This document shows, one piece after another, positions 1 through 64,000 of a stretch of 64,000 bases of DNA. The first letter of the stretch is position 1. The number at the start of each line of letters is the position of its first letter. The notes below the pieces were generated by a model. The model worked only from the letters and a program-made list of their open reading frames with translations. It was not told the DNA's origin and did not search any database. The translations under genes were made by a program, and so were the position numbers. The DNA comes from Kordiimonadaceae bacterium (GTDB lineage Bacteria > Pseudomonadota > Alphaproteobacteria > Sphingomonadales > Kordiimonadaceae). The DNA is taken from the NCBI GenBank assembly GCA_017640725.1, contig JAEPQB010000002.1, positions 744,001 to 808,000 of the forward strand, given 5' to 3'.

Positions 1-1
1 C

Positions 2-526
2 GACACTACGCTCGGTGCAGCCACATTGCTTGTGAACAACGCGGGCATTGTGGGCCAAATGGGACCCTTCCCTGACCTGCCTGCTGATGCACTCAAGCGC
101 ACCTTTGCCGTGAATGTATTTGGTGCCATGTATGCGGCGCAGGAAGCCGCAAACCGCATGGCGACATCAAAGGGCGGAAACGGCGGCGTGATCATCAATG
201 TTTCGTCGATGGCGTCGCGGCTCGGCAGCGCGGGCGAGTATGTGCATTATGCCGCCAGCAAAGGCGCAATCGACAGTTTCACTATAGGGCTCGCGAAAGA
301 ACTTGGCCCGGATGGTATCCGCGTGAATGCGGTTAGAAGCGGCACGGTGGGCACTGAGGTGCACCAGCGCGACGGCAACCCGGACCGCCCCGGCATGGTG
401 GCGGAAACAGCCCCCTTGAGGCGGGTTGGCAAACCAGATGACATTGCGGGTGCGATCCTGTGGCTTGCCTCTGACGAAGCAGGGTATGCCACTGGCTCTA
501 TACTGGACGTAACAGGCGGGCTTTAG
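2..526 (+). CDS. SDR family oxidoreductase, 5' end outside window
   Basis: NNAG motif, YxxxK (YAASKGA), C-terminal TGxxLDVTGG; reading frame open to left edge. Confidence 0.9.
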   Translation, partial: DTTLGAATLLVNNAGIVGQMGPFPDLPADALKRTFAVNVFGAMYAAQEAANRMATSKGGNGGVIINVSSMASRLGSAGEYVHYAASKGAIDSFTIGLAKELGPDGIRVNAVRSGTVGTEVHQRDGNPDRPGMVAETAPLRRVGKPDDIAGAILWLASDEAGYATGSILDVTGGL

Positions 527-1368
527 CCCTTAATTCGTGCGTAAAGCGCATCCCTGTAGCGGCGACCAACCGGAATGTGTGCACCGCCCTTCAATGCCAA
601 TCGATGACCGCCACTTTCCAGCGGAGCAATTTCTTCAATTTGTTCAAGGTTGACAACAAAACTGCGATGCACGCGCAAAAAAGGCCCTGCCGAGAGCTTT
701 TTTTCAATCGCGCTTAGCGTGTCTCGGGTCAGATATTCTTCACCGCTTGCAAACACTCGTACATAATTGGAGGCGGCCTGGAACCAGTCAACGCTCGCCA
801 GATCCAGCGCCTTGTCGGCTTTGCCATGTTTCACAAGAATTTTGTTGATTGTAGCTGGCTGGTTTTCCGGTGAAGCCGCCGAAACCGGCTTCTTGAAATA
901 GCGATACAGCAGAATGACAACCGAGAAAGCCACATAAATGGGCAGGTCTTTGGCATATTCATAAACAATAACGCCCATGAGCCCTTCAGACGCCGCGTGA
1001 ACATAGTCTTGCCCGGCAATGGCGAACACGAGTTCCCGCAAAGTTGCCATCATGCCAATATGCGCCAGCGAGAACAGAATTGTGCCGCCTGCATGAGCCA
1101 CAAACGGCATCAACAGCTGTTCTCGGCTGAAGGGGAAGCGGTCGAGCATGGCGCGCACAAAAAGAACCAGCAGCAACGCCGAAAAGCCGCTGGATGCTTC
1201 GTTAGTAACAAGCCGGAACAGCGATACCTCGATCTGTCTGCGCTCGTAATCAACCATCATGTTATAGGCACCTAACGACCAAAACAGGCTGACAATGAAC
1301 AGCCAACCCAGCACTTCTGGCAGGGTGATGCTGCTTAATTCAAAAAAGCGTTTTTTACTATTTGTCAC
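523..1368 (-). CDS. Membrane-bound LytTR-domain transcriptional regulator
   Basis: N-terminal hydrophobic helices then LytTR-like domain (VDWFQAASNYVRVFASGEEYLTRDTLSAIEKKL...FLRVHRSFVVNLEQI). Confidence 0.85.
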   Translation of the reverse strand: MTNSKKRFFELSSITLPEVLGWLFIVSLFWSLGAYNMMVDYERRQIEVSLFRLVTNEASSGFSALLLVLFVRAMLDRFPFSREQLLMPFVAHAGGTILFSLAHIGMMATLRELVFAIAGQDYVHAASEGLMGVIVYEYAKDLPIYVAFSVVILLYRYFKKPVSAASPENQPATINKILVKHGKADKALDLASVDWFQAASNYVRVFASGEEYLTRDTLSAIEKKLSAGPFLRVHRSFVVNLEQIEEIAPLESGGHRLALKGGAHIPVGRRYRDALYARIKG

Positions 1369-1510
1369 TTGTCCCCAAATCCGGTCATTCGGCCCAGCAA
1401 CGGGGCGTTTGTCCCAATTTAACTATTCGGTCGTGGCTTTCGGATGTCAACAACTGGGCTGACCCGTGCGCTGCCAGCGCCTGAGTCATGACAGGATATT
1501 TGAGGAACCA

Positions 1511-2155
1511 ATGCATATGACAAAAACTATTCCAACTATGCTCACTGGCATGGTGCTTTTGGGCATAAGCCAGTCGGCTACCGCACAGAATGACACAGAC
1601 AAACATTTCCACGGCATCTACCTGGGCAGTGAAATTGGCAGCCAAAATTTGTTTGGCGGTGCCCTGATAAACGGCGCAGATATTTTGACCGAAGATAAAC
1701 GCTTTGTGGCGAGCGGATTTATTGGGGCACGTTATCAGTTTGAAAGCGGTCTGGTGTTGGGCTTTGAGGGGCAAGTTGGCGCAACAGATGGAGACCTCAC
1801 GTTCAGTGATACAGCGCAAGGTCTGACAATTGGCTATGAAAACAACAGCCAGTCAGCTTACGGTCTAACCCTTGGCTATGCTTTTGGTGAACATAAAGAC
1901 TGGCTTCTTTTCGCCTATGGCCTTGAGACCTCTCGTGATTTTGACGTGACAATCACGGGGCCGCTTGGCACCGGAACCCAAAACGATAATCAGGGCATGG
2001 TGCGCTATGGGGTTGGCCTTGAGAAAGCCATTGGCAGTGGCCTGCATATTCGGGCGGCGGTTGGCTCGCTTGCTGCCGACTTTGGTGACACCAACACCAA
2101 CATTGATGTGGAGGGCAAGCTCGAGGCAACAATCGGTATTTTGTTCCAGTTTTAG
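1511..2155 (+). CDS. Outer-membrane beta-barrel protein
   Basis: Signal peptide (MHMTKTIPTMLTGMVLLGISQSATAQ), alternating beta strands, C-terminal aromatic residue (ILFQF). Confidence 0.75.
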   Translation: MHMTKTIPTMLTGMVLLGISQSATAQNDTDKHFHGIYLGSEIGSQNLFGGALINGADILTEDKRFVASGFIGARYQFESGLVLGFEGQVGATDGDLTFSDTAQGLTIGYENNSQSAYGLTLGYAFGEHKDWLLFAYGLETSRDFDVTITGPLGTGTQNDNQGMVRYGVGLEKAIGSGLHIRAAVGSLAADFGDTNTNIDVEGKLEATIGILFQF

Positions 2156-2170
2156 CGCTATCGAGCAGGG

Positions 2171-3220
2171 TTAGGAGCGCGCAGCCAAAAGGAAGGCAAC
2201 AAGCGCACGTTCCAGCAAATGGTAGTCTTCATGCTGCAAAGTGCCGCCCGCCACCACAATGCCCGTGACATTGTCAAAAAACGCGCCCGTTCCCCAAAAG
2301 CCGGCGTGTTCGTAAATGGGGTGCCCATTGTGATCTTGCTCGAACAGCCCCAGCCTGTATGGGCTGTCTTTTGGGTGCCCGTCGGGCGAGAGCATCAAGG
2401 CCAGCGTTTCCGCCCGGTCAAAGATCTTGCCGGTCATCAGCAGCCTGTAGAACTGGGCAACGTCGCGCGGTGTTGCAACCAAGCCACCGCCGCCAAACAA
2501 GTCATTTGACGGATGCCAGCTGTGGGTATCGTCACCGGCCAGAAACTGATGGGCGCGCTGGTCCGGGGCCGGTTGCCAAGTGTCCCCCAGCTCCCAGGCT
2601 GTTTCCGCTAAATCATGGCCATTAAAATCCAACAATGCCCGAACGGCGATGGGGAGCGGTTTGCTGGTGATCCGTTCGATGATTTCACCCAGCAGAATAT
2701 AATGCACATCTGAGTATTGGAATTTTTCACCGGGTTCACCGTAAGGCTTGCCCCATGTCATCGCTGACTTAAGCTGCTCATGCGCTGTCCAAACATGGTT
2801 GGTGTCTTCAAGGATGGTCTCGCCATACTTGTCGCTTTGCGTGTGATCAAAAATGCCCGCTGTATGGTTTAGAAGCTGCCACAAGGTGATCTGGTCAACA
2901 TGGTATCCACCGCCCTGCAGGATTGCGGTGGTTTCCGCGCTCACTAAGCCAGCGATCGATTGAGAGAGTGCAAGCTTACCCTGCTCCATCAGCCGCAACA
3001 CTGCGGCGGCAACATAGGTCTTGGAGGTGCTGGCAATGCGAAACATGTGATCCGGTGTGAGCGCCACCACGTCCGGCTCAGCATCTCCTTGCACAATGCT
3101 GAGCCTGGTCTCGCCGTCGATGAGATGCACCGAGTAACCAGCGTCCTTTAGATACTCATCCAGAAAACTCTTAAGCATTGAAATCAATCTCACAAGAAGG
3201 TCTGAAGGCGCAGCATGCAC
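2171..3220 (-). CDS. Serine hydrolase, class C beta-lactamase/D-Ala-D-Ala carboxypeptidase-like
   Basis: SxxK (IASTSKTYVAA), YSDVHY, HAGFWGTG. Confidence 0.85.
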   Translation of the reverse strand: MHAAPSDLLVRLISMLKSFLDEYLKDAGYSVHLIDGETRLSIVQGDAEPDVVALTPDHMFRIASTSKTYVAAAVLRLMEQGKLALSQSIAGLVSAETTAILQGGGYHVDQITLWQLLNHTAGIFDHTQSDKYGETILEDTNHVWTAHEQLKSAMTWGKPYGEPGEKFQYSDVHYILLGEIIERITSKPLPIAVRALLDFNGHDLAETAWELGDTWQPAPDQRAHQFLAGDDTHSWHPSNDLFGGGGLVATPRDVAQFYRLLMTGKIFDRAETLALMLSPDGHPKDSPYRLGLFEQDHNGHPIYEHAGFWGTGAFFDNVTGIVVAGGTLQHEDYHLLERALVAFLLAARS

Positions 3221-3258
3221 GGTTTGGCGCGCGTATCAACCGATACCCGCACAAAAAA

Positions 3259-3276
3259 GCCGGGGCGAACCCTAGC
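3259..3276 (-). terminator. Terminator-like imperfect hairpin downstream of ORF 3282-3788
   Basis: Minus strand GCTAGGG-TTCG-CCCCGGC-TTTTTT with one mismatch and one wobble. Confidence 0.65.
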
Positions 3277-3281
3277 CAGCG

Positions 3282-3788
3282 CTATCTGTTGGGGAAATAT
3301 CTGACGCCAAGGAATTCGCGTTCATCCAGAGGAGGTTCTGCCTCCTCATTGTCTTCGAAATCAATCCATCCATCGAAATCAAGAACAACACCGCTCTCTA
3401 ACCTTAGTGCCGGACCACCGTGATAATCGTCGATTTGCTTGAAAGGAATTTTCTCTTGGCTCAAAAGTATGCGGGTTTGTGCAAGATTTGGCTTGGGTGA
3501 CACCTCCAAAATCCATGGTTCTACCCGGAACACCTTGCTTTCGTATCTCACGAACTCTGGCCACTTAGGGAACACATTGTCGTTCTGCATCGCATCCAAA
3601 ATGCCATTCTCGAAAAAGAATTCATACCGAGAATAGTAGATATGACCGGGTTCATCGGGAGTTCCATCCAGAATTGTTCGCCCATCCGGCTCACCGAGCA
3701 ACTGCTCGACTTTAGCTCTGCTCATTCCAATCTCTGCTGGCCCAAAACGCCCTGTAAGCGCAAAATTTTTGATACTAACTGTGAACAT
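3282..3788 (-). CDS. Hypothetical protein
   Basis: ATG at 3788 preceded by GAGAGGAAGT Shine-Dalgarno; isolated between two terminators. Confidence 0.7.
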   Translation of the reverse strand: MFTVSIKNFALTGRFGPAEIGMSRAKVEQLLGEPDGRTILDGTPDEPGHIYYSRYEFFFENGILDAMQNDNVFPKWPEFVRYESKVFRVEPWILEVSPKPNLAQTRILLSQEKIPFKQIDDYHGGPALRLESGVVLDFDGWIDFEDNEEAEPPLDEREFLGVRYFPNR

Positions 3789-3804
3789 ACTTCCTCTCAA
3801 AAAA

Positions 3805-3822
3805 GCCGGGGCGAACCCCGGC
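3805..3822 (-). terminator. Intrinsic terminator of the amidohydrolase operon
   Basis: Minus strand GCCGGGG-TTCG-CCCCGGC followed by TTTTTT. Confidence 0.9.
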
Positions 3823-3847
3823 TTGTCTGGTTCAGGTTTTGGAACGC

Positions 3848-5119
3848 CTAGCGGTCAAACGCTGGTGAGCGATCCAGGTCTTTGTACCGATCCCTGAGCT
3901 TGGTCTGGCGTGATACAAGCGGATATTCGTCGCCTGCGATCAGCACCGCGTCCGGGCTAGACATCACTTCAATCGGGTCACCGTCCCAAACCACAATGTC
4001 TGCGTCCATGCCATCGGCAAGCTTTCCGTAGCTGTCAGCAAGACCAAATATTTCGGCAGGGTTGACGGTCAGCGCATCCATCGCCGCTTCCCAGGGCATG
4101 CCCATGGAAACAGCAATGCCTGCGTTCTGCACCACAAGCCGCGCGTTTGGTGTGCCCGGCGGGATGAAGGCCACCTTCACGCCGGCCGCATGCAACCGAC
4201 CGGCGGCTGCACTGGTGCGCCCAAGCACATCAAAGTTGCCCGGCAGGTTGGCAGACGGATCAAGCACCACAGGGATGCCAGCCGCCGCCAGCGCATCCGC
4301 CAGCATCCAGGCTTCGCCTGCGCCGCCCAGTATGACATTCACACCAAAGCGGTTTTTGAATGCGATCAGCTGCTCAATATCTGCCTTGCGGTTGACGATG
4401 GCGTAAATCGGCATGTCACCCGACAGGACCGCATTCATGGCGGCATCTTCAGCAGAAGGCTTTTTGGCGTCCTTCTTCTTGTTGTCGTCATCGTCGCTTT
4501 CAGCTGCTTTGTCCATCTTGGTTTTGGCGGCATCAAACTTTTCATTGAGTTTGTGCCAAAGAATGGCCCGGCTGCCGCCAACTTCGGTCGCAGCGCCCTC
4601 GTCAAGGTCGATGGCGAGAAACGCTTTTTCCGCAGCAATCGCATCATCGTCAGACATTTTGACAATGGCACCAAGGCCAAGCCACATGTCACCGGTGTTG
4701 GTCATGCGGGTCATGGCACGGGTTACACCCTCGATGCGCGTATTCGCGATGAAGGCGGACGCCGGGTTGTAGGCGGGCACGACGCTGATGCCGATGACGT
4801 TTTTCTCGCGTGGTGCGGACGAATCAACAATACCGCCGGAGAGCGCGACTTCAGAAAGGCCAAGTGTGGTATCAGCGGCCATAAAGCCGGCGGTCACCCA
4901 TTTGCCGCTGGCGTCAATCACACGGTAGCCATCGGGTACGCTGCCCCCCGACGTGACAGACGTGATTTTGCCGTCGGAGACCAGAATGGTGGCGTTCTCA
5001 ACTTCGCCGGAACCGCCATTTGTGAAGGCACGACCGCCGGTGATGGCGATATCTTCTGCAAACGCAGGCGACGTGAACGCCGCCGCCGCGAGCGCGAGGG
5101 ATGAAATCAGCTTTCTCAT
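3848..5119 (-). CDS. Amidohydrolase family protein (periplasmic)
   Basis: Signal peptide, imidazolonepropionase-like fold motifs (GKWVTAGFMAADTTLG, ADIVVWDGDPIEV); 4-bp overlap with upstream gene. Confidence 0.85.
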   Translation of the reverse strand: MRKLISSLALAAAAFTSPAFAEDIAITGGRAFTNGGSGEVENATILVSDGKITSVTSGGSVPDGYRVIDASGKWVTAGFMAADTTLGLSEVALSGGIVDSSAPREKNVIGISVVPAYNPASAFIANTRIEGVTRAMTRMTNTGDMWLGLGAIVKMSDDDAIAAEKAFLAIDLDEGAATEVGGSRAILWHKLNEKFDAAKTKMDKAAESDDDDNKKKDAKKPSAEDAAMNAVLSGDMPIYAIVNRKADIEQLIAFKNRFGVNVILGGAGEAWMLADALAAAGIPVVLDPSANLPGNFDVLGRTSAAAGRLHAAGVKVAFIPPGTPNARLVVQNAGIAVSMGMPWEAAMDALTVNPAEIFGLADSYGKLADGMDADIVVWDGDPIEVMSSPDAVLIAGDEYPLVSRQTKLRDRYKDLDRSPAFDR

Positions 5120-6576
5120 TTCACGTCTCCTTCCGCTGGTTGGCCAAGCTCAAAGTCCATAACCGGGTTGCTGTCCGGGTTGGCGCGGTCGAAAATGACG
5201 GCCCCGTCCACAAACGTCAGGTCAGCTTTGGAGTAGACGCTGAACGGGTCCCCCGACCACAGCACCACGTCTGCGTCCTTGCCAGCCTCAAGCGTGCCTG
5301 TCATGGCGTCAATGCCAAGCGACTTGGCCGGGTTCTGGGAAAGCCAGATCCAGGCTTCAGCTTTTGAAATGTCCACACCCGCCTTGCGGCCATCAGCCAA
5401 CGCTTTGGCGGCTTCCTGGTTCAGGCGCTGGATGCCAGATGCGCTGTCAGAATGCACAATCGCGCACGCGCCAGCCTTGTGCACAAACGGGATGTTTTCG
5501 CGGATGCCGTCATAGGCTTCCATTTTGAAGCCATACCAGTCTGCCCACATGGCCGAGCACACATTGTTTTCAGCAAGCTTGTCGGCAATTTTGTAGCTTT
5601 CGGTTGCGTGCTGGAACGATGTGATCTGATAGTTGAATTCTTTCATCACATCGAGCATTTGGCCCATGTCATCGGCACGGTAACAGTGCATATGCACCAG
5701 AATATCGCCGCGCAGTACGCCTGCAAGCGTATCCAGGTTCAGATCACGCTTGGGTGGCAGTACGTCTTTACCCGCGGCATAGTCCCGCTCGTATTTGTCC
5801 CACTGGCGCTGATAATCCTGCGCGTCGGCCCAGGCCTGCCGGTATCCGGCAACATTGCCCATGCGGGTGTGCGGGCGGAAATCACCGCCGCGACTACCGT
5901 CACCGTAAACCCGCTTGGGGTTTTCGCCGCAGGCCATTTTCATGCCGTAGGGTGCCCCCGGGAATTTCATATCCTGCGCAACGCGGCCCGGCACATTTTT
6001 GATGGTGACCGAACGGCCACCCACAAGGTTGGCGGATCCCGGCAGCAACTGCAGCGAGGTGATACCACCGGCAGCAGCACGAATAAATCCTGGGTCCTGC
6101 GGCCACAGGGCATGCTCTGCCCAGGCGTCAGCCGTGACAGGGTCGCCCACTTCGTTACCGTCTGAGTGTGACTGCACACCCGGGCTTGGGTAAACGCCCA
6201 AATGACTGTGCACATCAATGATGCCCGGTGTGACCCAACGGCCAGCCGCATCAATCACGGTGGCGCCGTCGGGTGCGGAAATGTCTGTGCCCACGGCAAC
6301 AACCTTGCCGCCTTCCATCAGGACAGAGCCGCCTTCGATCATGCCGCCCTTGCCATCAAGCACAGTAGCGCCGGTAATCAGCGTCGCGGATGATGGAAGC
6401 GGTGTGTAACTGGATGGGAACGGGTCCCGGTTAATGTCAACAAACTCGCCCTGCTCTGTATCGCTGGGCGTGCAGGCGGCCAGAAGCGCGGATGCGGCAA
6501 CGGTGGTTGCGGCACGCTTCAACCAGCCTGCGGCACGCGGGCGATGGCCTCGCGCCGACAGCATAGTCATAGTCAT
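5116..6576 (-). CDS. Amidohydrolase family protein (lipoprotein-like)
   Basis: PGIIDVHSHLG metal-binding motif, VLWSGDPFSVYSKAD; lipobox-like LLAAC. Confidence 0.9.
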   Translation of the reverse strand: MTMTMLSARGHRPRAAGWLKRAATTVAASALLAACTPSDTEQGEFVDINRDPFPSSYTPLPSSATLITGATVLDGKGGMIEGGSVLMEGGKVVAVGTDISAPDGATVIDAAGRWVTPGIIDVHSHLGVYPSPGVQSHSDGNEVGDPVTADAWAEHALWPQDPGFIRAAAGGITSLQLLPGSANLVGGRSVTIKNVPGRVAQDMKFPGAPYGMKMACGENPKRVYGDGSRGGDFRPHTRMGNVAGYRQAWADAQDYQRQWDKYERDYAAGKDVLPPKRDLNLDTLAGVLRGDILVHMHCYRADDMGQMLDVMKEFNYQITSFQHATESYKIADKLAENNVCSAMWADWYGFKMEAYDGIRENIPFVHKAGACAIVHSDSASGIQRLNQEAAKALADGRKAGVDISKAEAWIWLSQNPAKSLGIDAMTGTLEAGKDADVVLWSGDPFSVYSKADLTFVDGAVIFDRANPDSNPVMDFELGQPAEGDVK

Positions 6577-6683
6577 ATGTTATCCCCTCTAACTGCCCCC
6601 ACAAGCTGGCCCCTGAACGGCCACCAAATGAGAGAGAAAGCAAACAGTAACAAGCAGTTGGCGCCGAGTCACGCGTGCACTGA

Positions 6684-6697
6684 TCAACTATAGTTGA
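6684..6697. promoter_or_regulatory. Palindromic operator-like site TCAACTATAGTTGA upstream of the amidohydrolase operon
   Basis: Perfect 14-bp palindrome; also at 57429-57442. Confidence 0.65.
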
Positions 6698-6749
6698 GGG
6701 GCCAAGTAAAACCGCAAGCTGATGATAATTACGCAGTGAAGAAAAAACT

Positions 6750-7379
6750 TTACGAACTTGCAGGGAGAATGGCGTCATAAATCCGGTAATCGTCAGCGAG
6801 TATGGTGCGGCACTTTTTCTGGTCTTCTGCACTTGGTGCCTGTTCTGACGGCGGTGACACGTTGCGTCGCTCAAGCACCAGTGGCTTGCCAACATGCTCG
6901 CAAAGTGTCGACCATAGCTGGTCAATATCCTCAAATCGAAACAGCGTGGGCCCGACGGTTTTTTGGTCCGCCGCCAATACAAATTTGGCTTGCCTGCCGA
7001 CCTTGGCGAAGGGGCGCGGCTTTGGGCTTGCCACTTCTTGCAAAAACTCTGCCCAGCTTATGTCGCCAGTGTAGAGGTGATGGCGCGGATGGTCTTCCGC
7101 TTCAATTTTTTGACGGCGCCGGAACTTGTACCAGCTGAACAACCAGTCGGTTGGCTCCCTGATCAGGGTGTATACCGGATAGTTAACCACTTCAGGCCCC
7201 ACCCTGTGCTGCAGGAACGGCAATACAAACTGCTCATAATCGGCGTAAGGCGTGTGACGCAAGCGGAAGTGGTTACCAAGCACGGCGTCGCTGTGGTCCT
7301 TGAGCGATTTGATAATCGACGAGGACGCACACTTCTGGTTCGAAAGAAAAACGAACTTATGTTTGACCGAGATAAGCAT
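6750..7379 (-). CDS. Sulfotransferase family protein
   Basis: 5'-PSB-like FLSNQKCASSSI, TLIREPTDWLFSWYKFR. Confidence 0.7.
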   Translation of the reverse strand: MLISVKHKFVFLSNQKCASSSIIKSLKDHSDAVLGNHFRLRHTPYADYEQFVLPFLQHRVGPEVVNYPVYTLIREPTDWLFSWYKFRRRQKIEAEDHPRHHLYTGDISWAEFLQEVASPKPRPFAKVGRQAKFVLAADQKTVGPTLFRFEDIDQLWSTLCEHVGKPLVLERRNVSPPSEQAPSAEDQKKCRTILADDYRIYDAILPASS

Positions 7380-7441
7380 AGGGGTTCGTTATAGGTTCCG
7401 GAAACCGGGATGGAAAGTGCGGAGACCACCGCCGGACCGAA

Positions 7442-8206
7442 TTAGTCCGCTGGCAAAGACTGCACCCAGTCGTCGTTCTCCTCATAGCCGAGACGGACGA
7501 GGGCATCACCGTATAGCTCAAGGAACCGTTCGCCCATCGCGCGGGTATAGACGCCGCGCCACTGAGCTACTTTGCCGGACCGGGTGTGTTTGTCCACATG
7601 CTTGCGTTCGCCGAACAGGGAAAACTTAAAAAAAGTGTCTTTTGCTGCTGCCAGTTCGTCGCCTGTGAAACCCAGCCGCCGCATGGTGGCTTCAAAGTCC
7701 TGCATGTCCGCGTCGGTCATCCATGTTTCATAGCGAACGGTTGCAAAATCGGACAAACGCTCAAAATCCGCCAGCATCTGCTTGCATGTATGGAATGCGA
7801 CATTTTCCATTTCGAACAAATACTGCTGAACGGGCGTTTCGCAGGCATTGATCGCCTGCTGGTAGCTCATGCCGTTCATATCATCGCGCGGGGTATGCAG
7901 CCAGCTTTCATGGCTTTTCACATGATAATGCGCGCCAGAGATAACTACATCGCGCGGGTCCCTGATCATCCTGAAGCCGGAATGATTTGCTTCCAGCAGA
8001 CTTTGCGGAAACTGGCTGTGATCATCCAGGTAAAAGCCGGGCTTTGGGTCTATGGGCTCTGTACCCAAATGGCTGCCGTGAAAGTCTGTTTCAAGCACTT
8101 TGGCCAGATTGAGGAAAACCCTCTGCATCCAGACTGTACCGGTTTTGTGGTAGGTCCCGATGAGAAGAATATCTCTCGATTTTTTTCTCTGCCAAGGCCA
8201 GCGCAT
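7442..8206 (-). CDS. Sulfotransferase domain protein
   Basis: TYHKTGTVWMQRVF 5'-PSB loop and RMIRDPRDVVISGAHYH 3'-PB motif. Confidence 0.85.
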   Translation of the reverse strand: MRWPWQRKKSRDILLIGTYHKTGTVWMQRVFLNLAKVLETDFHGSHLGTEPIDPKPGFYLDDHSQFPQSLLEANHSGFRMIRDPRDVVISGAHYHVKSHESWLHTPRDDMNGMSYQQAINACETPVQQYLFEMENVAFHTCKQMLADFERLSDFATVRYETWMTDADMQDFEATMRRLGFTGDELAAAKDTFFKFSLFGERKHVDKHTRSGKVAQWRGVYTRAMGERFLELYGDALVRLGYEENDDWVQSLPAD

Positions 8207-8231
8207 GAAATGACCATCACCCCAATAAAAA

Positions 8232-8254
8232 GCGGGGACGTTACACGTCCCCGC
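8232..8254 (-). terminator. Intrinsic terminator of the POT transporter gene
   Basis: Minus strand GCGGGGACG-TGTAA-CGTCCCCGC followed by TTTTTATT. Confidence 0.85.
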
Positions 8255-8374
8255 CCTCGACCAAATGCGCCTGACGGATCAGACGCCGTGCATGCCCCAA
8301 AAAGGCTTGCGAAAATTAGGCAGAGTTAAACACAAGCCACCCTGCCAAGCAAGGACAAACGCCCTTAGGTTGGT

Positions 8375-9928
8375 TTAATGCACGCCGTGCATTCCTTTGC
8401 GAAGGATTGGCGTCAAAAGCAAAATGAAGACGCCAACACCAACACTGCCGTAGCCGATGATGTTGTAAACTTCCATAGTAGCGTTCACGTCCAGAACTGC
8501 GCCACCGCCGCCATGCGCACCGCTGCCTGTAAGTGAACTGATCCAGCCGGCCACATAGTTTCCGAGTGCTGTGAACAGGAACCATGTACCCATCACCATG
8601 CCCACGATCTTGGACACACTCAGCTTAGTTACCATCGAAAGGCCCACCGGGCTGAGGCAAAGCTCTGCAAGAGTCAGCGACAAGTAAATGATGACCAGCC
8701 AGATAAAGCTTTTGCTGGTGCTGTCGTCAAGGCTCATGCCCCACGAGAAGAGGATGTAGCCCGCGCCAATCAGAAGCATCGCGATCGCGAATTTGCCAGG
8801 TGTTGATGGTTCCAGCCCTTTCCGGCTTAAGGCCACCCACATCCAAGCGAATACTGGCGCAAAAATGATGATAAACAGAGGGTTCATTGATTGAACCTGT
8901 GTTGCTTTAACTTCAAACAGGCCGAATATGCTGCGATCAAACTGTTCGTCTGCAAGCACTGTCAGGCTGGCGGCTTGTTGCTCGAACAGCGCCCAGAATA
9001 CTGACTGAATGGCAATCAAAAAACAGGCAACCATCAGGCGGTCGCGCTCCACCTTGGTGCAATTCTTGAAGGCATAGATGAGAATGATGGCAATCATCAC
9101 AAAGCCGGAGAACCCAAGGAGTTGGCCGACTATTTCCTGATACTGCATCATCATCCAGGAAACACCAACAAGCACGATACCAAACAAGTAGATGGCATTT
9201 TCTTTGTTCACACCGATGGGTGACTTTTCCTTGAGCACTTCTGGTGCAGGCGCATCTGCACGACCGTCCAGGTACTTTTGGCCCCAAAGGAATACCAAGA
9301 GACCGAACAACATACCAACACCGGCAATAAAGAAGCCCCAGTTCCAGCCATAAACCTCGCCGACATATCCAACAATGATCGTCGACAAGACCGAACCAAC
9401 GTTGATGCCCATATAGAAAATGGTAAAGCCGCCATCCCTGCGCGGATCATCTGGACCATAAAGCGCGCCTACAATCGTTGAGATATTTGCTTTCAAGAAT
9501 CCCACGCCGGTAATAATCAGCGCCAGAGCCAGGAAGAATATCTGTAGGTAAAAATCGCTACGTACAACCGTGTCGCCGTCCATGTAGGCCTGCGGTCCAT
9601 GGAAGCCCATCAGGGTATGTCCTGCCACAAGCAGGATAGCACCGTAAGTTACGGCTTTTCGGCTCCCCAAGTAACGGTCAGCCATGTAACCACCGATGAT
9701 TGGCATCATATAAACAAGGCCGGCATATGCCCCATAAATGATGCTGGCTTCACCATTGGTAAACAGGTGATATTTGATCAAATACAGAACAAGAATGGTG
9801 CGCATACCATAATAGGAAAAGCGCTCCCACATTTCGGTTAGAAAACAGATTACCAGCCCGATAGGATGACCCAGAAACTCGCGTTCCTGTGATCCCTCGG
9901 TTGAGACAACTGTGTCAGTCATGTCCAC
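8375..9928 (-). CDS. POT/PTR family proton-dependent oligopeptide transporter
   Basis: MTEMWERFSYYGMRTILVLYL, FTIFYMGINVGS, about 12-14 TM. Confidence 0.95.
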   Translation of the reverse strand: MDMTDTVVSTEGSQEREFLGHPIGLVICFLTEMWERFSYYGMRTILVLYLIKYHLFTNGEASIIYGAYAGLVYMMPIIGGYMADRYLGSRKAVTYGAILLVAGHTLMGFHGPQAYMDGDTVVRSDFYLQIFFLALALIITGVGFLKANISTIVGALYGPDDPRRDGGFTIFYMGINVGSVLSTIIVGYVGEVYGWNWGFFIAGVGMLFGLLVFLWGQKYLDGRADAPAPEVLKEKSPIGVNKENAIYLFGIVLVGVSWMMMQYQEIVGQLLGFSGFVMIAIILIYAFKNCTKVERDRLMVACFLIAIQSVFWALFEQQAASLTVLADEQFDRSIFGLFEVKATQVQSMNPLFIIIFAPVFAWMWVALSRKGLEPSTPGKFAIAMLLIGAGYILFSWGMSLDDSTSKSFIWLVIIYLSLTLAELCLSPVGLSMVTKLSVSKIVGMVMGTWFLFTALGNYVAGWISSLTGSGAHGGGGAVLDVNATMEVYNIIGYGSVGVGVFILLLTPILRKGMHGVH

Positions 9929-10077
9929 CTCATAAATGTAATTATCGGGCGCGCCAACAGCCTGCGCCCGGTCCCTTCTTTTAGATGTCTGGCGATGTGC
10001 GGATGTTCCGCCAAACCTCTCCCGCCCCCTTCAAACCATATTTGGCTTTGAATTGCGAGTCTTTCGCGAGACGAGGT

Positions 10078-11964
10078 TTAGCCAATGTGTTTCTTCAGAA
10101 ATTTCAGCGACGCTTCATAATATGTGCGCCGGTCCTGCGGTCGCCGCAACTGGTGCTCCGAGCCCTTCAGGACGATCCATTCATGGTCTTTTTCATGCGC
10201 ACGCAGTGCCTTGGCCATCTGCACACCCTGCTCGAACGGCACATTCGCGTCGCGGGTTGCATGCAATAAGAGAACCGGCAAGCGCACCAGTTTTGCGCGC
10301 TCAAGCGGAGAGCGACGGAACAAGGTACGCGTTGACAGCGAGCCCTTGATACGCGGCACACTTAGCAGGTGAAAGCGTCCAACCTCCAGAAACCCTACCA
10401 AATGCGGCACGGATGTAACGCCGTTCAGGCTGATCGCACATTCAAACAGATCGTCGTCCCGGATCGCAGACCAAAGGGCCGCATAACCCCCATACGAACC
10501 GCCCATGACACACATTTTGCCGCGCTCTGCGTAACCGGCGTCCAACATCCACTGGGCGGCTGTGCGCACATCATCCTGCATGTCTGTGCCCCACCGCGCG
10601 TACCCGGCGCGGCGCCACTTTTCCCCAAAACCGCTGGAGCCCCGGAAATTGGGCTGCAAAACAGTATATCCGTTTGCCGTAAGCCAGCTGACGACACCGC
10701 TAAAGCTGTCGGACACACGCCGGACGGGCCCACCGTGCACCAGCACCACGGCCTTGCCGTTGCCGCCGCCCTCCGGTTCAGAGAGGATGGCATGCATAGC
10801 CGGAAGGCCTTTCGTACGCTTCCCTTTCAGGAGGATTCGCACGCCGCGCTTGCGGGGCTTGGCGAGCTGGTCAGCCGCAGGGTCTGGGGCTACCTCATGG
10901 AAGCTATCGTCCCCGGACTGCCGAAGGAAATAGCGGGGGCCGCGCCAGTTGCTGCGCACGCGGTACAGGGTCACCCGCTCATCGCGGCTGCGGGAGATAA
11001 TCTCGACCGCATCAACCCCAAGGTCAGCGGCCGCCTGCTCCAGTTCGGCGCGAAATTCCGGCTGCCAAACGAGCTGCTCTCGCCCGTCGTCCACATACGT
11101 TGCGCCAACAACGGAGTCGCTGATCGGGTCGACGATGGCCGCAGTGATGTCAAAACTCGCGTTTGTCGCAAGCTCCCGAATAAAATTGCCCGTGCGCACA
11201 TCCATTCGCCAAAGCGCACGGGTATTGCTGGCGTGGCCGCTGATCACGGCAGCGGTTACCCCGCCAGCTTCTGTCGCCACAACAGAAATGGGGCTCTGGC
11301 GGAAATAGTCGTTATCAGTGATTTGTTCCCAGCCATCAGCGCGCTTGCCGAACATAAGTTGACGGCGCCCGCGGTAGCCTTCCCCCATGACGACTTCGCC
11401 CGACGGGCTTGCCCACCAGCGAATAACCGGTCGCCATGCACCCATGATTTTCTCAGAGACGCCGGTAAGGGCGTTAACGCGGTAAACGGCCGGGTAACCA
11501 GGCACAGCCGGGTCTTCCCATTGCATCAGGATATTGCGGGGGTCATCCGGCAGCGCGCTCAAAAGCGTTGGCGGCAACTCGTGCGGGCGCGGACCACCGT
11601 TTTCAATCAGGGGGCGCAGGCGGCCAATGTGCGCATCATAAAGAACAAGCCCGTATTCGCGCAAAGAGAGCAGAAGTCGCCCTTCACCAATCCAGGCAAG
11701 CCAGTTTACGTCAGATCGCCGGTACGGCAAAAGGTCCGCGTTTTCGGGTCCGGTGAAAGCACGCCAGACGGCAACCTGGGCACCGCCATCATCCGCCCGA
11801 ACAAGGGCCGAGATATAATGGCCATAAGACGAAAGCGATGCCGCCGCAATGCGCGGGGCGTCTGTTAACTGATTGAGAAGTTGGTTGTCCGCTTCGGCAC
11901 GCACAAGCGTGCCGCAACCCAGCACAAGGAAAACCAAACACAAATAGCGCCGAATCCAGATCAT
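10078..11964 (-). CDS. S9 family prolyl oligopeptidase-like peptidase
   Basis: GGSYGGYAALWS catalytic motif, LHATRDANVPFEQ, SEHQL; signal peptide. Confidence 0.92.
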   Translation of the reverse strand: MIWIRRYLCLVFLVLGCGTLVRAEADNQLLNQLTDAPRIAAASLSSYGHYISALVRADDGGAQVAVWRAFTGPENADLLPYRRSDVNWLAWIGEGRLLLSLREYGLVLYDAHIGRLRPLIENGGPRPHELPPTLLSALPDDPRNILMQWEDPAVPGYPAVYRVNALTGVSEKIMGAWRPVIRWWASPSGEVVMGEGYRGRRQLMFGKRADGWEQITDNDYFRQSPISVVATEAGGVTAAVISGHASNTRALWRMDVRTGNFIRELATNASFDITAAIVDPISDSVVGATYVDDGREQLVWQPEFRAELEQAAADLGVDAVEIISRSRDERVTLYRVRSNWRGPRYFLRQSGDDSFHEVAPDPAADQLAKPRKRGVRILLKGKRTKGLPAMHAILSEPEGGGNGKAVVLVHGGPVRRVSDSFSGVVSWLTANGYTVLQPNFRGSSGFGEKWRRAGYARWGTDMQDDVRTAAQWMLDAGYAERGKMCVMGGSYGGYAALWSAIRDDDLFECAISLNGVTSVPHLVGFLEVGRFHLLSVPRIKGSLSTRTLFRRSPLERAKLVRLPVLLLHATRDANVPFEQGVQMAKALRAHEKDHEWIVLKGSEHQLRRPQDRRTYYEASLKFLKKHIG

Positions 11965-12159
11965 GCCTTAATTTATCATGAGCAATTTGCTGCTGGAAAG
12001 TCTTTCCGGACCAAAAATGTGTGAGAAGTATGTGATGCTAATCATTGCAGGGACGAACGCATGCCTGCTAGGTAAGTTCTTGCCGTGCGTCGAAAATGAT
12101 CCAGATTTATGCTAAAGTAATGCGATTCATTAGTGGCGCAAACAGCCAAGAGGAAAACA

Positions 12160-13083
12160 ATGTCCACACAGTGGAACAGCATCAAACCTTCGGACATTTT
12201 GACAAGCGAGGAACAGCATCGCCTGCGCCAACGCTCGGATCTGATGGGCTGGTGGATGCTGATGCATGCTTGGGGGATTATTGCGGCGGCCATGGCGCTG
12301 TTTATTGTGTTCCCAAACGTGCTGACTTTCCTTGTTAGTGCAGCACTGATTGGCAGCAGGCAGCTTGGCCTATCAATCCTGATGCATGAAGCCAGCCACG
12401 GCATGATGTTTCGCACGCGCTGGATGAATGAAAAGCTTGGTCAATGGCTCGCGGCGGCGCCCTTGATCATCAACATGAAAAACTATCGCATCCGGCATAT
12501 GGCCCATCACCGCTTCACCCGCACTGACAAAGACCCGGAAAACTATCTCTACACACCGTTTCCAGTGAGCAAAGCCAGCATGAGTCGTAAAATCCTGCGG
12601 GATTTCACCGGTGTTGTTTTTCTGCGCACGCAAATTGGTCTGTTCCGCTTTTTGTGGGGTGAAAAAGAAGGCCGCTGGGCACGTCTGTATGATTTTTACC
12701 GAACGATTGTTGTCTTTTATGCGGTGTTTATTGCGGCTTTCGCGCTTGCTGGCAGGTTAGACTTGTTCCTGATGATGTGGATGGTGCCGATGATGACCAC
12801 CCACCAGTTTTTCCTGCGCATCCGCAACATTGCAGAACATGCAACCGTGCCAGATCTGGATGACCCCTTGAAGAACAGCCGCACCACGCTCGCGAGCGCT
12901 TGGGAACGCATGACGTTCGCGCCCTATTTTGTCAATTATCATATTGAGCATCATATGGTGCCATTTGTGCCTTGCTGGCGTCTGCCGGAAGTTCATAAAA
13001 TCATGGTGTCCAAGGGCTTTGGCAAAGAAATGGAAATCGCGCATGGCTATCGCAGCATCATCCGCATGAATGCTGCGGCCTAG
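12160..13083 (+). CDS. Fatty acid desaturase family protein
   Basis: Histidine boxes HEASH, HMAHHRFTR, HIEHH. Confidence 0.92.
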   Translation: MSTQWNSIKPSDILTSEEQHRLRQRSDLMGWWMLMHAWGIIAAAMALFIVFPNVLTFLVSAALIGSRQLGLSILMHEASHGMMFRTRWMNEKLGQWLAAAPLIINMKNYRIRHMAHHRFTRTDKDPENYLYTPFPVSKASMSRKILRDFTGVVFLRTQIGLFRFLWGEKEGRWARLYDFYRTIVVFYAVFIAAFALAGRLDLFLMMWMVPMMTTHQFFLRIRNIAEHATVPDLDDPLKNSRTTLASAWERMTFAPYFVNYHIEHHMVPFVPCWRLPEVHKIMVSKGFGKEMEIAHGYRSIIRMNAAA

Positions 13084-13134
13084 GTCGAGCACCATACTAT
13101 CCAGTCACAATTCGAGCTTGGGGAGGGCCGTAGA

Positions 13135-14388
13135 GTGAGCAGAGGAAAAATTGCCGGCATTGTCGTGCTTGGTCTTGTTTTGGCAGGTGGCTATTGGGGT
13201 TATAGCTACTATGAAAAAATTAAGCCGTTTCAGGAATTTTCAAACCCCGAAAACTTGCTTGCAAATTTTCGTTCCGCCTCCGAAACATTTCCGACCTACA
13301 CTTTGGAAGTGCCGGAGGATACTCTGGCGTTTGATCGCCGCAGCGATATCACGATTCCAGAAACATACGTGTACAAGGGTGAAACACGCTCCTTAAGCGA
13401 GCTACTTGAGCGCACCTATACCACCGGTTTCATGGTGGCTGTAGACGACACCATTATCTCTGAAGATTATTATTTGGGTGAGCAAGCCAGCGACCGGCAC
13501 ATTATGTTCTCGGTTTCAAAATCGGTGGTTTCAGCCGCCCTTGGCATTGCGCTCTCCGAAGGGGCGTTTGACAGCATCGAAGACCCGATCACCAAATACC
13601 TGCCGGAACTCAATGGCTCCGGCTATGAAGGTGTGCGCATCAAAGACATTTTGCAGATGTCATCGGGCGTTTATTTCAATGAAGACTATAATGACCCCTT
13701 CTCTGATGTGAACCAGATGGGCCTGACGATCGCGACAGGTGGGTCCCTCAATAGTTTCGCAACAGGCCTTGAGCGCCAGTGGGAGCCAGGCACCTACAAT
13801 AATTACGTTAGTGTCGACACGCACGTGCTTGGCATGCTTCTCGTGAAGCAGACCGGCAAAACGCTTTCAGAATATGTGGAAGAGAAAATCTGGCAGCCCA
13901 TGGGCGCCGAGTTTGACGGCAAATGGCTGACAGACGGCGTTGGCATGGAGATGGCCATGGGCGGGTTCAACATGGCGCTCCGGGACATGGCGCGGGTCGG
14001 TCGGCTTTATTTGCATCTGGGTGAACTGAACGGCAAGCGCATCGTGCCTGCAGAATGGGTCACCGCCTCCATCACGCCGGATGCACCACACCTGATGCCA
14101 GGATCGGCAAACTCGTCAAACCCAATGGGCTATGGGTACCAATGGTGGATCCCAGAAGACCCGCACGGCGATTTTTACGCGGCGGGCATCTATTACCAAT
14201 ATATCTATATCGACCCGACAACCGGTGTGATTGTCGCTAAAACCAGCGCCGACAAAAAGTTCACTGATCCCAACGAGCCGCGCAAAAAAAGCGAGCAGGT
14301 TGCGGCATTCCAGGCAATTTCAGCGCATGTCGCAGCGCAGATGAAATCGCTAGCCATGGAAACAGAAGTGCGCGAAGGCGGCAACTAG
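13135..14388 (+). CDS. Serine hydrolase (beta-lactamase-like)
   Basis: MFSVSKSVVSAALG (SxxK), YNNYVS, N-terminal TM; GTG start. Confidence 0.88.
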   Translation: MSRGKIAGIVVLGLVLAGGYWGYSYYEKIKPFQEFSNPENLLANFRSASETFPTYTLEVPEDTLAFDRRSDITIPETYVYKGETRSLSELLERTYTTGFMVAVDDTIISEDYYLGEQASDRHIMFSVSKSVVSAALGIALSEGAFDSIEDPITKYLPELNGSGYEGVRIKDILQMSSGVYFNEDYNDPFSDVNQMGLTIATGGSLNSFATGLERQWEPGTYNNYVSVDTHVLGMLLVKQTGKTLSEYVEEKIWQPMGAEFDGKWLTDGVGMEMAMGGFNMALRDMARVGRLYLHLGELNGKRIVPAEWVTASITPDAPHLMPGSANSSNPMGYGYQWWIPEDPHGDFYAAGIYYQYIYIDPTTGVIVAKTSADKKFTDPNEPRKKSEQVAAFQAISAHVAAQMKSLAMETEVREGGN

Positions 14389-14488
14389 CCTGCGGCAAAG
14401 GGTCAGGTCCACATGGTCCTGCGTGGGGCTATAATTCTGCAGTAGTAAGTTAGCCGTGAGCCAATTGCTACGAAGCACAAAGGGGGCA

Positions 14489-15964
14489 ATGATGAAAAAA
14501 GCGCATTTATGGGCTTTGCTGTTGGTGGCCGTGGCCGCATTCCTTTGGGTCAGGACTGAGAAAACGCCTGAAAAGCAGCCGCAGCTATCCGCAGAACAAG
14601 TCGCCATCAGTTCTGGTCTCAGGCCGATTGTTCATGTTGAAAACCGCAAGCCGCTTCTTATGACACTCAAGGAACGCATGGCCGTTCATAAGGTGCCAGG
14701 TGTTTCGATCGCAATCATGCAAGCCGATCAGATTGTTTTGTCGCACACTGAAGGGGTTCTCACTGCAGACTCCAGCACACCCGTCAATGCCGAAACTCTT
14801 TTTCAGGCCGCAAGCATATCCAAACCTGCATTCGCAACCATTTTAATGCGTTACCGTGAGCAAAACGGGCTCGACTTGGACGCCAATGTGAATTCGCTGC
14901 TCACCAGCTGGCAAGTCCCTGAGCATGACTGGCAAGGCACGGAAGACGTGACACTACGCCGGCTACTGAGCCACACGGCGGGCACTACCGTACATGGCTT
15001 TCCCGGCTATGCGATGGGTGAAGATGTTCCAACACTGGTGCAGTTGCTAAATGGCGCACCGCCAACCAACACGGCACCTATTTTGGTCGACATCCAGCCT
15101 GGCGGACGGTTTCGCTATTCAGGTGGCGGGACAAGTGTTGCGCAACTGGTGCTTGAAGACGTGTCAGGCGCTCAGCTTACAGAGATGGCGAGTGAGTATC
15201 TTTTTGGCCCTGCGGACATGACGCACAGTGTGTTTGCGCAGCCTCTGCCAACGGCGCACAGGCAAAATGCCGCCTCGCCGCATGACGGTATTGGGCAGGC
15301 CGTACCGGGCGGTGCGCACACATATGCTGCGCTTGCAGCCGCGGGCCTCTGGACAACGCCGACCGATATTCTCAAGTGGGCTTCATCTGTGCGGAGGGCG
15401 AATGAGGGCATTGAGGGTGAGGTTGTGAACCCCGAAAGCGCGCGCGATATGCTTACCAATCCGGTGGGCCCTGTGGGTATTGGGTTTTTCATCGATGAAG
15501 AAAACGGGGCGCTCTCGTTTGGTCACGGGGGCTCGAACCAAGGGTTTCGGGCCAACTTCTATGTTTACACTAAAACCGGTGACGGCATTGCGGTCATGAC
15601 CAATGGCGACAATGGTGCCATTTTGATCCGGGAAATCATCCACCGCGCCGCAGAAATATATGGCTGGGATGACGTGCAGCCACCCGTAAAACGGGCCGTT
15701 GCCTTAACGGAAGACGCCCTTCAGGCCTTTGCCGGCACATACGCGGTGACCGAACCCATGGAAGCCACGGCTACCCTGTCGGTTGCCGGTGAGGCACTTG
15801 TTCTTGAAGCGGACGGATTCATCGCCGGGGAACCGTTTCTGGCCCAAGGCGAAAACGCCTTCTTCTCGCTCGTTGGCAGCGATTTGGTTTTCACGCGGGA
15901 TGATGCTGGTGCTGTGACTGGCTTCGAGTACCGCGGTTTTGTGAAAGCCACGAAGACCGACTGA
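14489..15964 (+). CDS. Serine hydrolase (beta-lactamase-like)
   Basis: FQAASISKPAFA (SxxK), YSGGG, FGHGGSNQGFRA; N-terminal TM. Confidence 0.88.
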   Translation: MMKKAHLWALLLVAVAAFLWVRTEKTPEKQPQLSAEQVAISSGLRPIVHVENRKPLLMTLKERMAVHKVPGVSIAIMQADQIVLSHTEGVLTADSSTPVNAETLFQAASISKPAFATILMRYREQNGLDLDANVNSLLTSWQVPEHDWQGTEDVTLRRLLSHTAGTTVHGFPGYAMGEDVPTLVQLLNGAPPTNTAPILVDIQPGGRFRYSGGGTSVAQLVLEDVSGAQLTEMASEYLFGPADMTHSVFAQPLPTAHRQNAASPHDGIGQAVPGGAHTYAALAAAGLWTTPTDILKWASSVRRANEGIEGEVVNPESARDMLTNPVGPVGIGFFIDEENGALSFGHGGSNQGFRANFYVYTKTGDGIAVMTNGDNGAILIREIIHRAAEIYGWDDVQPPVKRAVALTEDALQAFAGTYAVTEPMEATATLSVAGEALVLEADGFIAGEPFLAQGENAFFSLVGSDLVFTRDDAGAVTGFEYRGFVKATKTD

Positions 15965-15972
15965 CAAGCGAT

Positions 15973-16866
15973 CTAAAATGCTGCTGAGACAGCCTCAGCC
16001 AAATGATCAAACACAAGCCGAATGCGCGGGCTGGTGTGCAACTCACGGTGGGTGACAAGCCAGACAGGCATATCAAATGAAATGTCCTCTTTCATGATCG
16101 GCACCAGTTCCGGAAATTTACTGATGATGCTCGCAGGCATAATGGTAACGCCAGCACCGTGGCGCGCCATCTCGGCAAGCGCTACGCCGCTCGCAGAAAC
16201 GAATTTAAACTGATCTGCAGTCAGCTTGAACCCAGCCGCCTGCAAGTTGGGCAAAATAGTATTGATCGGGGACGGGCCAACAAAATCTATTTTTTCAAAC
16301 TCTTCCGGGCTAGTTGGATGACCCACCCGGTCCAGATAGTCCTTTGAAGCGCAAAAATGCGCAGCCGTATCGCCCAAATGCCTGGCAACCAGGTCGGCCT
16401 GGTCTGGTCGGCCATGCCGGATGGCGATATCAGCTTCCCGTTTCACAAGGTCACGTACTTCGTTTGACACCACGAGGTCGATACGAATGTTAGGGGCCTT
16501 ACGCCGCAAGTCCATTAGCACCGGCGGCAAAACATATGCGGCAGTCATGCCAGTCACCGTAATGGTGACATTGCCCTCGATCGCTTTGGATTGACCGGAT
16601 GCCGCGAGCGAAAGCCGCATCGCCGCCTCACCAATGTCGCGAACATGCTCCAGAAGTCTGGCGCCTGTGTCTGTAAGCGCCATGGTGCGAGGGCCGCGTT
16701 CAAACAGAGTAACACCCAATTCTTCTTCGAGGGCAGCGACTTGCCGGCTAAGCGTTGGCTGGGTTTGACCAAGCGCACGTGCAGCAGCCGATAGCGAACC
16801 TTCCTCGACCGTTGCGAGAAAAGCGCGCACTTGGTTCCAATCAAATGATATCGCGTCCCAATTCAT
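15973..16866 (-). CDS. LysR family transcriptional regulator
   Basis: N-terminal wHTH: VRAFLATVEEGSLSAAARALGQTQPTLSRQVAALEEELGVTLFER. Confidence 0.95.
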   Translation of the reverse strand: MNWDAISFDWNQVRAFLATVEEGSLSAAARALGQTQPTLSRQVAALEEELGVTLFERGPRTMALTDTGARLLEHVRDIGEAAMRLSLAASGQSKAIEGNVTITVTGMTAAYVLPPVLMDLRRKAPNIRIDLVVSNEVRDLVKREADIAIRHGRPDQADLVARHLGDTAAHFCASKDYLDRVGHPTSPEEFEKIDFVGPSPINTILPNLQAAGFKLTADQFKFVSASGVALAEMARHGAGVTIMPASIISKFPELVPIMKEDISFDMPVWLVTHRELHTSPRIRLVFDHLAEAVSAAF

Positions 16867-17009
16867 TGTTTTTCGTATACCAGCTAGGCATATTTTCGCA
16901 ATTTATATTTGTTTTGCGTATGGATAAGGTGCGCCAACTAAATAAACCAACCGTCCGATGCAGCGACATCGGAATGAGGTGGACACAAAACGACAGACAG
17001 TGAGGAACT

Positions 17010-17480
17010 ATGAAGAAGCATAAAATGGTGGCGCGTGCGCTTGGTCTTGTTTTGGCCAAGTCGTCCGCGCTGTCCGCACAAGATTATACGCAGCGATACA
17101 ATGATGCCGTTGTGGGCATGTATTTCAGGCTTCCGCTTGGCGGCGTGGAATCCGTCGCAACCGCAAATAAAGCTGAATACGGTTTTCGCCTGCAGTTCAA
17201 CGATAGCTATACGGATTTCACAGGTCGGCGCGACAACAAGCTTGGCTTCAGCCAAGACGCGCTCACGCTGAAGTTCAACGCGCAGGGCTTTGACAACTTC
17301 GCCATCTCGGGCCGCAACATTATTGAGCCAGGCACCATCACATTCAATGCTGATGGAACCGCAGAAAAGTCTGGCGGCGGCATCAATTGGGCCCTTGTTG
17401 GTGTTGGTGTTGCTGCGGTTGTGGTTGTTGGCGCCGTCGCTGTTGGTGACAGCATCGAGGACACGTTTGAGGTCGACTAG
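17010..17480 (+). CDS. Hypothetical exported protein with C-terminal hydrophobic segment
   Basis: N-terminal signal-like sequence, C-terminal WALVGVGVAAVVVVGAVAVG. Confidence 0.65.
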   Translation: MKKHKMVARALGLVLAKSSALSAQDYTQRYNDAVVGMYFRLPLGGVESVATANKAEYGFRLQFNDSYTDFTGRRDNKLGFSQDALTLKFNAQGFDNFAISGRNIIEPGTITFNADGTAEKSGGGINWALVGVGVAAVVVVGAVAVGDSIEDTFEVD

Positions 17481-17522
17481 TCCAAGTAATTGTCAGCTTT
17501 CATTCAAATCCCCCAGTGTGGC

Positions 17523-17541
17523 GGGGGCTTTCCCCCTTTTT
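17523..17541 (+). terminator. Putative intrinsic terminator
   Basis: GGGGG-CTTT-CCCCC followed by TTTTT. Confidence 0.6.
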
Positions 17542-17582
17542 ACTCGCCCCCGCCGCCAGCCCCTTTTCTAGCAGGCAAAATC

Positions 17583-17654
17583 ATGAACCAAGCCAGATAT
17601 GTCATAATGTTTCTGCTGACGGCCGCTGCCGTTGGTTGGGTTATTGGTCACTGA
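17583..17654 (+). CDS. Putative 23-aa small membrane protein (MNQARYVIMFLLTAAAVGWVIGH)
   Basis: ATG...TGA open frame encoding one hydrophobic helix; weak SD-like AGCAGG upstream; not in ORF track because of size. Confidence 0.3.
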   Translation: MNQARYVIMFLLTAAAVGWVIGH

Positions 17655-17779
17655 GCCAATCATCCTTCGTGCACCCGTCCGTTATTCGGGACAGCATCAT
17701 GTTGCTGAAACTTTGAGCTAGCCAACTCGGGCGGACGCCCTATGTCATCAGCAGAATGAAATCGCGAAGGGGACCCCAG

Positions 17780-18916
17780 ATGTCTTTACCTGCCACTTAC
17801 TTGAAAATGACGTCCACCGTATCTGAGGACGCAAAACTAACCATGCAGCTTGAAGAACGTGATATGCCAACACCTGAAGGCACCCAGGTATTGGTGCGCG
17901 TGGAAGCAACACCCATCAACCCATCAGACCAGGGCGTTATGTTCGGCTGGGCCAGTATGGGTGAAGCCACATCATCGGGTGAAGGCGCAAGCACGGTGCT
18001 GACCGCGCCAGTGAGCGAACAAGGCATGCGCGTTATGAAAGCCCGCATGGGCCAAAACCTCTCTGTGGGTAACGAGGGCGCAGGCACCGTCGTGGCTGCT
18101 GGTGACGACGCGTACGCGCAGAGCTTGGTTGGCAAAACGGTCGCCGTGATGAGTGGCACCATGTACGCCGAATACACCTTGGTGGAAGCCGCCATGTGCC
18201 TGCCTTTGAATGAAGGCAATACAGCGCGCGACGGCGCCTCTTCATTCGTGAACCCGCTGACCGCGCTTTCCATGGTGGAAACCATGAAGCTTGAAGGCCA
18301 CACCGCGCTCGTGCACACAGCCGCAGCCTCCAACCTCGGCCAGATGCTGGTACGCATCTGCCAGGATGACGGTGTTGAGCTTGTGAACATTGTGCGCAAG
18401 GACGAGCAGGCTCAGCTCTTGAAGGACATGGGCGCGAAATATGTAGTCAACAGCTCTAGCGACAGCTTCCTGCCAGACCTGATTGATGCTGTGCATGCCA
18501 CAGGGGCAACGCTTGCGTTTGACGCGACCGGCGGCGGCACGCTTGCTTCCTCAATCCTGACGGCAATGGAAGGCGCAGCTGCGCGCACACCCGGCGCTTA
18601 CAGCATCTATGGCTCGATCAAGCACAAGCAGGTTTACCTCTATGGCGGCCTGGACGTATCACCAACAGTACTGACACGCGGCTATGGCATGGCCTGGGGT
18701 GTTGGCGGGTGGCTGTTGCCAAACTTCCTGGCCCGCGTGGGCGACGAAGTCGCGGGCCGCTTGCGCAAGCGTGTAGCGGACGAGCTCACAACAACATTTG
18801 CCAGCAACTATACCGACGAACTCTCGCTCGCCGACGCTTTGGACGCCGCAACAGTGGCGCGCTACTACGCCAAGAAAACCGGTGAGAAGTTCTTGATCTG
18901 CCCAACCAAAGAATAA
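17780..18916 (+). CDS. Zinc-binding dehydrogenase/MDR superfamily oxidoreductase
   Basis: VLVRVEATPINPSDQG, VGNEGAGTVVAAG, HTAAASNLGQMLVRICQDDG. Confidence 0.88.
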   Translation: MSLPATYLKMTSTVSEDAKLTMQLEERDMPTPEGTQVLVRVEATPINPSDQGVMFGWASMGEATSSGEGASTVLTAPVSEQGMRVMKARMGQNLSVGNEGAGTVVAAGDDAYAQSLVGKTVAVMSGTMYAEYTLVEAAMCLPLNEGNTARDGASSFVNPLTALSMVETMKLEGHTALVHTAAASNLGQMLVRICQDDGVELVNIVRKDEQAQLLKDMGAKYVVNSSSDSFLPDLIDAVHATGATLAFDATGGGTLASSILTAMEGAAARTPGAYSIYGSIKHKQVYLYGGLDVSPTVLTRGYGMAWGVGGWLLPNFLARVGDEVAGRLRKRVADELTTTFASNYTDELSLADALDAATVARYYAKKTGEKFLICPTKE

Positions 18917-18923
18917 CGCAACC

Positions 18924-19454
18924 ATGAACACTTGGGTCGCATTGCTGCGCGGGATCAATGTGGGCGGCAACAATATCCTGCCTATGAAAGACCTGCGCAG
19001 CCTCTTGGACGCCCAGGGGTTCATAGACGTCAAAACCTATATCCAGAGCGGGAACATTGTTTTCCGCTCTGGCTCTGACGATCAATCAGGGCTAACGCGC
19101 CAGATCGAAGACTTGATTGAGCAAGGCTTTGGGTTCCGTCCGCCGGTTTTGCTCTTAAGCCAGGAAACCCTCAATGCTGCGGTCTCGGCGAACCCCTATC
19201 CGGATGGTGATCCAAAAACAGTGCAGTTTTGCTTCCTGTTTGCACCGGCGCCGGGCACTGATATGGATCCGCTTCATGAGCTCGCCGTTCCTTCAGAGGA
19301 ATTCACACTGACGGACAGTGTATTTTACCTGCACGCGCCAGACGGCATTGGTCGCTCCAAGCTTGTGGCCAAAATGGCGCAACATATCCCTACAGAAATG
19401 ACCGTTCGAAATTTGCGCACGGTCCTGAAGTTGCAGGAACTGGCGAACACCTGA
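18924..19454 (+). CDS. DUF1697 family protein
   Basis: WVALLRGINVGGNNILPMKDLRSLL...YIQSGNIVF. Confidence 0.92.
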   Translation: MNTWVALLRGINVGGNNILPMKDLRSLLDAQGFIDVKTYIQSGNIVFRSGSDDQSGLTRQIEDLIEQGFGFRPPVLLLSQETLNAAVSANPYPDGDPKTVQFCFLFAPAPGTDMDPLHELAVPSEEFTLTDSVFYLHAPDGIGRSKLVAKMAQHIPTEMTVRNLRTVLKLQELANT

Positions 19455-19548
19455 AGCTCGACAGCCCCGGTAATCTCAACACTATGATTGATTGCATCAG
19501 GCTTTCTTTTGTATCTGTTTATTTTGCATAAAATGTGTCGGGGGAAGT

Positions 19549-20118
19549 ATGACAGCTGCAGATCACAAGGTGGATTATGGTCCGCTGACGAGTTTAATCG
19601 GCAAGTGGGTTGGTGAAACTGGACTTGATGTTGCGCCCGACCATGACTGTGAACCCTGCGAACGAAAATTTATTGATGAACTTACCTTTGTTGGCGTTGG
19701 CCATGTCTCCAACGCGGGAAAACAATCGTTACTTGCTGTCAAATACCACCAATTGGTCAAACATTGCGAAGATCAGAACGTGCTGCACGACCAAATCGGC
19801 CATTGGCTTTATGAGCCCTCCACAGGCATTGTCATGCACTCGCTGACTATTCCGCGCGGTGTGTGCGTATTAGCTGGTGGCACTGCAAAAACCGATGGTG
19901 CCAACGTTGTTTTTGATGTTGAAGCCAACAGAGGCAACGAGACTTTTGGCATTCTGCAATCACCCTTCATGGACCAGAATGCACGCACGGACAGTTTTCA
20001 AATGACCCTCACTGTAACCGGGGATCAACTGACCTATCGCCAATCTACAAAGCTGTTCATTTATGGCAAACAGTTCGACCATGTCGACAGCAGCGAGCTG
20101 CGGCGAGTTCAGAACTAG
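19549..20118 (+). CDS. Heme-binding beta-barrel (nitrobindin/FABP-like, DUF1794) protein
   Basis: GPLTSLIGKWVGETGLDVAPDHD and C-terminal beta-barrel pattern. Confidence 0.75.
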   Translation: MTAADHKVDYGPLTSLIGKWVGETGLDVAPDHDCEPCERKFIDELTFVGVGHVSNAGKQSLLAVKYHQLVKHCEDQNVLHDQIGHWLYEPSTGIVMHSLTIPRGVCVLAGGTAKTDGANVVFDVEANRGNETFGILQSPFMDQNARTDSFQMTLTVTGDQLTYRQSTKLFIYGKQFDHVDSSELRRVQN

Positions 20119-20130
20119 CAAACAAAAAAA

Positions 20131-20152
20131 GCCGGGAACAAACCCGGCTTTT
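20131..20152. terminator. Bidirectional intrinsic terminator between convergent genes
   Basis: AAAAAAA-GCCGGG-AACAAA-CCCGGC-TTTT. Confidence 0.85.
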
Positions 20153-20172
20153 CACGATTATGAGCTTGCGCT

Positions 20173-20448
20173 TTATTCGCCGCCGTCGAACTCAACTTCT
20201 GGCGAACCGTTGGTGCGGCAGCCATAGGCCATACCAAGGCCTTCATCTTTTCTGTTGATGACAAAGCTTGATGTGCCTTCGGGGCAGCTGAATCCATCGC
20301 GGTCGCCATTAGGCAGGGTTACTGTGACCCGGTCCTGGCCATAGTCGCGGTTGTTGTAACGGCTAACACCGTCATCCGTAACGCTAATGGAACAAGCGCC
20401 AAGCGTGAAGGCTGCGGCAGTCGCAAGTGTGACGTGAAATGCTTTCAT
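20173..20448 (-). CDS. Hypothetical lipoprotein
   Basis: MKAFHVTLATAAAFTLGAC lipobox. Confidence 0.7.
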   Translation of the reverse strand: MKAFHVTLATAAAFTLGACSISVTDDGVSRYNNRDYGQDRVTVTLPNGDRDGFSCPEGTSSFVINRKDEGLGMAYGCRTNGSPEVEFDGGE

Positions 20449-20553
20449 GGATCGTATCCTCTTTGTGTCGTTGAGTGGTTTTTTGTTTATGGCTTTGGTG
20501 TAATGTCAGGGCTCGCGGAATTCAAGAGCAATTCATTCAGTGGAGGGGAAATC

Positions 20554-20844
20554 ATGATTGTTGTTGAAGGCACCATCAAAGTGGCTGACCTCGAAAAGGC
20601 ACGCCCCCATATGGAAACCATGATTACAAAAAGCCGCGCTGAAGCGGGTTGCATCGCTTATGCCTATGCGGTTGATGTGCTTGACCGCAACACTGTGCAT
20701 GTCAGCGAGCGTTGGGAAAGCCGCGCTGCGCTTGGGGCGCACGTCAACTCCGCACATCTCGCTGAATGGCGTCAATGCTGGGATGAGGCAGGCATCACGG
20801 ACAAATCGCTACGCCTCTACGAGGCAGAACCAGAGGACTTCTGA
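20554..20844 (+). CDS. Antibiotic biosynthesis monooxygenase (ABM) domain protein, putative quinol monooxygenase
   Basis: MIVVEGTIKV...MITKSRAEAGCIAYAYAVD..VHVSERWESRAALGAHVNSAHL. Confidence 0.85.
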   Translation: MIVVEGTIKVADLEKARPHMETMITKSRAEAGCIAYAYAVDVLDRNTVHVSERWESRAALGAHVNSAHLAEWRQCWDEAGITDKSLRLYEAEPEDF

Positions 20845-20859
20845 CTTGAGCGAGCTTCG

Positions 20860-22902
20860 TTAGAAACTCGCTTCAAACCCCACGCGCACAAAACGGCGCT
20901 GTGCCACAGTCTCAAGCCCGGCCGCGGTGACCGCAGACACAACCTTCACGTCAAACAGGTTTTCCACATTGGCGGTCAGGCGGATACCGTCGCGCACATC
21001 AAACCCAGCCGCCGCATTGAATGTAAATATGTCATCCAGCCGCCGGGTGTTCAGGTCATCATCAAACTGCTCGCCCGCATAGCGCGCTTCAATACGCCAG
21101 AACCCTTTGTCGAAAGACTGGGTGGCGCTTGCGGTTGCAGCATGGCGCGGCGTTTGAACCGGGCGGTTACCCACAAGCGCGGGATTATCGTCAAAGCGGG
21201 TAATGCGCGCACGGGAATAAAGATAGTTGCCCTCAAGCGTCAGGCTTTCATCAAGCTCGATACGGCCCGCCAGTTCAATGCCGTCCACCGTTGTGCGGTC
21301 GATGTTAGCGCGCTGTCTCAGCACGCCGCCCGGCGGCACAAAACCACCCAGCGGGAAGAAGCCCGGGCCAAAGCCGATCGTCACGTTGCCCACCGCATCA
21401 TGGAACCAGTTGCGGAAGTAAGTCACGCTCGCGCTCACGGTATTCAGCGGCTGATAATCAAAACCTGCCTCAATGCCATACAGGCTCTCTGGGCTGAGGT
21501 TCGGGTTCGCTTCCGTGATGTCATTCACAACCCGGAACGGGCGGTAGTATTCATTCAGCGTGGGCAGGCGCCAGCTTTTGAAGGCGGCACTGCGGAAGGT
21601 GATGGCACCCGTCAGGTTGCGCTCAAAGCCAATACGGCCGCTGCCGATCCAGTCGCTGCGGTTCGGCACTACGTCTTCGCGCACAGAAGAACCATCTTCC
21701 AGGCTGGTCTCGACCCGCTCGCCATTGAAGGTGCGCCAGCGATCGAGGCGCACGGTGGCAGAGAGCTCGCCCCAGTCGCCGCTTGTCGCATACTCGCCGT
21801 AGCCACCAATGATCCATTGGTCACCACCTGCCCGGCGCTGGCGTGTGAAGCCCGCGCCCAGGTTGCGGAAGCGCTCGTTGGTTTCGCCGCTCATACGGCG
21901 GCCATCCAGGCCAAATTCAAATTCGCCCACTTGCACACGCGCGAGGAAGCCTGCACCCCATGCGGGCACATCGAACTGGTCAAGGACCGCGCGCTCCGTC
22001 GTGCGCTCATCGCGCGCAGACGCAAACACATTGGCAAAGTCACGGTCGCGGAAATAGGCGGTTAGCTCATACTTCGCACCGTTTGACGGTTCATGCAGCA
22101 AGCGGAGCGAAAGGTCGTAACCATCGGTTTCATTAAGCGCGAGCGAAAAGCCATTCACCCGGTCTTCGCCGTAAAAGCGCGCCCGCGCGGTCAGGCTGGT
22201 ATCAGCGGAAAACTTGTGTTTGTAAGACCCCCCAACGGAATAAGCTTCACTGGCGGCACGCGCATCAACGGCACCCCGGTCGGCTTCCGCCAGCAGGAAA
22301 TCGCCGTCGGTTTCAAAATAGCCACCTTCAACAGTGAAATCACCGTGAGGGGCGTAGAAAACGGCACTGCCGTCAACCGCGAAGGTGTCGTCCGACCCGT
22401 AAAAAGCGGACACAGAATTCTGAGGGTCGGTTGAAAGGTCAACCGCGCCTGCGAGTGCCTGCGCGCCATACGCACCGGGTGAACCACCACGGCGCACGCG
22501 CGCATTGGCGATCGATACGCCTTGATAGCCAGACCAGTAAATCCAGCCGCCAAACGGGTCGTTTTGCGGGATACCGTCGAGGGTTACCAGCGTGCGCCCC
22601 GCTGCATTGGCGCCCACGCCGCGCATGGTCAGTCCCTGCGTTGTCGGGTGCGCCGTAAAGCTGTTGGCACGGCGAAACAGGCCAAGGCCCGGCACGCTGC
22701 CAAGTGCGCTATCAAGCCGGAAGGTGGCTTGCTCGCGTACGTCCACATCCACGATTGACTGCGCTACAACCCGCACTGGTAGGCGGTCGCCGGTGATGCT
22801 GATTTCTTCGATATCTGCTTGAGTATCCTGCGCGCTAGCGGCGGGATTTAACGTCGTCAGCAGTGACAGGACCGCCGTTGTTTTCAAAATTGGTTCGTAC
22901 AT
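20860..22902 (-). CDS. TonB-dependent outer-membrane receptor
   Basis: Plug domain (GLTMRGVGANAAGRTLVTLDGIPQNDPFGGWIYW), beta-barrel, C-terminal FVRVGFEASF. Confidence 0.95.
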   Translation of the reverse strand: MYEPILKTTAVLSLLTTLNPAASAQDTQADIEEISITGDRLPVRVVAQSIVDVDVREQATFRLDSALGSVPGLGLFRRANSFTAHPTTQGLTMRGVGANAAGRTLVTLDGIPQNDPFGGWIYWSGYQGVSIANARVRRGGSPGAYGAQALAGAVDLSTDPQNSVSAFYGSDDTFAVDGSAVFYAPHGDFTVEGGYFETDGDFLLAEADRGAVDARAASEAYSVGGSYKHKFSADTSLTARARFYGEDRVNGFSLALNETDGYDLSLRLLHEPSNGAKYELTAYFRDRDFANVFASARDERTTERAVLDQFDVPAWGAGFLARVQVGEFEFGLDGRRMSGETNERFRNLGAGFTRQRRAGGDQWIIGGYGEYATSGDWGELSATVRLDRWRTFNGERVETSLEDGSSVREDVVPNRSDWIGSGRIGFERNLTGAITFRSAAFKSWRLPTLNEYYRPFRVVNDITEANPNLSPESLYGIEAGFDYQPLNTVSASVTYFRNWFHDAVGNVTIGFGPGFFPLGGFVPPGGVLRQRANIDRTTVDGIELAGRIELDESLTLEGNYLYSRARITRFDDNPALVGNRPVQTPRHAATASATQSFDKGFWRIEARYAGEQFDDDLNTRRLDDIFTFNAAAGFDVRDGIRLTANVENLFDVKVVSAVTAAGLETVAQRRFVRVGFEASF

Positions 22903-23215
22903 ATGTCGCTATCGCTGCTATTTCTTCGTTGCTCAGGAAATCAAATCCCGGCATTTCGTTTGAGTATTCGCCCTGCCCCGCACCCGGTGCTTTGCTGCCG
23001 AGCATGATCATGTCAATCACGCCGCCTTTAGGGCCATTGGCGCGCGGGCGTGCAAAAAGCTCGGGCTGCATGAAAGGAACGCCGCCGCCATCATATTGAT
23101 GGCACACGGCGCAATGTGCTTCATAACCGGCTTTGCCCGGATTGTCTTGGCTTAGGCTTGGGCCTGCTGCAGCGGCAGCCAACGCTGCAGCTGCAACCAA
23201 ATTAGTTACCTTCAT
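22835..23215 (-). CDS. Class I c-type cytochrome
   Basis: Signal peptide and CAVCHQ heme motif, MPGF axial Met region. Confidence 0.93.
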   Translation of the reverse strand: MKVTNLVAAAALAAAAAGPSLSQDNPGKAGYEAHCAVCHQYDGGGVPFMQPELFARPRANGPKGGVIDMIMLGSKAPGAGQGEYSNEMPGFDFLSNEEIAAIATYVRTNFENNGGPVTADDVKSRR

Positions 23216-24488
23216 ACGTCACTTTCCAAACGCGCCCGCCTGACATCAGGCTAGAGATGTAAATGGCGCCGTCCGGTCCTTCGGCAAGGCCCATTGGGCG
23301 ATGTTTTGCATTCCTGGGGCTCATAACTGGGTCCGGGCCTGCAAAACCATTGGCGAATGTGACCCAATCACCAGAAACGTTCCCGTCAGCGTCCAGCGGC
23401 ACATACACGACGCGGTAGCCCTGCTGCGGCAGCGGCGCGCGGTTCCAAGACCCATGGAAGGCGATGAATGCACCCTTCTGGTAGGCCTCCGGCATCGCGT
23501 CCCCGTTCAGGAACAGCATGTCGTTGGGTGCCCAGTGCCCCGGGAAACCAACAAGCGGTGTTTCACCCTCATTAGACTCTGTTTTACCATCGCCGCCATA
23601 TTCCGGCATCACCATGCGCTTGCCTTGCTCATGGTCATAATAGCTGTAGGGCCAGCCCGCATCATAACCGTCTGACAGGCGGTGGAATTCCTCGGATGGC
23701 AGCTCTGCGCTTTGCTCGTTGGTGAACATTTCAGGGAAGAAACTTGCGAATTGGTCACGGCCATGCTGCGCCATATAAAGCGCATCAGCATGCGGGTTCC
23801 ACGCCATTGCAAGGCCGTTCCTGATGCCCGTTGAATAGCGGTGACCGTCTGCCATCTGGTCCTGATTTGGTTTCGCCGCATCAAATCGCCAGATGCCCGC
23901 ATACTTTTCGAGCAATGGACAAGGGCGCATACCGGGCGAGCCTTTTTTGCGCATTTCCCGCATGCAGGCGTTCGAGGGCGCACCCACATTCACATAGAGA
24001 TTGCCGCTCTCATCAAAATCGATGTTTTTGGAGGCATGCTGAGTTTCTGGCACAAAGCCTTCTGCAATGATCGTGGCGTCGCCTTCCGGTGCGCCAGCAG
24101 CGGGGAGTGGCCAGCGCATCACCGCGACATCTGTGGAGTAATAAAGGTGGCCATCATGCACAGCCACACCTGTGCCCTGCATACCGGCTGCGAAATATTC
24201 GCGGTTGTCAGCGACGCCGTCACCGTCACTGTCATTCAATGCAACAGCCCCGTTGCCGTCCACCGGGCGGCGCAGCGCTACATAAACCCAGCCATTTTCG
24301 GCGGCGAAAATATGGCGTGCCTGGCCAATTTCATCAGCAAAAACAGTAGCTTTGAAGCCTGCAGGTAGGCTGATGCCAGTTGCTGGATCAACCGGTGCGT
24401 CTTCAGCCAGTCCGATGGTGGAGGCGGCATTTGCACCACCTGCGATGGATGCAATCAGAAGGCCTGCACCAAAAATATTTGCTTTCAT
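23202..24488 (-). CDS. PQQ-dependent sugar dehydrogenase (sorbosone dehydrogenase-like)
   Basis: Signal peptide at ATG 24488; beta-propeller motifs (LPAGFKATVFADEIGQARHIFAA, FVPETQHASKNIDFDESGNLYVNVGAPSNAC, AFHGSWNRAPLPQQGYRVVYVP). Confidence 0.9.
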   Translation of the reverse strand: MKANIFGAGLLIASIAGGANAASTIGLAEDAPVDPATGISLPAGFKATVFADEIGQARHIFAAENGWVYVALRRPVDGNGAVALNDSDGDGVADNREYFAAGMQGTGVAVHDGHLYYSTDVAVMRWPLPAAGAPEGDATIIAEGFVPETQHASKNIDFDESGNLYVNVGAPSNACMREMRKKGSPGMRPCPLLEKYAGIWRFDAAKPNQDQMADGHRYSTGIRNGLAMAWNPHADALYMAQHGRDQFASFFPEMFTNEQSAELPSEEFHRLSDGYDAGWPYSYYDHEQGKRMVMPEYGGDGKTESNEGETPLVGFPGHWAPNDMLFLNGDAMPEAYQKGAFIAFHGSWNRAPLPQQGYRVVYVPLDADGNVSGDWVTFANGFAGPDPVMSPRNAKHRPMGLAEGPDGAIYISSLMSGGRVWKVTYEGN

Positions 24489-24638
24489 GCCTTTTCTCCC
24501 TCCCAAAAAGGACCCATGTTGGCGGTAGCTATAGCCGTTCGCGGGTTTGATGTGAAACACAATAAAATGTGATTTGCGCCCACGCACGCCAAAAGTCAAT
24601 TCGACAAAACTGTAGACCTGTCTTCGAAAGTGAACTCT

Positions 24639-25250
24639 ATGGATACGCCCACATTCAACATGCCTAACACCGCCACCTATGACCTGCTGATGAACCGCCG
24701 GTCTGTGAAGGCGAAGGACATGGAAGGCCCGGGCCCCAACCGGGAGGTTATGGAGAAGATTTTGCGCGCCGGCATGCGCGTGCCGGACCATGGCAAGCTT
24801 GCGCCCTGGCGGTTTGTGGTGCTTGAGGGCGCAGCGCGCGAAAAGCTGGGTGACGCGATCGCCAAAGCGCTCGTCGAAGAACAGGAAACCAGCGAAAAAA
24901 TCGCTGATAAAATGAAGGGCTATGCCACACAGGGCCCGGTGCTGGTGGTAGCGATCTACAGCCCCAATGACAGCCGACCGATCCCGGAGTGGGAGCAGCA
25001 GCTATCCACGGGTGCCGCCTGTCAAAATATGCTGATTGCAGCCACCGCGCTCGGTTATGCCGTTCAGTGGCTTACCGGCTGGGGCAGCTATAGCCCCAGT
25101 GTGCGCGCCGACTTGCAGATGAGTGAGCAAGAGCGTATCGCAGGCTTCCTTTTCTTTGGACACCACGGCGAATGCTATACGGCAGAGCGCCCGCGCCCAA
25201 ATTTTGAAGACCATGTAACATGGGGTTGGCCCGCAGATGCTGCTGAGTAA
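24639..25250 (+). CDS. Nitroreductase family protein
   Basis: LLMNRRSVKAKDMEGPGP..ILRAGMRVPDHGKLAPWRFVVLEG. Confidence 0.92.
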   Translation: MDTPTFNMPNTATYDLLMNRRSVKAKDMEGPGPNREVMEKILRAGMRVPDHGKLAPWRFVVLEGAAREKLGDAIAKALVEEQETSEKIADKMKGYATQGPVLVVAIYSPNDSRPIPEWEQQLSTGAACQNMLIAATALGYAVQWLTGWGSYSPSVRADLQMSEQERIAGFLFFGHHGECYTAERPRPNFEDHVTWGWPADAAE

Positions 25251-26652
25251 ATCATACCAACCAAAATCCACGTTTCTGGAACTTGGTGACGGATTCGCCG
25301 ACCCGGTGAAGGCTGCAGACTTTCCTGAAACCATAATTCGGTACCGGAATGACCGCGCGGCAAAGTCGGTTGGCCTTGATGGCCTGACGGACGAAGAATG
25401 GGTCAAGCATTTTGGCAGGTTTGAACAGCTGCCCGGTACGCTCGCGGAACCGCTGGCACAGCGCTATCACGGCCACCAGTTCAGGCACTATAACCCCGAG
25501 ATCGGTGACGGGCGCGGCTTCCTTTTTGCGCAGATGCAAGACGATGAGGGCCGTTTGATGGACCTGGGTACCAAAGGCAGCGGCACCACACCCTATTCAC
25601 GCTCTGGCGACGGGCGGCTGACGCTGAAGGGCGGCGTGCGCGAAATTATGGCGACAGAGATGTTGGAGGCGCTCGGTGTCAATACGTCCAAGACGTTCTC
25701 GATTATTGAGACCGGCGAAAACCTGCACCGGGGTGATGAGCCTTCGCCCACGCGCTCGGCGGTAATGGTGCGGCTCAATCACGGCCACATTCGTATCGGC
25801 ACTTTCCAGCGTCACGCCTTTTATTCGGATACCGAACGACTGGAAAAGCTCGTTGATTATTGCCTGACGCATTATTGCGGCGAAACACCCACCGGCAGCG
25901 CGCAGGACCGGGCGCTCAAGTTCCTCTCGCTGGTTGCCGAAAAGGTCGCCATTCAGGGCGCGGAATTGATGGCCGCCGGGTTTGTGCACGGCGTTCTGAA
26001 CACCGACAATATCAACATCACGGGCGAGGTGTTCGACTTTGGCCCCTGGCGTTTCCTGCCCACGATGGACCTGGCGTTCACAGCGGCCTACTTCGATGAA
26101 ACCGGGCTTTATGCCTTTGGCCGCCAACCCGACGCGCTGCATTGGAATGTGTATCAGCTTGGCGGTGCGCTTGCGGACATTTGCGAAGAAAACGAGCTTA
26201 AAAAAGCACTCGGTGACTTCCCGCGCATTTACCTGGATGCGATCCGCGAAAAGCTACTCAAGCGGCTTGGTGTGAAGCCCAAGGGCGATACGCCGGACGA
26301 CGAACTGCTGACGCACGTGAACGAATTTATGGCGAAGGAAAATTTCCCTTATGAGCGTTTTTTCTTCGATTGGTACGGTGGCGGCGCAAGCGCGGAGCGC
26401 GCGCTGGCAGCCCCAGACGCGCACCGGTATGGCAAAGAAAGTTACGGCAAGTTTTTCGACCTGCTGAAAACCTATGAGCCAAGCAACCCGCAAGCGCTCA
26501 ATACCAGTTATTTCCTCGGCGAAGGCCCGGAAACCCTGCTGATTGACGAGGTTGAAGACCTGTGGGCGCCGATCGCGGAGAAGGACGACTGGTCGCCCTT
26601 CTACAATAAAATTAACCGCATTCGCGAAATGGGCGCAGCACTAAAAATCTAA
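25237..26652 (+). CDS. selO: Protein adenylyltransferase SelO (YdiU/UPF0061)
   Basis: YHGHQFRHYNPEIGDGRGFLFAQM, GTKGSGTTPYSRSGDGRLTLKGGVRE, HGVLNTDNINITGE. Confidence 0.95.
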   Translation: MLLSKSYQPKSTFLELGDGFADPVKAADFPETIIRYRNDRAAKSVGLDGLTDEEWVKHFGRFEQLPGTLAEPLAQRYHGHQFRHYNPEIGDGRGFLFAQMQDDEGRLMDLGTKGSGTTPYSRSGDGRLTLKGGVREIMATEMLEALGVNTSKTFSIIETGENLHRGDEPSPTRSAVMVRLNHGHIRIGTFQRHAFYSDTERLEKLVDYCLTHYCGETPTGSAQDRALKFLSLVAEKVAIQGAELMAAGFVHGVLNTDNINITGEVFDFGPWRFLPTMDLAFTAAYFDETGLYAFGRQPDALHWNVYQLGGALADICEENELKKALGDFPRIYLDAIREKLLKRLGVKPKGDTPDDELLTHVNEFMAKENFPYERFFFDWYGGGASAERALAAPDAHRYGKESYGKFFDLLKTYEPSNPQALNTSYFLGEGPETLLIDEVEDLWAPIAEKDDWSPFYNKINRIREMGAALKI

Positions 26653-26659
26653 TTCGCAA

Positions 26660-27085
26660 CTATTTTTGTTTCTTGTAAAGCATTGAACCCAATAGAGTTA
26701 AACTGGCGCTCAATGCTCCGCTGAAAAGCAAGTCTTTAATCTTGTCAGCTTGGGCTTGCCCGAGCCAATGCCAGCATGCAGGGGTCACCATATGCCAAAT
26801 CCATGTGAAAAACATCCCTGCAACCAAGAGTGCAGCCAACCTCAAGAACCACTTTGACAAGAAGCTCAATTCATCAAGAATATTCTGCTTTCTTCCGTGG
26901 TCTTTTGTCTCGGCATCCTTTTTTATGCGCTCCCGATAGTCTACGGGGCGCAACGAGTTTGCCTTTTCATAATCCTCTGCCGAAACAGCCTGTTCCTGCT
27001 CAGACATCGCGTCTAAGAGGTTGCCATCTTCCTGAATGACGTCAGGGACTTTAGGTAGCTTCTCAGGCTTGTTTTTCTTTGCCAC
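26660..27085 (-). CDS. Small protein with charged N-terminus and two predicted TM segments; candidate toxin partner of the Panacea gene
   Basis: WFLRLAALLVAGMFFTWIWHMV and LLFSGALSASLTLLGSMLY; start overlaps 3' end of DUF4065 gene by 23 bp. Confidence 0.65.
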   Translation of the reverse strand: MAKKNKPEKLPKVPDVIQEDGNLLDAMSEQEQAVSAEDYEKANSLRPVDYRERIKKDAETKDHGRKQNILDELSFLSKWFLRLAALLVAGMFFTWIWHMVTPACWHWLGQAQADKIKDLLFSGALSASLTLLGSMLYKKQK

Positions 27086-27539
27086 GCGCCTGCAGTTCCT
27101 TGAAGTGCTCTCGGATCCATTGCTGCGGAATCACGGCACTCTGCCCATAAGTATTCCAAGTTAGGTCCCAAGGAGTGTCTTTTTTGTGCGTGAGAGAAGA
27201 CAATTGAATCCCAGTATACTTTGCATAAATGTTGTATACTTGCTCGACAATGCTCTCTTGGACATCATCAAACTTGTCTATTTTTTCAAACATATTATTG
27301 ATGGGCGAAGTAATTGCCGAGGATTTGTATTGCTTCAATGCATGATAAAGATCCGAAATGACTGGTCCATACTGCCACGCTTCAATGTCTTCCATGATTA
27401 ATTGGCGGTCTGTGAGAGCAAGTGTCCAGCCATGGCAAATATATACGAGCTTGATAAGCTGCATAGGTGTTAGTTTTTCACCATCCGCCGACGCTAATTC
27501 TATCAATTTATTTGCAACGGTTTCAGAAGCTAGGGCCAT
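27063..27539 (-). CDS. Panacea-domain (SocA-like, DUF4065) antitoxin-like protein
   Basis: VANKLIELASADGEKLTPMQLIKLVYICHGWTLALTDRQLIMEDIEAWQYGPVISDLYHALKQYKSSAI; GGAG SD upstream of ATG 27539. Confidence 0.9.
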   Translation of the reverse strand: MALASETVANKLIELASADGEKLTPMQLIKLVYICHGWTLALTDRQLIMEDIEAWQYGPVISDLYHALKQYKSSAITSPINNMFEKIDKFDDVQESIVEQVYNIYAKYTGIQLSSLTHKKDTPWDLTWNTYGQSAVIPQQWIREHFKELQARGKEKQA

Positions 27540-27562
27540 CTACATTCTCCTTAAGGAATCAA

Positions 27563-27599
27563 AAACAGTGCCCACATAAAAATCACATGAACACTGTTT
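27563..27599 (-). promoter_or_regulatory. 8-bp inverted repeat AAACAGTG...CACTGTTT in the leader of the Panacea gene
   Basis: Perfect arms 27563-27570 and 27592-27599, just upstream of SD/ATG. Confidence 0.5.
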
Positions 27600-27688
27600 G
27601 TTCTTCCTTTGTGCTACTAATATAGGCTTTTATCGGCTGAATTTCCAGTCCACAATTTCCTCGATGAAATGGGCGCAGCGCTTACGGC

Positions 27689-28150
27689 TTAATCCGCGCC
27701 GCGTTCATCAAGCGTCAGCGCACTGCATTTGCCGGTGAACTGCCGCAGCAGCAGATACATCAATAGGCCAATCGGCCCGGCTAGAAATGTGAAAAACAGG
27801 CATGGTATGATCGCAAAATGATTGACGCCGCGCGCGGCTGCATCACGCCCAACCCATGCGCCAACAAACAGATCAAATACCAGATAATGCACCCATCCCA
27901 TCAGTGCCACATTGGGGTGAGTGAAGGCGATCATAACCGTTTCTAACGTGTCAAACCCGCCGCCCTCTGCGCCGTGCCCCATGAAGGTGGCGCGCACAAA
28001 AAGCACCAGATAAAAGGCACCATAGATACACGGGTATATACCGCTGTGCACAAGCCGTTTGGTGATTTCAGACTTGGGCAACAGCACAAGCAGAAGCCAC
28101 GCTGGCAGCACCGCCAAATTGGCCGCACTGTATAGAGTTTCGTAATTCAT
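27689..28150 (-). CDS. Aba4-like (DUF4281) membrane protein
   Basis: MNYETLYSAANLAVLPAWLLLVLLP...GWVHYLVFDLFVGAWVGRDA...GPIGLLMYLLLR. Confidence 0.85.
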   Translation of the reverse strand: MNYETLYSAANLAVLPAWLLLVLLPKSEITKRLVHSGIYPCIYGAFYLVLFVRATFMGHGAEGGGFDTLETVMIAFTHPNVALMGWVHYLVFDLFVGAWVGRDAAARGVNHFAIIPCLFFTFLAGPIGLLMYLLLRQFTGKCSALTLDERGAD

Positions 28151-28185
28151 CAAAGGTCCCCCGAAAACTGAATAGCTGGGGAAAC

Positions 28186-28854
28186 TTAACGCAAGTCGGG
28201 GCATTCTCCAACACTACCACCAAGGCGCCAGCGCACGAGCGGTATTTGCTCACTGCCGAAAAACAGTTCGTCATTTACCCGAAATGTGGGCACGCCAAAT
28301 ACGCCGTGATCCCATGCCTCTTGTCGCTGCTGGTCGTGCTTTGCTCGGCCATCATTGTCGACGTAGCCCGCAAAACCATCAGGGTCGGCGCCCGCTCGCG
28401 TTAGGCACTCCACAAGTACTGTCACGTCCTCGATGTCAAGATCTCGCCGCCAGAAACGCTCAAAGGCATCATCGAGAAAACGCCGCATGACGTCCTGTCC
28501 GGACTGCTGCGCCCAATCCAAGGCAATGCCTGCCATCGAAGAGTCCCATATTTTTTGAGTGCCCTTAATCGTCAACCCACGAAGGTTGGCGCGGCGGCGC
28601 ACGTCCATGTAGGCATATTTCACTTTTTTCCACTGGTGCTCGGTGCGTGTGCTCTCAAGCACATTTCCCGCATCATCCACCTTTGCTGAGCCAAGGTAAG
28701 AGGGAATGTCTAACGTAAAGTGTCGCCATTCGGCGGCGACGCCTGTTTCATCCTCAAGCGCATACATATGGTCCTTGGCCAGATAGGCGTAAGGGCTCTT
28801 GATATCGGTATAAACGATGAGTTCCACGACCGGCCCCGCTGAAGATTTACCCAC
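28186..28854 (-). CDS. DsbA family / 2-hydroxychromene-2-carboxylate isomerase-like protein
   Basis: ELIVYTDIKSPYAYLAKDHMYALE...GVFGVPTFRVNDELFFGSEQIPLVRWRL. Confidence 0.88.
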   Translation of the reverse strand: MGKSSAGPVVELIVYTDIKSPYAYLAKDHMYALEDETGVAAEWRHFTLDIPSYLGSAKVDDAGNVLESTRTEHQWKKVKYAYMDVRRRANLRGLTIKGTQKIWDSSMAGIALDWAQQSGQDVMRRFLDDAFERFWRRDLDIEDVTVLVECLTRAGADPDGFAGYVDNDGRAKHDQQRQEAWDHGVFGVPTFRVNDELFFGSEQIPLVRWRLGGSVGECPDLR

Positions 28855-28899
28855 TACAAATCATCTAGACCAACAACGGTTGCTTTCAATCGACGGGCC

Positions 28900-30411
28900 T
28901 TACTCCGCGGCTTTCACCTCGGGTTCCGGGAACAGTTCATCCATCGCGACACTGCGGCCGTTATCAAGCACAATGCGCGCATGATAGCGCTTCAAAAGCC
29001 GAGGTTCTGCGACCCCGCAACTGTGTGCCAGAATGCCAACTTCCTTTTTCATGTTTTTGGCATATTGCGCCACTCGCACGGCTTTGTTCGCGGGGTCCAG
29101 GCCATATTGCAGCTTTTTGTCGTGCGTCGTGATGCCGGTTGGGCAAGTATTTTTGTTGCACTGCAGCGCCTGAATGCATCCGAGCGCAAACATGAAACCA
29201 CGGGCGGAGTTCACGAAATCCGCGCCAGCGCAGAAGGCCCAGGCCACTTCTGAGGGATTAATCATCTTGCCGCTGGCGCACACTTTCACACGCTCCCGAA
29301 GACCATGCTTTTTCAGGATATCCACCACAAGCGGCAGGCTTTCGCGCACCGGCATGCCCATATTGTCAATCAGGCTCATGGGGGCGGCGCCCGTGCCGCC
29401 GTCGGCGCTATCTATGGTGATAAAGTCTGGCGCGCTCTCAGGCCCGCGCTCATTAATCAGTTTGCACAGGTTTTCAAAGAAGCCATACGCACCGATCACC
29501 GCCTTAAAGCCAACCGGCTTACCGGTGACGTCCCGCACATAATTCAGCATGTCCAACAGGTCATCGATGCTGTCCACCTCGGGGTGGCGGTTCGGGCTGA
29601 TCGCGTCCTGCCCGACTTCAAGGCCGCGAATGCGCGCGATATCTTCCGTGACTTTCGCGCCCGGCAGAATGCCGCCCTTGCCCGGCTTAGCGCCCTGGCT
29701 GAGTTTGATTTCAAACATCTTAACGGCGTCATGCTCGGCAACCGCTCTCAGCTTGTCTTCGTCAAACCCGCCTTCGGGCTTCCTGACACCAAACTTGCCG
29801 GTGCCGATCTGAAACACAATGTCTGCCCCGCCTTCAAGATGGTAGGGCGACAGGCCACCCTCCCCCGTGTTCATCCAGATGCCAGCTTTTTTGGCACCCG
29901 CTGACAGCGCCTTCACGGCTGGGATCGAAATGGCGCCGTAACTCATCCCCGAGATATTGAAGATGGAATCGGTGGTGTAGGGTTGGCGTGCGTAGGGGCC
30001 GATTGTAACGGCGCCTGGCTCTATCGCGTCCTGCTCCAACGTTGGGAAGGGGCAGTTTACGAAATACACAGTGCCAGTGGGTCGCAAGTCCCGCGTAGAG
30101 CCAAAAGCAACCGTCGAATCCACATTTTTAGCGGCGCGGTAAACCCAGGAACGTTCGGCCCGGTTGAAAGGCATCTCCTCCCGGTCGAGCGCAAAGAAAT
30201 ACTGGCGGAAAAACTCCCCGAGATGCTCGAACAAATAGCGAAAACGAGCAATTACAGGGTAATTGCGCTTAAGCGTGCTTTCGGTTTGCATTTTGTCGTG
30301 CACATAGAGCACGAGCACCCACAAAATGCCGATCCCGATCGCGAAAATGAACAAAAACGACAAGATTTCGAGAAGACCGACAACAATGTCGGACAGTTGA
30401 CCCATGTCCAT
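28900..30411 (-). CDS. FMN-binding glutamate synthase family protein (GltB-like domain)
   Basis: GAISIPAVKALSAGAKKAGIWMNTGEGGLSPYHLEGG, ITIDSADGGTGAAPMSLIDNMGMP, CNKNTCPTGITTHD. Confidence 0.95.
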   Translation of the reverse strand: MDMGQLSDIVVGLLEILSFLFIFAIGIGILWVLVLYVHDKMQTESTLKRNYPVIARFRYLFEHLGEFFRQYFFALDREEMPFNRAERSWVYRAAKNVDSTVAFGSTRDLRPTGTVYFVNCPFPTLEQDAIEPGAVTIGPYARQPYTTDSIFNISGMSYGAISIPAVKALSAGAKKAGIWMNTGEGGLSPYHLEGGADIVFQIGTGKFGVRKPEGGFDEDKLRAVAEHDAVKMFEIKLSQGAKPGKGGILPGAKVTEDIARIRGLEVGQDAISPNRHPEVDSIDDLLDMLNYVRDVTGKPVGFKAVIGAYGFFENLCKLINERGPESAPDFITIDSADGGTGAAPMSLIDNMGMPVRESLPLVVDILKKHGLRERVKVCASGKMINPSEVAWAFCAGADFVNSARGFMFALGCIQALQCNKNTCPTGITTHDKKLQYGLDPANKAVRVAQYAKNMKKEVGILAHSCGVAEPRLLKRYHARIVLDNGRSVAMDELFPEPEVKAAE

Positions 30412-30575
30412 AACGTCTCTCCCGTACCACCAAGGAGTTTGACCATAGACCAAAAGCAGGTGGTTGCGCCAACACCTGTTGCTCACACTTTTGCTGGTTT
30501 GATGTGAACTTGCTTTCGCTTGCAAGATCAGCCTGCTGTGCCAAGATGGCGGCCTGGCAATCAGGGGACAGTTTC

Positions 30576-31334
30576 ATGAAGTCTGAGAAAGTTGTTTTCA
30601 CCGGTTCACAAGGGTTTGAGCTTGCGGCGCGCTATGATGGGCCCGACGAAGAACCACGGGCCATGGCCCTGTTTGCGCATTGCTTTACCTGCGGCAAGGA
30701 CCTGAATGCCATCAACCGCATTGCCCGCGCGCTTGCGGCAGACGGCATTGGCATGTTCAGGTTTGACTTTACGGGTCTTGGCCTGTCGAACGGTGACTTC
30801 GCCAACACCAATTTCAGCTCCAATGTCGAAGACTTGGTGCGCGCCGCAGATTTCATGCGCGACACTATGATCGCCCCCACCATCATGATGGGGCACAGCC
30901 TGGGTGGTGCGGCGACACTTGTGGCGGCGGGTCAGGTGCCGGAGGTGAAGGCAGTGGCAACCATCGGCGCACCCTTTGACAGCGTGAATGTGCTGAAGCA
31001 ATTCAAAAACGATATCGACACCATCGAAGCGGACGGCGAGGCCGAGGTGATGTTGGCGGGTCGCCCGTTCAAGATGAAGAAACAGTTCATCGAGGACGCG
31101 AAAAGCCAGAATGTGGCGGACCATATTGGAGCGCTCAAGAAACCGCTTCTGGTGATGCACAGCCCTATTGATGAGACCGTCGGCATCGACCATGCCCGTA
31201 AAATTTACGAGGCTGCGAAGCACCCCAAAAGCTATGTATCCCTTGATAAAGCTGATCATCTCTTGATGAAAAACGCTGCCGACGGGCAATATGTGGCGCG
31301 TGTGCTCTCCGCATGGGCCAGCCAGTACATTTGA
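30576..31334 (+). CDS. Alpha/beta hydrolase
   Basis: ALFAHCFTCGKDLNA, GHSLGGAATL nucleophile elbow. Confidence 0.92.
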   Translation: MKSEKVVFTGSQGFELAARYDGPDEEPRAMALFAHCFTCGKDLNAINRIARALAADGIGMFRFDFTGLGLSNGDFANTNFSSNVEDLVRAADFMRDTMIAPTIMMGHSLGGAATLVAAGQVPEVKAVATIGAPFDSVNVLKQFKNDIDTIEADGEAEVMLAGRPFKMKKQFIEDAKSQNVADHIGALKKPLLVMHSPIDETVGIDHARKIYEAAKHPKSYVSLDKADHLLMKNAADGQYVARVLSAWASQYI

Positions 31335-31506
31335 CCACCCGTGGCACCTTGTAACTGCAGCACACTTACATTTTAGGTTTTCAACACCACCATCTTTGCG
31401 TTATATGTACGGTATTAAGTTGTTTTTTTAACCGGGTTTATTGTTACGGCAAATAGCTGCCAGAGTAGTTGAGTTTTTTGTGCATTCAATCGTTTAGGAG
31501 CCTGTT

Positions 31507-32304
31507 TTGACAGTGGACCGAATTTCCAATGCCCCAAACTCAAAGAGCTTTCTGACTAATAAAATTGAACAACTTAATGTTCTTGTACCAACCCTCATTG
31601 ACCGTGGAGTTGTATTCTACAGAAACTCGGGATTTTGGAGGACTCTGTTCTTAGTCAGCGGATTTGTCGGCCACTTACTCACCTGGACCACGATAATTTA
31701 TAGCGCCTACAGTTCGGTCAACGAAGCCTTGTCAATTGCCGACCAACATTACTTGTTCAAAGGCATTTTTGGTATTGTTGTCAGCCTACTCTTTCTCCAC
31801 ATAGGCACGAGCAATGATGAACTGATGCGGACTTATGTCGATAACATCATTGCCCTAATATTCAGCCTCACGCATGTCCTTTCTTTATCTATTTCACTAT
31901 ATATAATATATAGTTATAATGATTTCAGTGTAACATTTGAAAATTCATCGGTTAACTGGAACTTCGGGCCCGCTAGCATTTTTGCTGTTACACTTTATTT
32001 TGCCAATTACATCATCGCCAGCATCTACAGGCTTAAAAGTTCCAAAAAACGAAATGTCGTCGAATTTGTCCCGATTGCGGCCGTGCTAATCTATATATAT
32101 TTCAATGTCGATTTTGACTTGTCGGCGTTTCTCAAAGTCATCGGAAGCATCGATGAAACTAACTTCGCATCTCTGACATTGACTATCATTATGCTGTTTC
32201 TCAGCTTGCCGTATTTCTTCGGTGTCTACTCGAGGAATATCGCCATTAACCCCCCTAAAATACCAAGGCCTGTTAGTGAGCAAGCAAACGTCGAAGAGAC
32301 TTGA
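31507..32304 (+). CDS. Hypothetical multi-TM membrane protein
   Basis: Several hydrophobic segments; AT-rich relative to neighbours. Confidence 0.65.
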   Translation: MTVDRISNAPNSKSFLTNKIEQLNVLVPTLIDRGVVFYRNSGFWRTLFLVSGFVGHLLTWTTIIYSAYSSVNEALSIADQHYLFKGIFGIVVSLLFLHIGTSNDELMRTYVDNIIALIFSLTHVLSLSISLYIIYSYNDFSVTFENSSVNWNFGPASIFAVTLYFANYIIASIYRLKSSKKRNVVEFVPIAAVLIYIYFNVDFDLSAFLKVIGSIDETNFASLTLTIIMLFLSLPYFFGVYSRNIAINPPKIPRPVSEQANVEET

Positions 32305-32321
32305 AACTGACGGTCTAACTT

Positions 32322-33197
32322 TCAAAAATAGCGCCCAAAAGCGGCAAAGTCGGCCTGATAAAGCGGTGCCAGTTCATTCGGCAGCGCTGGCGCACCAGAC
32401 CTGTTTTTTTTGGGCGATTTCATCTCTTCAAGAAGCGGCAGTGCCTGGCCTGTGTGATCAGACAATTGGGCCACCAATTTTGGCAGGTCTGCCAACCCAC
32501 CAAGCCATCTAAAGAGGCTTGGGTCTGTACCTAAAAAGCTGGTAACTGGTTCGGTGTGATTGCGGGCCGTGATAAACACCTGCCGGTATCGCGGTAATTC
32601 ACCAATGAATGTTTCCCAGTCGGGCTTTGTTGGCATGCCATAGAAATGGGCAGCGCCGTCATGATGTTTCGCCAATTGGTCCCGCGCGGCGATATTACCG
32701 TGATAGAATGACCAGATGCGGTCCATGGGGGCACGGACCAATGCCGCCGAAAAATAGTCAGCATACTTGCTTGGCACATCAGACAGTTTAACCGGGCGCT
32801 TTTTCGCGTCCTCATCGTGAATGCCTTCGCCGCGGCTTTCTTCACCCAAAACCACCTTCAACACATTCATCACACTAGTGGAACCGCACTTGGGGATGGG
32901 GAAAAACAGAATTTTCTCTGCCGGCAATACCCGGGCCCGACTCAAACCATTGCCGGTTATTGCCAATTCCCAAGACCCAGGTGCCCACGCTTTTTCAATG
33001 ATTGGTTTCAGGGTTTCCGCTGCGGCTTGTTCTTGCCCTTCAAACAATTGAAATCGGGCTTGGATGCGACGGAACCGCAGATGCTCACTGTCCCGCAGCG
33101 CCTGATCCAGCAGGGTTCGGGCCTTATCAAACCGTTCCCCAAGGAAATGGTCCCATATATCTGCCGCAAGGGCCTTTTCTGCGTCGGTTGCGCGCAT
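32322..33197 (-). CDS. Sulfotransferase family 2-like protein
   Basis: KILFFPIPKCGSTSVMNVLKVVLGEE and ALVRAPMDRIWSFYHG. Confidence 0.75.
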   Translation of the reverse strand: MRATDAEKALAADIWDHFLGERFDKARTLLDQALRDSEHLRFRRIQARFQLFEGQEQAAAETLKPIIEKAWAPGSWELAITGNGLSRARVLPAEKILFFPIPKCGSTSVMNVLKVVLGEESRGEGIHDEDAKKRPVKLSDVPSKYADYFSAALVRAPMDRIWSFYHGNIAARDQLAKHHDGAAHFYGMPTKPDWETFIGELPRYRQVFITARNHTEPVTSFLGTDPSLFRWLGGLADLPKLVAQLSDHTGQALPLLEEMKSPKKNRSGAPALPNELAPLYQADFAAFGRYF

Positions 33198-33634
33198 CAG
33201 GCCGCAGAACTACCTGCATTGAGGTCAGCAAACATCTGCTCCAGCACTTCAAAGGGTAGAACCACACTGCCATGACGCCCCGGATGATCAGTGACAGCCG
33301 ACAATAGGCCCAGCTTTTCCCATTTTTGTGGGAAATCAACCTCGCCTGTTTTCACCATATGGCGAAAGCGCGCTGCAATGTCTGAAAGCTCGGCTTCCGA
33401 TAGTCCGATAACCTGCTCGCCAACAATGGCGGCTGACGCCTGACCCAGCGCGCAGGCTTTCACTTCCTGCCCAAATTCGGTGATCACACCATCTTGAACA
33501 CGCGCTTCAGCGGTAATTCGGCTACCGCAGATACGGCTGGTTTTCACGGCACTGACATCGGCGTCGCTTAGCCGCGCCAGATGCGGAATTTGCGTGGTAA
33601 GCCGCAGAATTTCGGTGTTGTAAAGCTCGCTCAT
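33197..33634 (-). CDS. Iron-sulfur cluster assembly scaffold protein (NifU/IscU-like)
   Basis: VKTSRICGSRITAEARVQDGVITEFGQEVKACALGQASAAIVGE. Confidence 0.85.
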   Translation of the reverse strand: MSELYNTEILRLTTQIPHLARLSDADVSAVKTSRICGSRITAEARVQDGVITEFGQEVKACALGQASAAIVGEQVIGLSEAELSDIAARFRHMVKTGEVDFPQKWEKLGLLSAVTDHPGRHGSVVLPFEVLEQMFADLNAGSSAA

Positions 33635-33877
33635 GACGACCCTTAAATAAGCCTTTTGCTGATCCATCTTCAAGCCCCTGCCGTAGGGAATTATCGGTGC
33701 TGCAAAGGGACAGCCGTCAGGCAAGCGCTTGATGTTTGCTTGATTAATCCCTTAAGCTCACCATATCAACAGCGTTTGTCGCTTGGGGGGAACGGGTCCC
33801 CTCAATAAACAAAACCGCGACAAATGTCACATCGTTCGGGCGGGACGGCCCGAGCCAAAATCGAAAGGATCATCCTT

Positions 33878-34507
33878 ATGGATGCCGTACTTGAAAGGGC
33901 TGACAATAGCCCTGAACTGAAGGTAATCCCGCAGGACGCCGCTGAGAGCCCAACAAGGGCCGAGGCTGAAGCCGCGGTTCGCACTTTAATTCGCTGGGCA
34001 GGCGATGACCCCACGAGAGAAGGCCTTATCGACACGCCAAAACGTGTTGTGAAAGCTTACGAAGAATTCTTTAACGGTTACAAAAAGGACCCGGCAGAAA
34101 TCCTGTCGCGCACCTTCGAAGAGGTCAACGGCTACGACGATATGGTCGTGCTGCGTGGCATCAAGGTGGAAAGCCACTGTGAGCATCATATGGTGCCGGT
34201 CACGGGTATTGCGCATGTTGCCTATATGCCAAATGGCAGTGTTGTTGGGCTTTCAAAGCTCGCCCGCATTGTAGAAGCGTATGGCAAGCGCCTGCAGACC
34301 CAGGAAACCATGACAGCACAGATCGCGGACGCGCTTGAGGAGCACCTAGACCCCAAAGGGGTGGCCGTGATCATCGACGCGACACACAGCTGCATGTCTT
34401 GCCGTGGTGTGAAACATTCGGATGTTTACACCATCACGCGTCAGTTCCGTGGTTGCTTCAAAGAAGCAGATCAGGAACGCCGTTTTTGGGACCTTGTGCG
34501 CGGATAA
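33878..34507 (+). CDS. folE: GTP cyclohydrolase I
   Basis: [56 protein letters not shown]. Confidence 0.98.
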
Positions 34508-34533
34508 GCGCCGGCCTCACATAAAGCTTGAAG

Positions 34534-34570
34534 AAGCGGCATGGTTCTAGGACTATGCCGCTTTATTTTT
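34534..34570 (+). terminator. Intrinsic terminator downstream of folE
   Basis: AAGCGGCAT...ATGCCGCTT followed by TATTTTT. Confidence 0.8.
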
Positions 34571-34583
34571 TGGGGTCTGAAGT

Positions 34584-34874
34584 TTGCAGTTGCACACTAA
34601 ATACAATTGCCTGTCATTGGGTGGACCAATTATTGCGCTATCGAGTTCCGGAAGTTTGGGCTTCCTGGCAGATGCCAACGGTGCAGAAATAAGTTTTGCT
34701 TGGTTTGCTTTGCTCGCACTTCTAGTGCAGCTTTCTGCAATACTATTGGCCTATAACGTGAAGTGTCCGCACTGCGGCGCCCCGGTAAGCTACCTCATAA
34801 TTCCCAGGATACGGTTTTTGGCAACCGACAAATGCTTGAAATGCAAAAGAAGATACTCTGAGACCCGATCATGA
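34584..34874 (+). CDS. Small membrane protein with C-terminal zinc ribbon
   Basis: TM segment [20 protein letters not shown] followed by CPHCGAP...[12 protein letters not shown] overlap with hisI. Confidence 0.6.
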
Positions 34875-35287
34875 CGCTCACATTTGCAGAACCCGCAGAC
34901 CGAAAAGAACTGGAAACAGGCAACGGCTTTGCGCCGAAGTTTGACGAACGCGGGCTGATCCCTGTGTTCACCAGCTGCGCGACCACAGGCCGCGCCCTGA
35001 TGCAGGCATGGATGAACGCCGAAGCGATCGAGAAAACCATCGAAACAGGCGAAGCGCACTATTTCAGCCGCTCCCGGCAGGAGCTTTGGCACAAGGGTGC
35101 CACATCGGGTGAGTTTCAGCTGGTGAAAGAATTTCGGGTGGACTGTGACCAGGACAGCCTGTGGCTGGTTGTGGAGCAAAAAGGCGGCAAATGCTGTCAC
35201 GTGGGGCACCCCAGCTGTTTCTTCCGCGAAATCCCAGTGGGGGAAGATGCCATTCAGGACGGCACAATCACGCTGACGATTGACTAG
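34871..35287 (+). CDS. hisI: Phosphoribosyl-AMP cyclohydrolase
   Basis: [37 protein letters not shown]. Confidence 0.97.
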
Positions 35288-35288
35288 G

Positions 35289-37721
35289 CTATTCGTCAGC
35301 AAGCAATGCTGCCATCGACACGCGTGAAACTTGGTAAGCCACTGCATTTATCGAAAACACAGCCACGGCAATAACAAGAATTGCTGCCGCCCCAAAAAGC
35401 CCAAATGGGACATCAATTCGATAAGCAAAGCCGTTAAGCCATTCCGTGACGAAAATATAAGCCGCAGGGAAAGCAACCACCAGAGCCCAAAAAACCGGCT
35501 TGATGGCGCGTGTAGCCGCAAGCTTCCAAGCCTGCAAAACGGACGCGCCAAGAACACGGCGAATGGCGAACTCTTTGCGCTGCTTTGCTAATAGGAATGA
35601 AGAAACCGCGTATAATCCCATGCAACTGATCACAAGGCTAAGCACACCTGCAACTTGCAGAAAGTCTAACAGTTTCATTTCGGGCCCATACTGTTTCATT
35701 AATCTGTCTTCAAGAAGTTCACCAACGAACACGCGATCAGGCACAGTTTCCCGCCACACACGCTCCATGTCAGCGAACACTTCATCGACCGAGCGCCCCG
35801 CAGTTCTGAAGGCGTATGAAAAATAAAAGTCCTCTCTGATCCAAAACATCATGGGCTCAATCTCGTCGCGCAGAGAAGTTTGATGAATATTTTCAACCAC
35901 GCCAACTATGGTTATGAACCTGCGGTCGTCCGATTGGCCCCACCACAATTGTTGCCCCAGTGCTTGCTGCGGTGATCCAAACCCAAGTTTTTCAATCAGG
36001 GCTTCGTTAACCAACATATTGAAACCGCGTTCACTGGAGTAGTGATCCTCGCCGTACTCGAACGAAAGGCGCCTTCCCGCCAGTAATTCATAATCGAACA
36101 CATCAAAGAAATCCGGATTCATAAATTGAACAGGGAATATATATTCTGCATTCAGATCATGCCCAGGTGTGGAAAACCCTGCTGTTGGCAAAGTCCCTTC
36201 CGTCGGTGCGGACATGCCGCGCGCTGATGCCACCACACCAGGCAAATCAGACAACTTGCTAAACAGATCTGACGATTTCCCCGCGTCAGACGGTAGGCTG
36301 TTTAACAGGATGACATTGTCAGGCTCGTACCCCAAATCCTTGGATTGGATGAATTGCACCTGAGCCCAAACGACACTGCCAACGATCAGCAATGTGGCTG
36401 CGATGATGAATTGAAAACTCATCATCATACGGCTGAACCGCATGGAAACGCCATAAGCGGCATTGCGAGTCCTCAGTGAGTCAATCGGGGTTTTGGCGGC
36501 CAATCTGGTTGCTGGAAACAGGCCGGCAAACAGGGCCAGCGCAAAAGCCGTCAAAGCGACAAACAAGCCCGACATGCTCAGGTCTCCACCATTGCGCCCA
36601 CCCTGATACCCTATGAGGTCAAAAATCTGGTCGCCCCAGACTTCAAAGCCGATAATGGACAGATAAAAAGCACCGAATGAGATCAAAAGTGATTCCGGCA
36701 GGAACTGTCGCTGGATTTGCGGTAGACCGGCCCCAAAAACTTTCCGAAGTGCCACTTCCTTGATACGGAACTGCGCCTGAACAACCATTGTGTTCACAAA
36801 GTTCGCGCCTGAGATGACAACCAACAACAGACCCGATAGCGCATAGATATATAGGATCTGTAGGTTGCCTCCCGGTTTCATATCATCAACACCACTTTGG
36901 AAAAGATGCAGCTGGTCAACCCGGTTAAGCGTGTTGACTAGACTTTCAGCTACATCCCATGAACCAGAAGGCGGAATGACCTGTCGCTCGAGCTCTGGCA
37001 ACCGGTTGAGAATACTGATTGGATTTGCACCACGGGTTAGCTTGGCATAAGTGAAAATTAATGCTGCCCGCCAGTTAGATAGGATCTCGGCTCTGTGTAA
37101 GCTTTCATCAAACTGCACAATCGCCTCGATTGCTAGGTGGGAATTGTGCGGCACATCTTGAAAAACGCCGGTCACCCGGAAATCTGCATCAAGTCCCTGA
37201 TCATACAAGCTCACAGGGATAACCTTGCCTATGGCTTGTTCTTCGCCGAACAGGCGCTGCGCCAAGGTTTCTGAAATCATTATGCCACGAGGGTCCGCGA
37301 GCCCTGCTTTCCCAATGCCATCAATGATCGCAAAGTCAAAGATGTCCAGAAACTCAGGGTCGACTTTTGAAACTATGCCGTCAAACATGACACCGTCTCG
37401 GTGAAAAGTGGCTTTGGTGTTCAAAAGTCGAGAGACAGCTTCAACTTCACTGAAATTGCTTTTCAGCAAATTGCGAAGCGGATGATTTGAAGTAGCAAAC
37501 GCTGTCGGTTCTTGGCCAGGATACGTGATAGTCGCCTGGATACGGTAGACACGCTCGGCTTCATGCCAGAAAGTGTCGTAGCTCAATTCATGACGAACAT
37601 ACTGAGTGATTGCCGTCATGAACGTGAAGGCGATGGCAAGCCCAAAAAACATAATCAGGCTATTTCCTTTGTGCGAATTCAATTGCCTGACTATGATTCT
37701 GACTGCACGCAGTTGCTGCAT
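35289..37721 (-). CDS. ABC transporter permease (MacB/FtsX type), 810 aa
   Basis: FtsX and MacB-PCD domain patterns; FRIKEVALRKVFGAG, KQRKEFAIRRVLGAS; SD GGAGG before ATG 37721. Confidence 0.92.
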   Translation of the reverse strand: MQQLRAVRIIVRQLNSHKGNSLIMFFGLAIAFTFMTAITQYVRHELSYDTFWHEAERVYRIQATITYPGQEPTAFATSNHPLRNLLKSNFSEVEAVSRLLNTKATFHRDGVMFDGIVSKVDPEFLDIFDFAIIDGIGKAGLADPRGIMISETLAQRLFGEEQAIGKVIPVSLYDQGLDADFRVTGVFQDVPHNSHLAIEAIVQFDESLHRAEILSNWRAALIFTYAKLTRGANPISILNRLPELERQVIPPSGSWDVAESLVNTLNRVDQLHLFQSGVDDMKPGGNLQILYIYALSGLLLVVISGANFVNTMVVQAQFRIKEVALRKVFGAGLPQIQRQFLPESLLISFGAFYLSIIGFEVWGDQIFDLIGYQGGRNGGDLSMSGLFVALTAFALALFAGLFPATRLAAKTPIDSLRTRNAAYGVSMRFSRMMMSFQFIIAATLLIVGSVVWAQVQFIQSKDLGYEPDNVILLNSLPSDAGKSSDLFSKLSDLPGVVASARGMSAPTEGTLPTAGFSTPGHDLNAEYIFPVQFMNPDFFDVFDYELLAGRRLSFEYGEDHYSSERGFNMLVNEALIEKLGFGSPQQALGQQLWWGQSDDRRFITIVGVVENIHQTSLRDEIEPMMFWIREDFYFSYAFRTAGRSVDEVFADMERVWRETVPDRVFVGELLEDRLMKQYGPEMKLLDFLQVAGVLSLVISCMGLYAVSSFLLAKQRKEFAIRRVLGASVLQAWKLAATRAIKPVFWALVVAFPAAYIFVTEWLNGFAYRIDVPFGLFGAAAILVIAVAVFSINAVAYQVSRVSMAALLADE

Positions 37722-37760
37722 TTGCCCCGCCTCCGGACTCCGTTATCCATATGAGTTTGC

Positions 37761-37776
37761 GCAAGTGTTGTGCCAA
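37761..37776 (-). promoter_or_regulatory. Putative sigma-54 (-24/-12) promoter of the ABC permease gene
   Basis: Minus strand TTGGCACAACACTTGC; near-perfect match to TGGCACG-N4-TTGC, about 40-55 bp from ATG. Confidence 0.75.
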
Positions 37777-37870
37777 TGCGTTATCCCCAGAAATCTGAGT
37801 CAAACCAAGTTTTTCCAACCTTTACAGAAATACCCGCCACCACGACCGTACGAAAATGAACACTATTCTT

Positions 37871-37886
37871 TGTTCGGAAACGAACA
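37871..37886. promoter_or_regulatory. Palindrome TGTTCG-GAAA-CGAACA upstream of the sigma-54-like promoter
   Basis: Perfect 6-4-6 inverted repeat. Confidence 0.6.
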
Positions 37887-37909
37887 GTTCCGCCCAATTC
37901 CAAGGATAA

Positions 37910-37922
37910 GTTACTTTGTAAC
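37910..37922. promoter_or_regulatory. Palindrome GTTAC-TTT-GTAAC, copy 1
   Basis: Perfect 5-3-5 inverted repeat, identical to 37981-37993. Confidence 0.6.
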
Positions 37923-37980
37923 ATTTCATCGCGTCGATCGCTCGTTTGATCGCAGGCAGGTAGCCGCGCACGCTTTCATT

Positions 37981-37993
37981 GTTACTTTGTAAC
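37981..37993. promoter_or_regulatory. Palindrome GTTAC-TTT-GTAAC, copy 2
   Basis: Identical 13-mer 71 bp from copy 1. Confidence 0.6.
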
Positions 37994-38077
37994 CAAGCAA
38001 CTGAACTTGCGACACGACAGCGAAGATAACCCGCCAATCCATTATGGGTTGGATTTACGATCCTCTTAATAAGCACT

Positions 38078-38104
38078 CAGGCCACTTCGGTGGCCTGTTT
38101 TTTT
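38078..38104 (+). terminator. Strong intrinsic terminator
   Basis: CAGGCCAC-TTCG-GTGGCCTG followed by T8; no plus-strand gene immediately upstream. Confidence 0.9.
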
Positions 38105-38159
38105 AACGCAAGCGTGAAGCGGATGCAGGATGACATCACAGCCGGACTGGCTTAAGCTC

Positions 38160-39005
38160 ATGAACATGAAAAGAGTTGCACTCAGTATTATTGCTGCCTG
38201 CCTTTTGGCTGCACCCGGCGTTTATGCCCAGGAAAGCGAGCAGCGCGAGGGCATCCGCAAGGACCTGCCCGCCCACCTGCGACCACAAAACAATGTGACG
38301 AGTTTTCACCGCCGATCAGTCGACAGCACAGAAAAACCCTGGCAAAGCATTGGTCGCGTCAACATAGGTGGTCGCGCGCACTGCAGCGGCACCCTGGTTG
38401 CCGCCAACATTGTTCTAACCGCAGCCCACTGCTTGTTTTCAAAGGCAAGCGGGCAAATGGTGGTACCGGGTATCGTGCATTTTGTGGCGGGCTATTCGCG
38501 CGGTGAACATCTTGGTCATTCAAAGGTCAAATCTTACCGCGTTGGCGACGGGTACCGCGGCGAAGAAGGCGCGACCCGTGCAAATATGGGCCATGACTGG
38601 GCCCTGTTGGTCCTGGAAGAACCGCTGGGAGAAGAACTTGGCTTTCTGACCGTTCCCAACGGGTGGTTTGAACCGCCAAAACCAACGGCCCCACCAAGGC
38701 CCAACAAGCGCAAGGTGCAGATTGCGGCAGATGTGACGACCGCTGGCTACCCTGGGGACCGCAAGCACATCCTGTCGCTTGAAGAAAACTGCAACATCAT
38801 CACAACGGCCAATCAAGGACGCATTTTGCTGACCAGCTGTATTGCGTTGAAGGGCGACAGCGGTGGGCCAATATTGCAACAAGTGGATGGCACCTGGCAC
38901 ATCATCGGGGTTCAAACGTCTGCGCTAAAGGCGGGTGACAAAATCTCAGGGGTTGGCCTGTCCGCCATTGTTTATCAGCCCTATCTGGATATCTTGTCGC
39001 AATAA
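38160..39005 (+). CDS. Trypsin-like serine protease (secreted)
   Basis: Signal peptide; VLTAAHCLFS, GDSGGPILQ. Confidence 0.93.
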   Translation: MNMKRVALSIIAACLLAAPGVYAQESEQREGIRKDLPAHLRPQNNVTSFHRRSVDSTEKPWQSIGRVNIGGRAHCSGTLVAANIVLTAAHCLFSKASGQMVVPGIVHFVAGYSRGEHLGHSKVKSYRVGDGYRGEEGATRANMGHDWALLVLEEPLGEELGFLTVPNGWFEPPKPTAPPRPNKRKVQIAADVTTAGYPGDRKHILSLEENCNIITTANQGRILLTSCIALKGDSGGPILQQVDGTWHIIGVQTSALKAGDKISGVGLSAIVYQPYLDILSQ

Positions 39006-39246
39006 GGCAATCGCTTGCCGGGTCTTCATTAAACCGCTACTAGACACCATAGGTTTCAGACGGGGTACAGCTATTAATCGCCAGACAAGTCGACGACCAA
39101 TTAGTCGCGACAAATTCTTACAAATGCGGTTCCGGAGCACCCATGACCGAGCGCTGGTCACAAGGATCAAGACTAGATTTGAGCCGAGTGTGGCACTTGG
39201 TTTTACGCAACCCAATCTGGATTGCGAAGAATGGCAGTGGGCTAGA

Positions 39247-39867
39247 TTATTGAGGCTGCGGAGCTCTGTTAATTTTTGTATAGGCCTCAAACAACGAACT
39301 TATGCCGTCCTGGTCCATGGGCCCTTTGCTTGCAACAATTCGAAGCTCGTGCTGGTGTCTGATACGCGAACCGCGATAGCGTCTAAAACCGGCTCGCTCT
39401 ACTCGCTTTGCCAACAATTTCAAACTAAACCCGGTTTTATGAGCCATATAGACTCGTCCGTTTTTGATCGATTTGCTATGGCCATACATGATGTCGAGCG
39501 GCGTGATCGGGCCAGATTTGGCATGATAGAGTGGCTCATCCAGCAAGCCCTCTGCCATAGATTTCGCCACTTCCTGGATGTCGGGGCAAAAAATTACGCA
39601 AAAACCATCAGGTTTAAGTACCCGCCGGAACTCTTTCAAAACAGTTGGCACCTCGTGAAAAAACACATGTTCAATATTGTGGGAGGAGAAAATAGCATCC
39701 ATTGACTCGTCAGGTACTGCCTCCATATCCAGGATGGTGCCGACAATATCGGGTTTGCAGTCTGGATTGATGTCAAATCGAACTTCTTGCCAGTCGCCAC
39801 CCTGGAATCCCTCAGGCATGTTTGCAAGGGTGTGTTTTGCGCAACCGACATGCAATACTTTTTTCAT
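39247..39867 (-). CDS. Class I SAM-dependent methyltransferase
   Basis: VLHVGCAKHTL...DAIFSSHNIEHVFFHEVPTVLKEFRRVLKPDGFCVIFCPDI. Confidence 0.88.
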   Translation of the reverse strand: MKKVLHVGCAKHTLANMPEGFQGGDWQEVRFDINPDCKPDIVGTILDMEAVPDESMDAIFSSHNIEHVFFHEVPTVLKEFRRVLKPDGFCVIFCPDIQEVAKSMAEGLLDEPLYHAKSGPITPLDIMYGHSKSIKNGRVYMAHKTGFSLKLLAKRVERAGFRRYRGSRIRHQHELRIVASKGPMDQDGISSLFEAYTKINRAPQPQ

Positions 39868-40009
39868 AACTCAAGCCCCACTTCTTAACTTGCCCAACCC
39901 AAATGACGTGAATTCTTCCATCATGCAAGCACTAATCTTGCTTATGATTTCTTTCAGACTCGCACCCAGCTTTGTTGCTGATATACTCCCTGCGAATTGG
40001 AGGAAACAT

Positions 40010-40786
40010 ATGTCACGTGATGGCCTCGAAATCGCACAGATCCCTGTGCTGCAGGACAACTATCTGTTCCTGATCCATGACCCCCAGTCAGGTGAAACCG
40101 CAATCATTGACCCGGCAGTTGAAGAAGACACGGTTGCAGCGCTTGAAGCGCGCGGGTGGACACCCACCCATATTTTCAACACCCACCATCACTGGGACCA
40201 TGTGGGCGCCAATTTGGCGCTTAAGGAAAGACACGGGCTGACCATCATTGGCCCGGCTGCGGACCGGGAGCGTATCCCCGGCATTGATGTCGCTGTTGGC
40301 GAAGGTGACAAAGTGCATCTTGGCGGCATCGCGGCCGATGTCATTTTTGTGCCGGGTCACACCAGCGGCCATATCGCTTATCATTTTGCCGACGATGCGG
40401 CGCTCTTTTGCGGCGACACATTGTTTGCCATGGGCTGCGGGCGCTTGTTTGAAGGCACCCCCGACGAGATGTGGTCAAGCCTCACCAAGTTGATGGCCCT
40501 ACCCGACGAAACGGCGGTTTACTGCGCCCACGAATATACAATGGCGAACGGCAAGTTTGCCCTGACGGTCGACCCTGAGAACATCGACCTGCAAGCCCGC
40601 ATGCGCGAGGTGGAGGACCTGCGCGCCCGCGACCTGCCAACTGTGCCGACCAGCATTGGCATTGAGAAAGCGACCAACCCCTTCCTGAGGCCAATGAGCG
40701 AGAGCCTGCAGGACATCGTAGGCCTTGTGGGTGCGCCGCTTCCGGCAGTGTTTGCGGAAGTCAGGAAGCGCAAGGACAATTTTTAA
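40010..40786 (+). CDS. gloB: Hydroxyacylglutathione hydrolase (glyoxalase II)
   Basis: THHHWDHVGAN, PGHTSGHIAYHF, FCGDTLFAMGCGRLFEGT, CAHEYT. Confidence 0.96.
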   Translation: MSRDGLEIAQIPVLQDNYLFLIHDPQSGETAIIDPAVEEDTVAALEARGWTPTHIFNTHHHWDHVGANLALKERHGLTIIGPAADRERIPGIDVAVGEGDKVHLGGIAADVIFVPGHTSGHIAYHFADDAALFCGDTLFAMGCGRLFEGTPDEMWSSLTKLMALPDETAVYCAHEYTMANGKFALTVDPENIDLQARMREVEDLRARDLPTVPTSIGIEKATNPFLRPMSESLQDIVGLVGAPLPAVFAEVRKRKDNF

Positions 40787-40817
40787 CCGACACGCATTGC
40801 GCGTGAAGGAGATCAAT

Positions 40818-42905
40818 ATGAAAAAGTTACTGGCAGGACTGGTTATGAGTGCAGCAATTTCAGGCGCCGTAAGCGCGCAGGACGAAGACCCTTACATCTG
40901 GCTTGAAGAAGTGGAAGGCGAGCGTGCGCTCGCGTGGGTCGAAGATCAAAACACCCGCTCGCTGGGTGTGCTGGAAGCGGACGCGCGATTTCAGGGCCTG
41001 ATGGACGGCGCCCTCAGGGACTATAACGCTGACGACAAAATCGCCTATGGCAGCCTTTTGGGCGGCGTTGTGCATAACTTCTGGCAGGACGAGAAAAACG
41101 TGCGCGGTCTGTGGCGGCGCGCAAGCCTGCGGTCCTACAAGTCAGGCAATCCGCGCTGGATAAACCTGATGGACCTGGATGAGGTTGCCGAATCTGAGGG
41201 TGAAAACTGGGTCATGAAAGGCCGCAAGTGCCTGCCGCCTGATTTTGGCCGCTGTCTTGTAGAATTATCGCGTGGCGGCGGGGACGCCATTGTCACCCGC
41301 GAGTTTGACGCCGTCATGAAACGCTGGGTCGGCGGCGGGTTTGTCACCGAAGAAGCCAAGCAGGACGTTGTGTGGCTGGACCCGGACACCGTTCTGATCG
41401 GGACCGACTTCGGGGACAACACATTGACCGAATCCGGTTACCCCAACCGCATCAAGGTCTGGCGGCGCGGCTACCCGCTGACGCAGGAACGCGTGGTGCA
41501 CGAGGGTGAACTGACCGACATGGGTAGTTTCCCCTTCGCGAGCCACCGGCCCGACGGCACCTACACAGGTGTTATCCAGCTGCCCGACTTCTTCACGCAA
41601 ATCCTTTATATCTATGAGCCCGAAACCTATGAAATGAAGCAGATGGACCTGCCGCGCGCCATCGACTTCAAAGGCATTTTTGGCAATGACGCGATCATCC
41701 AGCTCAGGAAAGACTGGCGCATCAAAGACCATGACCTGCCAGCTGGTGCGCTTGTTTCTGTGAACATTCTTGATGCCACGGGCGGCTCAACCGCACAGAA
41801 CCTGAAACTGATTTACGCGCCGGGCGCCAATGGCTCAATCGATGCCGTTGATATCGGCAAGGACCGCATTTACATCAGCGTCTTGGAAGATGTAGCGGGC
41901 AAAATCATCACCGCCAAACCATCGAACAAAGGCTGGGACATTGAGCCGGTCGCGCTGCCAGAAAACGGCAACCTGAATATCGTGTCGGCTGACGCATGGT
42001 GGGATGCGGCCATGTTCAACTATGAAAGCTTCCTGCAGCCAGACACTTTGTACGCAGTCGAGCGCGGCATTGAACCACAAGCGGTGCAAAGCCTGCCTGC
42101 CCGCTTTGAAGCAGAGGGCCTGGTGACCGAGCAAAAGTTCGCAGCCAGCAAAGACGGCACACAAGTACCCTATTTTGTGATCCGCCGCGCTGACACGGAA
42201 ATGAACGGCGACACGCCCACCATGCTTTATGGCTATGGCGGTTTTGAAATCTCGCTTACGCCCACATACCTGCAAGGCTTTGGCAAACTATGGATTGAAA
42301 ATGGCGGTGCTTATGTGATTGCCAACATCCGGGGTGGCGGCGAATATGGCCCCGCGTGGCACCAGGCAGCACTGAAGGAAAACCGTCAGCTTGCGTACGA
42401 TGATTTCATTGCGGTTGCGGAACATTTGGTGGCATCTGGCCTGACGTCGCCGCGCAGGCTTGGCATTCGGGGCGGATCAAACGGTGGCCTTTTGGTCGGG
42501 GCTGCCATCACGCAGCGCCCTGATCTCTTTAATGCCGTTATTTGTGCGGTGCCGCTTCTGGATATGATGCGCTACCACACACTGCTCGCGGGTGCGTCAT
42601 GGGTCGGCGAATACGGTGACCCGGATGTCCCTGATGAGCGCGCCTTCATCCGGGCTTATTCACCCTATCAGAATGTGGACCCGGCGGCGGACTATCCGGA
42701 GATGTTCATTTACACATCTACAAAGGATGACCGCGTGCACCCGGGACATGCCCGCAAGATGGCCGCCCGCTTGACAGAGTATGAAAAGCCGGTGCTTTAT
42801 TATGAAAACACAGAAGGTGGCCATTCTGCTGCCGCCAACTTGAAACAACGTGCCTACACGGATGCCCTGCAAGCGGTTTACGCCCTGAGAGCTTTGAAAG
42901 ACTAA
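40818..42905 (+). CDS. Prolyl oligopeptidase family serine peptidase
   Basis: Signal peptide; DPYIWLEEVEGERALAWVEDQN, RGGSNGGLLVGAAITQRPDLF, DDRVHPGHARKMAARL. Confidence 0.96.
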   Translation: MKKLLAGLVMSAAISGAVSAQDEDPYIWLEEVEGERALAWVEDQNTRSLGVLEADARFQGLMDGALRDYNADDKIAYGSLLGGVVHNFWQDEKNVRGLWRRASLRSYKSGNPRWINLMDLDEVAESEGENWVMKGRKCLPPDFGRCLVELSRGGGDAIVTREFDAVMKRWVGGGFVTEEAKQDVVWLDPDTVLIGTDFGDNTLTESGYPNRIKVWRRGYPLTQERVVHEGELTDMGSFPFASHRPDGTYTGVIQLPDFFTQILYIYEPETYEMKQMDLPRAIDFKGIFGNDAIIQLRKDWRIKDHDLPAGALVSVNILDATGGSTAQNLKLIYAPGANGSIDAVDIGKDRIYISVLEDVAGKIITAKPSNKGWDIEPVALPENGNLNIVSADAWWDAAMFNYESFLQPDTLYAVERGIEPQAVQSLPARFEAEGLVTEQKFAASKDGTQVPYFVIRRADTEMNGDTPTMLYGYGGFEISLTPTYLQGFGKLWIENGGAYVIANIRGGGEYGPAWHQAALKENRQLAYDDFIAVAEHLVASGLTSPRRLGIRGGSNGGLLVGAAITQRPDLFNAVICAVPLLDMMRYHTLLAGASWVGEYGDPDVPDERAFIRAYSPYQNVDPAADYPEMFIYTSTKDDRVHPGHARKMAARLTEYEKPVLYYENTEGGHSAAANLKQRAYTDALQAVYALRALKD

Positions 42906-42941
42906 AGCTCTCAGCTTCATGTAGCGCATAAGGGAACATTC

Positions 42942-43874
42942 ATGAGCCCGATGCCAAAGCTCAAGCGCCTGATCGTGCTCAGGAACACACCTGACTGGGC
43001 CGCTAATTCTGCGCTTTGGCAATCAGAGAAGCGGCTCGATCCTTCGCAGTTTATGCCTGACCCGCTGCCACCCGGCTTCCCTGTCGATACCGAGCAATTG
43101 ATCTTGAACTGGAACAGCACGTTCGCCGACGATTTTTTTGCCGTGCGCCAAACCATCAAGGAAATCGCGCTTGAACAATTCAAAAAGTCCAGGCCTGACG
43201 AAATTCTGACCCAGCGCGAATTTGAACAAGATATGGAGCCGTGGTTAACCGACACGCTTATTCATTTTTCTGACGATGATGATTTTGCGGCGGAAAACCT
43301 TTTTGATGCAACCGAACAGCCGCTCAAAACCGGCGGTATTGCCCGCTGGCCATCGCCGGTCCTTGGAAACACGCTTGTGAATCGTCGGGCGGAAAAGCAT
43401 TTTTTGAAACTAAGATTTTGGTTGCACAGGAAAGTCAGACTGTATCCGGCAAAGCTGGCCTTCCTGAAACCATTGATCACCGGCGGCGAAAGCATTGCGT
43501 CTATTGAAAATGAGCCATGCTATATTTTTTTCCAGACCAATAACTATATGCTGAACCCTACCGGCCTTTCGCCTGAGCGTGTGGTGTCGTTTCTGGACCA
43601 TCTGCGCGCCAACAGAAGCTTCCGGGCTGAACCAATACGGCTCGTGACGCTCAGCGACCAATACCTCAGCATCTGCAACAAACTACCCACATCCATCACC
43701 ATGTTGCGCAACATCATGAACAGCGTGGAAAAGGCCGAGTGGCACAGCGCGATTGAGCGCGAAATACGGCAAATGGCGGGTATCGAATTTCCCGAAGAAT
43801 TGGTGTGGGTATCCCCCGTGCACCGGGAACTGGTAGATTATTTTCTCAACACAGTGATCAAGGAACTGACGTGA
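42942..43874 (+). CDS. Hypothetical protein, 310 aa
   Basis: Long ORF with GTGA overlap to the downstream M20 peptidase gene. Confidence 0.8.
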   Translation: MSPMPKLKRLIVLRNTPDWAANSALWQSEKRLDPSQFMPDPLPPGFPVDTEQLILNWNSTFADDFFAVRQTIKEIALEQFKKSRPDEILTQREFEQDMEPWLTDTLIHFSDDDDFAAENLFDATEQPLKTGGIARWPSPVLGNTLVNRRAEKHFLKLRFWLHRKVRLYPAKLAFLKPLITGGESIASIENEPCYIFFQTNNYMLNPTGLSPERVVSFLDHLRANRSFRAEPIRLVTLSDQYLSICNKLPTSITMLRNIMNSVEKAEWHSAIEREIRQMAGIEFPEELVWVSPVHRELVDYFLNTVIKELT

Positions 43875-45286
43875 AATCCAAATTAATGTCGCTACTCGCG
43901 GCCCTGAGCCTTTCAACGCTGGCTGTCCCAGCCATTGCGGAAGACGCCCACCCAAACATGCCATTTGGTGCCAAAGCACTAGATATCTACCGTACGGTGA
44001 TTGAGTTCAAGTCAACGGCTGAGCACGGGGAAACACCTGCAATGGCGCGCTATCTGGCGGACCAGTTTCGCGACGGCGGCTTTGCCGACGACGATATCTT
44101 TCTGTTTGAAATTGGCAACGCGGCGGGTTTGATCGTGCGTTATCACGGTGATGGCACTTCGGGAAAAGCACCGGTCAGCATTTCTGCCCATATGGACGTT
44201 GTGGAAGCTAACCCTGCGGATTGGGTTCGTGATCCCTTTAAACTGACAGAAGAAGACGGGTATTTTTTTGCCCGCGGCGCAGCCGATGACAAGCTTGGCG
44301 TGGTCGCCACAACTGTTGCCTTCTTGCGCTTGAAGGCGGAAGGCTGGGTGCCAAACCGTGACCTGATCATCGCTTTTTCAGGTGACGAAGAAACCGGCAT
44401 GCTGACAACGCGCGCGTTGGTGCAGGATCATTTGGCGCTGACAAATAGCGAATTTGTGCTCAATGCCGACAGTGGCGGCGCAACCCTGCCGGATGGCGGC
44501 GGACGCCCCGTCAGCTTCGCCATGCAAGCGGCTGAGAAGACCTACGCCACATGGCAGCTTACAATCACCAACCCAGGTGGACATTCAAGTCGTCCACGAA
44601 ATGACAATGCGATTTATGAACTGGCGGATGCCCTGATCAAAATTCGGGAATTCAAGTTTCCGGTGCGCGCCAATGAACTAACCCGCCGCTATTTCAAGTT
44701 TACAGGCGAGCGTACACCGGGACCAAAAGGTGAAGCCATGCAAGCGTTTGCCGCTGACCCAACCGACGCAGACGCCGTACAAGTTTTGCGCGCTGACCCA
44801 GGCATTGTTGGCACCACAGGCACAACCTGCGTGGCGACGATGCTCGCGGGTGGGCATGCAGAAAACGCACTGCCACAGTCTGCGACAGCAACTGTAAATT
44901 GCCGTATTTTCCCCGGTGAGGGGGTCGCCGCAACAGAAGCAACGCTGCGCGATGTGGTGGGCAATGACGCGGTTGAGTTTAACATGATCTCCAACCCGAC
45001 CGAAACCGACCCATCGCCCCTGCGAGAGGATGTGCTAGCCGCGCTCCAGAAGGCTGTGGACAACAAATTCCCGGGGCTGGAGATTGTGCCTTACATGTCG
45101 TCAGGCGGCACAGACGGCATGCATTTCCGCGCTGCGGGCATTCCAAGTTACGGCGTCAACGGGGGCTACAGCAAAGCGGGTGATACGTTCGCACACGGCC
45201 TGAACGAACGCATATTGCAGCAAAGCTTCTATGACAATCTGGCGCACTGGTATGTGCTTTTGAAAGCGATTGCTGGCGATAGTTAA
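43871..45286 (+). CDS. M20/M25/M40 family metallopeptidase
   Basis: SAHMDVVEANPADWVRDPF, RGAADDKLGV, FSGDEETGMLTT, GGTDGMHFR; GTG start and signal peptide. Confidence 0.95.
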   Translation: MKSKLMSLLAALSLSTLAVPAIAEDAHPNMPFGAKALDIYRTVIEFKSTAEHGETPAMARYLADQFRDGGFADDDIFLFEIGNAAGLIVRYHGDGTSGKAPVSISAHMDVVEANPADWVRDPFKLTEEDGYFFARGAADDKLGVVATTVAFLRLKAEGWVPNRDLIIAFSGDEETGMLTTRALVQDHLALTNSEFVLNADSGGATLPDGGGRPVSFAMQAAEKTYATWQLTITNPGGHSSRPRNDNAIYELADALIKIREFKFPVRANELTRRYFKFTGERTPGPKGEAMQAFAADPTDADAVQVLRADPGIVGTTGTTCVATMLAGGHAENALPQSATATVNCRIFPGEGVAATEATLRDVVGNDAVEFNMISNPTETDPSPLREDVLAALQKAVDNKFPGLEIVPYMSSGGTDGMHFRAAGIPSYGVNGGYSKAGDTFAHGLNERILQQSFYDNLAHWYVLLKAIAGDS

Positions 45287-45298
45287 AAGCATAAAAAA

Positions 45299-45318
45299 GG
45301 GGCGGCAGATGCCGCCCC
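45299..45318 (-). terminator. Intrinsic terminator of the 45375-46351 operon
   Basis: GGGGCGGCA-GA-TGCCGCCCC; minus strand followed by TTTTTTATGC. Confidence 0.85.
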
Positions 45319-45374
45319 GAAGTATAATCACTCGGATAAAGTGATGGGTTCGTCTCTCGTTTTTGGGAAGCTCG

Positions 45375-45605
45375 TTAGTCAGTTGATTTCTGGATGCCGA
45401 GCAACTTGCGCCACATCGCGCATTCTTTCTGCATACCGTCCTTACCCGCCAGCATCATATTTGAAGCGAACCAGCCAGCGATAAGAATCGGCAGCATGGC
45501 CGACATCTTGTCTGAATCGCCAACAATCATGGATGTCGCGAGGATCATCGCGGCCCAGATGATGGCGTTAGCGATTGTTTTCTTTTTTTCAGTTTTTTCT
45601 GACAT
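45375..45605 (-). CDS. Small membrane protein
   Basis: Two hydrophobic stretches; SD present. Confidence 0.65.
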   Translation of the reverse strand: MSEKTEKKKTIANAIIWAAMILATSMIVGDSDKMSAMLPILIAGWFASNMMLAGKDGMQKECAMWRKLLGIQKSTD

Positions 45606-45659
45606 TTTTATCTCCTGTCGTGTCTCGGGCCATTGGCCCCTGGTGTTAGTGCTGGCGGC

Positions 45660-45866
45660 CTAGTCTTCCGCCAACGAAAATATGTCTTCTACCGGCACCT
45701 CAAACAGGCGCGCGATTTTGAGAGCGATCACTGTTGAGGGCACAAATTTGCCAACTTCGATGGTGCTGATTGTCTTGCGCGACACGCCGATAGCGACAGC
45801 TAATTCGCCCTGGCTCATGCGGTGCTCGGCGCGGTAGACCCGAATTCTGTTATCGAGCTTGCTCAC
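45660..45866 (-). CDS. XRE/Cro-C1 family transcriptional regulator (YozG-like)
   Basis: RIRVYRAEHRMSQGELAVAIGVSRKTISTIEVGKFVPSTVIALKIARLFEVPVEDIF. Confidence 0.93.
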   Translation of the reverse strand: MSKLDNRIRVYRAEHRMSQGELAVAIGVSRKTISTIEVGKFVPSTVIALKIARLFEVPVEDIFSLAED

Positions 45867-46351
45867 GCATCTTCCTCCTCAGCGAAGTCGTCTTCGTCGT
45901 CTTCCAGGTTGTCGAGGAAAAAGGATAAGCTGGCGACACCCAAGTTGAACGCCAGCAGCGCTGGAACGATAACTGCGGCAGGCCAATCAACAGCCTCTTT
46001 TTCCAACAGCACGTTCAATACGATCAACAGAATGAAGCTACCGGTAAAGGCGCGCATGGCTGCTTTCTGGAAGGAACTGGTGAGGAACCCCTCCGGCTCA
46101 TCACAAGTGCTAACAAAACTGCGCTTGCGCCGATACACCTGGAAGGTGATGGGACCAACCAGAATGATAATCAAAATAGCGATAGCCTTCTCTGCGTATT
46201 TCAACGCGCCCGGCAATTCGCCTGCTGCAGACTGCTCAAATGCGGTTAACGCAAACAGCAGGGCCAGCAAGAACATGCCAATCGCAGACCGGTTCAAAAA
46301 GCGATCATAAAGCTGGGCCATTGGCTCTGGTGCTTTGTCTTCACTCATCAT
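45863..46351 (-). CDS. Hypothetical membrane protein
   Basis: Four hydrophobic helices, acidic C-terminus; GTGA overlap with XRE gene. Confidence 0.75.
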   Translation of the reverse strand: MMSEDKAPEPMAQLYDRFLNRSAIGMFLLALLFALTAFEQSAAGELPGALKYAEKAIAILIIILVGPITFQVYRRKRSFVSTCDEPEGFLTSSFQKAAMRAFTGSFILLIVLNVLLEKEAVDWPAAVIVPALLAFNLGVASLSFFLDNLEDDEDDFAEEEDA

Positions 46352-46543
46352 TCTTCCTTTGTCACAAACTTACCAAAAAGGAACCTTAACAGGTCTTTTT
46401 GATACCTTGAGGTTACATATAGGGAAGTAAATGTGCCCCGTCAAGGGGATTTAAATTCAAAGCCAAGAAAGTGTGGAGCCAGTTAAACACTGGCGGCACT
46501 GCGCCCGTGCTCTTGCGGTACGTTTCACGCAAGTCGCCGACGC

Positions 46544-46573
46544 CTGCCGCCGGCTGCCGGCTGCCGGCTGCCG
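46544..46573. repeat. Short tandem heptamer repeat (CGGCTGC)3 plus partial units
   Basis: CTGCCGC CGGCTGC CGGCTGC CGGCTGC CG. Confidence 0.8.
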
Positions 46574-46604
46574 CGGAAGTCTAATGAAAGCAGTATGATT
46601 GATG

Positions 46605-46943
46605 TCAGGCCTGTTCGGCTCTCTGCAAATACTCAGTGCCCCATTCCCGCAAAGAATGGATAACGGGTTCCAGTGTCTTGCCGTACGCAGTCATTGAGTA
46701 TTCGACTTTTGGGGGTACCTCTGGATACACCTTCCGCAATACCAGGTTATCTGCTTCCAGTTCCCGCAACTGCTTGGTCAGCATGCGCTGTGTTATCTCT
46801 GGCATAACGCGGCGCAATTCATTGAAGCGCATTGTTTCGGACAGAAGATGGTAAAGGATGACCCCTTTCCACTTGCCGCCAATAACTTCCAGGGCCGCTT
46901 CAACAGGGCAACCCTGATTGCAATCATAGCTAGCGTGAACCAT
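46605..46943 (-). CDS. HxlR family transcriptional regulator
   Basis: CPVEAALEVIGGKWKGVILYHLLSETMRFNELRRVMPEITQRMLTKQLRELEADNLV. Confidence 0.95.
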   Translation of the reverse strand: MVHASYDCNQGCPVEAALEVIGGKWKGVILYHLLSETMRFNELRRVMPEITQRMLTKQLRELEADNLVLRKVYPEVPPKVEYSMTAYGKTLEPVIHSLREWGTEYLQRAEQA

Positions 46944-47068
46944 CGACAGCTCCAATAGTATACAAATGGGTACTACATATCAAAATTGTGCGTACTTACA
47001 TACATAGCTTGTGCAGCTTATATCCCCTGCAGAGATAAATCGATCAAGTATTTTTACAGGAGATATCC

Positions 47069-47725
47069 ATGAGCCATCCCATCACTGAAGACCTTCGCTG
47101 GCGATACACCACGAAGAAATATGACCCCGACAGAAAGATCCCTCAGAAGGATCTGGATGTGCTATTTGAGGCCATGCGCCTCTCGCCGTCGTCGATCAAT
47201 TCCCAGCCCTGGAAATTCATTGTCATCGAGAGCGACGAGGCAAAAGAACGGATGAGCCGCACCTTTGCCAACATGTACCAGTTTAATCAGCCCCATGTTT
47301 TTGACAGCTCGCACATCATTCTGCTGGCTCACAACCCACACTATACTCGCGAGGATTATGCCGAGGTTGTCGACAATGGCATTGCGGACAAGCGCACCAA
47401 GCCTGCCGACAGGGAACGGGCGTTTGGCGGCTTTGTTTTTGCGGAACTAAACACGGATGAAACCGGATTTAATGGCAACTGGACCAAAGCCCAGACTTAT
47501 ATTGCGCTTGGCAATACGCTGCACACGCTTGCGCGGCTGCGGATTGACTCCACACCGATGGAAGGTGTTGATTCCGACTTAATCCAGGAAGAATTCAAAG
47601 AAGAGCTCGATGGGTATCAATGTGAAGTCGCCCTGGCTATCGGCTATCACCATGCAGAAGAAGACTATAACGCAGCGCTTCCCAAATCACGGCGCAGCTT
47701 GGAAAGCGTTTTGGTCCGCATTTAA
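47069..47725 (+). CDS. NfsB-like NAD(P)H nitroreductase
   Basis: RWRYTTKKYDPDRKIPQKDLDVLFEAMRLSPSSINSQPWKFIVIES. Confidence 0.93.
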   Translation: MSHPITEDLRWRYTTKKYDPDRKIPQKDLDVLFEAMRLSPSSINSQPWKFIVIESDEAKERMSRTFANMYQFNQPHVFDSSHIILLAHNPHYTREDYAEVVDNGIADKRTKPADRERAFGGFVFAELNTDETGFNGNWTKAQTYIALGNTLHTLARLRIDSTPMEGVDSDLIQEEFKEELDGYQCEVALAIGYHHAEEDYNAALPKSRRSLESVLVRI

Positions 47726-48107
47726 GGCGCGACCACAGCAATAATTTCCAGACACGAACCTGCATCGGCGCCCATGGCGGCCCGCAATATGAATTCTCGA
47801 AGCATATCTGTGGGCCGCGAGCCATGCTCACGCGCAAGAAATAAAAAAGTAACAGACCTGGCGCATGAGAATCGGACTTGCCTTAACGGCGGTATCAGGG
47901 GCACTGAAGCCTCTGCCGCTGCGGCTTCCATAAAAGTTAATCAATCGCCCAAATGGTGCACAAAATCCGGACCTTTCGGTGCAACTTCTAGCCCTGACCA
48001 ACTGGTGCGACACAAATTCTAATCTTGCGCCTCAAAGAGGCCTAAAAGTCTATTTTTTCCAATTATTGAGAAATTTTTTACGTTTTCACGGAATCGTGTG
48101 TGACATT

Positions 48108-48123
48108 TAGAAAAATTTTTCTA
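48108..48123. promoter_or_regulatory. Perfect 16-bp palindrome TAGAAAAATTTTTCTA upstream of the cys operon
   Basis: Sequence equals its own reverse complement; about 120 bp upstream of cysG start. Confidence 0.5.
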
Positions 48124-48245
48124 CTTAATACCATAATATCTTCTCGTTTGTAGGACTTGGTTCCACAAGCTATTTGTAGCAGCGTTGAAGGGCTTCCCAT
48201 GAGCTTTGCTTTTGGATGAACGGGTGGCCCAAAGGAGACAGGGCC

Positions 48246-49664
48246 ATGAGTAACATTCCGGTTTATCTGACCGCAGAAAAGCATCACCTCTTGCTGGTTG
48301 GCGCAACGTCAGCCGCGATGGCAAAGCTGGCGCTCTTTATGAACACGGGCGTGCGCATTACGCTGGTGGGCCTTGGCACTATTGAAGCCGCTACCGCAGC
48401 TGGCCTTTCGCCAGAGCAAACCGGTGTCGACACGCTGTCCATCCACGACCGCCCCTTCGCCCAAGATGACCTGAACGAGAAAACGCTCGTTTATATCGGT
48501 GTCGAAGACGACATCACCGAAGAACGCATCTTACGCCTTGCAAATGCCCGCAAAATGCCGGTCAACGTGATCGACAAGCCCGCGAAATCCAATTTTATCA
48601 CACCGGCGCAATTTACCCGCGGGCCACTTCAAGTGGCTTTTTCCTCCGGCGGGGTTGCGCCGGTGTTTGTGCGCCGCCTGCGCAGCAGCCTTGAGCGCAT
48701 CTTGCCCCCTTCATTGGGTGTTCTGGCGGATGCCGCCGGCAATGTGCGCGGTAAAATCAAATCCATCATCCCGGATGGCACCCGCCGACGCCTGTTCTGG
48801 GACCGCTTGTATGACAATGCCGGCCTTTATGCCGACATGGAACAGTCTGAAGTAGAACGCCTGGTTGTCGAAGCCGCGAAAAACCACCGCGTGGGCGCCA
48901 CCACTGGCCAGGTACAGCTGGTTGGTGCAGGACCCGGCGACCCGGACCTGCTGACGATCAAAGCGCACCGCGCGCTGCAGCAAGCTGACGTTATTGTTTA
49001 TGATCGGCTTGTGAGCCGCGATGTGTTGGCACTTGCGCGCCGCGACGCAGACCTGGTGTTTGTTGGCAAGCGTGAAGGCGAACACGGTGTCGGCCAGGAA
49101 GGCATCCACAAAATTTTGGTTGAAGAAGCCCTTAAGGGTAAACGTGTTGTGCGCCTAAAAGGCGGTGACCCCATGCTGTTTGCCCGTGCAGGCGAAGAAC
49201 TGGATGCCCTTCGTGAACACGACATACATACGGAGGTGGTGCCTGGCATCAGTGCCTTTCAAGGAATAGCGGCATCGACACAAATCCCGATGACTGACCG
49301 AGAGTATAGCTCAAGCCTCACTCTCGTGACCGGCCACCTGAAGGACGGTGCGTTCAAAGACTGGGCGCGACTTGCCGGCGAAGGGCAAACGCTCGCGGTT
49401 TACATGGGTGTGCGCGGCGCACCGAAAATTTCCGCCGGGTTGATCGGCGAAGGCGTGAAAGGCAGCACCCCAGTTGCGGTTGTTGAAAACGGCACCCGCG
49501 CCAACGAGCGCCGTTTTTACGGCACGCTCAGCACGCTGCCTGAACTCGTGAAAGAAAATGCGGTCAAGAGCCCTGCCCTGTTGCTTATCGGCGATGTGGT
49601 CAAGAACGCGCGTGACCTGAACTTAGACAAATACCTGCCGCTTTTGCAGGCAGAAGCCGTTTAA
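48246..49664 (+). CDS. cysG: Siroheme synthase CysG
   Basis: N-terminal Met8-like domain, VQLVGAGPGDPDLLTIKAHRALQQADVIVYDRLVS, VVRLKGGDPMLFARAGEE. Confidence 0.96.
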   Translation: MSNIPVYLTAEKHHLLLVGATSAAMAKLALFMNTGVRITLVGLGTIEAATAAGLSPEQTGVDTLSIHDRPFAQDDLNEKTLVYIGVEDDITEERILRLANARKMPVNVIDKPAKSNFITPAQFTRGPLQVAFSSGGVAPVFVRRLRSSLERILPPSLGVLADAAGNVRGKIKSIIPDGTRRRLFWDRLYDNAGLYADMEQSEVERLVVEAAKNHRVGATTGQVQLVGAGPGDPDLLTIKAHRALQQADVIVYDRLVSRDVLALARRDADLVFVGKREGEHGVGQEGIHKILVEEALKGKRVVRLKGGDPMLFARAGEELDALREHDIHTEVVPGISAFQGIAASTQIPMTDREYSSSLTLVTGHLKDGAFKDWARLAGEGQTLAVYMGVRGAPKISAGLIGEGVKGSTPVAVVENGTRANERRFYGTLSTLPELVKENAVKSPALLLIGDVVKNARDLNLDKYLPLLQAEAV

Positions 49665-49675
49665 CGGAGAGAGAA

Positions 49676-49996
49676 ATGGCGAAGAAAATCACAGGACCCC
49701 AACTTATTCTTGCGAACCGTCTGGACGATGGCCGCGCTGTTTTTCTGACAGCTGCCGGTGCATGGTCCAAGCAGGTCGCAGAAGCCGCGGTTGCGAACAG
49801 TGAAGAAGAGCTGACTGGCCTTCTGAGCGTTGCGCAAGCAGCTGAAGTTTCCAATCAGGTTGTTAGCGTTACGCCTGTCGCTGCTGACGTGAGCGGCGAC
49901 GCGGTCGCACCTGCCCATATCAAATTTGCCATGCAGTCCAAAGGCCCGAGTGTTCGGTCGGACCTTGGTTACCAAGTTTCCCCAAACTGGGAGTAG
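49676..49996 (+). CDS. DUF2849 domain protein
   Basis: Small ORF between cysG and cysI; ANRLDDGRAVFLTAAGAW. Confidence 0.85.
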   Translation: MAKKITGPQLILANRLDDGRAVFLTAAGAWSKQVAEAAVANSEEELTGLLSVAQAAEVSNQVVSVTPVAADVSGDAVAPAHIKFAMQSKGPSVRSDLGYQVSPNWE

Positions 49997-50001
49997 TAAA
50001 C

Positions 50002-51657
50002 ATGTACGCGTACGATACTTTTGATCATGCCATGGTAAACGCTCGCGTCGCGGAATTCCGCGATCAGGTCGAGCGCCGCATGACTGGTGAACTGACAGAG
50101 GAAGAGTTCCGGCCGCTGCGCCTGATGAACGGCCTTTACCTGCAACTGCATGCCTACATGCTGCGGGTTGCGATCCCTTATGGCACTTTGTCCGCGGACC
50201 AGATGCGCAAGCTGGCGCACATTGCCCGCAAGTATGACAAGGGCTATGGCCATTTCACAACGCGCCAGAACATCCAGTACAACTGGCCAAAATTGTCCGA
50301 AACCCCCGACATTCTGCAGGAACTCGCTGATGTTGAGATGCACGCTGTGCAGACGTCTGGCAACTGTATCCGCAACGTGACGACGGACCAGTTCGCTGGC
50401 GCGACGGCTGATGAAGTAGCTGACCCTCGGCCCTATGCAGAGCTTATCCGCCAATGGTCATCTTTTCACCCTGAGTTTTCGTTCCTGCCGCGCAAGTTCA
50501 AAATTGCAATCACAGGAGCAAAAACAGACCGTGCTGCCATCAAATGGCATGACATCGGCCTTGTAGTGAAAGAAAACGACGAAGGCGAGATCGGTTTTGA
50601 AGTGCTGGCAGGTGGCGGCATGGGCCGAACGCCTGTAATAGCCAAAACCGTGCGCGACTTTTTGCCGGTTCAGGATTTGCTCAGCTATCTGGAAGCGATG
50701 CTGCGGGTCTACAATGAACAAGGCCGCCGCGATAACAAGTATAAAGCTCGCATCAAGATTTTGGTGGAAGCCATGGGTGTTGAAGAATATGCCCGTCAGG
50801 TGGAAGCCGAATGGGAAAAAATTCGCCACATTCCGATTGATGTGCCGGAAGAAGAAGTGGCCCGCATTAAAGCATTTTTTGCGCCGCCGCCGCTTGCGGT
50901 TCTCGCGGATGATGTTCCTGCGGTCGACGAGCTAGCAGGCAAGAATTTCATCTTTAAGGCCTGGCTTGCAAACAATACCGGCGCACACAAGGTGCCTGGT
51001 TACGCAAATGTCACCATCTCCCTCAAGCCGCATGGCGGCATCCCAGGGGATGCGTCTGACGAACAAATGGACCTTGTTGCTGACCTGGCCGACACCTACA
51101 GCCAGAGCGAGATCCGCGTGAGCCATGAGCAAAATCTGATCCTGCCGCACGTAGCGAAAAAGGATCTGCCGGAACTGTGGCAGAAACTGGATGAAGCGGG
51201 TCTTGGTACGCCAAACGCCGGATTGCTGACCGATATTATCGCGTGCCCTGGCCTCGATTATTGTTCGCTCGCAAATACACGCTCGATCCCTATCGCGCAA
51301 ACCATCACAGAGCGCTTCGACGATATGAAGCGCCTGATGGATATTGGTCCGCTGAAGATCAAAATCTCGGGCTGTATCAACAGTTGTGGTCACCACCATG
51401 CTGGCCACATCGGCATTCTGGGTGTGGATCGCAAAGGCACCGAGAACTACCAGATTCTACTCGGCGGCTCCGGCGGGGAAGATGCGTCCAAAGCAGCCAT
51501 TCTTGGACCGGGGTTTGACGAAGACGGCATTGTTGATGCGGTTGAAAAAGTGGTCGCTGTTTATCTTGGCGAGCGCGAAGAAGGCGAAGAATTCTTGGCA
51601 GCCTACAGACGGCTTGGCCCAGACACATTCAAGGAGGCGGTTTATGGCGCTCATTAA
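50002..51657 (+). CDS. cysI: Nitrite/sulfite reductase (siroheme, 4Fe-4S)
   Basis: GHFTTRQNIQYNWPKL, CPGLDYCSLANTRSIPIAQ, KISGCINSCGHHHAGHIGILGVD. Confidence 0.95.
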   Translation: MYAYDTFDHAMVNARVAEFRDQVERRMTGELTEEEFRPLRLMNGLYLQLHAYMLRVAIPYGTLSADQMRKLAHIARKYDKGYGHFTTRQNIQYNWPKLSETPDILQELADVEMHAVQTSGNCIRNVTTDQFAGATADEVADPRPYAELIRQWSSFHPEFSFLPRKFKIAITGAKTDRAAIKWHDIGLVVKENDEGEIGFEVLAGGGMGRTPVIAKTVRDFLPVQDLLSYLEAMLRVYNEQGRRDNKYKARIKILVEAMGVEEYARQVEAEWEKIRHIPIDVPEEEVARIKAFFAPPPLAVLADDVPAVDELAGKNFIFKAWLANNTGAHKVPGYANVTISLKPHGGIPGDASDEQMDLVADLADTYSQSEIRVSHEQNLILPHVAKKDLPELWQKLDEAGLGTPNAGLLTDIIACPGLDYCSLANTRSIPIAQTITERFDDMKRLMDIGPLKIKISGCINSCGHHHAGHIGILGVDRKGTENYQILLGGSGGEDASKAAILGPGFDEDGIVDAVEKVVAVYLGEREEGEEFLAAYRRLGPDTFKEAVYGAH

Positions 51658-52153
51658 TCTGACAGGCATTCAGCCCACTGAGTTTGAGGTATTAGCGGAC
51701 GACGCAAGCCCGAGCGAAGGCGCAACAGTTGCTGTGCCGCTTGCCCGGCTTTTGGAAGCCGAAGAAGCTTTCTTCAAGTCAGCGGGTAGCGTTGGTGCCA
51801 TTATCGACACTGAAACTTCGTACGACGCCCTTGCCGCCGTCGCAGACAAAATTGCGTTTGCGGTGATTGATTTCCCGGCATTTGGCGATGGCCGTGGCTT
51901 TTCGCTCGCGGTTCGTCTGCGCAAAGATTACGCCTTCAAAGGCGAAATCCGGGCTGTTGGTCCAGTCATCCCAGACCAAGCACTCTTTTTGCTGCGCGCA
52001 GGCTTCGATACCGTGGATGCAGCAGACGAGCGCAAAGCCGCTTTTGAAGCAGCTCTTGAGCGCTTTCCTGCATTTTACCAGACCGATTTTGGCGGTCAGG
52101 TATCGGTTGCACACACCCGTCATTCAGCAGAGGGGCAAAGGAAAGCTTCGTGA
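51644..52153 (+). CDS. DUF934 domain protein
   Basis: IDFPAFGDGRGFSLAVRLRKDYAFKGEIRAVGPVIPDQALFLLRAGFDTVD. Confidence 0.93.
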   Translation: MALINLTGIQPTEFEVLADDASPSEGATVAVPLARLLEAEEAFFKSAGSVGAIIDTETSYDALAAVADKIAFAVIDFPAFGDGRGFSLAVRLRKDYAFKGEIRAVGPVIPDQALFLLRAGFDTVDAADERKAAFEAALERFPAFYQTDFGGQVSVAHTRHSAEGQRKAS

Positions 52154-52902
52154 GCGCTGTTGCCGCCATAGAAAACGCCAGCTATTTCGACGCGCTGTCA
52201 GCCGTCGACTATCTGGACGCGCGCTACGCCAGTGCCACACCGCATGAAGTTATTGACGGTGCGCTGAAGTATTTTGGGCGGCGATTTGCTTTGGTTTCCT
52301 CTTTTGGCGCTGAGTCTGCTGTGCTTTTGCATATTGCGTCAGAGGTGTCGAAAGACATCCCTGTATTGTTTCTGGACACGGGTAAACTGTTTGGCGAGAC
52401 CAAACGCTACCGTAACCAGCTGACAGAACAATTGGGCCTGAATGATGTTCGTTCGCTGTCGCCAGATGTGAATGACCTCAACGCAAAAGACCCTAAAGGT
52501 GCCCTGTGGGCGTCAGATACCAACGCTTGCTGCTACATCCGCAAAGTCGTGCCACTGTCACAGGCGCTGCAGGGCTTTGAAGGGTGGGCATCGGGCCGTA
52601 AGCGCTTTCAAGGCGGCGTGCGATCTCTCTTGCCGCATTTCGAAGCATCTGATGGGCGTGTGAAGGTGAACCCACTGGCTTTCTGGACCAAAGATGACGT
52701 TGTGGATTACCGCGAACAACATGGTCTGCCACAACACCCGCTGGTGTCAGAAGGGTTTGCTTCTATTGGCTGCATGCCGTGCACAGATCGTGTGGAAGAT
52801 GGTGAAAGCGAACGTGCAGGCAGGTGGCGCGGACAAAGCAAAACTGAGTGTGGCATTCACTTGACCATGACAGAGAACAACAAGATTCTCTCGTCCAAAT
52901 AA
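52150..52902 (+). CDS. cysH: Phosphoadenylyl-sulfate/adenylyl-sulfate reductase
   Basis: LVSSFGAESAVLLHIAS, FLDTGKLFGETKRYRNQL, ACCYIRKVVPL, IGCMPCTDRV..ECGIHL (CysH cysteine pairs). Confidence 0.96.
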   Translation: MSAVAAIENASYFDALSAVDYLDARYASATPHEVIDGALKYFGRRFALVSSFGAESAVLLHIASEVSKDIPVLFLDTGKLFGETKRYRNQLTEQLGLNDVRSLSPDVNDLNAKDPKGALWASDTNACCYIRKVVPLSQALQGFEGWASGRKRFQGGVRSLLPHFEASDGRVKVNPLAFWTKDDVVDYREQHGLPQHPLVSEGFASIGCMPCTDRVEDGESERAGRWRGQSKTECGIHLTMTENNKILSSK

Positions 52903-53058
52903 CATGCTACACGTTGCAGCCATGCATCGCTGCATGCCTTATTCACATTATTTTCATAACGGACTTGCTTTGCATGAGCCGCGTTCCCATCTAGGATGAG
53001 CTCGTTAGATTTTCTAATGTGATTTTGGGTCAACATCCATACAAGAGGCACCTGCCTT

Positions 53059-53976
53059 ATGAAACGCTCTCTTCTCCCCCTGAATGCCTTGCGGGCGTTT
53101 GACGCCGCGGCCAGGCACATGAGTTTCAAGCACGCAGCTGACGACCTTGCCGTGACGCCTGCTGCAATCAGTCAACAAATTCGGTCGCTGGAAGATTTTC
53201 TTGGCGTAGACCTGTTTCGGCGCACGAACCGGTCGCTGGTGCTGACGGACGCTGCTCAGCTTTCGTTAGGGCCGCTTAAAGAAGGATTCGAAAAACTGGA
53301 AGAGGCCGTTGATATCATCACGGATTCGATCACCTCTAATGTTCTTCGAGTCAGTGTATCGCCTTCGTTTGCCAGCAAATGGCTGGTGCCGCGTATAGCT
53401 GGCTTCTATGAACGTCGGCCCGATGCGATCGTGAAAATTAATGCAACTATGCAGGTTGCCGACTTTCAGGCAGAAGACGTTGATGTCGCGATCCGTTATG
53501 GGCTTGGCAACTATGACGGCCTCGAATCTGAAGAACTACTCCGAGAGACAATCTTTCCGGTTTGCGCGCCCGACATGTTTGATGGGGAGGCCGCCACACC
53601 CTGCGCAGTCCTGAACCATACTCTCATTCACGATGACAGCACTGTTGAGGACGAAAGCGCCCCTAACTGGACCATGTGGCTGAAGGCGGCTGGTGTATCA
53701 CCACCAGAAGGAGTTCCAGCTCTCCATTTCAACACAAACGCTCTCGCGATCGAGGCGGCAGTTGCCGGACGTGGCATTGCGCTGGCGCGTTCCGCCATCG
53801 CAGAGGAAGATATTAAGGCCGGTCGCTTGATCACACCATTTGGTGAAGCGGTGCCCATCGATTTTGCGCACTATATCGTTTATCCGAAAGAGAAAATTAA
53901 GAATGAGCGCGTACAAGACTTTATTGAATGGTTACGCGAAGAAACATCGGGGGGGGCAGCTTCAGAAGAAGCTTAG
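53059..53976 (+). CDS. LysR family transcriptional regulator (GcvA-like)
   Basis: LNALRAFDAAARHMSFKHAADDLAVTPAAISQQIRSLEDFLGVDLFRR. Confidence 0.95.
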   Translation: MKRSLLPLNALRAFDAAARHMSFKHAADDLAVTPAAISQQIRSLEDFLGVDLFRRTNRSLVLTDAAQLSLGPLKEGFEKLEEAVDIITDSITSNVLRVSVSPSFASKWLVPRIAGFYERRPDAIVKINATMQVADFQAEDVDVAIRYGLGNYDGLESEELLRETIFPVCAPDMFDGEAATPCAVLNHTLIHDDSTVEDESAPNWTMWLKAAGVSPPEGVPALHFNTNALAIEAAVAGRGIALARSAIAEEDIKAGRLITPFGEAVPIDFAHYIVYPKEKIKNERVQDFIEWLREETSGGAASEEA

Positions 53977-54704
53977 CGCTGATAGCTGCACTTTCTTGTG
54001 CTGCGATGTCGTATCAAGGGCGGGCGCAGGAAAGTTCTGCTGATGAATGCCTGCGTTTGGGAGCGGACGAAAGTCTCGCCAATCTGTTTGCGCTTTTTGA
54101 CCAACCCCTGAAAAGCGTTTATCGGCGTGCAGGTCTGTGTGTTCGGTCAGTATCTTTGTCTTCGAAACGAATTGAGCAAATGTTGGCGGCTGGTACGCTT
54201 GATGGCGACTGGATTCGGGTTGAAGGATATGCCGAACGATTTGGGCAAGACCTGATCGCTCTTCCCGTGCCGCTTTTTCAGCTGGAAGCAGCATTACTTT
54301 CGCTGTCAAATTCCGACTTTGACGGCACACCAGAAGACCTGAATGGCCGGCGCGTTGGTTATCAGGCTGGGTTTCGGTGGGTTGAGGCAAACTTGCCGCT
54401 TTTGGGAGCCATCCCTGTCGAAATTCCCTCTGCAATGCCGGTTCGCGATTTGCTGGAACGCAACAGGTTTGAGGTTTTCGCCACTGATGGCGTCAGGGCT
54501 CGTTTCATTCGATTCAGTTTTGCGGACAACCCTGACAGTTTAAGAATGCACACATGGAAGCACATTTCTTTTTACCACATGCTGCATTCACGCCATGCCG
54601 ATAAGGTTGATGCCCTCAAGCAGGCGTTCTTAGTCGCCATGGAAGATGGCACGTTTAATCCAATATTTAGCCTGCCCGGCATTGTCCGCACAGGCCAAAA
54701 ATAG
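53928..54704 (+). CDS. Periplasmic substrate-binding (SBP_bac_3-like) protein
   Basis: N-terminal signal sequence; VSLSSKRIEQMLAAGTLDGDWIRVEGYAERF; 49-bp overlap with LysR gene. Confidence 0.65.
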   Translation: MVTRRNIGGGSFRRSLALIAALSCAAMSYQGRAQESSADECLRLGADESLANLFALFDQPLKSVYRRAGLCVRSVSLSSKRIEQMLAAGTLDGDWIRVEGYAERFGQDLIALPVPLFQLEAALLSLSNSDFDGTPEDLNGRRVGYQAGFRWVEANLPLLGAIPVEIPSAMPVRDLLERNRFEVFATDGVRARFIRFSFADNPDSLRMHTWKHISFYHMLHSRHADKVDALKQAFLVAMEDGTFNPIFSLPGIVRTGQK

Positions 54705-54720
54705 GACCCAAACCTAAAAG

Positions 54721-57324
54721 CTATTCTTCCACCGCATGCGAATGCGCTTCTGCGTCTTCGTCTGCGCGGGACCGGTCAAAGGCCGTTGAGAAAAACAGAG
54801 CATTCAAGAACAGCTTTTCCGCACCAACATAAGTTGCCCTGAAGTTTGGATTGTCAGCGAACAATACAACGGAGCCACGGCCTTTGCGCTCCGCCGTCAT
54901 CATGGGGGTTCCTTTGATTTCATTGATCCGCTTTGGTGACGCGTAACCGGCAAGAAGTGGCTGATCGGTATAAACCGCAACTTGCCCATAAGGATCGTGA
55001 GGAACCGGCAGTATGATGCTGGTGTTACGGTTGGTTGTCACATTGCGACGCACGTAGCCAAAACCAAGAGGATGCGTGATGTCGAGGTCACTTTCGAACA
55101 GGGCACCGCCAATTACATGCTCGGCGTCCTTTTGGCCTTTGTCAGAATAGGACAAGCGCTGCGGTGCAGTCTTTTCGGCGTCCTCTTTCTTTTTCTTTTC
55201 AACAAACAGGTTTTCAGTGGCCCAACGTGCGCCGTGACGATGAGCGATGAACGTGCCGCCTTCACGCACCCAAGCTTCCACTTTTTCCGTCATTGATTTG
55301 CTGAGGCGAGAGCCACTGCCTCCAACCAATACCATGTGGGTGTAACGGTCCAGATCAATACGACCAAGCCGCTCTTTGCGCACAAGGGTAACTGGGATGT
55401 TCATTCTATGGTCCAGCTGGTGCCAGACCTCCCCAGCGTCATAGGAAGTAAGCCCCGGCCCGGTGACCAGCAAGACGCTGGGGGCTTCAAGGTCAGAAAC
55501 ACTGTTGCGCCCGCCAAGGTCTGCGCCAGCGTCAAGCGTGTGCCCGGATATTACAGCATGTATGGTCAAACCGTCGCGCTCAGCAAACCTGACCATCATG
55601 GCGTGTATGTCCGCTTGCGACACAGTCTGATGCTCTTTCTGCACAATGATCGCACCGCGATCAAACCCCACGACGCCGCGGGTGGTTTGTACTCTGATCG
55701 GCTCTTTAGATACGCGCGCCATCACGCCGGACTGCAGCAGTTCATTCACTGCCCGAGGTGCATAATAATCCGACCAACGGAACACGTAGGCATATGTGCT
55801 TTCATCCGGCGCAGGGCCTGCCGCGAAGTTTGCCACAGCCTGAGCACCCAAGCGGTTGGACGGATTGCTGGTCACGGCATCAAACTCAAGGCCGTAAGCG
55901 AGTGGCAGCGTCCAGCCTGAAACATCATAAAAGACCTTGTCAGGGAATTCTGTGATCTGGTTAAACATGGCCTTTGCCATCCGGTACTGAGCCTGGTCCA
56001 GGCTTACGATGAAGCTTTCTTCGCCGTAGCTTTTACCGTCGACACGCACGGTCCCAGATACACGGTGCACCTCTACCCGGTGACGGGCAAGCAGATCGAG
56101 GAACATGTTCAGCCGGGTTGGGTCTTCAGGCGCCCTGAAGACATAGGCTTTTACACGGTCAGCGCGCGCCAATTCATTTGCTTCCGCATAAAAGTCCCGC
56201 TGGAAGGCGTGTAGTTTTTCGCGCATCGCGGCGGCACCTTCGATCGTCGTCAAGCTCGTGCGGAAATGCGTTCGGATGTTTTCAGCCATGGTTTTTAGGC
56301 CCTGATCGCTCTCGCGGGCGATGCCCATCTGGGCACCTGCCTCAAAAAGAATACCGAGCGAGCCATTGATCTGCGGGTAGGTCGAGCCTTTGCCAACATA
56401 AAAATTGTCGAAGCCTTCTTCGGAGAAATAGAGCTTGCCGTCACCGTCCATAAAAGCCTGATGGTATCCCGCAATCTCAACCAACAGTTCGCGGGCTCGA
56501 CTTGGGACTAGCGGGTATTTGCGTGTCGGCACACCAGGGTGGAAATAATAGGTGCTGTTTGGCCCCATCTCATGCATATCGGCAGACACCTGCGGGCGCC
56601 ATTCATGCCATTTTGCCAGCCATGCACGGCTTTCTGGCTGCGTTTGCAGCAACCACTGTCGATTGAGGTCAAACCAATAATGGTTGGTGCGCCCGCCGGG
56701 CCAGATTTGGTTGTGGATTTCGTGGGCTGGGTCAGTTGCCCGCACATCGGACCCATATTGGGTGACCCAGCTGGCACGGCGCGCATGACCATCGGGGTTA
56801 AAGACAGCCGTGATCAGAATGACACTGTTTTGCAGTTGATTGAGCGTCGCCTCATCCTGTGCGGCGGCAAGGTGATACAGTGTGGGTATCGCAGAATCCA
56901 TGCCGCTCGCTTCCGCGCCGTGCACACCGTAGTTCACCCATGTCACAACCGGCAGGTCATCTGATGCTTGCGACGCGCGCTCCGGGTCGGTGCGCAAAAC
57001 ATGTTGGAATTTGATCTCATCAATCCGCGCCAAATTTTCTGGAGAACTCACTGTGACAAACAGGATTGGACGGTTTTCGTGACTGTAGCCAATAGTCTCA
57101 ACAGTCATACGAGGGCTATTGCCCGCCAATTGGCGAATATACGAGACCAGCAAGTCATGCCTGAGCGGCTGGTCGCCGATATCATGACCAAATACTTCGG
57201 CAGGTTTCAAAACCGTTTGGTCATAACTGACCCCGGGCACCAGATAGTAGTCTAGTGGCTCCGCCATCGCAGGCGTTGCTGCGAGTGCCACGACCAACAC
57301 AAAATTTCTGACCAAATTCAACAT
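54721..57324 (-). CDS. M14 family zinc metallopeptidase (carboxypeptidase-like)
   Basis: NYGVHGAEASGMDSAIPTLYHLA zinc-binding region, DLNRQWLLQTQPES; signal peptide from ATG 57324. Confidence 0.93.
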   Translation of the reverse strand: MLNLVRNFVLVVALAATPAMAEPLDYYLVPGVSYDQTVLKPAEVFGHDIGDQPLRHDLLVSYIRQLAGNSPRMTVETIGYSHENRPILFVTVSSPENLARIDEIKFQHVLRTDPERASQASDDLPVVTWVNYGVHGAEASGMDSAIPTLYHLAAAQDEATLNQLQNSVILITAVFNPDGHARRASWVTQYGSDVRATDPAHEIHNQIWPGGRTNHYWFDLNRQWLLQTQPESRAWLAKWHEWRPQVSADMHEMGPNSTYYFHPGVPTRKYPLVPSRARELLVEIAGYHQAFMDGDGKLYFSEEGFDNFYVGKGSTYPQINGSLGILFEAGAQMGIARESDQGLKTMAENIRTHFRTSLTTIEGAAAMREKLHAFQRDFYAEANELARADRVKAYVFRAPEDPTRLNMFLDLLARHRVEVHRVSGTVRVDGKSYGEESFIVSLDQAQYRMAKAMFNQITEFPDKVFYDVSGWTLPLAYGLEFDAVTSNPSNRLGAQAVANFAAGPAPDESTYAYVFRWSDYYAPRAVNELLQSGVMARVSKEPIRVQTTRGVVGFDRGAIIVQKEHQTVSQADIHAMMVRFAERDGLTIHAVISGHTLDAGADLGGRNSVSDLEAPSVLLVTGPGLTSYDAGEVWHQLDHRMNIPVTLVRKERLGRIDLDRYTHMVLVGGSGSRLSKSMTEKVEAWVREGGTFIAHRHGARWATENLFVEKKKKEDAEKTAPQRLSYSDKGQKDAEHVIGGALFESDLDITHPLGFGYVRRNVTTNRNTSIILPVPHDPYGQVAVYTDQPLLAGYASPKRINEIKGTPMMTAERKGRGSVVLFADNPNFRATYVGAEKLFLNALFFSTAFDRSRADEDAEAHSHAVEE

Positions 57325-57427
57325 GACTTGTCCCTTCCCGAGCGAGGCAGGTACTCTCCCCTGGCACCTGTTCTTTGGGTGGGAGACTAGCGGCTGTATT
57401 GGTCGTGCACAAGTCGCCATAAAAGGC

Positions 57428-57443
57428 TTCAACTATAGTTGAA
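57428..57443. promoter_or_regulatory. Palindromic operator-like site TTCAACTATAGTTGAA upstream of the M14 peptidase gene
   Basis: Perfect 16-bp palindrome; core TCAACTATAGTTGA identical to 6684-6697. Confidence 0.65.
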
Positions 57444-57453
57444 ACGAAAGCAA

Positions 57454-58680
57454 TTATGTCTTCAGGGCATCGAAATCTATTGGCTCATCTTTATTCAGGC
57501 GGCCCGCAGTGTCTGGCATATCATATTTCAAACCATTGCCACTGTTGATCAACAACACGCGGTCCGTTGGCGCAATCCAGCCTTCTTCCGCGCCTTTTTT
57601 TAATGCGACAAACGACGCTGCCGCTTCCGGACAAACCATATAGCCTTCCAGGGCACCAACGGTTGCTTGCGCTTCGAAAATGTCGGCCTCGTCAATGGCG
57701 ACTCCCATGCCGCCCGAGGCCCTCAGCGCGTCAAGTACCAAAAAGTCACCAACTGCTTGTGGCACACGGATGCCAGCGGCTTTGGTGTGTGCGTTGTCCC
57801 AGCGCGCGGCGAAACGCTCGCCTTTGTCGAATGCTTTCACAAGCGGCGCACAACCTGACGCCTGAACAGCCACCATCTTCGGGCGTTTGGGGCCTATCCA
57901 GCCCAAAGCTTCCATTTCTTCAAAAGCTTTCCACATGGCAATGAGTGCCGTCCCACCGCCTGTCGGGAACATCACCACGTCTGGCAGTTCCCAACCAAGC
58001 TGGGCCGCGAACTCAAACGCCATGGTTTTTTTACCTTCAAGCCGGTACGGCTCTTTGAGGGTCGACACATTGAACCAACCCATTTTTTCGATACCGTCAC
58101 CCACGATGTGACCGCAGTCATCAATGTAGCCATTGACGCGCCAAATTTTGGCACCGAGCAAGGCAGCTTCCTGCACATTAATCGGCGGTGTATCGTCCGG
58201 ACAAAAGATAAATGTTTCAATACCCGCGGGTGCTGCGTAAGCCGCAAGGGCCGCGCCCGCATTGCCGTTGGTGGGCATGGCAATGCGTGTGATGCCAAGT
58301 TCTTTTGCCATAGAAACGGCAAGGCCAAGACCGCGCGCCTTGAAACTTGAGGTCGGCAATCTGCCCTCGTCTTTCACGATGAGTTCGCCGCCATGACCAA
58401 AATGCTGCGCGGCCCGTGGCAGTGTCGTGAGCGGCGTTTCAATCTCACCCAAGCTCACAATATTCTCTTCGTTTTGGACAGGCAGCAGTTCCCGCCATTT
58501 CCAAAAACCTCCAGGTCGAGCCCAGACTTCTTCTTTGCTGACAGATGCCTTCACGGCATCCAGGTCATAGCGCGCCAAAAGCGGGCGGCCTGCTTCGGAC
58601 AAATTGTGGATCTGGCCTGCAGCATAATCCGCTTTACCGGTCAGGCTGCATTCAAAATGCGTAATATATGACTTGGGCAC
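57454..58680 (-). CDS. thrC: Threonine synthase (PLP-dependent)
   Basis: FECSLTG, LPTSSFKARGLGLAVSMAKELG, PTNGNAGAALAAYAA, FPTGGGTALIAMWKAFEE. Confidence 0.92.
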   Translation of the reverse strand: MPKSYITHFECSLTGKADYAAGQIHNLSEAGRPLLARYDLDAVKASVSKEEVWARPGGFWKWRELLPVQNEENIVSLGEIETPLTTLPRAAQHFGHGGELIVKDEGRLPTSSFKARGLGLAVSMAKELGITRIAMPTNGNAGAALAAYAAPAGIETFIFCPDDTPPINVQEAALLGAKIWRVNGYIDDCGHIVGDGIEKMGWFNVSTLKEPYRLEGKKTMAFEFAAQLGWELPDVVMFPTGGGTALIAMWKAFEEMEALGWIGPKRPKMVAVQASGCAPLVKAFDKGERFAARWDNAHTKAAGIRVPQAVGDFLVLDALRASGGMGVAIDEADIFEAQATVGALEGYMVCPEAAASFVALKKGAEEGWIAPTDRVLLINSGNGLKYDMPDTAGRLNKDEPIDFDALKT

Positions 58681-58764
58681 GGTTTCCTCTTTCTGGACAG
58701 GTCCAGCCGTTCTAACATCCTCAACAACTGGTTATTCCACGAACGGGCGCCTCGCAAGTTTTCT

Positions 58765-59094
58765 ATGCCAAGAATTCGAAGCAAACTGCAAACCTGGCCG
58801 GAATCGGTCACAAAGAATGAGCCAAAAAACTGTGGTTTGTGTGGCCGCCCGTTTGGCAAACATGTTGAAAAACATCACCTTGTGCCCAAGTCGCAGGGAG
58901 GCACCCAAACAATTCCACTCCATCCGATTTGCCACCGCAAGATTCACGCCCTATTTAACGAAAAGGAACTGGCGCGACGCTTAAATTCCGTTGAAGCATT
59001 GCTGGCGAACGAAGACATTCAACGCTTCGTAAAGTGGGTTGCCCGAAAGCACCCAGACTTTTACCGCCGCACTTCAAGGAAACAGGTTCGATAG
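58765..59094 (+). CDS. HNH endonuclease domain protein
   Basis: CGLCGRPFGKHVEKHHLVPKSQGGTQTIPLHPICHRKIHALF. Confidence 0.85.
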   Translation: MPRIRSKLQTWPESVTKNEPKNCGLCGRPFGKHVEKHHLVPKSQGGTQTIPLHPICHRKIHALFNEKELARRLNSVEALLANEDIQRFVKWVARKHPDFYRRTSRKQVR

Positions 59095-59123
59095 CGCCAG
59101 CAACGGTTTGGGTGGACTAGAGC

Positions 59124-60047
59124 ATGCTGGAACAAGCTCCCATTTCTTTCGAGAAATGGAGACAATGCGGAAAATACTTTGAATGGGGTGATCATCACGT
59201 CTTCTACCAACGCGGTGGAAATGGTGAACCGCTTTTGATGATTCATGGCTTTCCAACCGCGTCATGGGATTGGTGTTGGATTTCCAGAAATTTCGTGAAC
59301 CGCTTCCACATGTTGCTACCAGACCTGCTGGACTATGGCCTTTCGCTCAATGCCAGTAAAAAGCCCTGTTCCGTGCAGCTTCAGGCAGACATGATTGAGG
59401 CATTGATGGCTCATCGCAATATGCCGGACGCCCACATTTTGGCCCACGATCTGGGCGACACGGTCGCGCAGGAATTGCTGGCACGGCACAATGAAAGCTC
59501 ACTTTCCTTCCGGATCAAAAGTGTCATTTTCCTGAACGGTGGCATCATTCCGGATCTGCACAGACCGCGCGCAGCCCAAACGCTGCTCGCAGGGCCGCTC
59601 GGTCCCCTGTTTGCTCGTATCGCACCGAAGAAAAAGATGTTGGCGGGCCTTGCAGAAGTGTTCGGGCCGAACACCAAACCAGAAGGCAAGATGCTCGACG
59701 AGCTGTGGCCTGTCGTTGTTGGTGCTAATGGTCGCGGTGCTATGGCGCGCCGTATTCGTTACATGGCTGAACGCCGCGAACATGCCGACAGGTGGGTCGG
59801 GGCAGTGCGCGATGCCAAAGTACCAATGATGATGATTAATGGTATCGAAGACCCGGTTTCTGGTGGCCACGCCGCCGACGGATTTTCGAAACTGGTCCCC
59901 AAAGCAAAGCTCGCCCGCTTGCCCGGTATCGGCCATTTCCCTCAAATCGAGGACCCGGCTGCAGTGTCCGAACTCGTGCTTAAGTTCCATGATTGCATTG
60001 TGGAAAAACAGGCCAAGGGCAACGCGGAAGAATTTGCGGGCGTCTAG
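59124..60047 (+). CDS. Alpha/beta hydrolase (haloalkane dehalogenase/epoxide hydrolase-like)
   Basis: LLMIHGFPTASWDWCWI, HDLGDTVAQELL, GHFPQIEDP. Confidence 0.9.
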   Translation: MLEQAPISFEKWRQCGKYFEWGDHHVFYQRGGNGEPLLMIHGFPTASWDWCWISRNFVNRFHMLLPDLLDYGLSLNASKKPCSVQLQADMIEALMAHRNMPDAHILAHDLGDTVAQELLARHNESSLSFRIKSVIFLNGGIIPDLHRPRAAQTLLAGPLGPLFARIAPKKKMLAGLAEVFGPNTKPEGKMLDELWPVVVGANGRGAMARRIRYMAERREHADRWVGAVRDAKVPMMMINGIEDPVSGGHAADGFSKLVPKAKLARLPGIGHFPQIEDPAAVSELVLKFHDCIVEKQAKGNAEEFAGV

Positions 60048-60135
60048 TCCTCGTCATTGAAACAAAGCTTTCGCTTTCCAGCACACCTTGATTGGGATAA
60101 TGCTTGCCGTCACTAGATTGACGCGCGAGGCCCTC

Positions 60136-61371
60136 ATGGCAGCAGATAAAGCATATGCAACTTCCGACCGACCAACCCGATTGGTTGCTGTACTTGCCTG
60201 CGCCGTTATTATCAGCGGGACGGTGCTTGGTCTTTCGGGCATGGACCTTGTTCTGCCTGCCGTGCCATCGCTGCCGGATGTATTTGGCACCAGCGTCGCC
60301 ACGGCGCAGTTGGTGCTTGCACTTTATGTGGCAGGCAGCGCACTTGGCCTGCTCGCCTTCGGCAGTTTGGCAGCTCATATCGGTCGGCGTAGATTATTCA
60401 TCCTGTCGCTTATATTATTTGCTGTCTCATCCGCAGTTTCTGCGCTGTCCACGTCGATTGAAGTCCTGAACATTACGCGCTTCCTGCAGGGTGCTGCGGC
60501 GAGTGGGCCTGCAGTGCTTGCGCCGGGTTTGATCCGCAATCTGTTTTCCGAACTGGGCGCCATCCGGGCCATAGCCGCAATGGGCAGTATCGAGTCGCTC
60601 ACGCCCGGCCTTGCACCCATTTTGGGCGCATGGCTTTTTAGCGCCTATGGCTGGGAAGCATCCTTCACGGTAACTGCCGCCCTGACGGGCATACTGGTCT
60701 TAATCATTTTGATGCGACCAAGCCTGCTGCCCAGCATTGGCACCAAACAAGCTGGTAGCGGCGGCAGCTACGGGCGACTGCTTAAAAACCCAACTTACCT
60801 GCGCTATTCGCTTGGGCACGCCCTAACCTTGGGAGGGTTGCTAACGTTCGTTTTCTCTGCGCCAGCGGTAATCGTGCAAACCATGGACGGCACCATCGAT
60901 GATTTCATCATCATGCAAGTTGTGGGCGTAACCACCTTTATCATTTCAGCAAACGTTGCAGGTCACCTGGTAGCGCGCTTTGGTGTTGAGCGGGTGATCA
61001 TGACGGGCGCTATCATTTCTGTTGCAGGCACGATAGCTCTGCTGATCTATTCTCTTGTTGGCCAAAACGACCCAACACATTTGAAGTATCTTTTCTGGCT
61101 ATTGAATGTGGGGCTGGGCGTGCGAGGTGGGCCTGGGTTTGTGCGCGCCTTGTCTGCTGCTGATGGCGACGATGACCGGGCTTCTGCTCTTCTGATATTC
61201 TTTGTCACCATGATCGCGTCTGGCTGTACCGCTCTTGTGGCACCCTTCATCACTGTTGGTCTTTGGACACTCACGCTCGCCGTGTTTTTCATTGTGTTGC
61301 CATCTTTCCTGCTGATGATATTCATTGCACCATATGAGCCGCCTGCCGAAGAACCGCCGGTAGAGAATTAG
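60136..61371 (+). CDS. MFS transporter (Bcr/CflA-like)
   Basis: 12 TM pattern; MDLVLPAVPSLPDVFGTSVATAQLVLALYVAGSALG, IGRRRLFI, RFLQGAAASGPAV. Confidence 0.92.
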   Translation: MAADKAYATSDRPTRLVAVLACAVIISGTVLGLSGMDLVLPAVPSLPDVFGTSVATAQLVLALYVAGSALGLLAFGSLAAHIGRRRLFILSLILFAVSSAVSALSTSIEVLNITRFLQGAAASGPAVLAPGLIRNLFSELGAIRAIAAMGSIESLTPGLAPILGAWLFSAYGWEASFTVTAALTGILVLIILMRPSLLPSIGTKQAGSGGSYGRLLKNPTYLRYSLGHALTLGGLLTFVFSAPAVIVQTMDGTIDDFIIMQVVGVTTFIISANVAGHLVARFGVERVIMTGAIISVAGTIALLIYSLVGQNDPTHLKYLFWLLNVGLGVRGGPGFVRALSAADGDDDRASALLIFFVTMIASGCTALVAPFITVGLWTLTLAVFFIVLPSFLLMIFIAPYEPPAEEPPVEN

Positions 61372-61380
61372 AGGAAAACC

Positions 61381-62232
61381 ATGTCTCGTATCGCTTATGT
61401 CAATGGCGCCTATGTGCCAACGCCCGATGCCTTTGTGCACATCAATGACCGCGGGTATCAGTTCGCCGACGGTGTTTATGAAGGCGTGACTGTTCGCAAA
61501 GGCGAAATGATTGACCTTGAGCCGCACCTGGACAGGCTGTGGCGCTCTATGGGTGTGCTTGCCATGCAAGAACCGATGGCGCGCGCACCGATGCGGCTGA
61601 TTTTCAAAGAACTTATTCGACGCAACCGAATTTCTGACGGGTTCCTTTACATTCAGGTCACGCGCGGGGAAGCTGTGCGCGATCATGCGTTTCCGGTTTT
61701 TTCGGTTCCTTCGCTGGTGGCCACGTGCCGCCGACTAAACCTTGATGCTGTAAAATCCCGAGCGGAGACAGGCGTCGCGGCCTCTACCCAGCCCGATATT
61801 CGTTGGGGTCGGTGCGACGTGAAAAGCACGTCTCTGCTCCCCAATATTCTGGCAAAGCAAGCCGCAAAAGAAGCCGGCAGTTTTGAAGCTGTTTTGGTGG
61901 ACGAAAATGGGTATGTAACCGAAGGCAGCAGCACCAACATGTGGATCGTCACAAAGGACGGCAAACTCAAAACACGGCCCACCAGCGACAATATTCTTGC
62001 AGGCATAACTCGTGCCCGCGTGAAGGCAATCGCTGAAGGTCTTCAAATTGCGATTGAAGAAACCGCCTTCACGGTTGAAGAGGCTTTAGACGCGACGGAA
62101 ATGTTCCTGACCAGTTCCACAAGCTGCGCTACCCCGATCGTCAAATTGGACGGTGAAAAAATTGGCGACGGCACACCAGGCCCCGTCGCCAAACGTCTTG
62201 TTGAAGCCTATTTTGACTTTATGGACGACTGA
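61381..62232 (+). CDS. D-amino-acid transaminase (class IV PLP aminotransferase)
   Basis: FVHINDRGYQFADGVYEGVTVRKGE, RWGRCDVKSTSLLPNILAKQAAKEAG, EGSSTNMWIV. Confidence 0.93.
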   Translation: MSRIAYVNGAYVPTPDAFVHINDRGYQFADGVYEGVTVRKGEMIDLEPHLDRLWRSMGVLAMQEPMARAPMRLIFKELIRRNRISDGFLYIQVTRGEAVRDHAFPVFSVPSLVATCRRLNLDAVKSRAETGVAASTQPDIRWGRCDVKSTSLLPNILAKQAAKEAGSFEAVLVDENGYVTEGSSTNMWIVTKDGKLKTRPTSDNILAGITRARVKAIAEGLQIAIEETAFTVEEALDATEMFLTSSTSCATPIVKLDGEKIGDGTPGPVAKRLVEAYFDFMDD

Positions 62233-62652
62233 CTAGGCAGCCTCTTCTTTGGCTGCCCCGATGCCATTTAGTTTGGCGAGCGTGAACCCAATAATCGCGC
62301 CGACAACCAGATGAATGATGATCGACACCATCAAGGGCTCGGTCGAAAGTTTGATGCCGAAATAGAAGGCCATATCTGTTGCTGCCAAATAGCCGCCCAT
62401 CAGAAGGCCAAAGCGAACGCCTCTTCCCACGTCGCTGCCTCCAACAGCCATGTTGAACAGCGCAACCACCACGCAGGTTTGCAAGAAATGCCCCGCGTAG
62501 GCATACATGGCAACAGGGTCCTCTGGCGACCGCATCATGTCGGCATTCGCCATAAACAGGTCCCCGAACACCACCATGGTCAGCAGAACATAAAGAATTG
62601 CGTAAATCACATACGCTATCACGACGTGCAGAATGTATTTTCCAATAGACAT
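62233..62652 (-). CDS. Hypothetical membrane protein
   Basis: Four hydrophobic helices. Confidence 0.75.
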   Translation of the reverse strand: MSIGKYILHVVIAYVIYAILYVLLTMVVFGDLFMANADMMRSPEDPVAMYAYAGHFLQTCVVVALFNMAVGGSDVGRGVRFGLLMGGYLAATDMAFYFGIKLSTEPLMVSIIIHLVVGAIIGFTLAKLNGIGAAKEEAA

Positions 62653-62704
62653 GTGTCTCCCCTCACTTTGCTATTGATACTCTGAACAATTTCCTCGGAT
62701 ATGA

Positions 62705-63991
62705 TTAAGACGGATGAAGGTCTCCGTTTTTGACATGCACAACGCGGGTTGGGTACGGGAACTCGATATCATTTTCCTGAAACAGGTCCCAGATCCGGAT
62801 CATCACTTCGCTGGCAATGTTTGAAACACCATGCTGTGGGTCATCAATCCACATGCGAAGCTCGAGGTCGACACCGCTTTCCCCAAACCCTTTCATCAGG
62901 GTGCGCGGCTCTGGCACTTTTAGGGTGCGTGCCTGCTCGCTGGCGGCCTGCACCATCAGGTCCATCGCTTTTTTCACATCGCTCTCATAACTGACCTGAA
63001 CCGGAATCTTTCGGCGCACCAGCCGGTGCGTGTGTGACCAGTTAGTCACGGGCTGCGTGATCATATCCTCATTCGGGATCAGGAACTCGGTGCCATCGCG
63101 GGTAATTACGGAAGTGTAACGAGCGGCCAGCCGGTTAATGGTGCCATAGGTGCCACCGGTTTCAATAACGTCACCAGGCTTAATAGACCGATCAACGAGC
63201 AGAATGATGCCCGAGATGAAGTTACCGACAACCTTCTGGAGGCCAAAACCAATACCAACACCAAGCGCACCACCAAATACCGCCAATGCCGTCAGGTCTA
63301 TGCCCGTCGCATTCAGGGATATGAGGAATGCGATAGAGACCAGCAGGATTTTGCCGAATTTGGTCATCAGGGCGCGGATGCTGGGCGGCACGCCTTCAGC
63401 CGCCTGCAGGCGTTTCTCCAGAAGCGCCGAAAGGGCAAACGCCAGCCACATCAGGAAACCAAAGCTGATGATGCCGGTCAGGATATCGAGGACACTGATT
63501 TCAACGTCGCCAAGCGGCAGCTGTGCTTCATCCAGCACCGTCATCAAGGGGTCAAGCAATCCCATGATATTCAGTGCGGCAAGCGTCCAGGCCCCCGCAG
63601 CGATCATGCGCGCCAGTTCCCTGTTCGCCAGCATGCCAACAGCAAGGCGAATGACCAGCCACGCGGTCAGAAGGCTCGCTGCAATGTTCAGCAGATAGGT
63701 TGCCATCACGGGCTGCAACAACAGCTGCGCGGTGTAAATCAGCAGAATTGAAATGGCCGCCGTCAGGACCGGATGCAAAAAGCGTTTATCCGCTTTCTGC
63801 ACCAGCGGATGGTCACCCACGGCGCGCAAAATGCCCTGATGGATCCATTTGCAGGTAAAATTCGATGCAAAAATCGCAACGCCAATGATGGCGAGTTCTA
63901 TCAGTCTTTCAGGTTCAAGGAAATTGGTCTGGAGCCACGCCCAGGTCTCCAGCAGGTAAACGGTTGCTTGATCAAGAAGCCCCTCTTCCAT
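62705..63991 (-). CDS. Mechanosensitive ion channel family protein (MscS-like)
   Basis: ALAVFGGALGVGIGFGLQKVVGNFISGIILLVDRSIKPGDVIE (MscS beta-domain signature). Confidence 0.96.
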   Translation of the reverse strand: MEEGLLDQATVYLLETWAWLQTNFLEPERLIELAIIGVAIFASNFTCKWIHQGILRAVGDHPLVQKADKRFLHPVLTAAISILLIYTAQLLLQPVMATYLLNIAASLLTAWLVIRLAVGMLANRELARMIAAGAWTLAALNIMGLLDPLMTVLDEAQLPLGDVEISVLDILTGIISFGFLMWLAFALSALLEKRLQAAEGVPPSIRALMTKFGKILLVSIAFLISLNATGIDLTALAVFGGALGVGIGFGLQKVVGNFISGIILLVDRSIKPGDVIETGGTYGTINRLAARYTSVITRDGTEFLIPNEDMITQPVTNWSHTHRLVRRKIPVQVSYESDVKKAMDLMVQAASEQARTLKVPEPRTLMKGFGESGVDLELRMWIDDPQHGVSNIASEVMIRIWDLFQENDIEFPYPTRVVHVKNGDLHPS

Positions 63992-64000
63992 ACCGAAAGA

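What the first reader, a model, noticed from the sequence alone, without database searches (positions are those of the whole stretch)
26660..27539. Candidate Panacea-type toxin-antitoxin pair with an unrecognised two-TM partner
Sequence: ORF 27063-27539(-) carries a clear SocA-like DUF4065 (Panacea) domain. Its 3' end overlaps by 23 bp the start of a 141-aa protein with a long charged N-terminus and two hydrophobic helices that I cannot assign to any family. Knowledge: Panacea domains act as antitoxins (PanA) paired with very diverse adjacent toxins (PanT), some of them membrane-active. Inference: the 141-aa protein could be an uncharacterised membrane-targeting PanT. The locus sits alone between selO and an aba4-like gene, as expected for a mobile accessory module.
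Basis: partly seen in the sequence, partly recalled or inferred. Interest (0 to 1): 0.7.

Follow-up and report, generated by a model that had tools for sequence, protein, structure and literature searches.

The report
Known-type Panacea toxin-antitoxin pair, recently inserted
This is a small toxin-antitoxin gene pair whose antitoxin and membrane-protein toxin both match a pair already tested in Bartonella, and it was inserted as a unit of about 1 kb at the end of a housekeeping gene, so it is a real but ordinary new member of a known kind.

Summary
A Panacea (DUF4065) gene (27063-27539, minus) overlaps by 23 bp a 141-aa gene (26660-27085, minus) with a long charged N-terminus, one clear membrane helix and a weaker second one. 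The pairing as antitoxin (PanA) and toxin (PanT) is well supported. The claim that the partner belongs to no known family is not: no Pfam, NCBIfam, PHROGs or PADLOC model covers it, but a profile from four homologues recruits, in its first round, the PanT of Bartonella choladocola BBC0122 (28% identity, pairwise E=8e-13). That protein (PanT_D11, cluster T12) is published as a membrane-depolarising toxin neutralised by its PanA. The family sits directly downstream of PanA in 65 of 160 related PanA loci across several phyla and phages. PanA and PanT distances correlate (r=0.56, 0 of 2000 permutations), and both PanA residues published as needed for neutralisation are conserved. One homologue lacks a PanA neighbour. 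The pair lies in a low-GC insert of about 1,040 bp between 14-bp direct repeats made from the selO 3' end; a congeneric genome has the empty site, and no other sampled congener has the pair. Toxicity, neutralisation and defence were not tested. New member of a known kind.

The parts
27063..27539 (-). panA: Panacea/DUF4065 antitoxin, 158 aa, no extra N-terminal domain; Y57 (in WQYGPV) and H118 (in LTH) match residues Y56 and H120 needed for neutralisation in the Bartonella pair
26660..27085 (-). panT: 141-aa predicted membrane toxin of the PanT_D11/T12 family, GTG start; disordered charged 1-28, helix 29-44, helix 48-100 (membrane helix about 80-100), loop WHMVTPACWHWL 97-108, helix 110-140
27063..27085 (-). 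23-bp overlap of the panA 3' end and the panT 5' end (translational coupling inferred)
   Evidence: overlap in 47 of 71 family pairs
27547..27552 (-). Shine-Dalgarno-like AAGGAG 7 nt before the panA ATG
   Evidence: read
27097..27101 (-). Shine-Dalgarno-like AAGGA inside panA, 11 nt before the panT GTG
   Evidence: read
26626..26657 (+). direct repeat, left copy: selO 3' end with its stop codon; first 14 bp (GAAATGGGCGCAGC) identical to the right copy
27666..27697 (+). direct repeat, right copy: displaced ancestral selO 3' end (..EMGAALTA stop), joined to the aba4 tail as in the empty-site relative
26643..27665 (.). inserted segment absent from the closest congener (repeat start-to-start 1040 bp; GC 44% for 26658-27665 against 54-57% around it)

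Best explanation
A chromosomally inserted PanAT toxin-antitoxin pair of the PanT_D11/T12 kind. Inferred mechanism: panA and panT are co-translated; while PanA is present its Panacea core binds the charged N-terminal tail and short helix of PanT and keeps it harmless. When PanA is lost or titrated (for example on loss of the locus or phage infection), PanT inserts into the inner membrane through its C-terminal helical hairpin, depolarises it and stops growth. Shown here: gene order, homology to the tested pair, conserved pairing, conserved neutralisation residues, insertion at selO. Inferred from the homologue: toxicity, depolarisation, neutralisation by binding. Speculative: the trigger and a defence role.
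For: Panacea domain. A 4-sequence profile recruits Bartonella choladocola BBC0122 PanT in its first round; direct BLASTP 28% over 136 aa, E=8e-13, and 44% for PanA. That strain has only one Panacea gene, and its PanA carries Y56 and H120 exactly at the published positions, so I take it to be the tested pair (PMC8832971, PMC10440598). 65 of 160 related PanA loci carry this family downstream, median gap -4. PanA-PanT distance correlation r=0.56, 0 of 2000 permutations. In 385 class-level genomes, 3 of 4 family members adjoin Panacea. Insertion: empty site and direct repeats.
Against: Identity to the tested toxin is only 28%, so activity may have drifted. One homologue (L044/L240) has no Panacea gene within about 5 kb. 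No toxicity or binding data exist for this pair. The second helix is weakly hydrophobic.
Confidence: 0.83

Rival explanations
1. The pair is a decayed, inactive PanAT: intact reading frames but no remaining toxicity.
For: It is absent from the other sampled congeners, and PanT is divergent (at most 28% to any other member).
Against: Both frames are open, both ribosome-binding sites are present, and the conserved motif residues H98, P102, W107, L108 are all retained.
Confidence: 0.1
2. PanT of this family acts on a specific membrane protein or complex through its conserved WHxxxPxxWxWL loop, rather than by making pores; PanA still neutralises it.
For: H98 in 94%, P102 in 97%, L108 in 91% and W/F107 in 91% of 64 family members, in the loop between the two predicted helices; generic pore-formers need little sequence conservation (general knowledge).
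Against: The Bartonella homologue depolarises and permeabilises the membrane of E. coli, a distant host (PMC8832971). A conserved hairpin turn may be purely structural.
Confidence: 0.2
3. The two genes are a regulator and membrane protein with no toxin-antitoxin function, or an accidental neighbourhood.
For: Only sequence evidence exists for this locus; there is one orphan homologue.
Against: Conserved one-to-one pairing in dozens of loci, correlated divergence, and a homologous tested pair.
Confidence: 0.05

Closest known systems
Bartonella choladocola (apis) BBC0122 PanT_D11/T12 - PanA (Kurata 2022 PMC8832971; Ernits 2023 PMC10440598)
   Same: Gene order, compact Panacea antitoxin (44% identity), charged N-terminus plus C-terminal hairpin toxin with the same motif (28%), conserved Y56/H120 equivalents
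   Different: Low toxin identity; toxicity of the window protein untested
E. coli PanT_Esc.col. (T3) - PanA WP_000287252.1
   Same: Panacea antitoxin (38%), charged N-terminus and C-terminal membrane helices
   Different: Toxin not significantly matched by the family profile (E about 2); different C-terminal motif
Aggregatibacter phage S1249 D11S_2261/D11S_2262
   Same: Unannotated pair of the same family in a phage; toxin 31% over 74 residues, E=3e-6, 14-bp gene overlap
   Different: Phage-borne; untested
Caulobacter SocA-SocB (type VI)
   Same: SocA also has the Panacea domain
   Different: NCBIfam SocA equivalog scored 92 bits against a cut-off of 190; SocB itself was not compared here

Membership tests
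PanAT toxin-antitoxin, PanT_D11/T12 type | Antitoxin with a Panacea (PF13274) domain | tested here: met
   71.3 bits, E=1.6e-19, cut-off 25.7
PanAT toxin-antitoxin, PanT_D11/T12 type | Adjacent or overlapping two-gene operon conserved between genomes | tested here: met
   23-bp overlap; family downstream of PanA in 65 of 160 loci
PanAT toxin-antitoxin, PanT_D11/T12 type | Toxin homologous to the validated Bartonella PanT | tested here: met
   First-round profile hit; BLASTP 28%, E=8e-13
PanAT toxin-antitoxin, PanT_D11/T12 type | Charged N-terminal tail and short helix before the membrane region | tested here: met
   AlphaFold2 model: low-confidence tail 1-28, helix 29-44, long helices 48-100 and 110-140, mean pLDDT 84
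PanAT toxin-antitoxin, PanT_D11/T12 type | PanA residues Y56 and H120 needed for neutralisation | tested here: met
   Y57 and H118 in the window PanA; published mutants in PMC10440598
PanAT toxin-antitoxin, PanT_D11/T12 type | Toxin inhibits growth and depolarises the membrane; cognate PanA rescues | not testable with these tools
   Needs expression assays
PanT_Esc.col. (T3) toxins | Homology to PanT_Esc.col. | tested here: not met
   Alleles in L008/L012 not significant in the iterated profile search (E about 2)
SocAB type VI | SocA equivalog score | tested here: not met
   NF047745 92.4 bits against a cut-off of 190
Anti-phage defence system | Protects cells against phage | not tested
   No PADLOC match; needs plaque assays in a laboratory strain

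The most novel reading that the evidence does not exclude
The strongly conserved loop (WHxxxPxxWxWL) between the two helices of this PanT family, kept from Bacteroidota and Chloroflexota to Proteobacteria and phages, recognises a specific, universal inner-membrane target, so these are not generic depolarisers but targeted toxins.
Probability: 0.2. Interest if true: 0.55.

Novelty: new member of a known kind. Interest (0 to 1): 0.27.

Why it matters
It puts a name on an unannotated gene pair and shows that the PanT_D11/T12 toxin family, which no searched family library models, is much wider than the one tested Bartonella example (65 of 160 related PanA loci) and has a diagnostic loop motif. A profile of it would annotate many 'hypothetical proteins' next to DUF4065 genes. 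The empty site shows that a bare two-gene pair of about 1 kb can insert at the end of a housekeeping gene without an adjacent recombinase.

Tried and rejected
Pfam UVR motif in the 141-aa protein (E=0.0012, below cut-off): seen in 1 of 67 family members, taken as chance. Mitochondrial COX4 matches of the family profile in the PDB (E about 3e-4): they cover only the charged helix and membrane helix, not the motif, taken as composition. Fold search against viral models: no match with E below 2; not repeated against the PDB because helical hairpins give poor matches. Single-sequence search of genome contigs and plasmids for the toxin: none, overcome by searching with PanA and reading the downstream gene. 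Possible second selO tail in congener G014: ambiguous, not used. Rfam: no match. Promoter-like sites: 4 found, 1.8 expected by chance, not used.

Full report
The observation. The window holds a 158-aa ORF at 27063-27539(-) and a 141-aa ORF at 26660-27085(-) that overlap by 23 bp. The first has a clear Panacea domain (PF13274, 71.3 bits, E=1.6e-19) and also matches PHROG 1281, a phage family of unknown function. It is the only Panacea gene in the genome. The second has no accepted family match in Pfam, NCBIfam, PHROGs or PADLOC, and scanning 67 family members one by one gave no shared model either.

Finding its relatives. Direct searches of genome contigs and plasmids with the 141-aa protein found nothing, and no other genome among 60 relatives has it. 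A phage search gave one lead: Aggregatibacter phage S1249, 31% identity over 74 residues, E=3e-6, where the gene also overlaps the end of a DUF4065 gene. Similar proteins lie behind the DUF4065 genes of Pseudomonas and Halomonas phages. I then collected the 80 closest PanA loci from genomes and 80 from viral contigs and read the gene behind each. A profile of only four sequences gathered 73 of 177 deduplicated proteins in its first round. With a strict cut-off, 46 of 80 genome loci and 19 of 80 viral loci carry this family. The median gap is -4 bp and 47 of 71 pairs overlap. Hosts include Hyphomicrobiales, Rhodobacteraceae, Sphingomonadaceae, Pseudomonas, Halomonas, Acidobacteria, Chloroflexi and Bacteroidota.

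The link to a tested toxin. One of the first-round members is the gene behind PanA in Bartonella choladocola BBC0122 (L086). Kurata et al. [quoted passage not shown] Ernits et al. (PMC10440598) call it PanT_D11, model PanA binding the N-terminal unstructured region and a short helix before the membrane region, and show that PanA Y56A and H120E abolish neutralisation. L086 is the only Panacea locus of that genome, and with the start at base 2492 its PanA has Y at 56 and H at 120, so I take it to be the published pair; the accession itself could not be checked. The window pair is 28% (PanT, E=8e-13, pairwise) and 44% (PanA) identical to it. The equivalents of Y56 and H120 are Y57 and H118 in the window PanA. 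The E. coli PanT (T3), whose PanA WP_000287252.1 in L012 has the published accession, is not significantly related by this profile.

Pairing. Pairwise distances of PanA and PanT across 67 non-redundant pairs correlate with r=0.56; none of 2000 permutations reached it (maximum 0.17). Part of this may reflect shared host ancestry. A deep profile searched against 385 genomes of the class found four members: the window's, two others directly next to Panacea genes, and one orphan (G231, locus L240) with no Panacea gene within about 5 kb. Most loci were found through PanA, so the pairing rate among them is not an independent estimate; the class-level search is the unbiased one, and it is small.

Structure. 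The AlphaFold2 model (64-sequence alignment, mean pLDDT 84, pTM 0.57) has a low-confidence tail 1-28, a helix 29-44, a long helix 48-100, a loop and a helix 110-140. The most conserved positions, H98, P102, W/F107 and L108, lie in the loop between the last two helices. Only the first membrane helix is strongly hydrophobic. From this and the published model I infer that helix 29-44 and the tail are the PanA-binding part and the hairpin is the membrane-active part.

Insertion. The segment has 44% GC against 54-57% around it. It lies between two copies of the selO 3' end (26626-26657 and 27666-27697; 24 of 32 bases identical, the first 14 exactly). In congener G005, selO runs directly into aba4, and that junction aligns to the window in two halves, 26326-26642 and 27666-27968, sharing 17 bases. 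So about 1,040 bp inserted at the selO 3' end, leaving selO with a complete reading frame but altered last codons (EMGAALKI instead of EMGAALTA). The selO-aba4 interval is empty in several congeners and holds other genes in at least five, so it is a variable spot. No recombinase lies in the insert; how it moved is unknown.

Verdict. Very probably a genuine PanAT toxin-antitoxin pair, new member of a known kind. What is shown is homology, conserved pairing and insertion; toxicity, depolarisation, neutralisation and any defence role are inferred from the Bartonella homologue.

Noticed in passing
L240 (G231:C9), about 5.3 kb into the locus; L044 1441-1731(+) and 1736-2005(-): An orphan member of the PanT family (96 aa) without PanA, facing a second small membrane ORF that weakly matches the same profile.
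   Followed up: partly
L200, L203, L204, L208, gene behind PanA: A repeat protein built of NTNTPPETLTILARDEDxxVR-type units follows PanA with a 4-bp overlap; an unusual candidate PanT.
   Followed up: no
L169, L171-L173, L182, L184, L187 and L067, L070, L150, L152: At least two further small membrane protein families (ending TTTTATVLGLYGIAAYWLYG, or containing APTNIAGFVIG..EARKWLYGLTTSALGFVFGSA) regularly follow PanA; the first joins the profile only in later rounds.
   Followed up: no
window 26643-27665 and loci L235-L238: The interval between selO and aba4 is variable in the genus: empty in some congeners, with different genes in others, suggesting an insertion hotspot.
   Followed up: partly
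window 25237-26652: selO has had its last codons replaced by the insertion while the reading frame stayed complete.
   Followed up: yes
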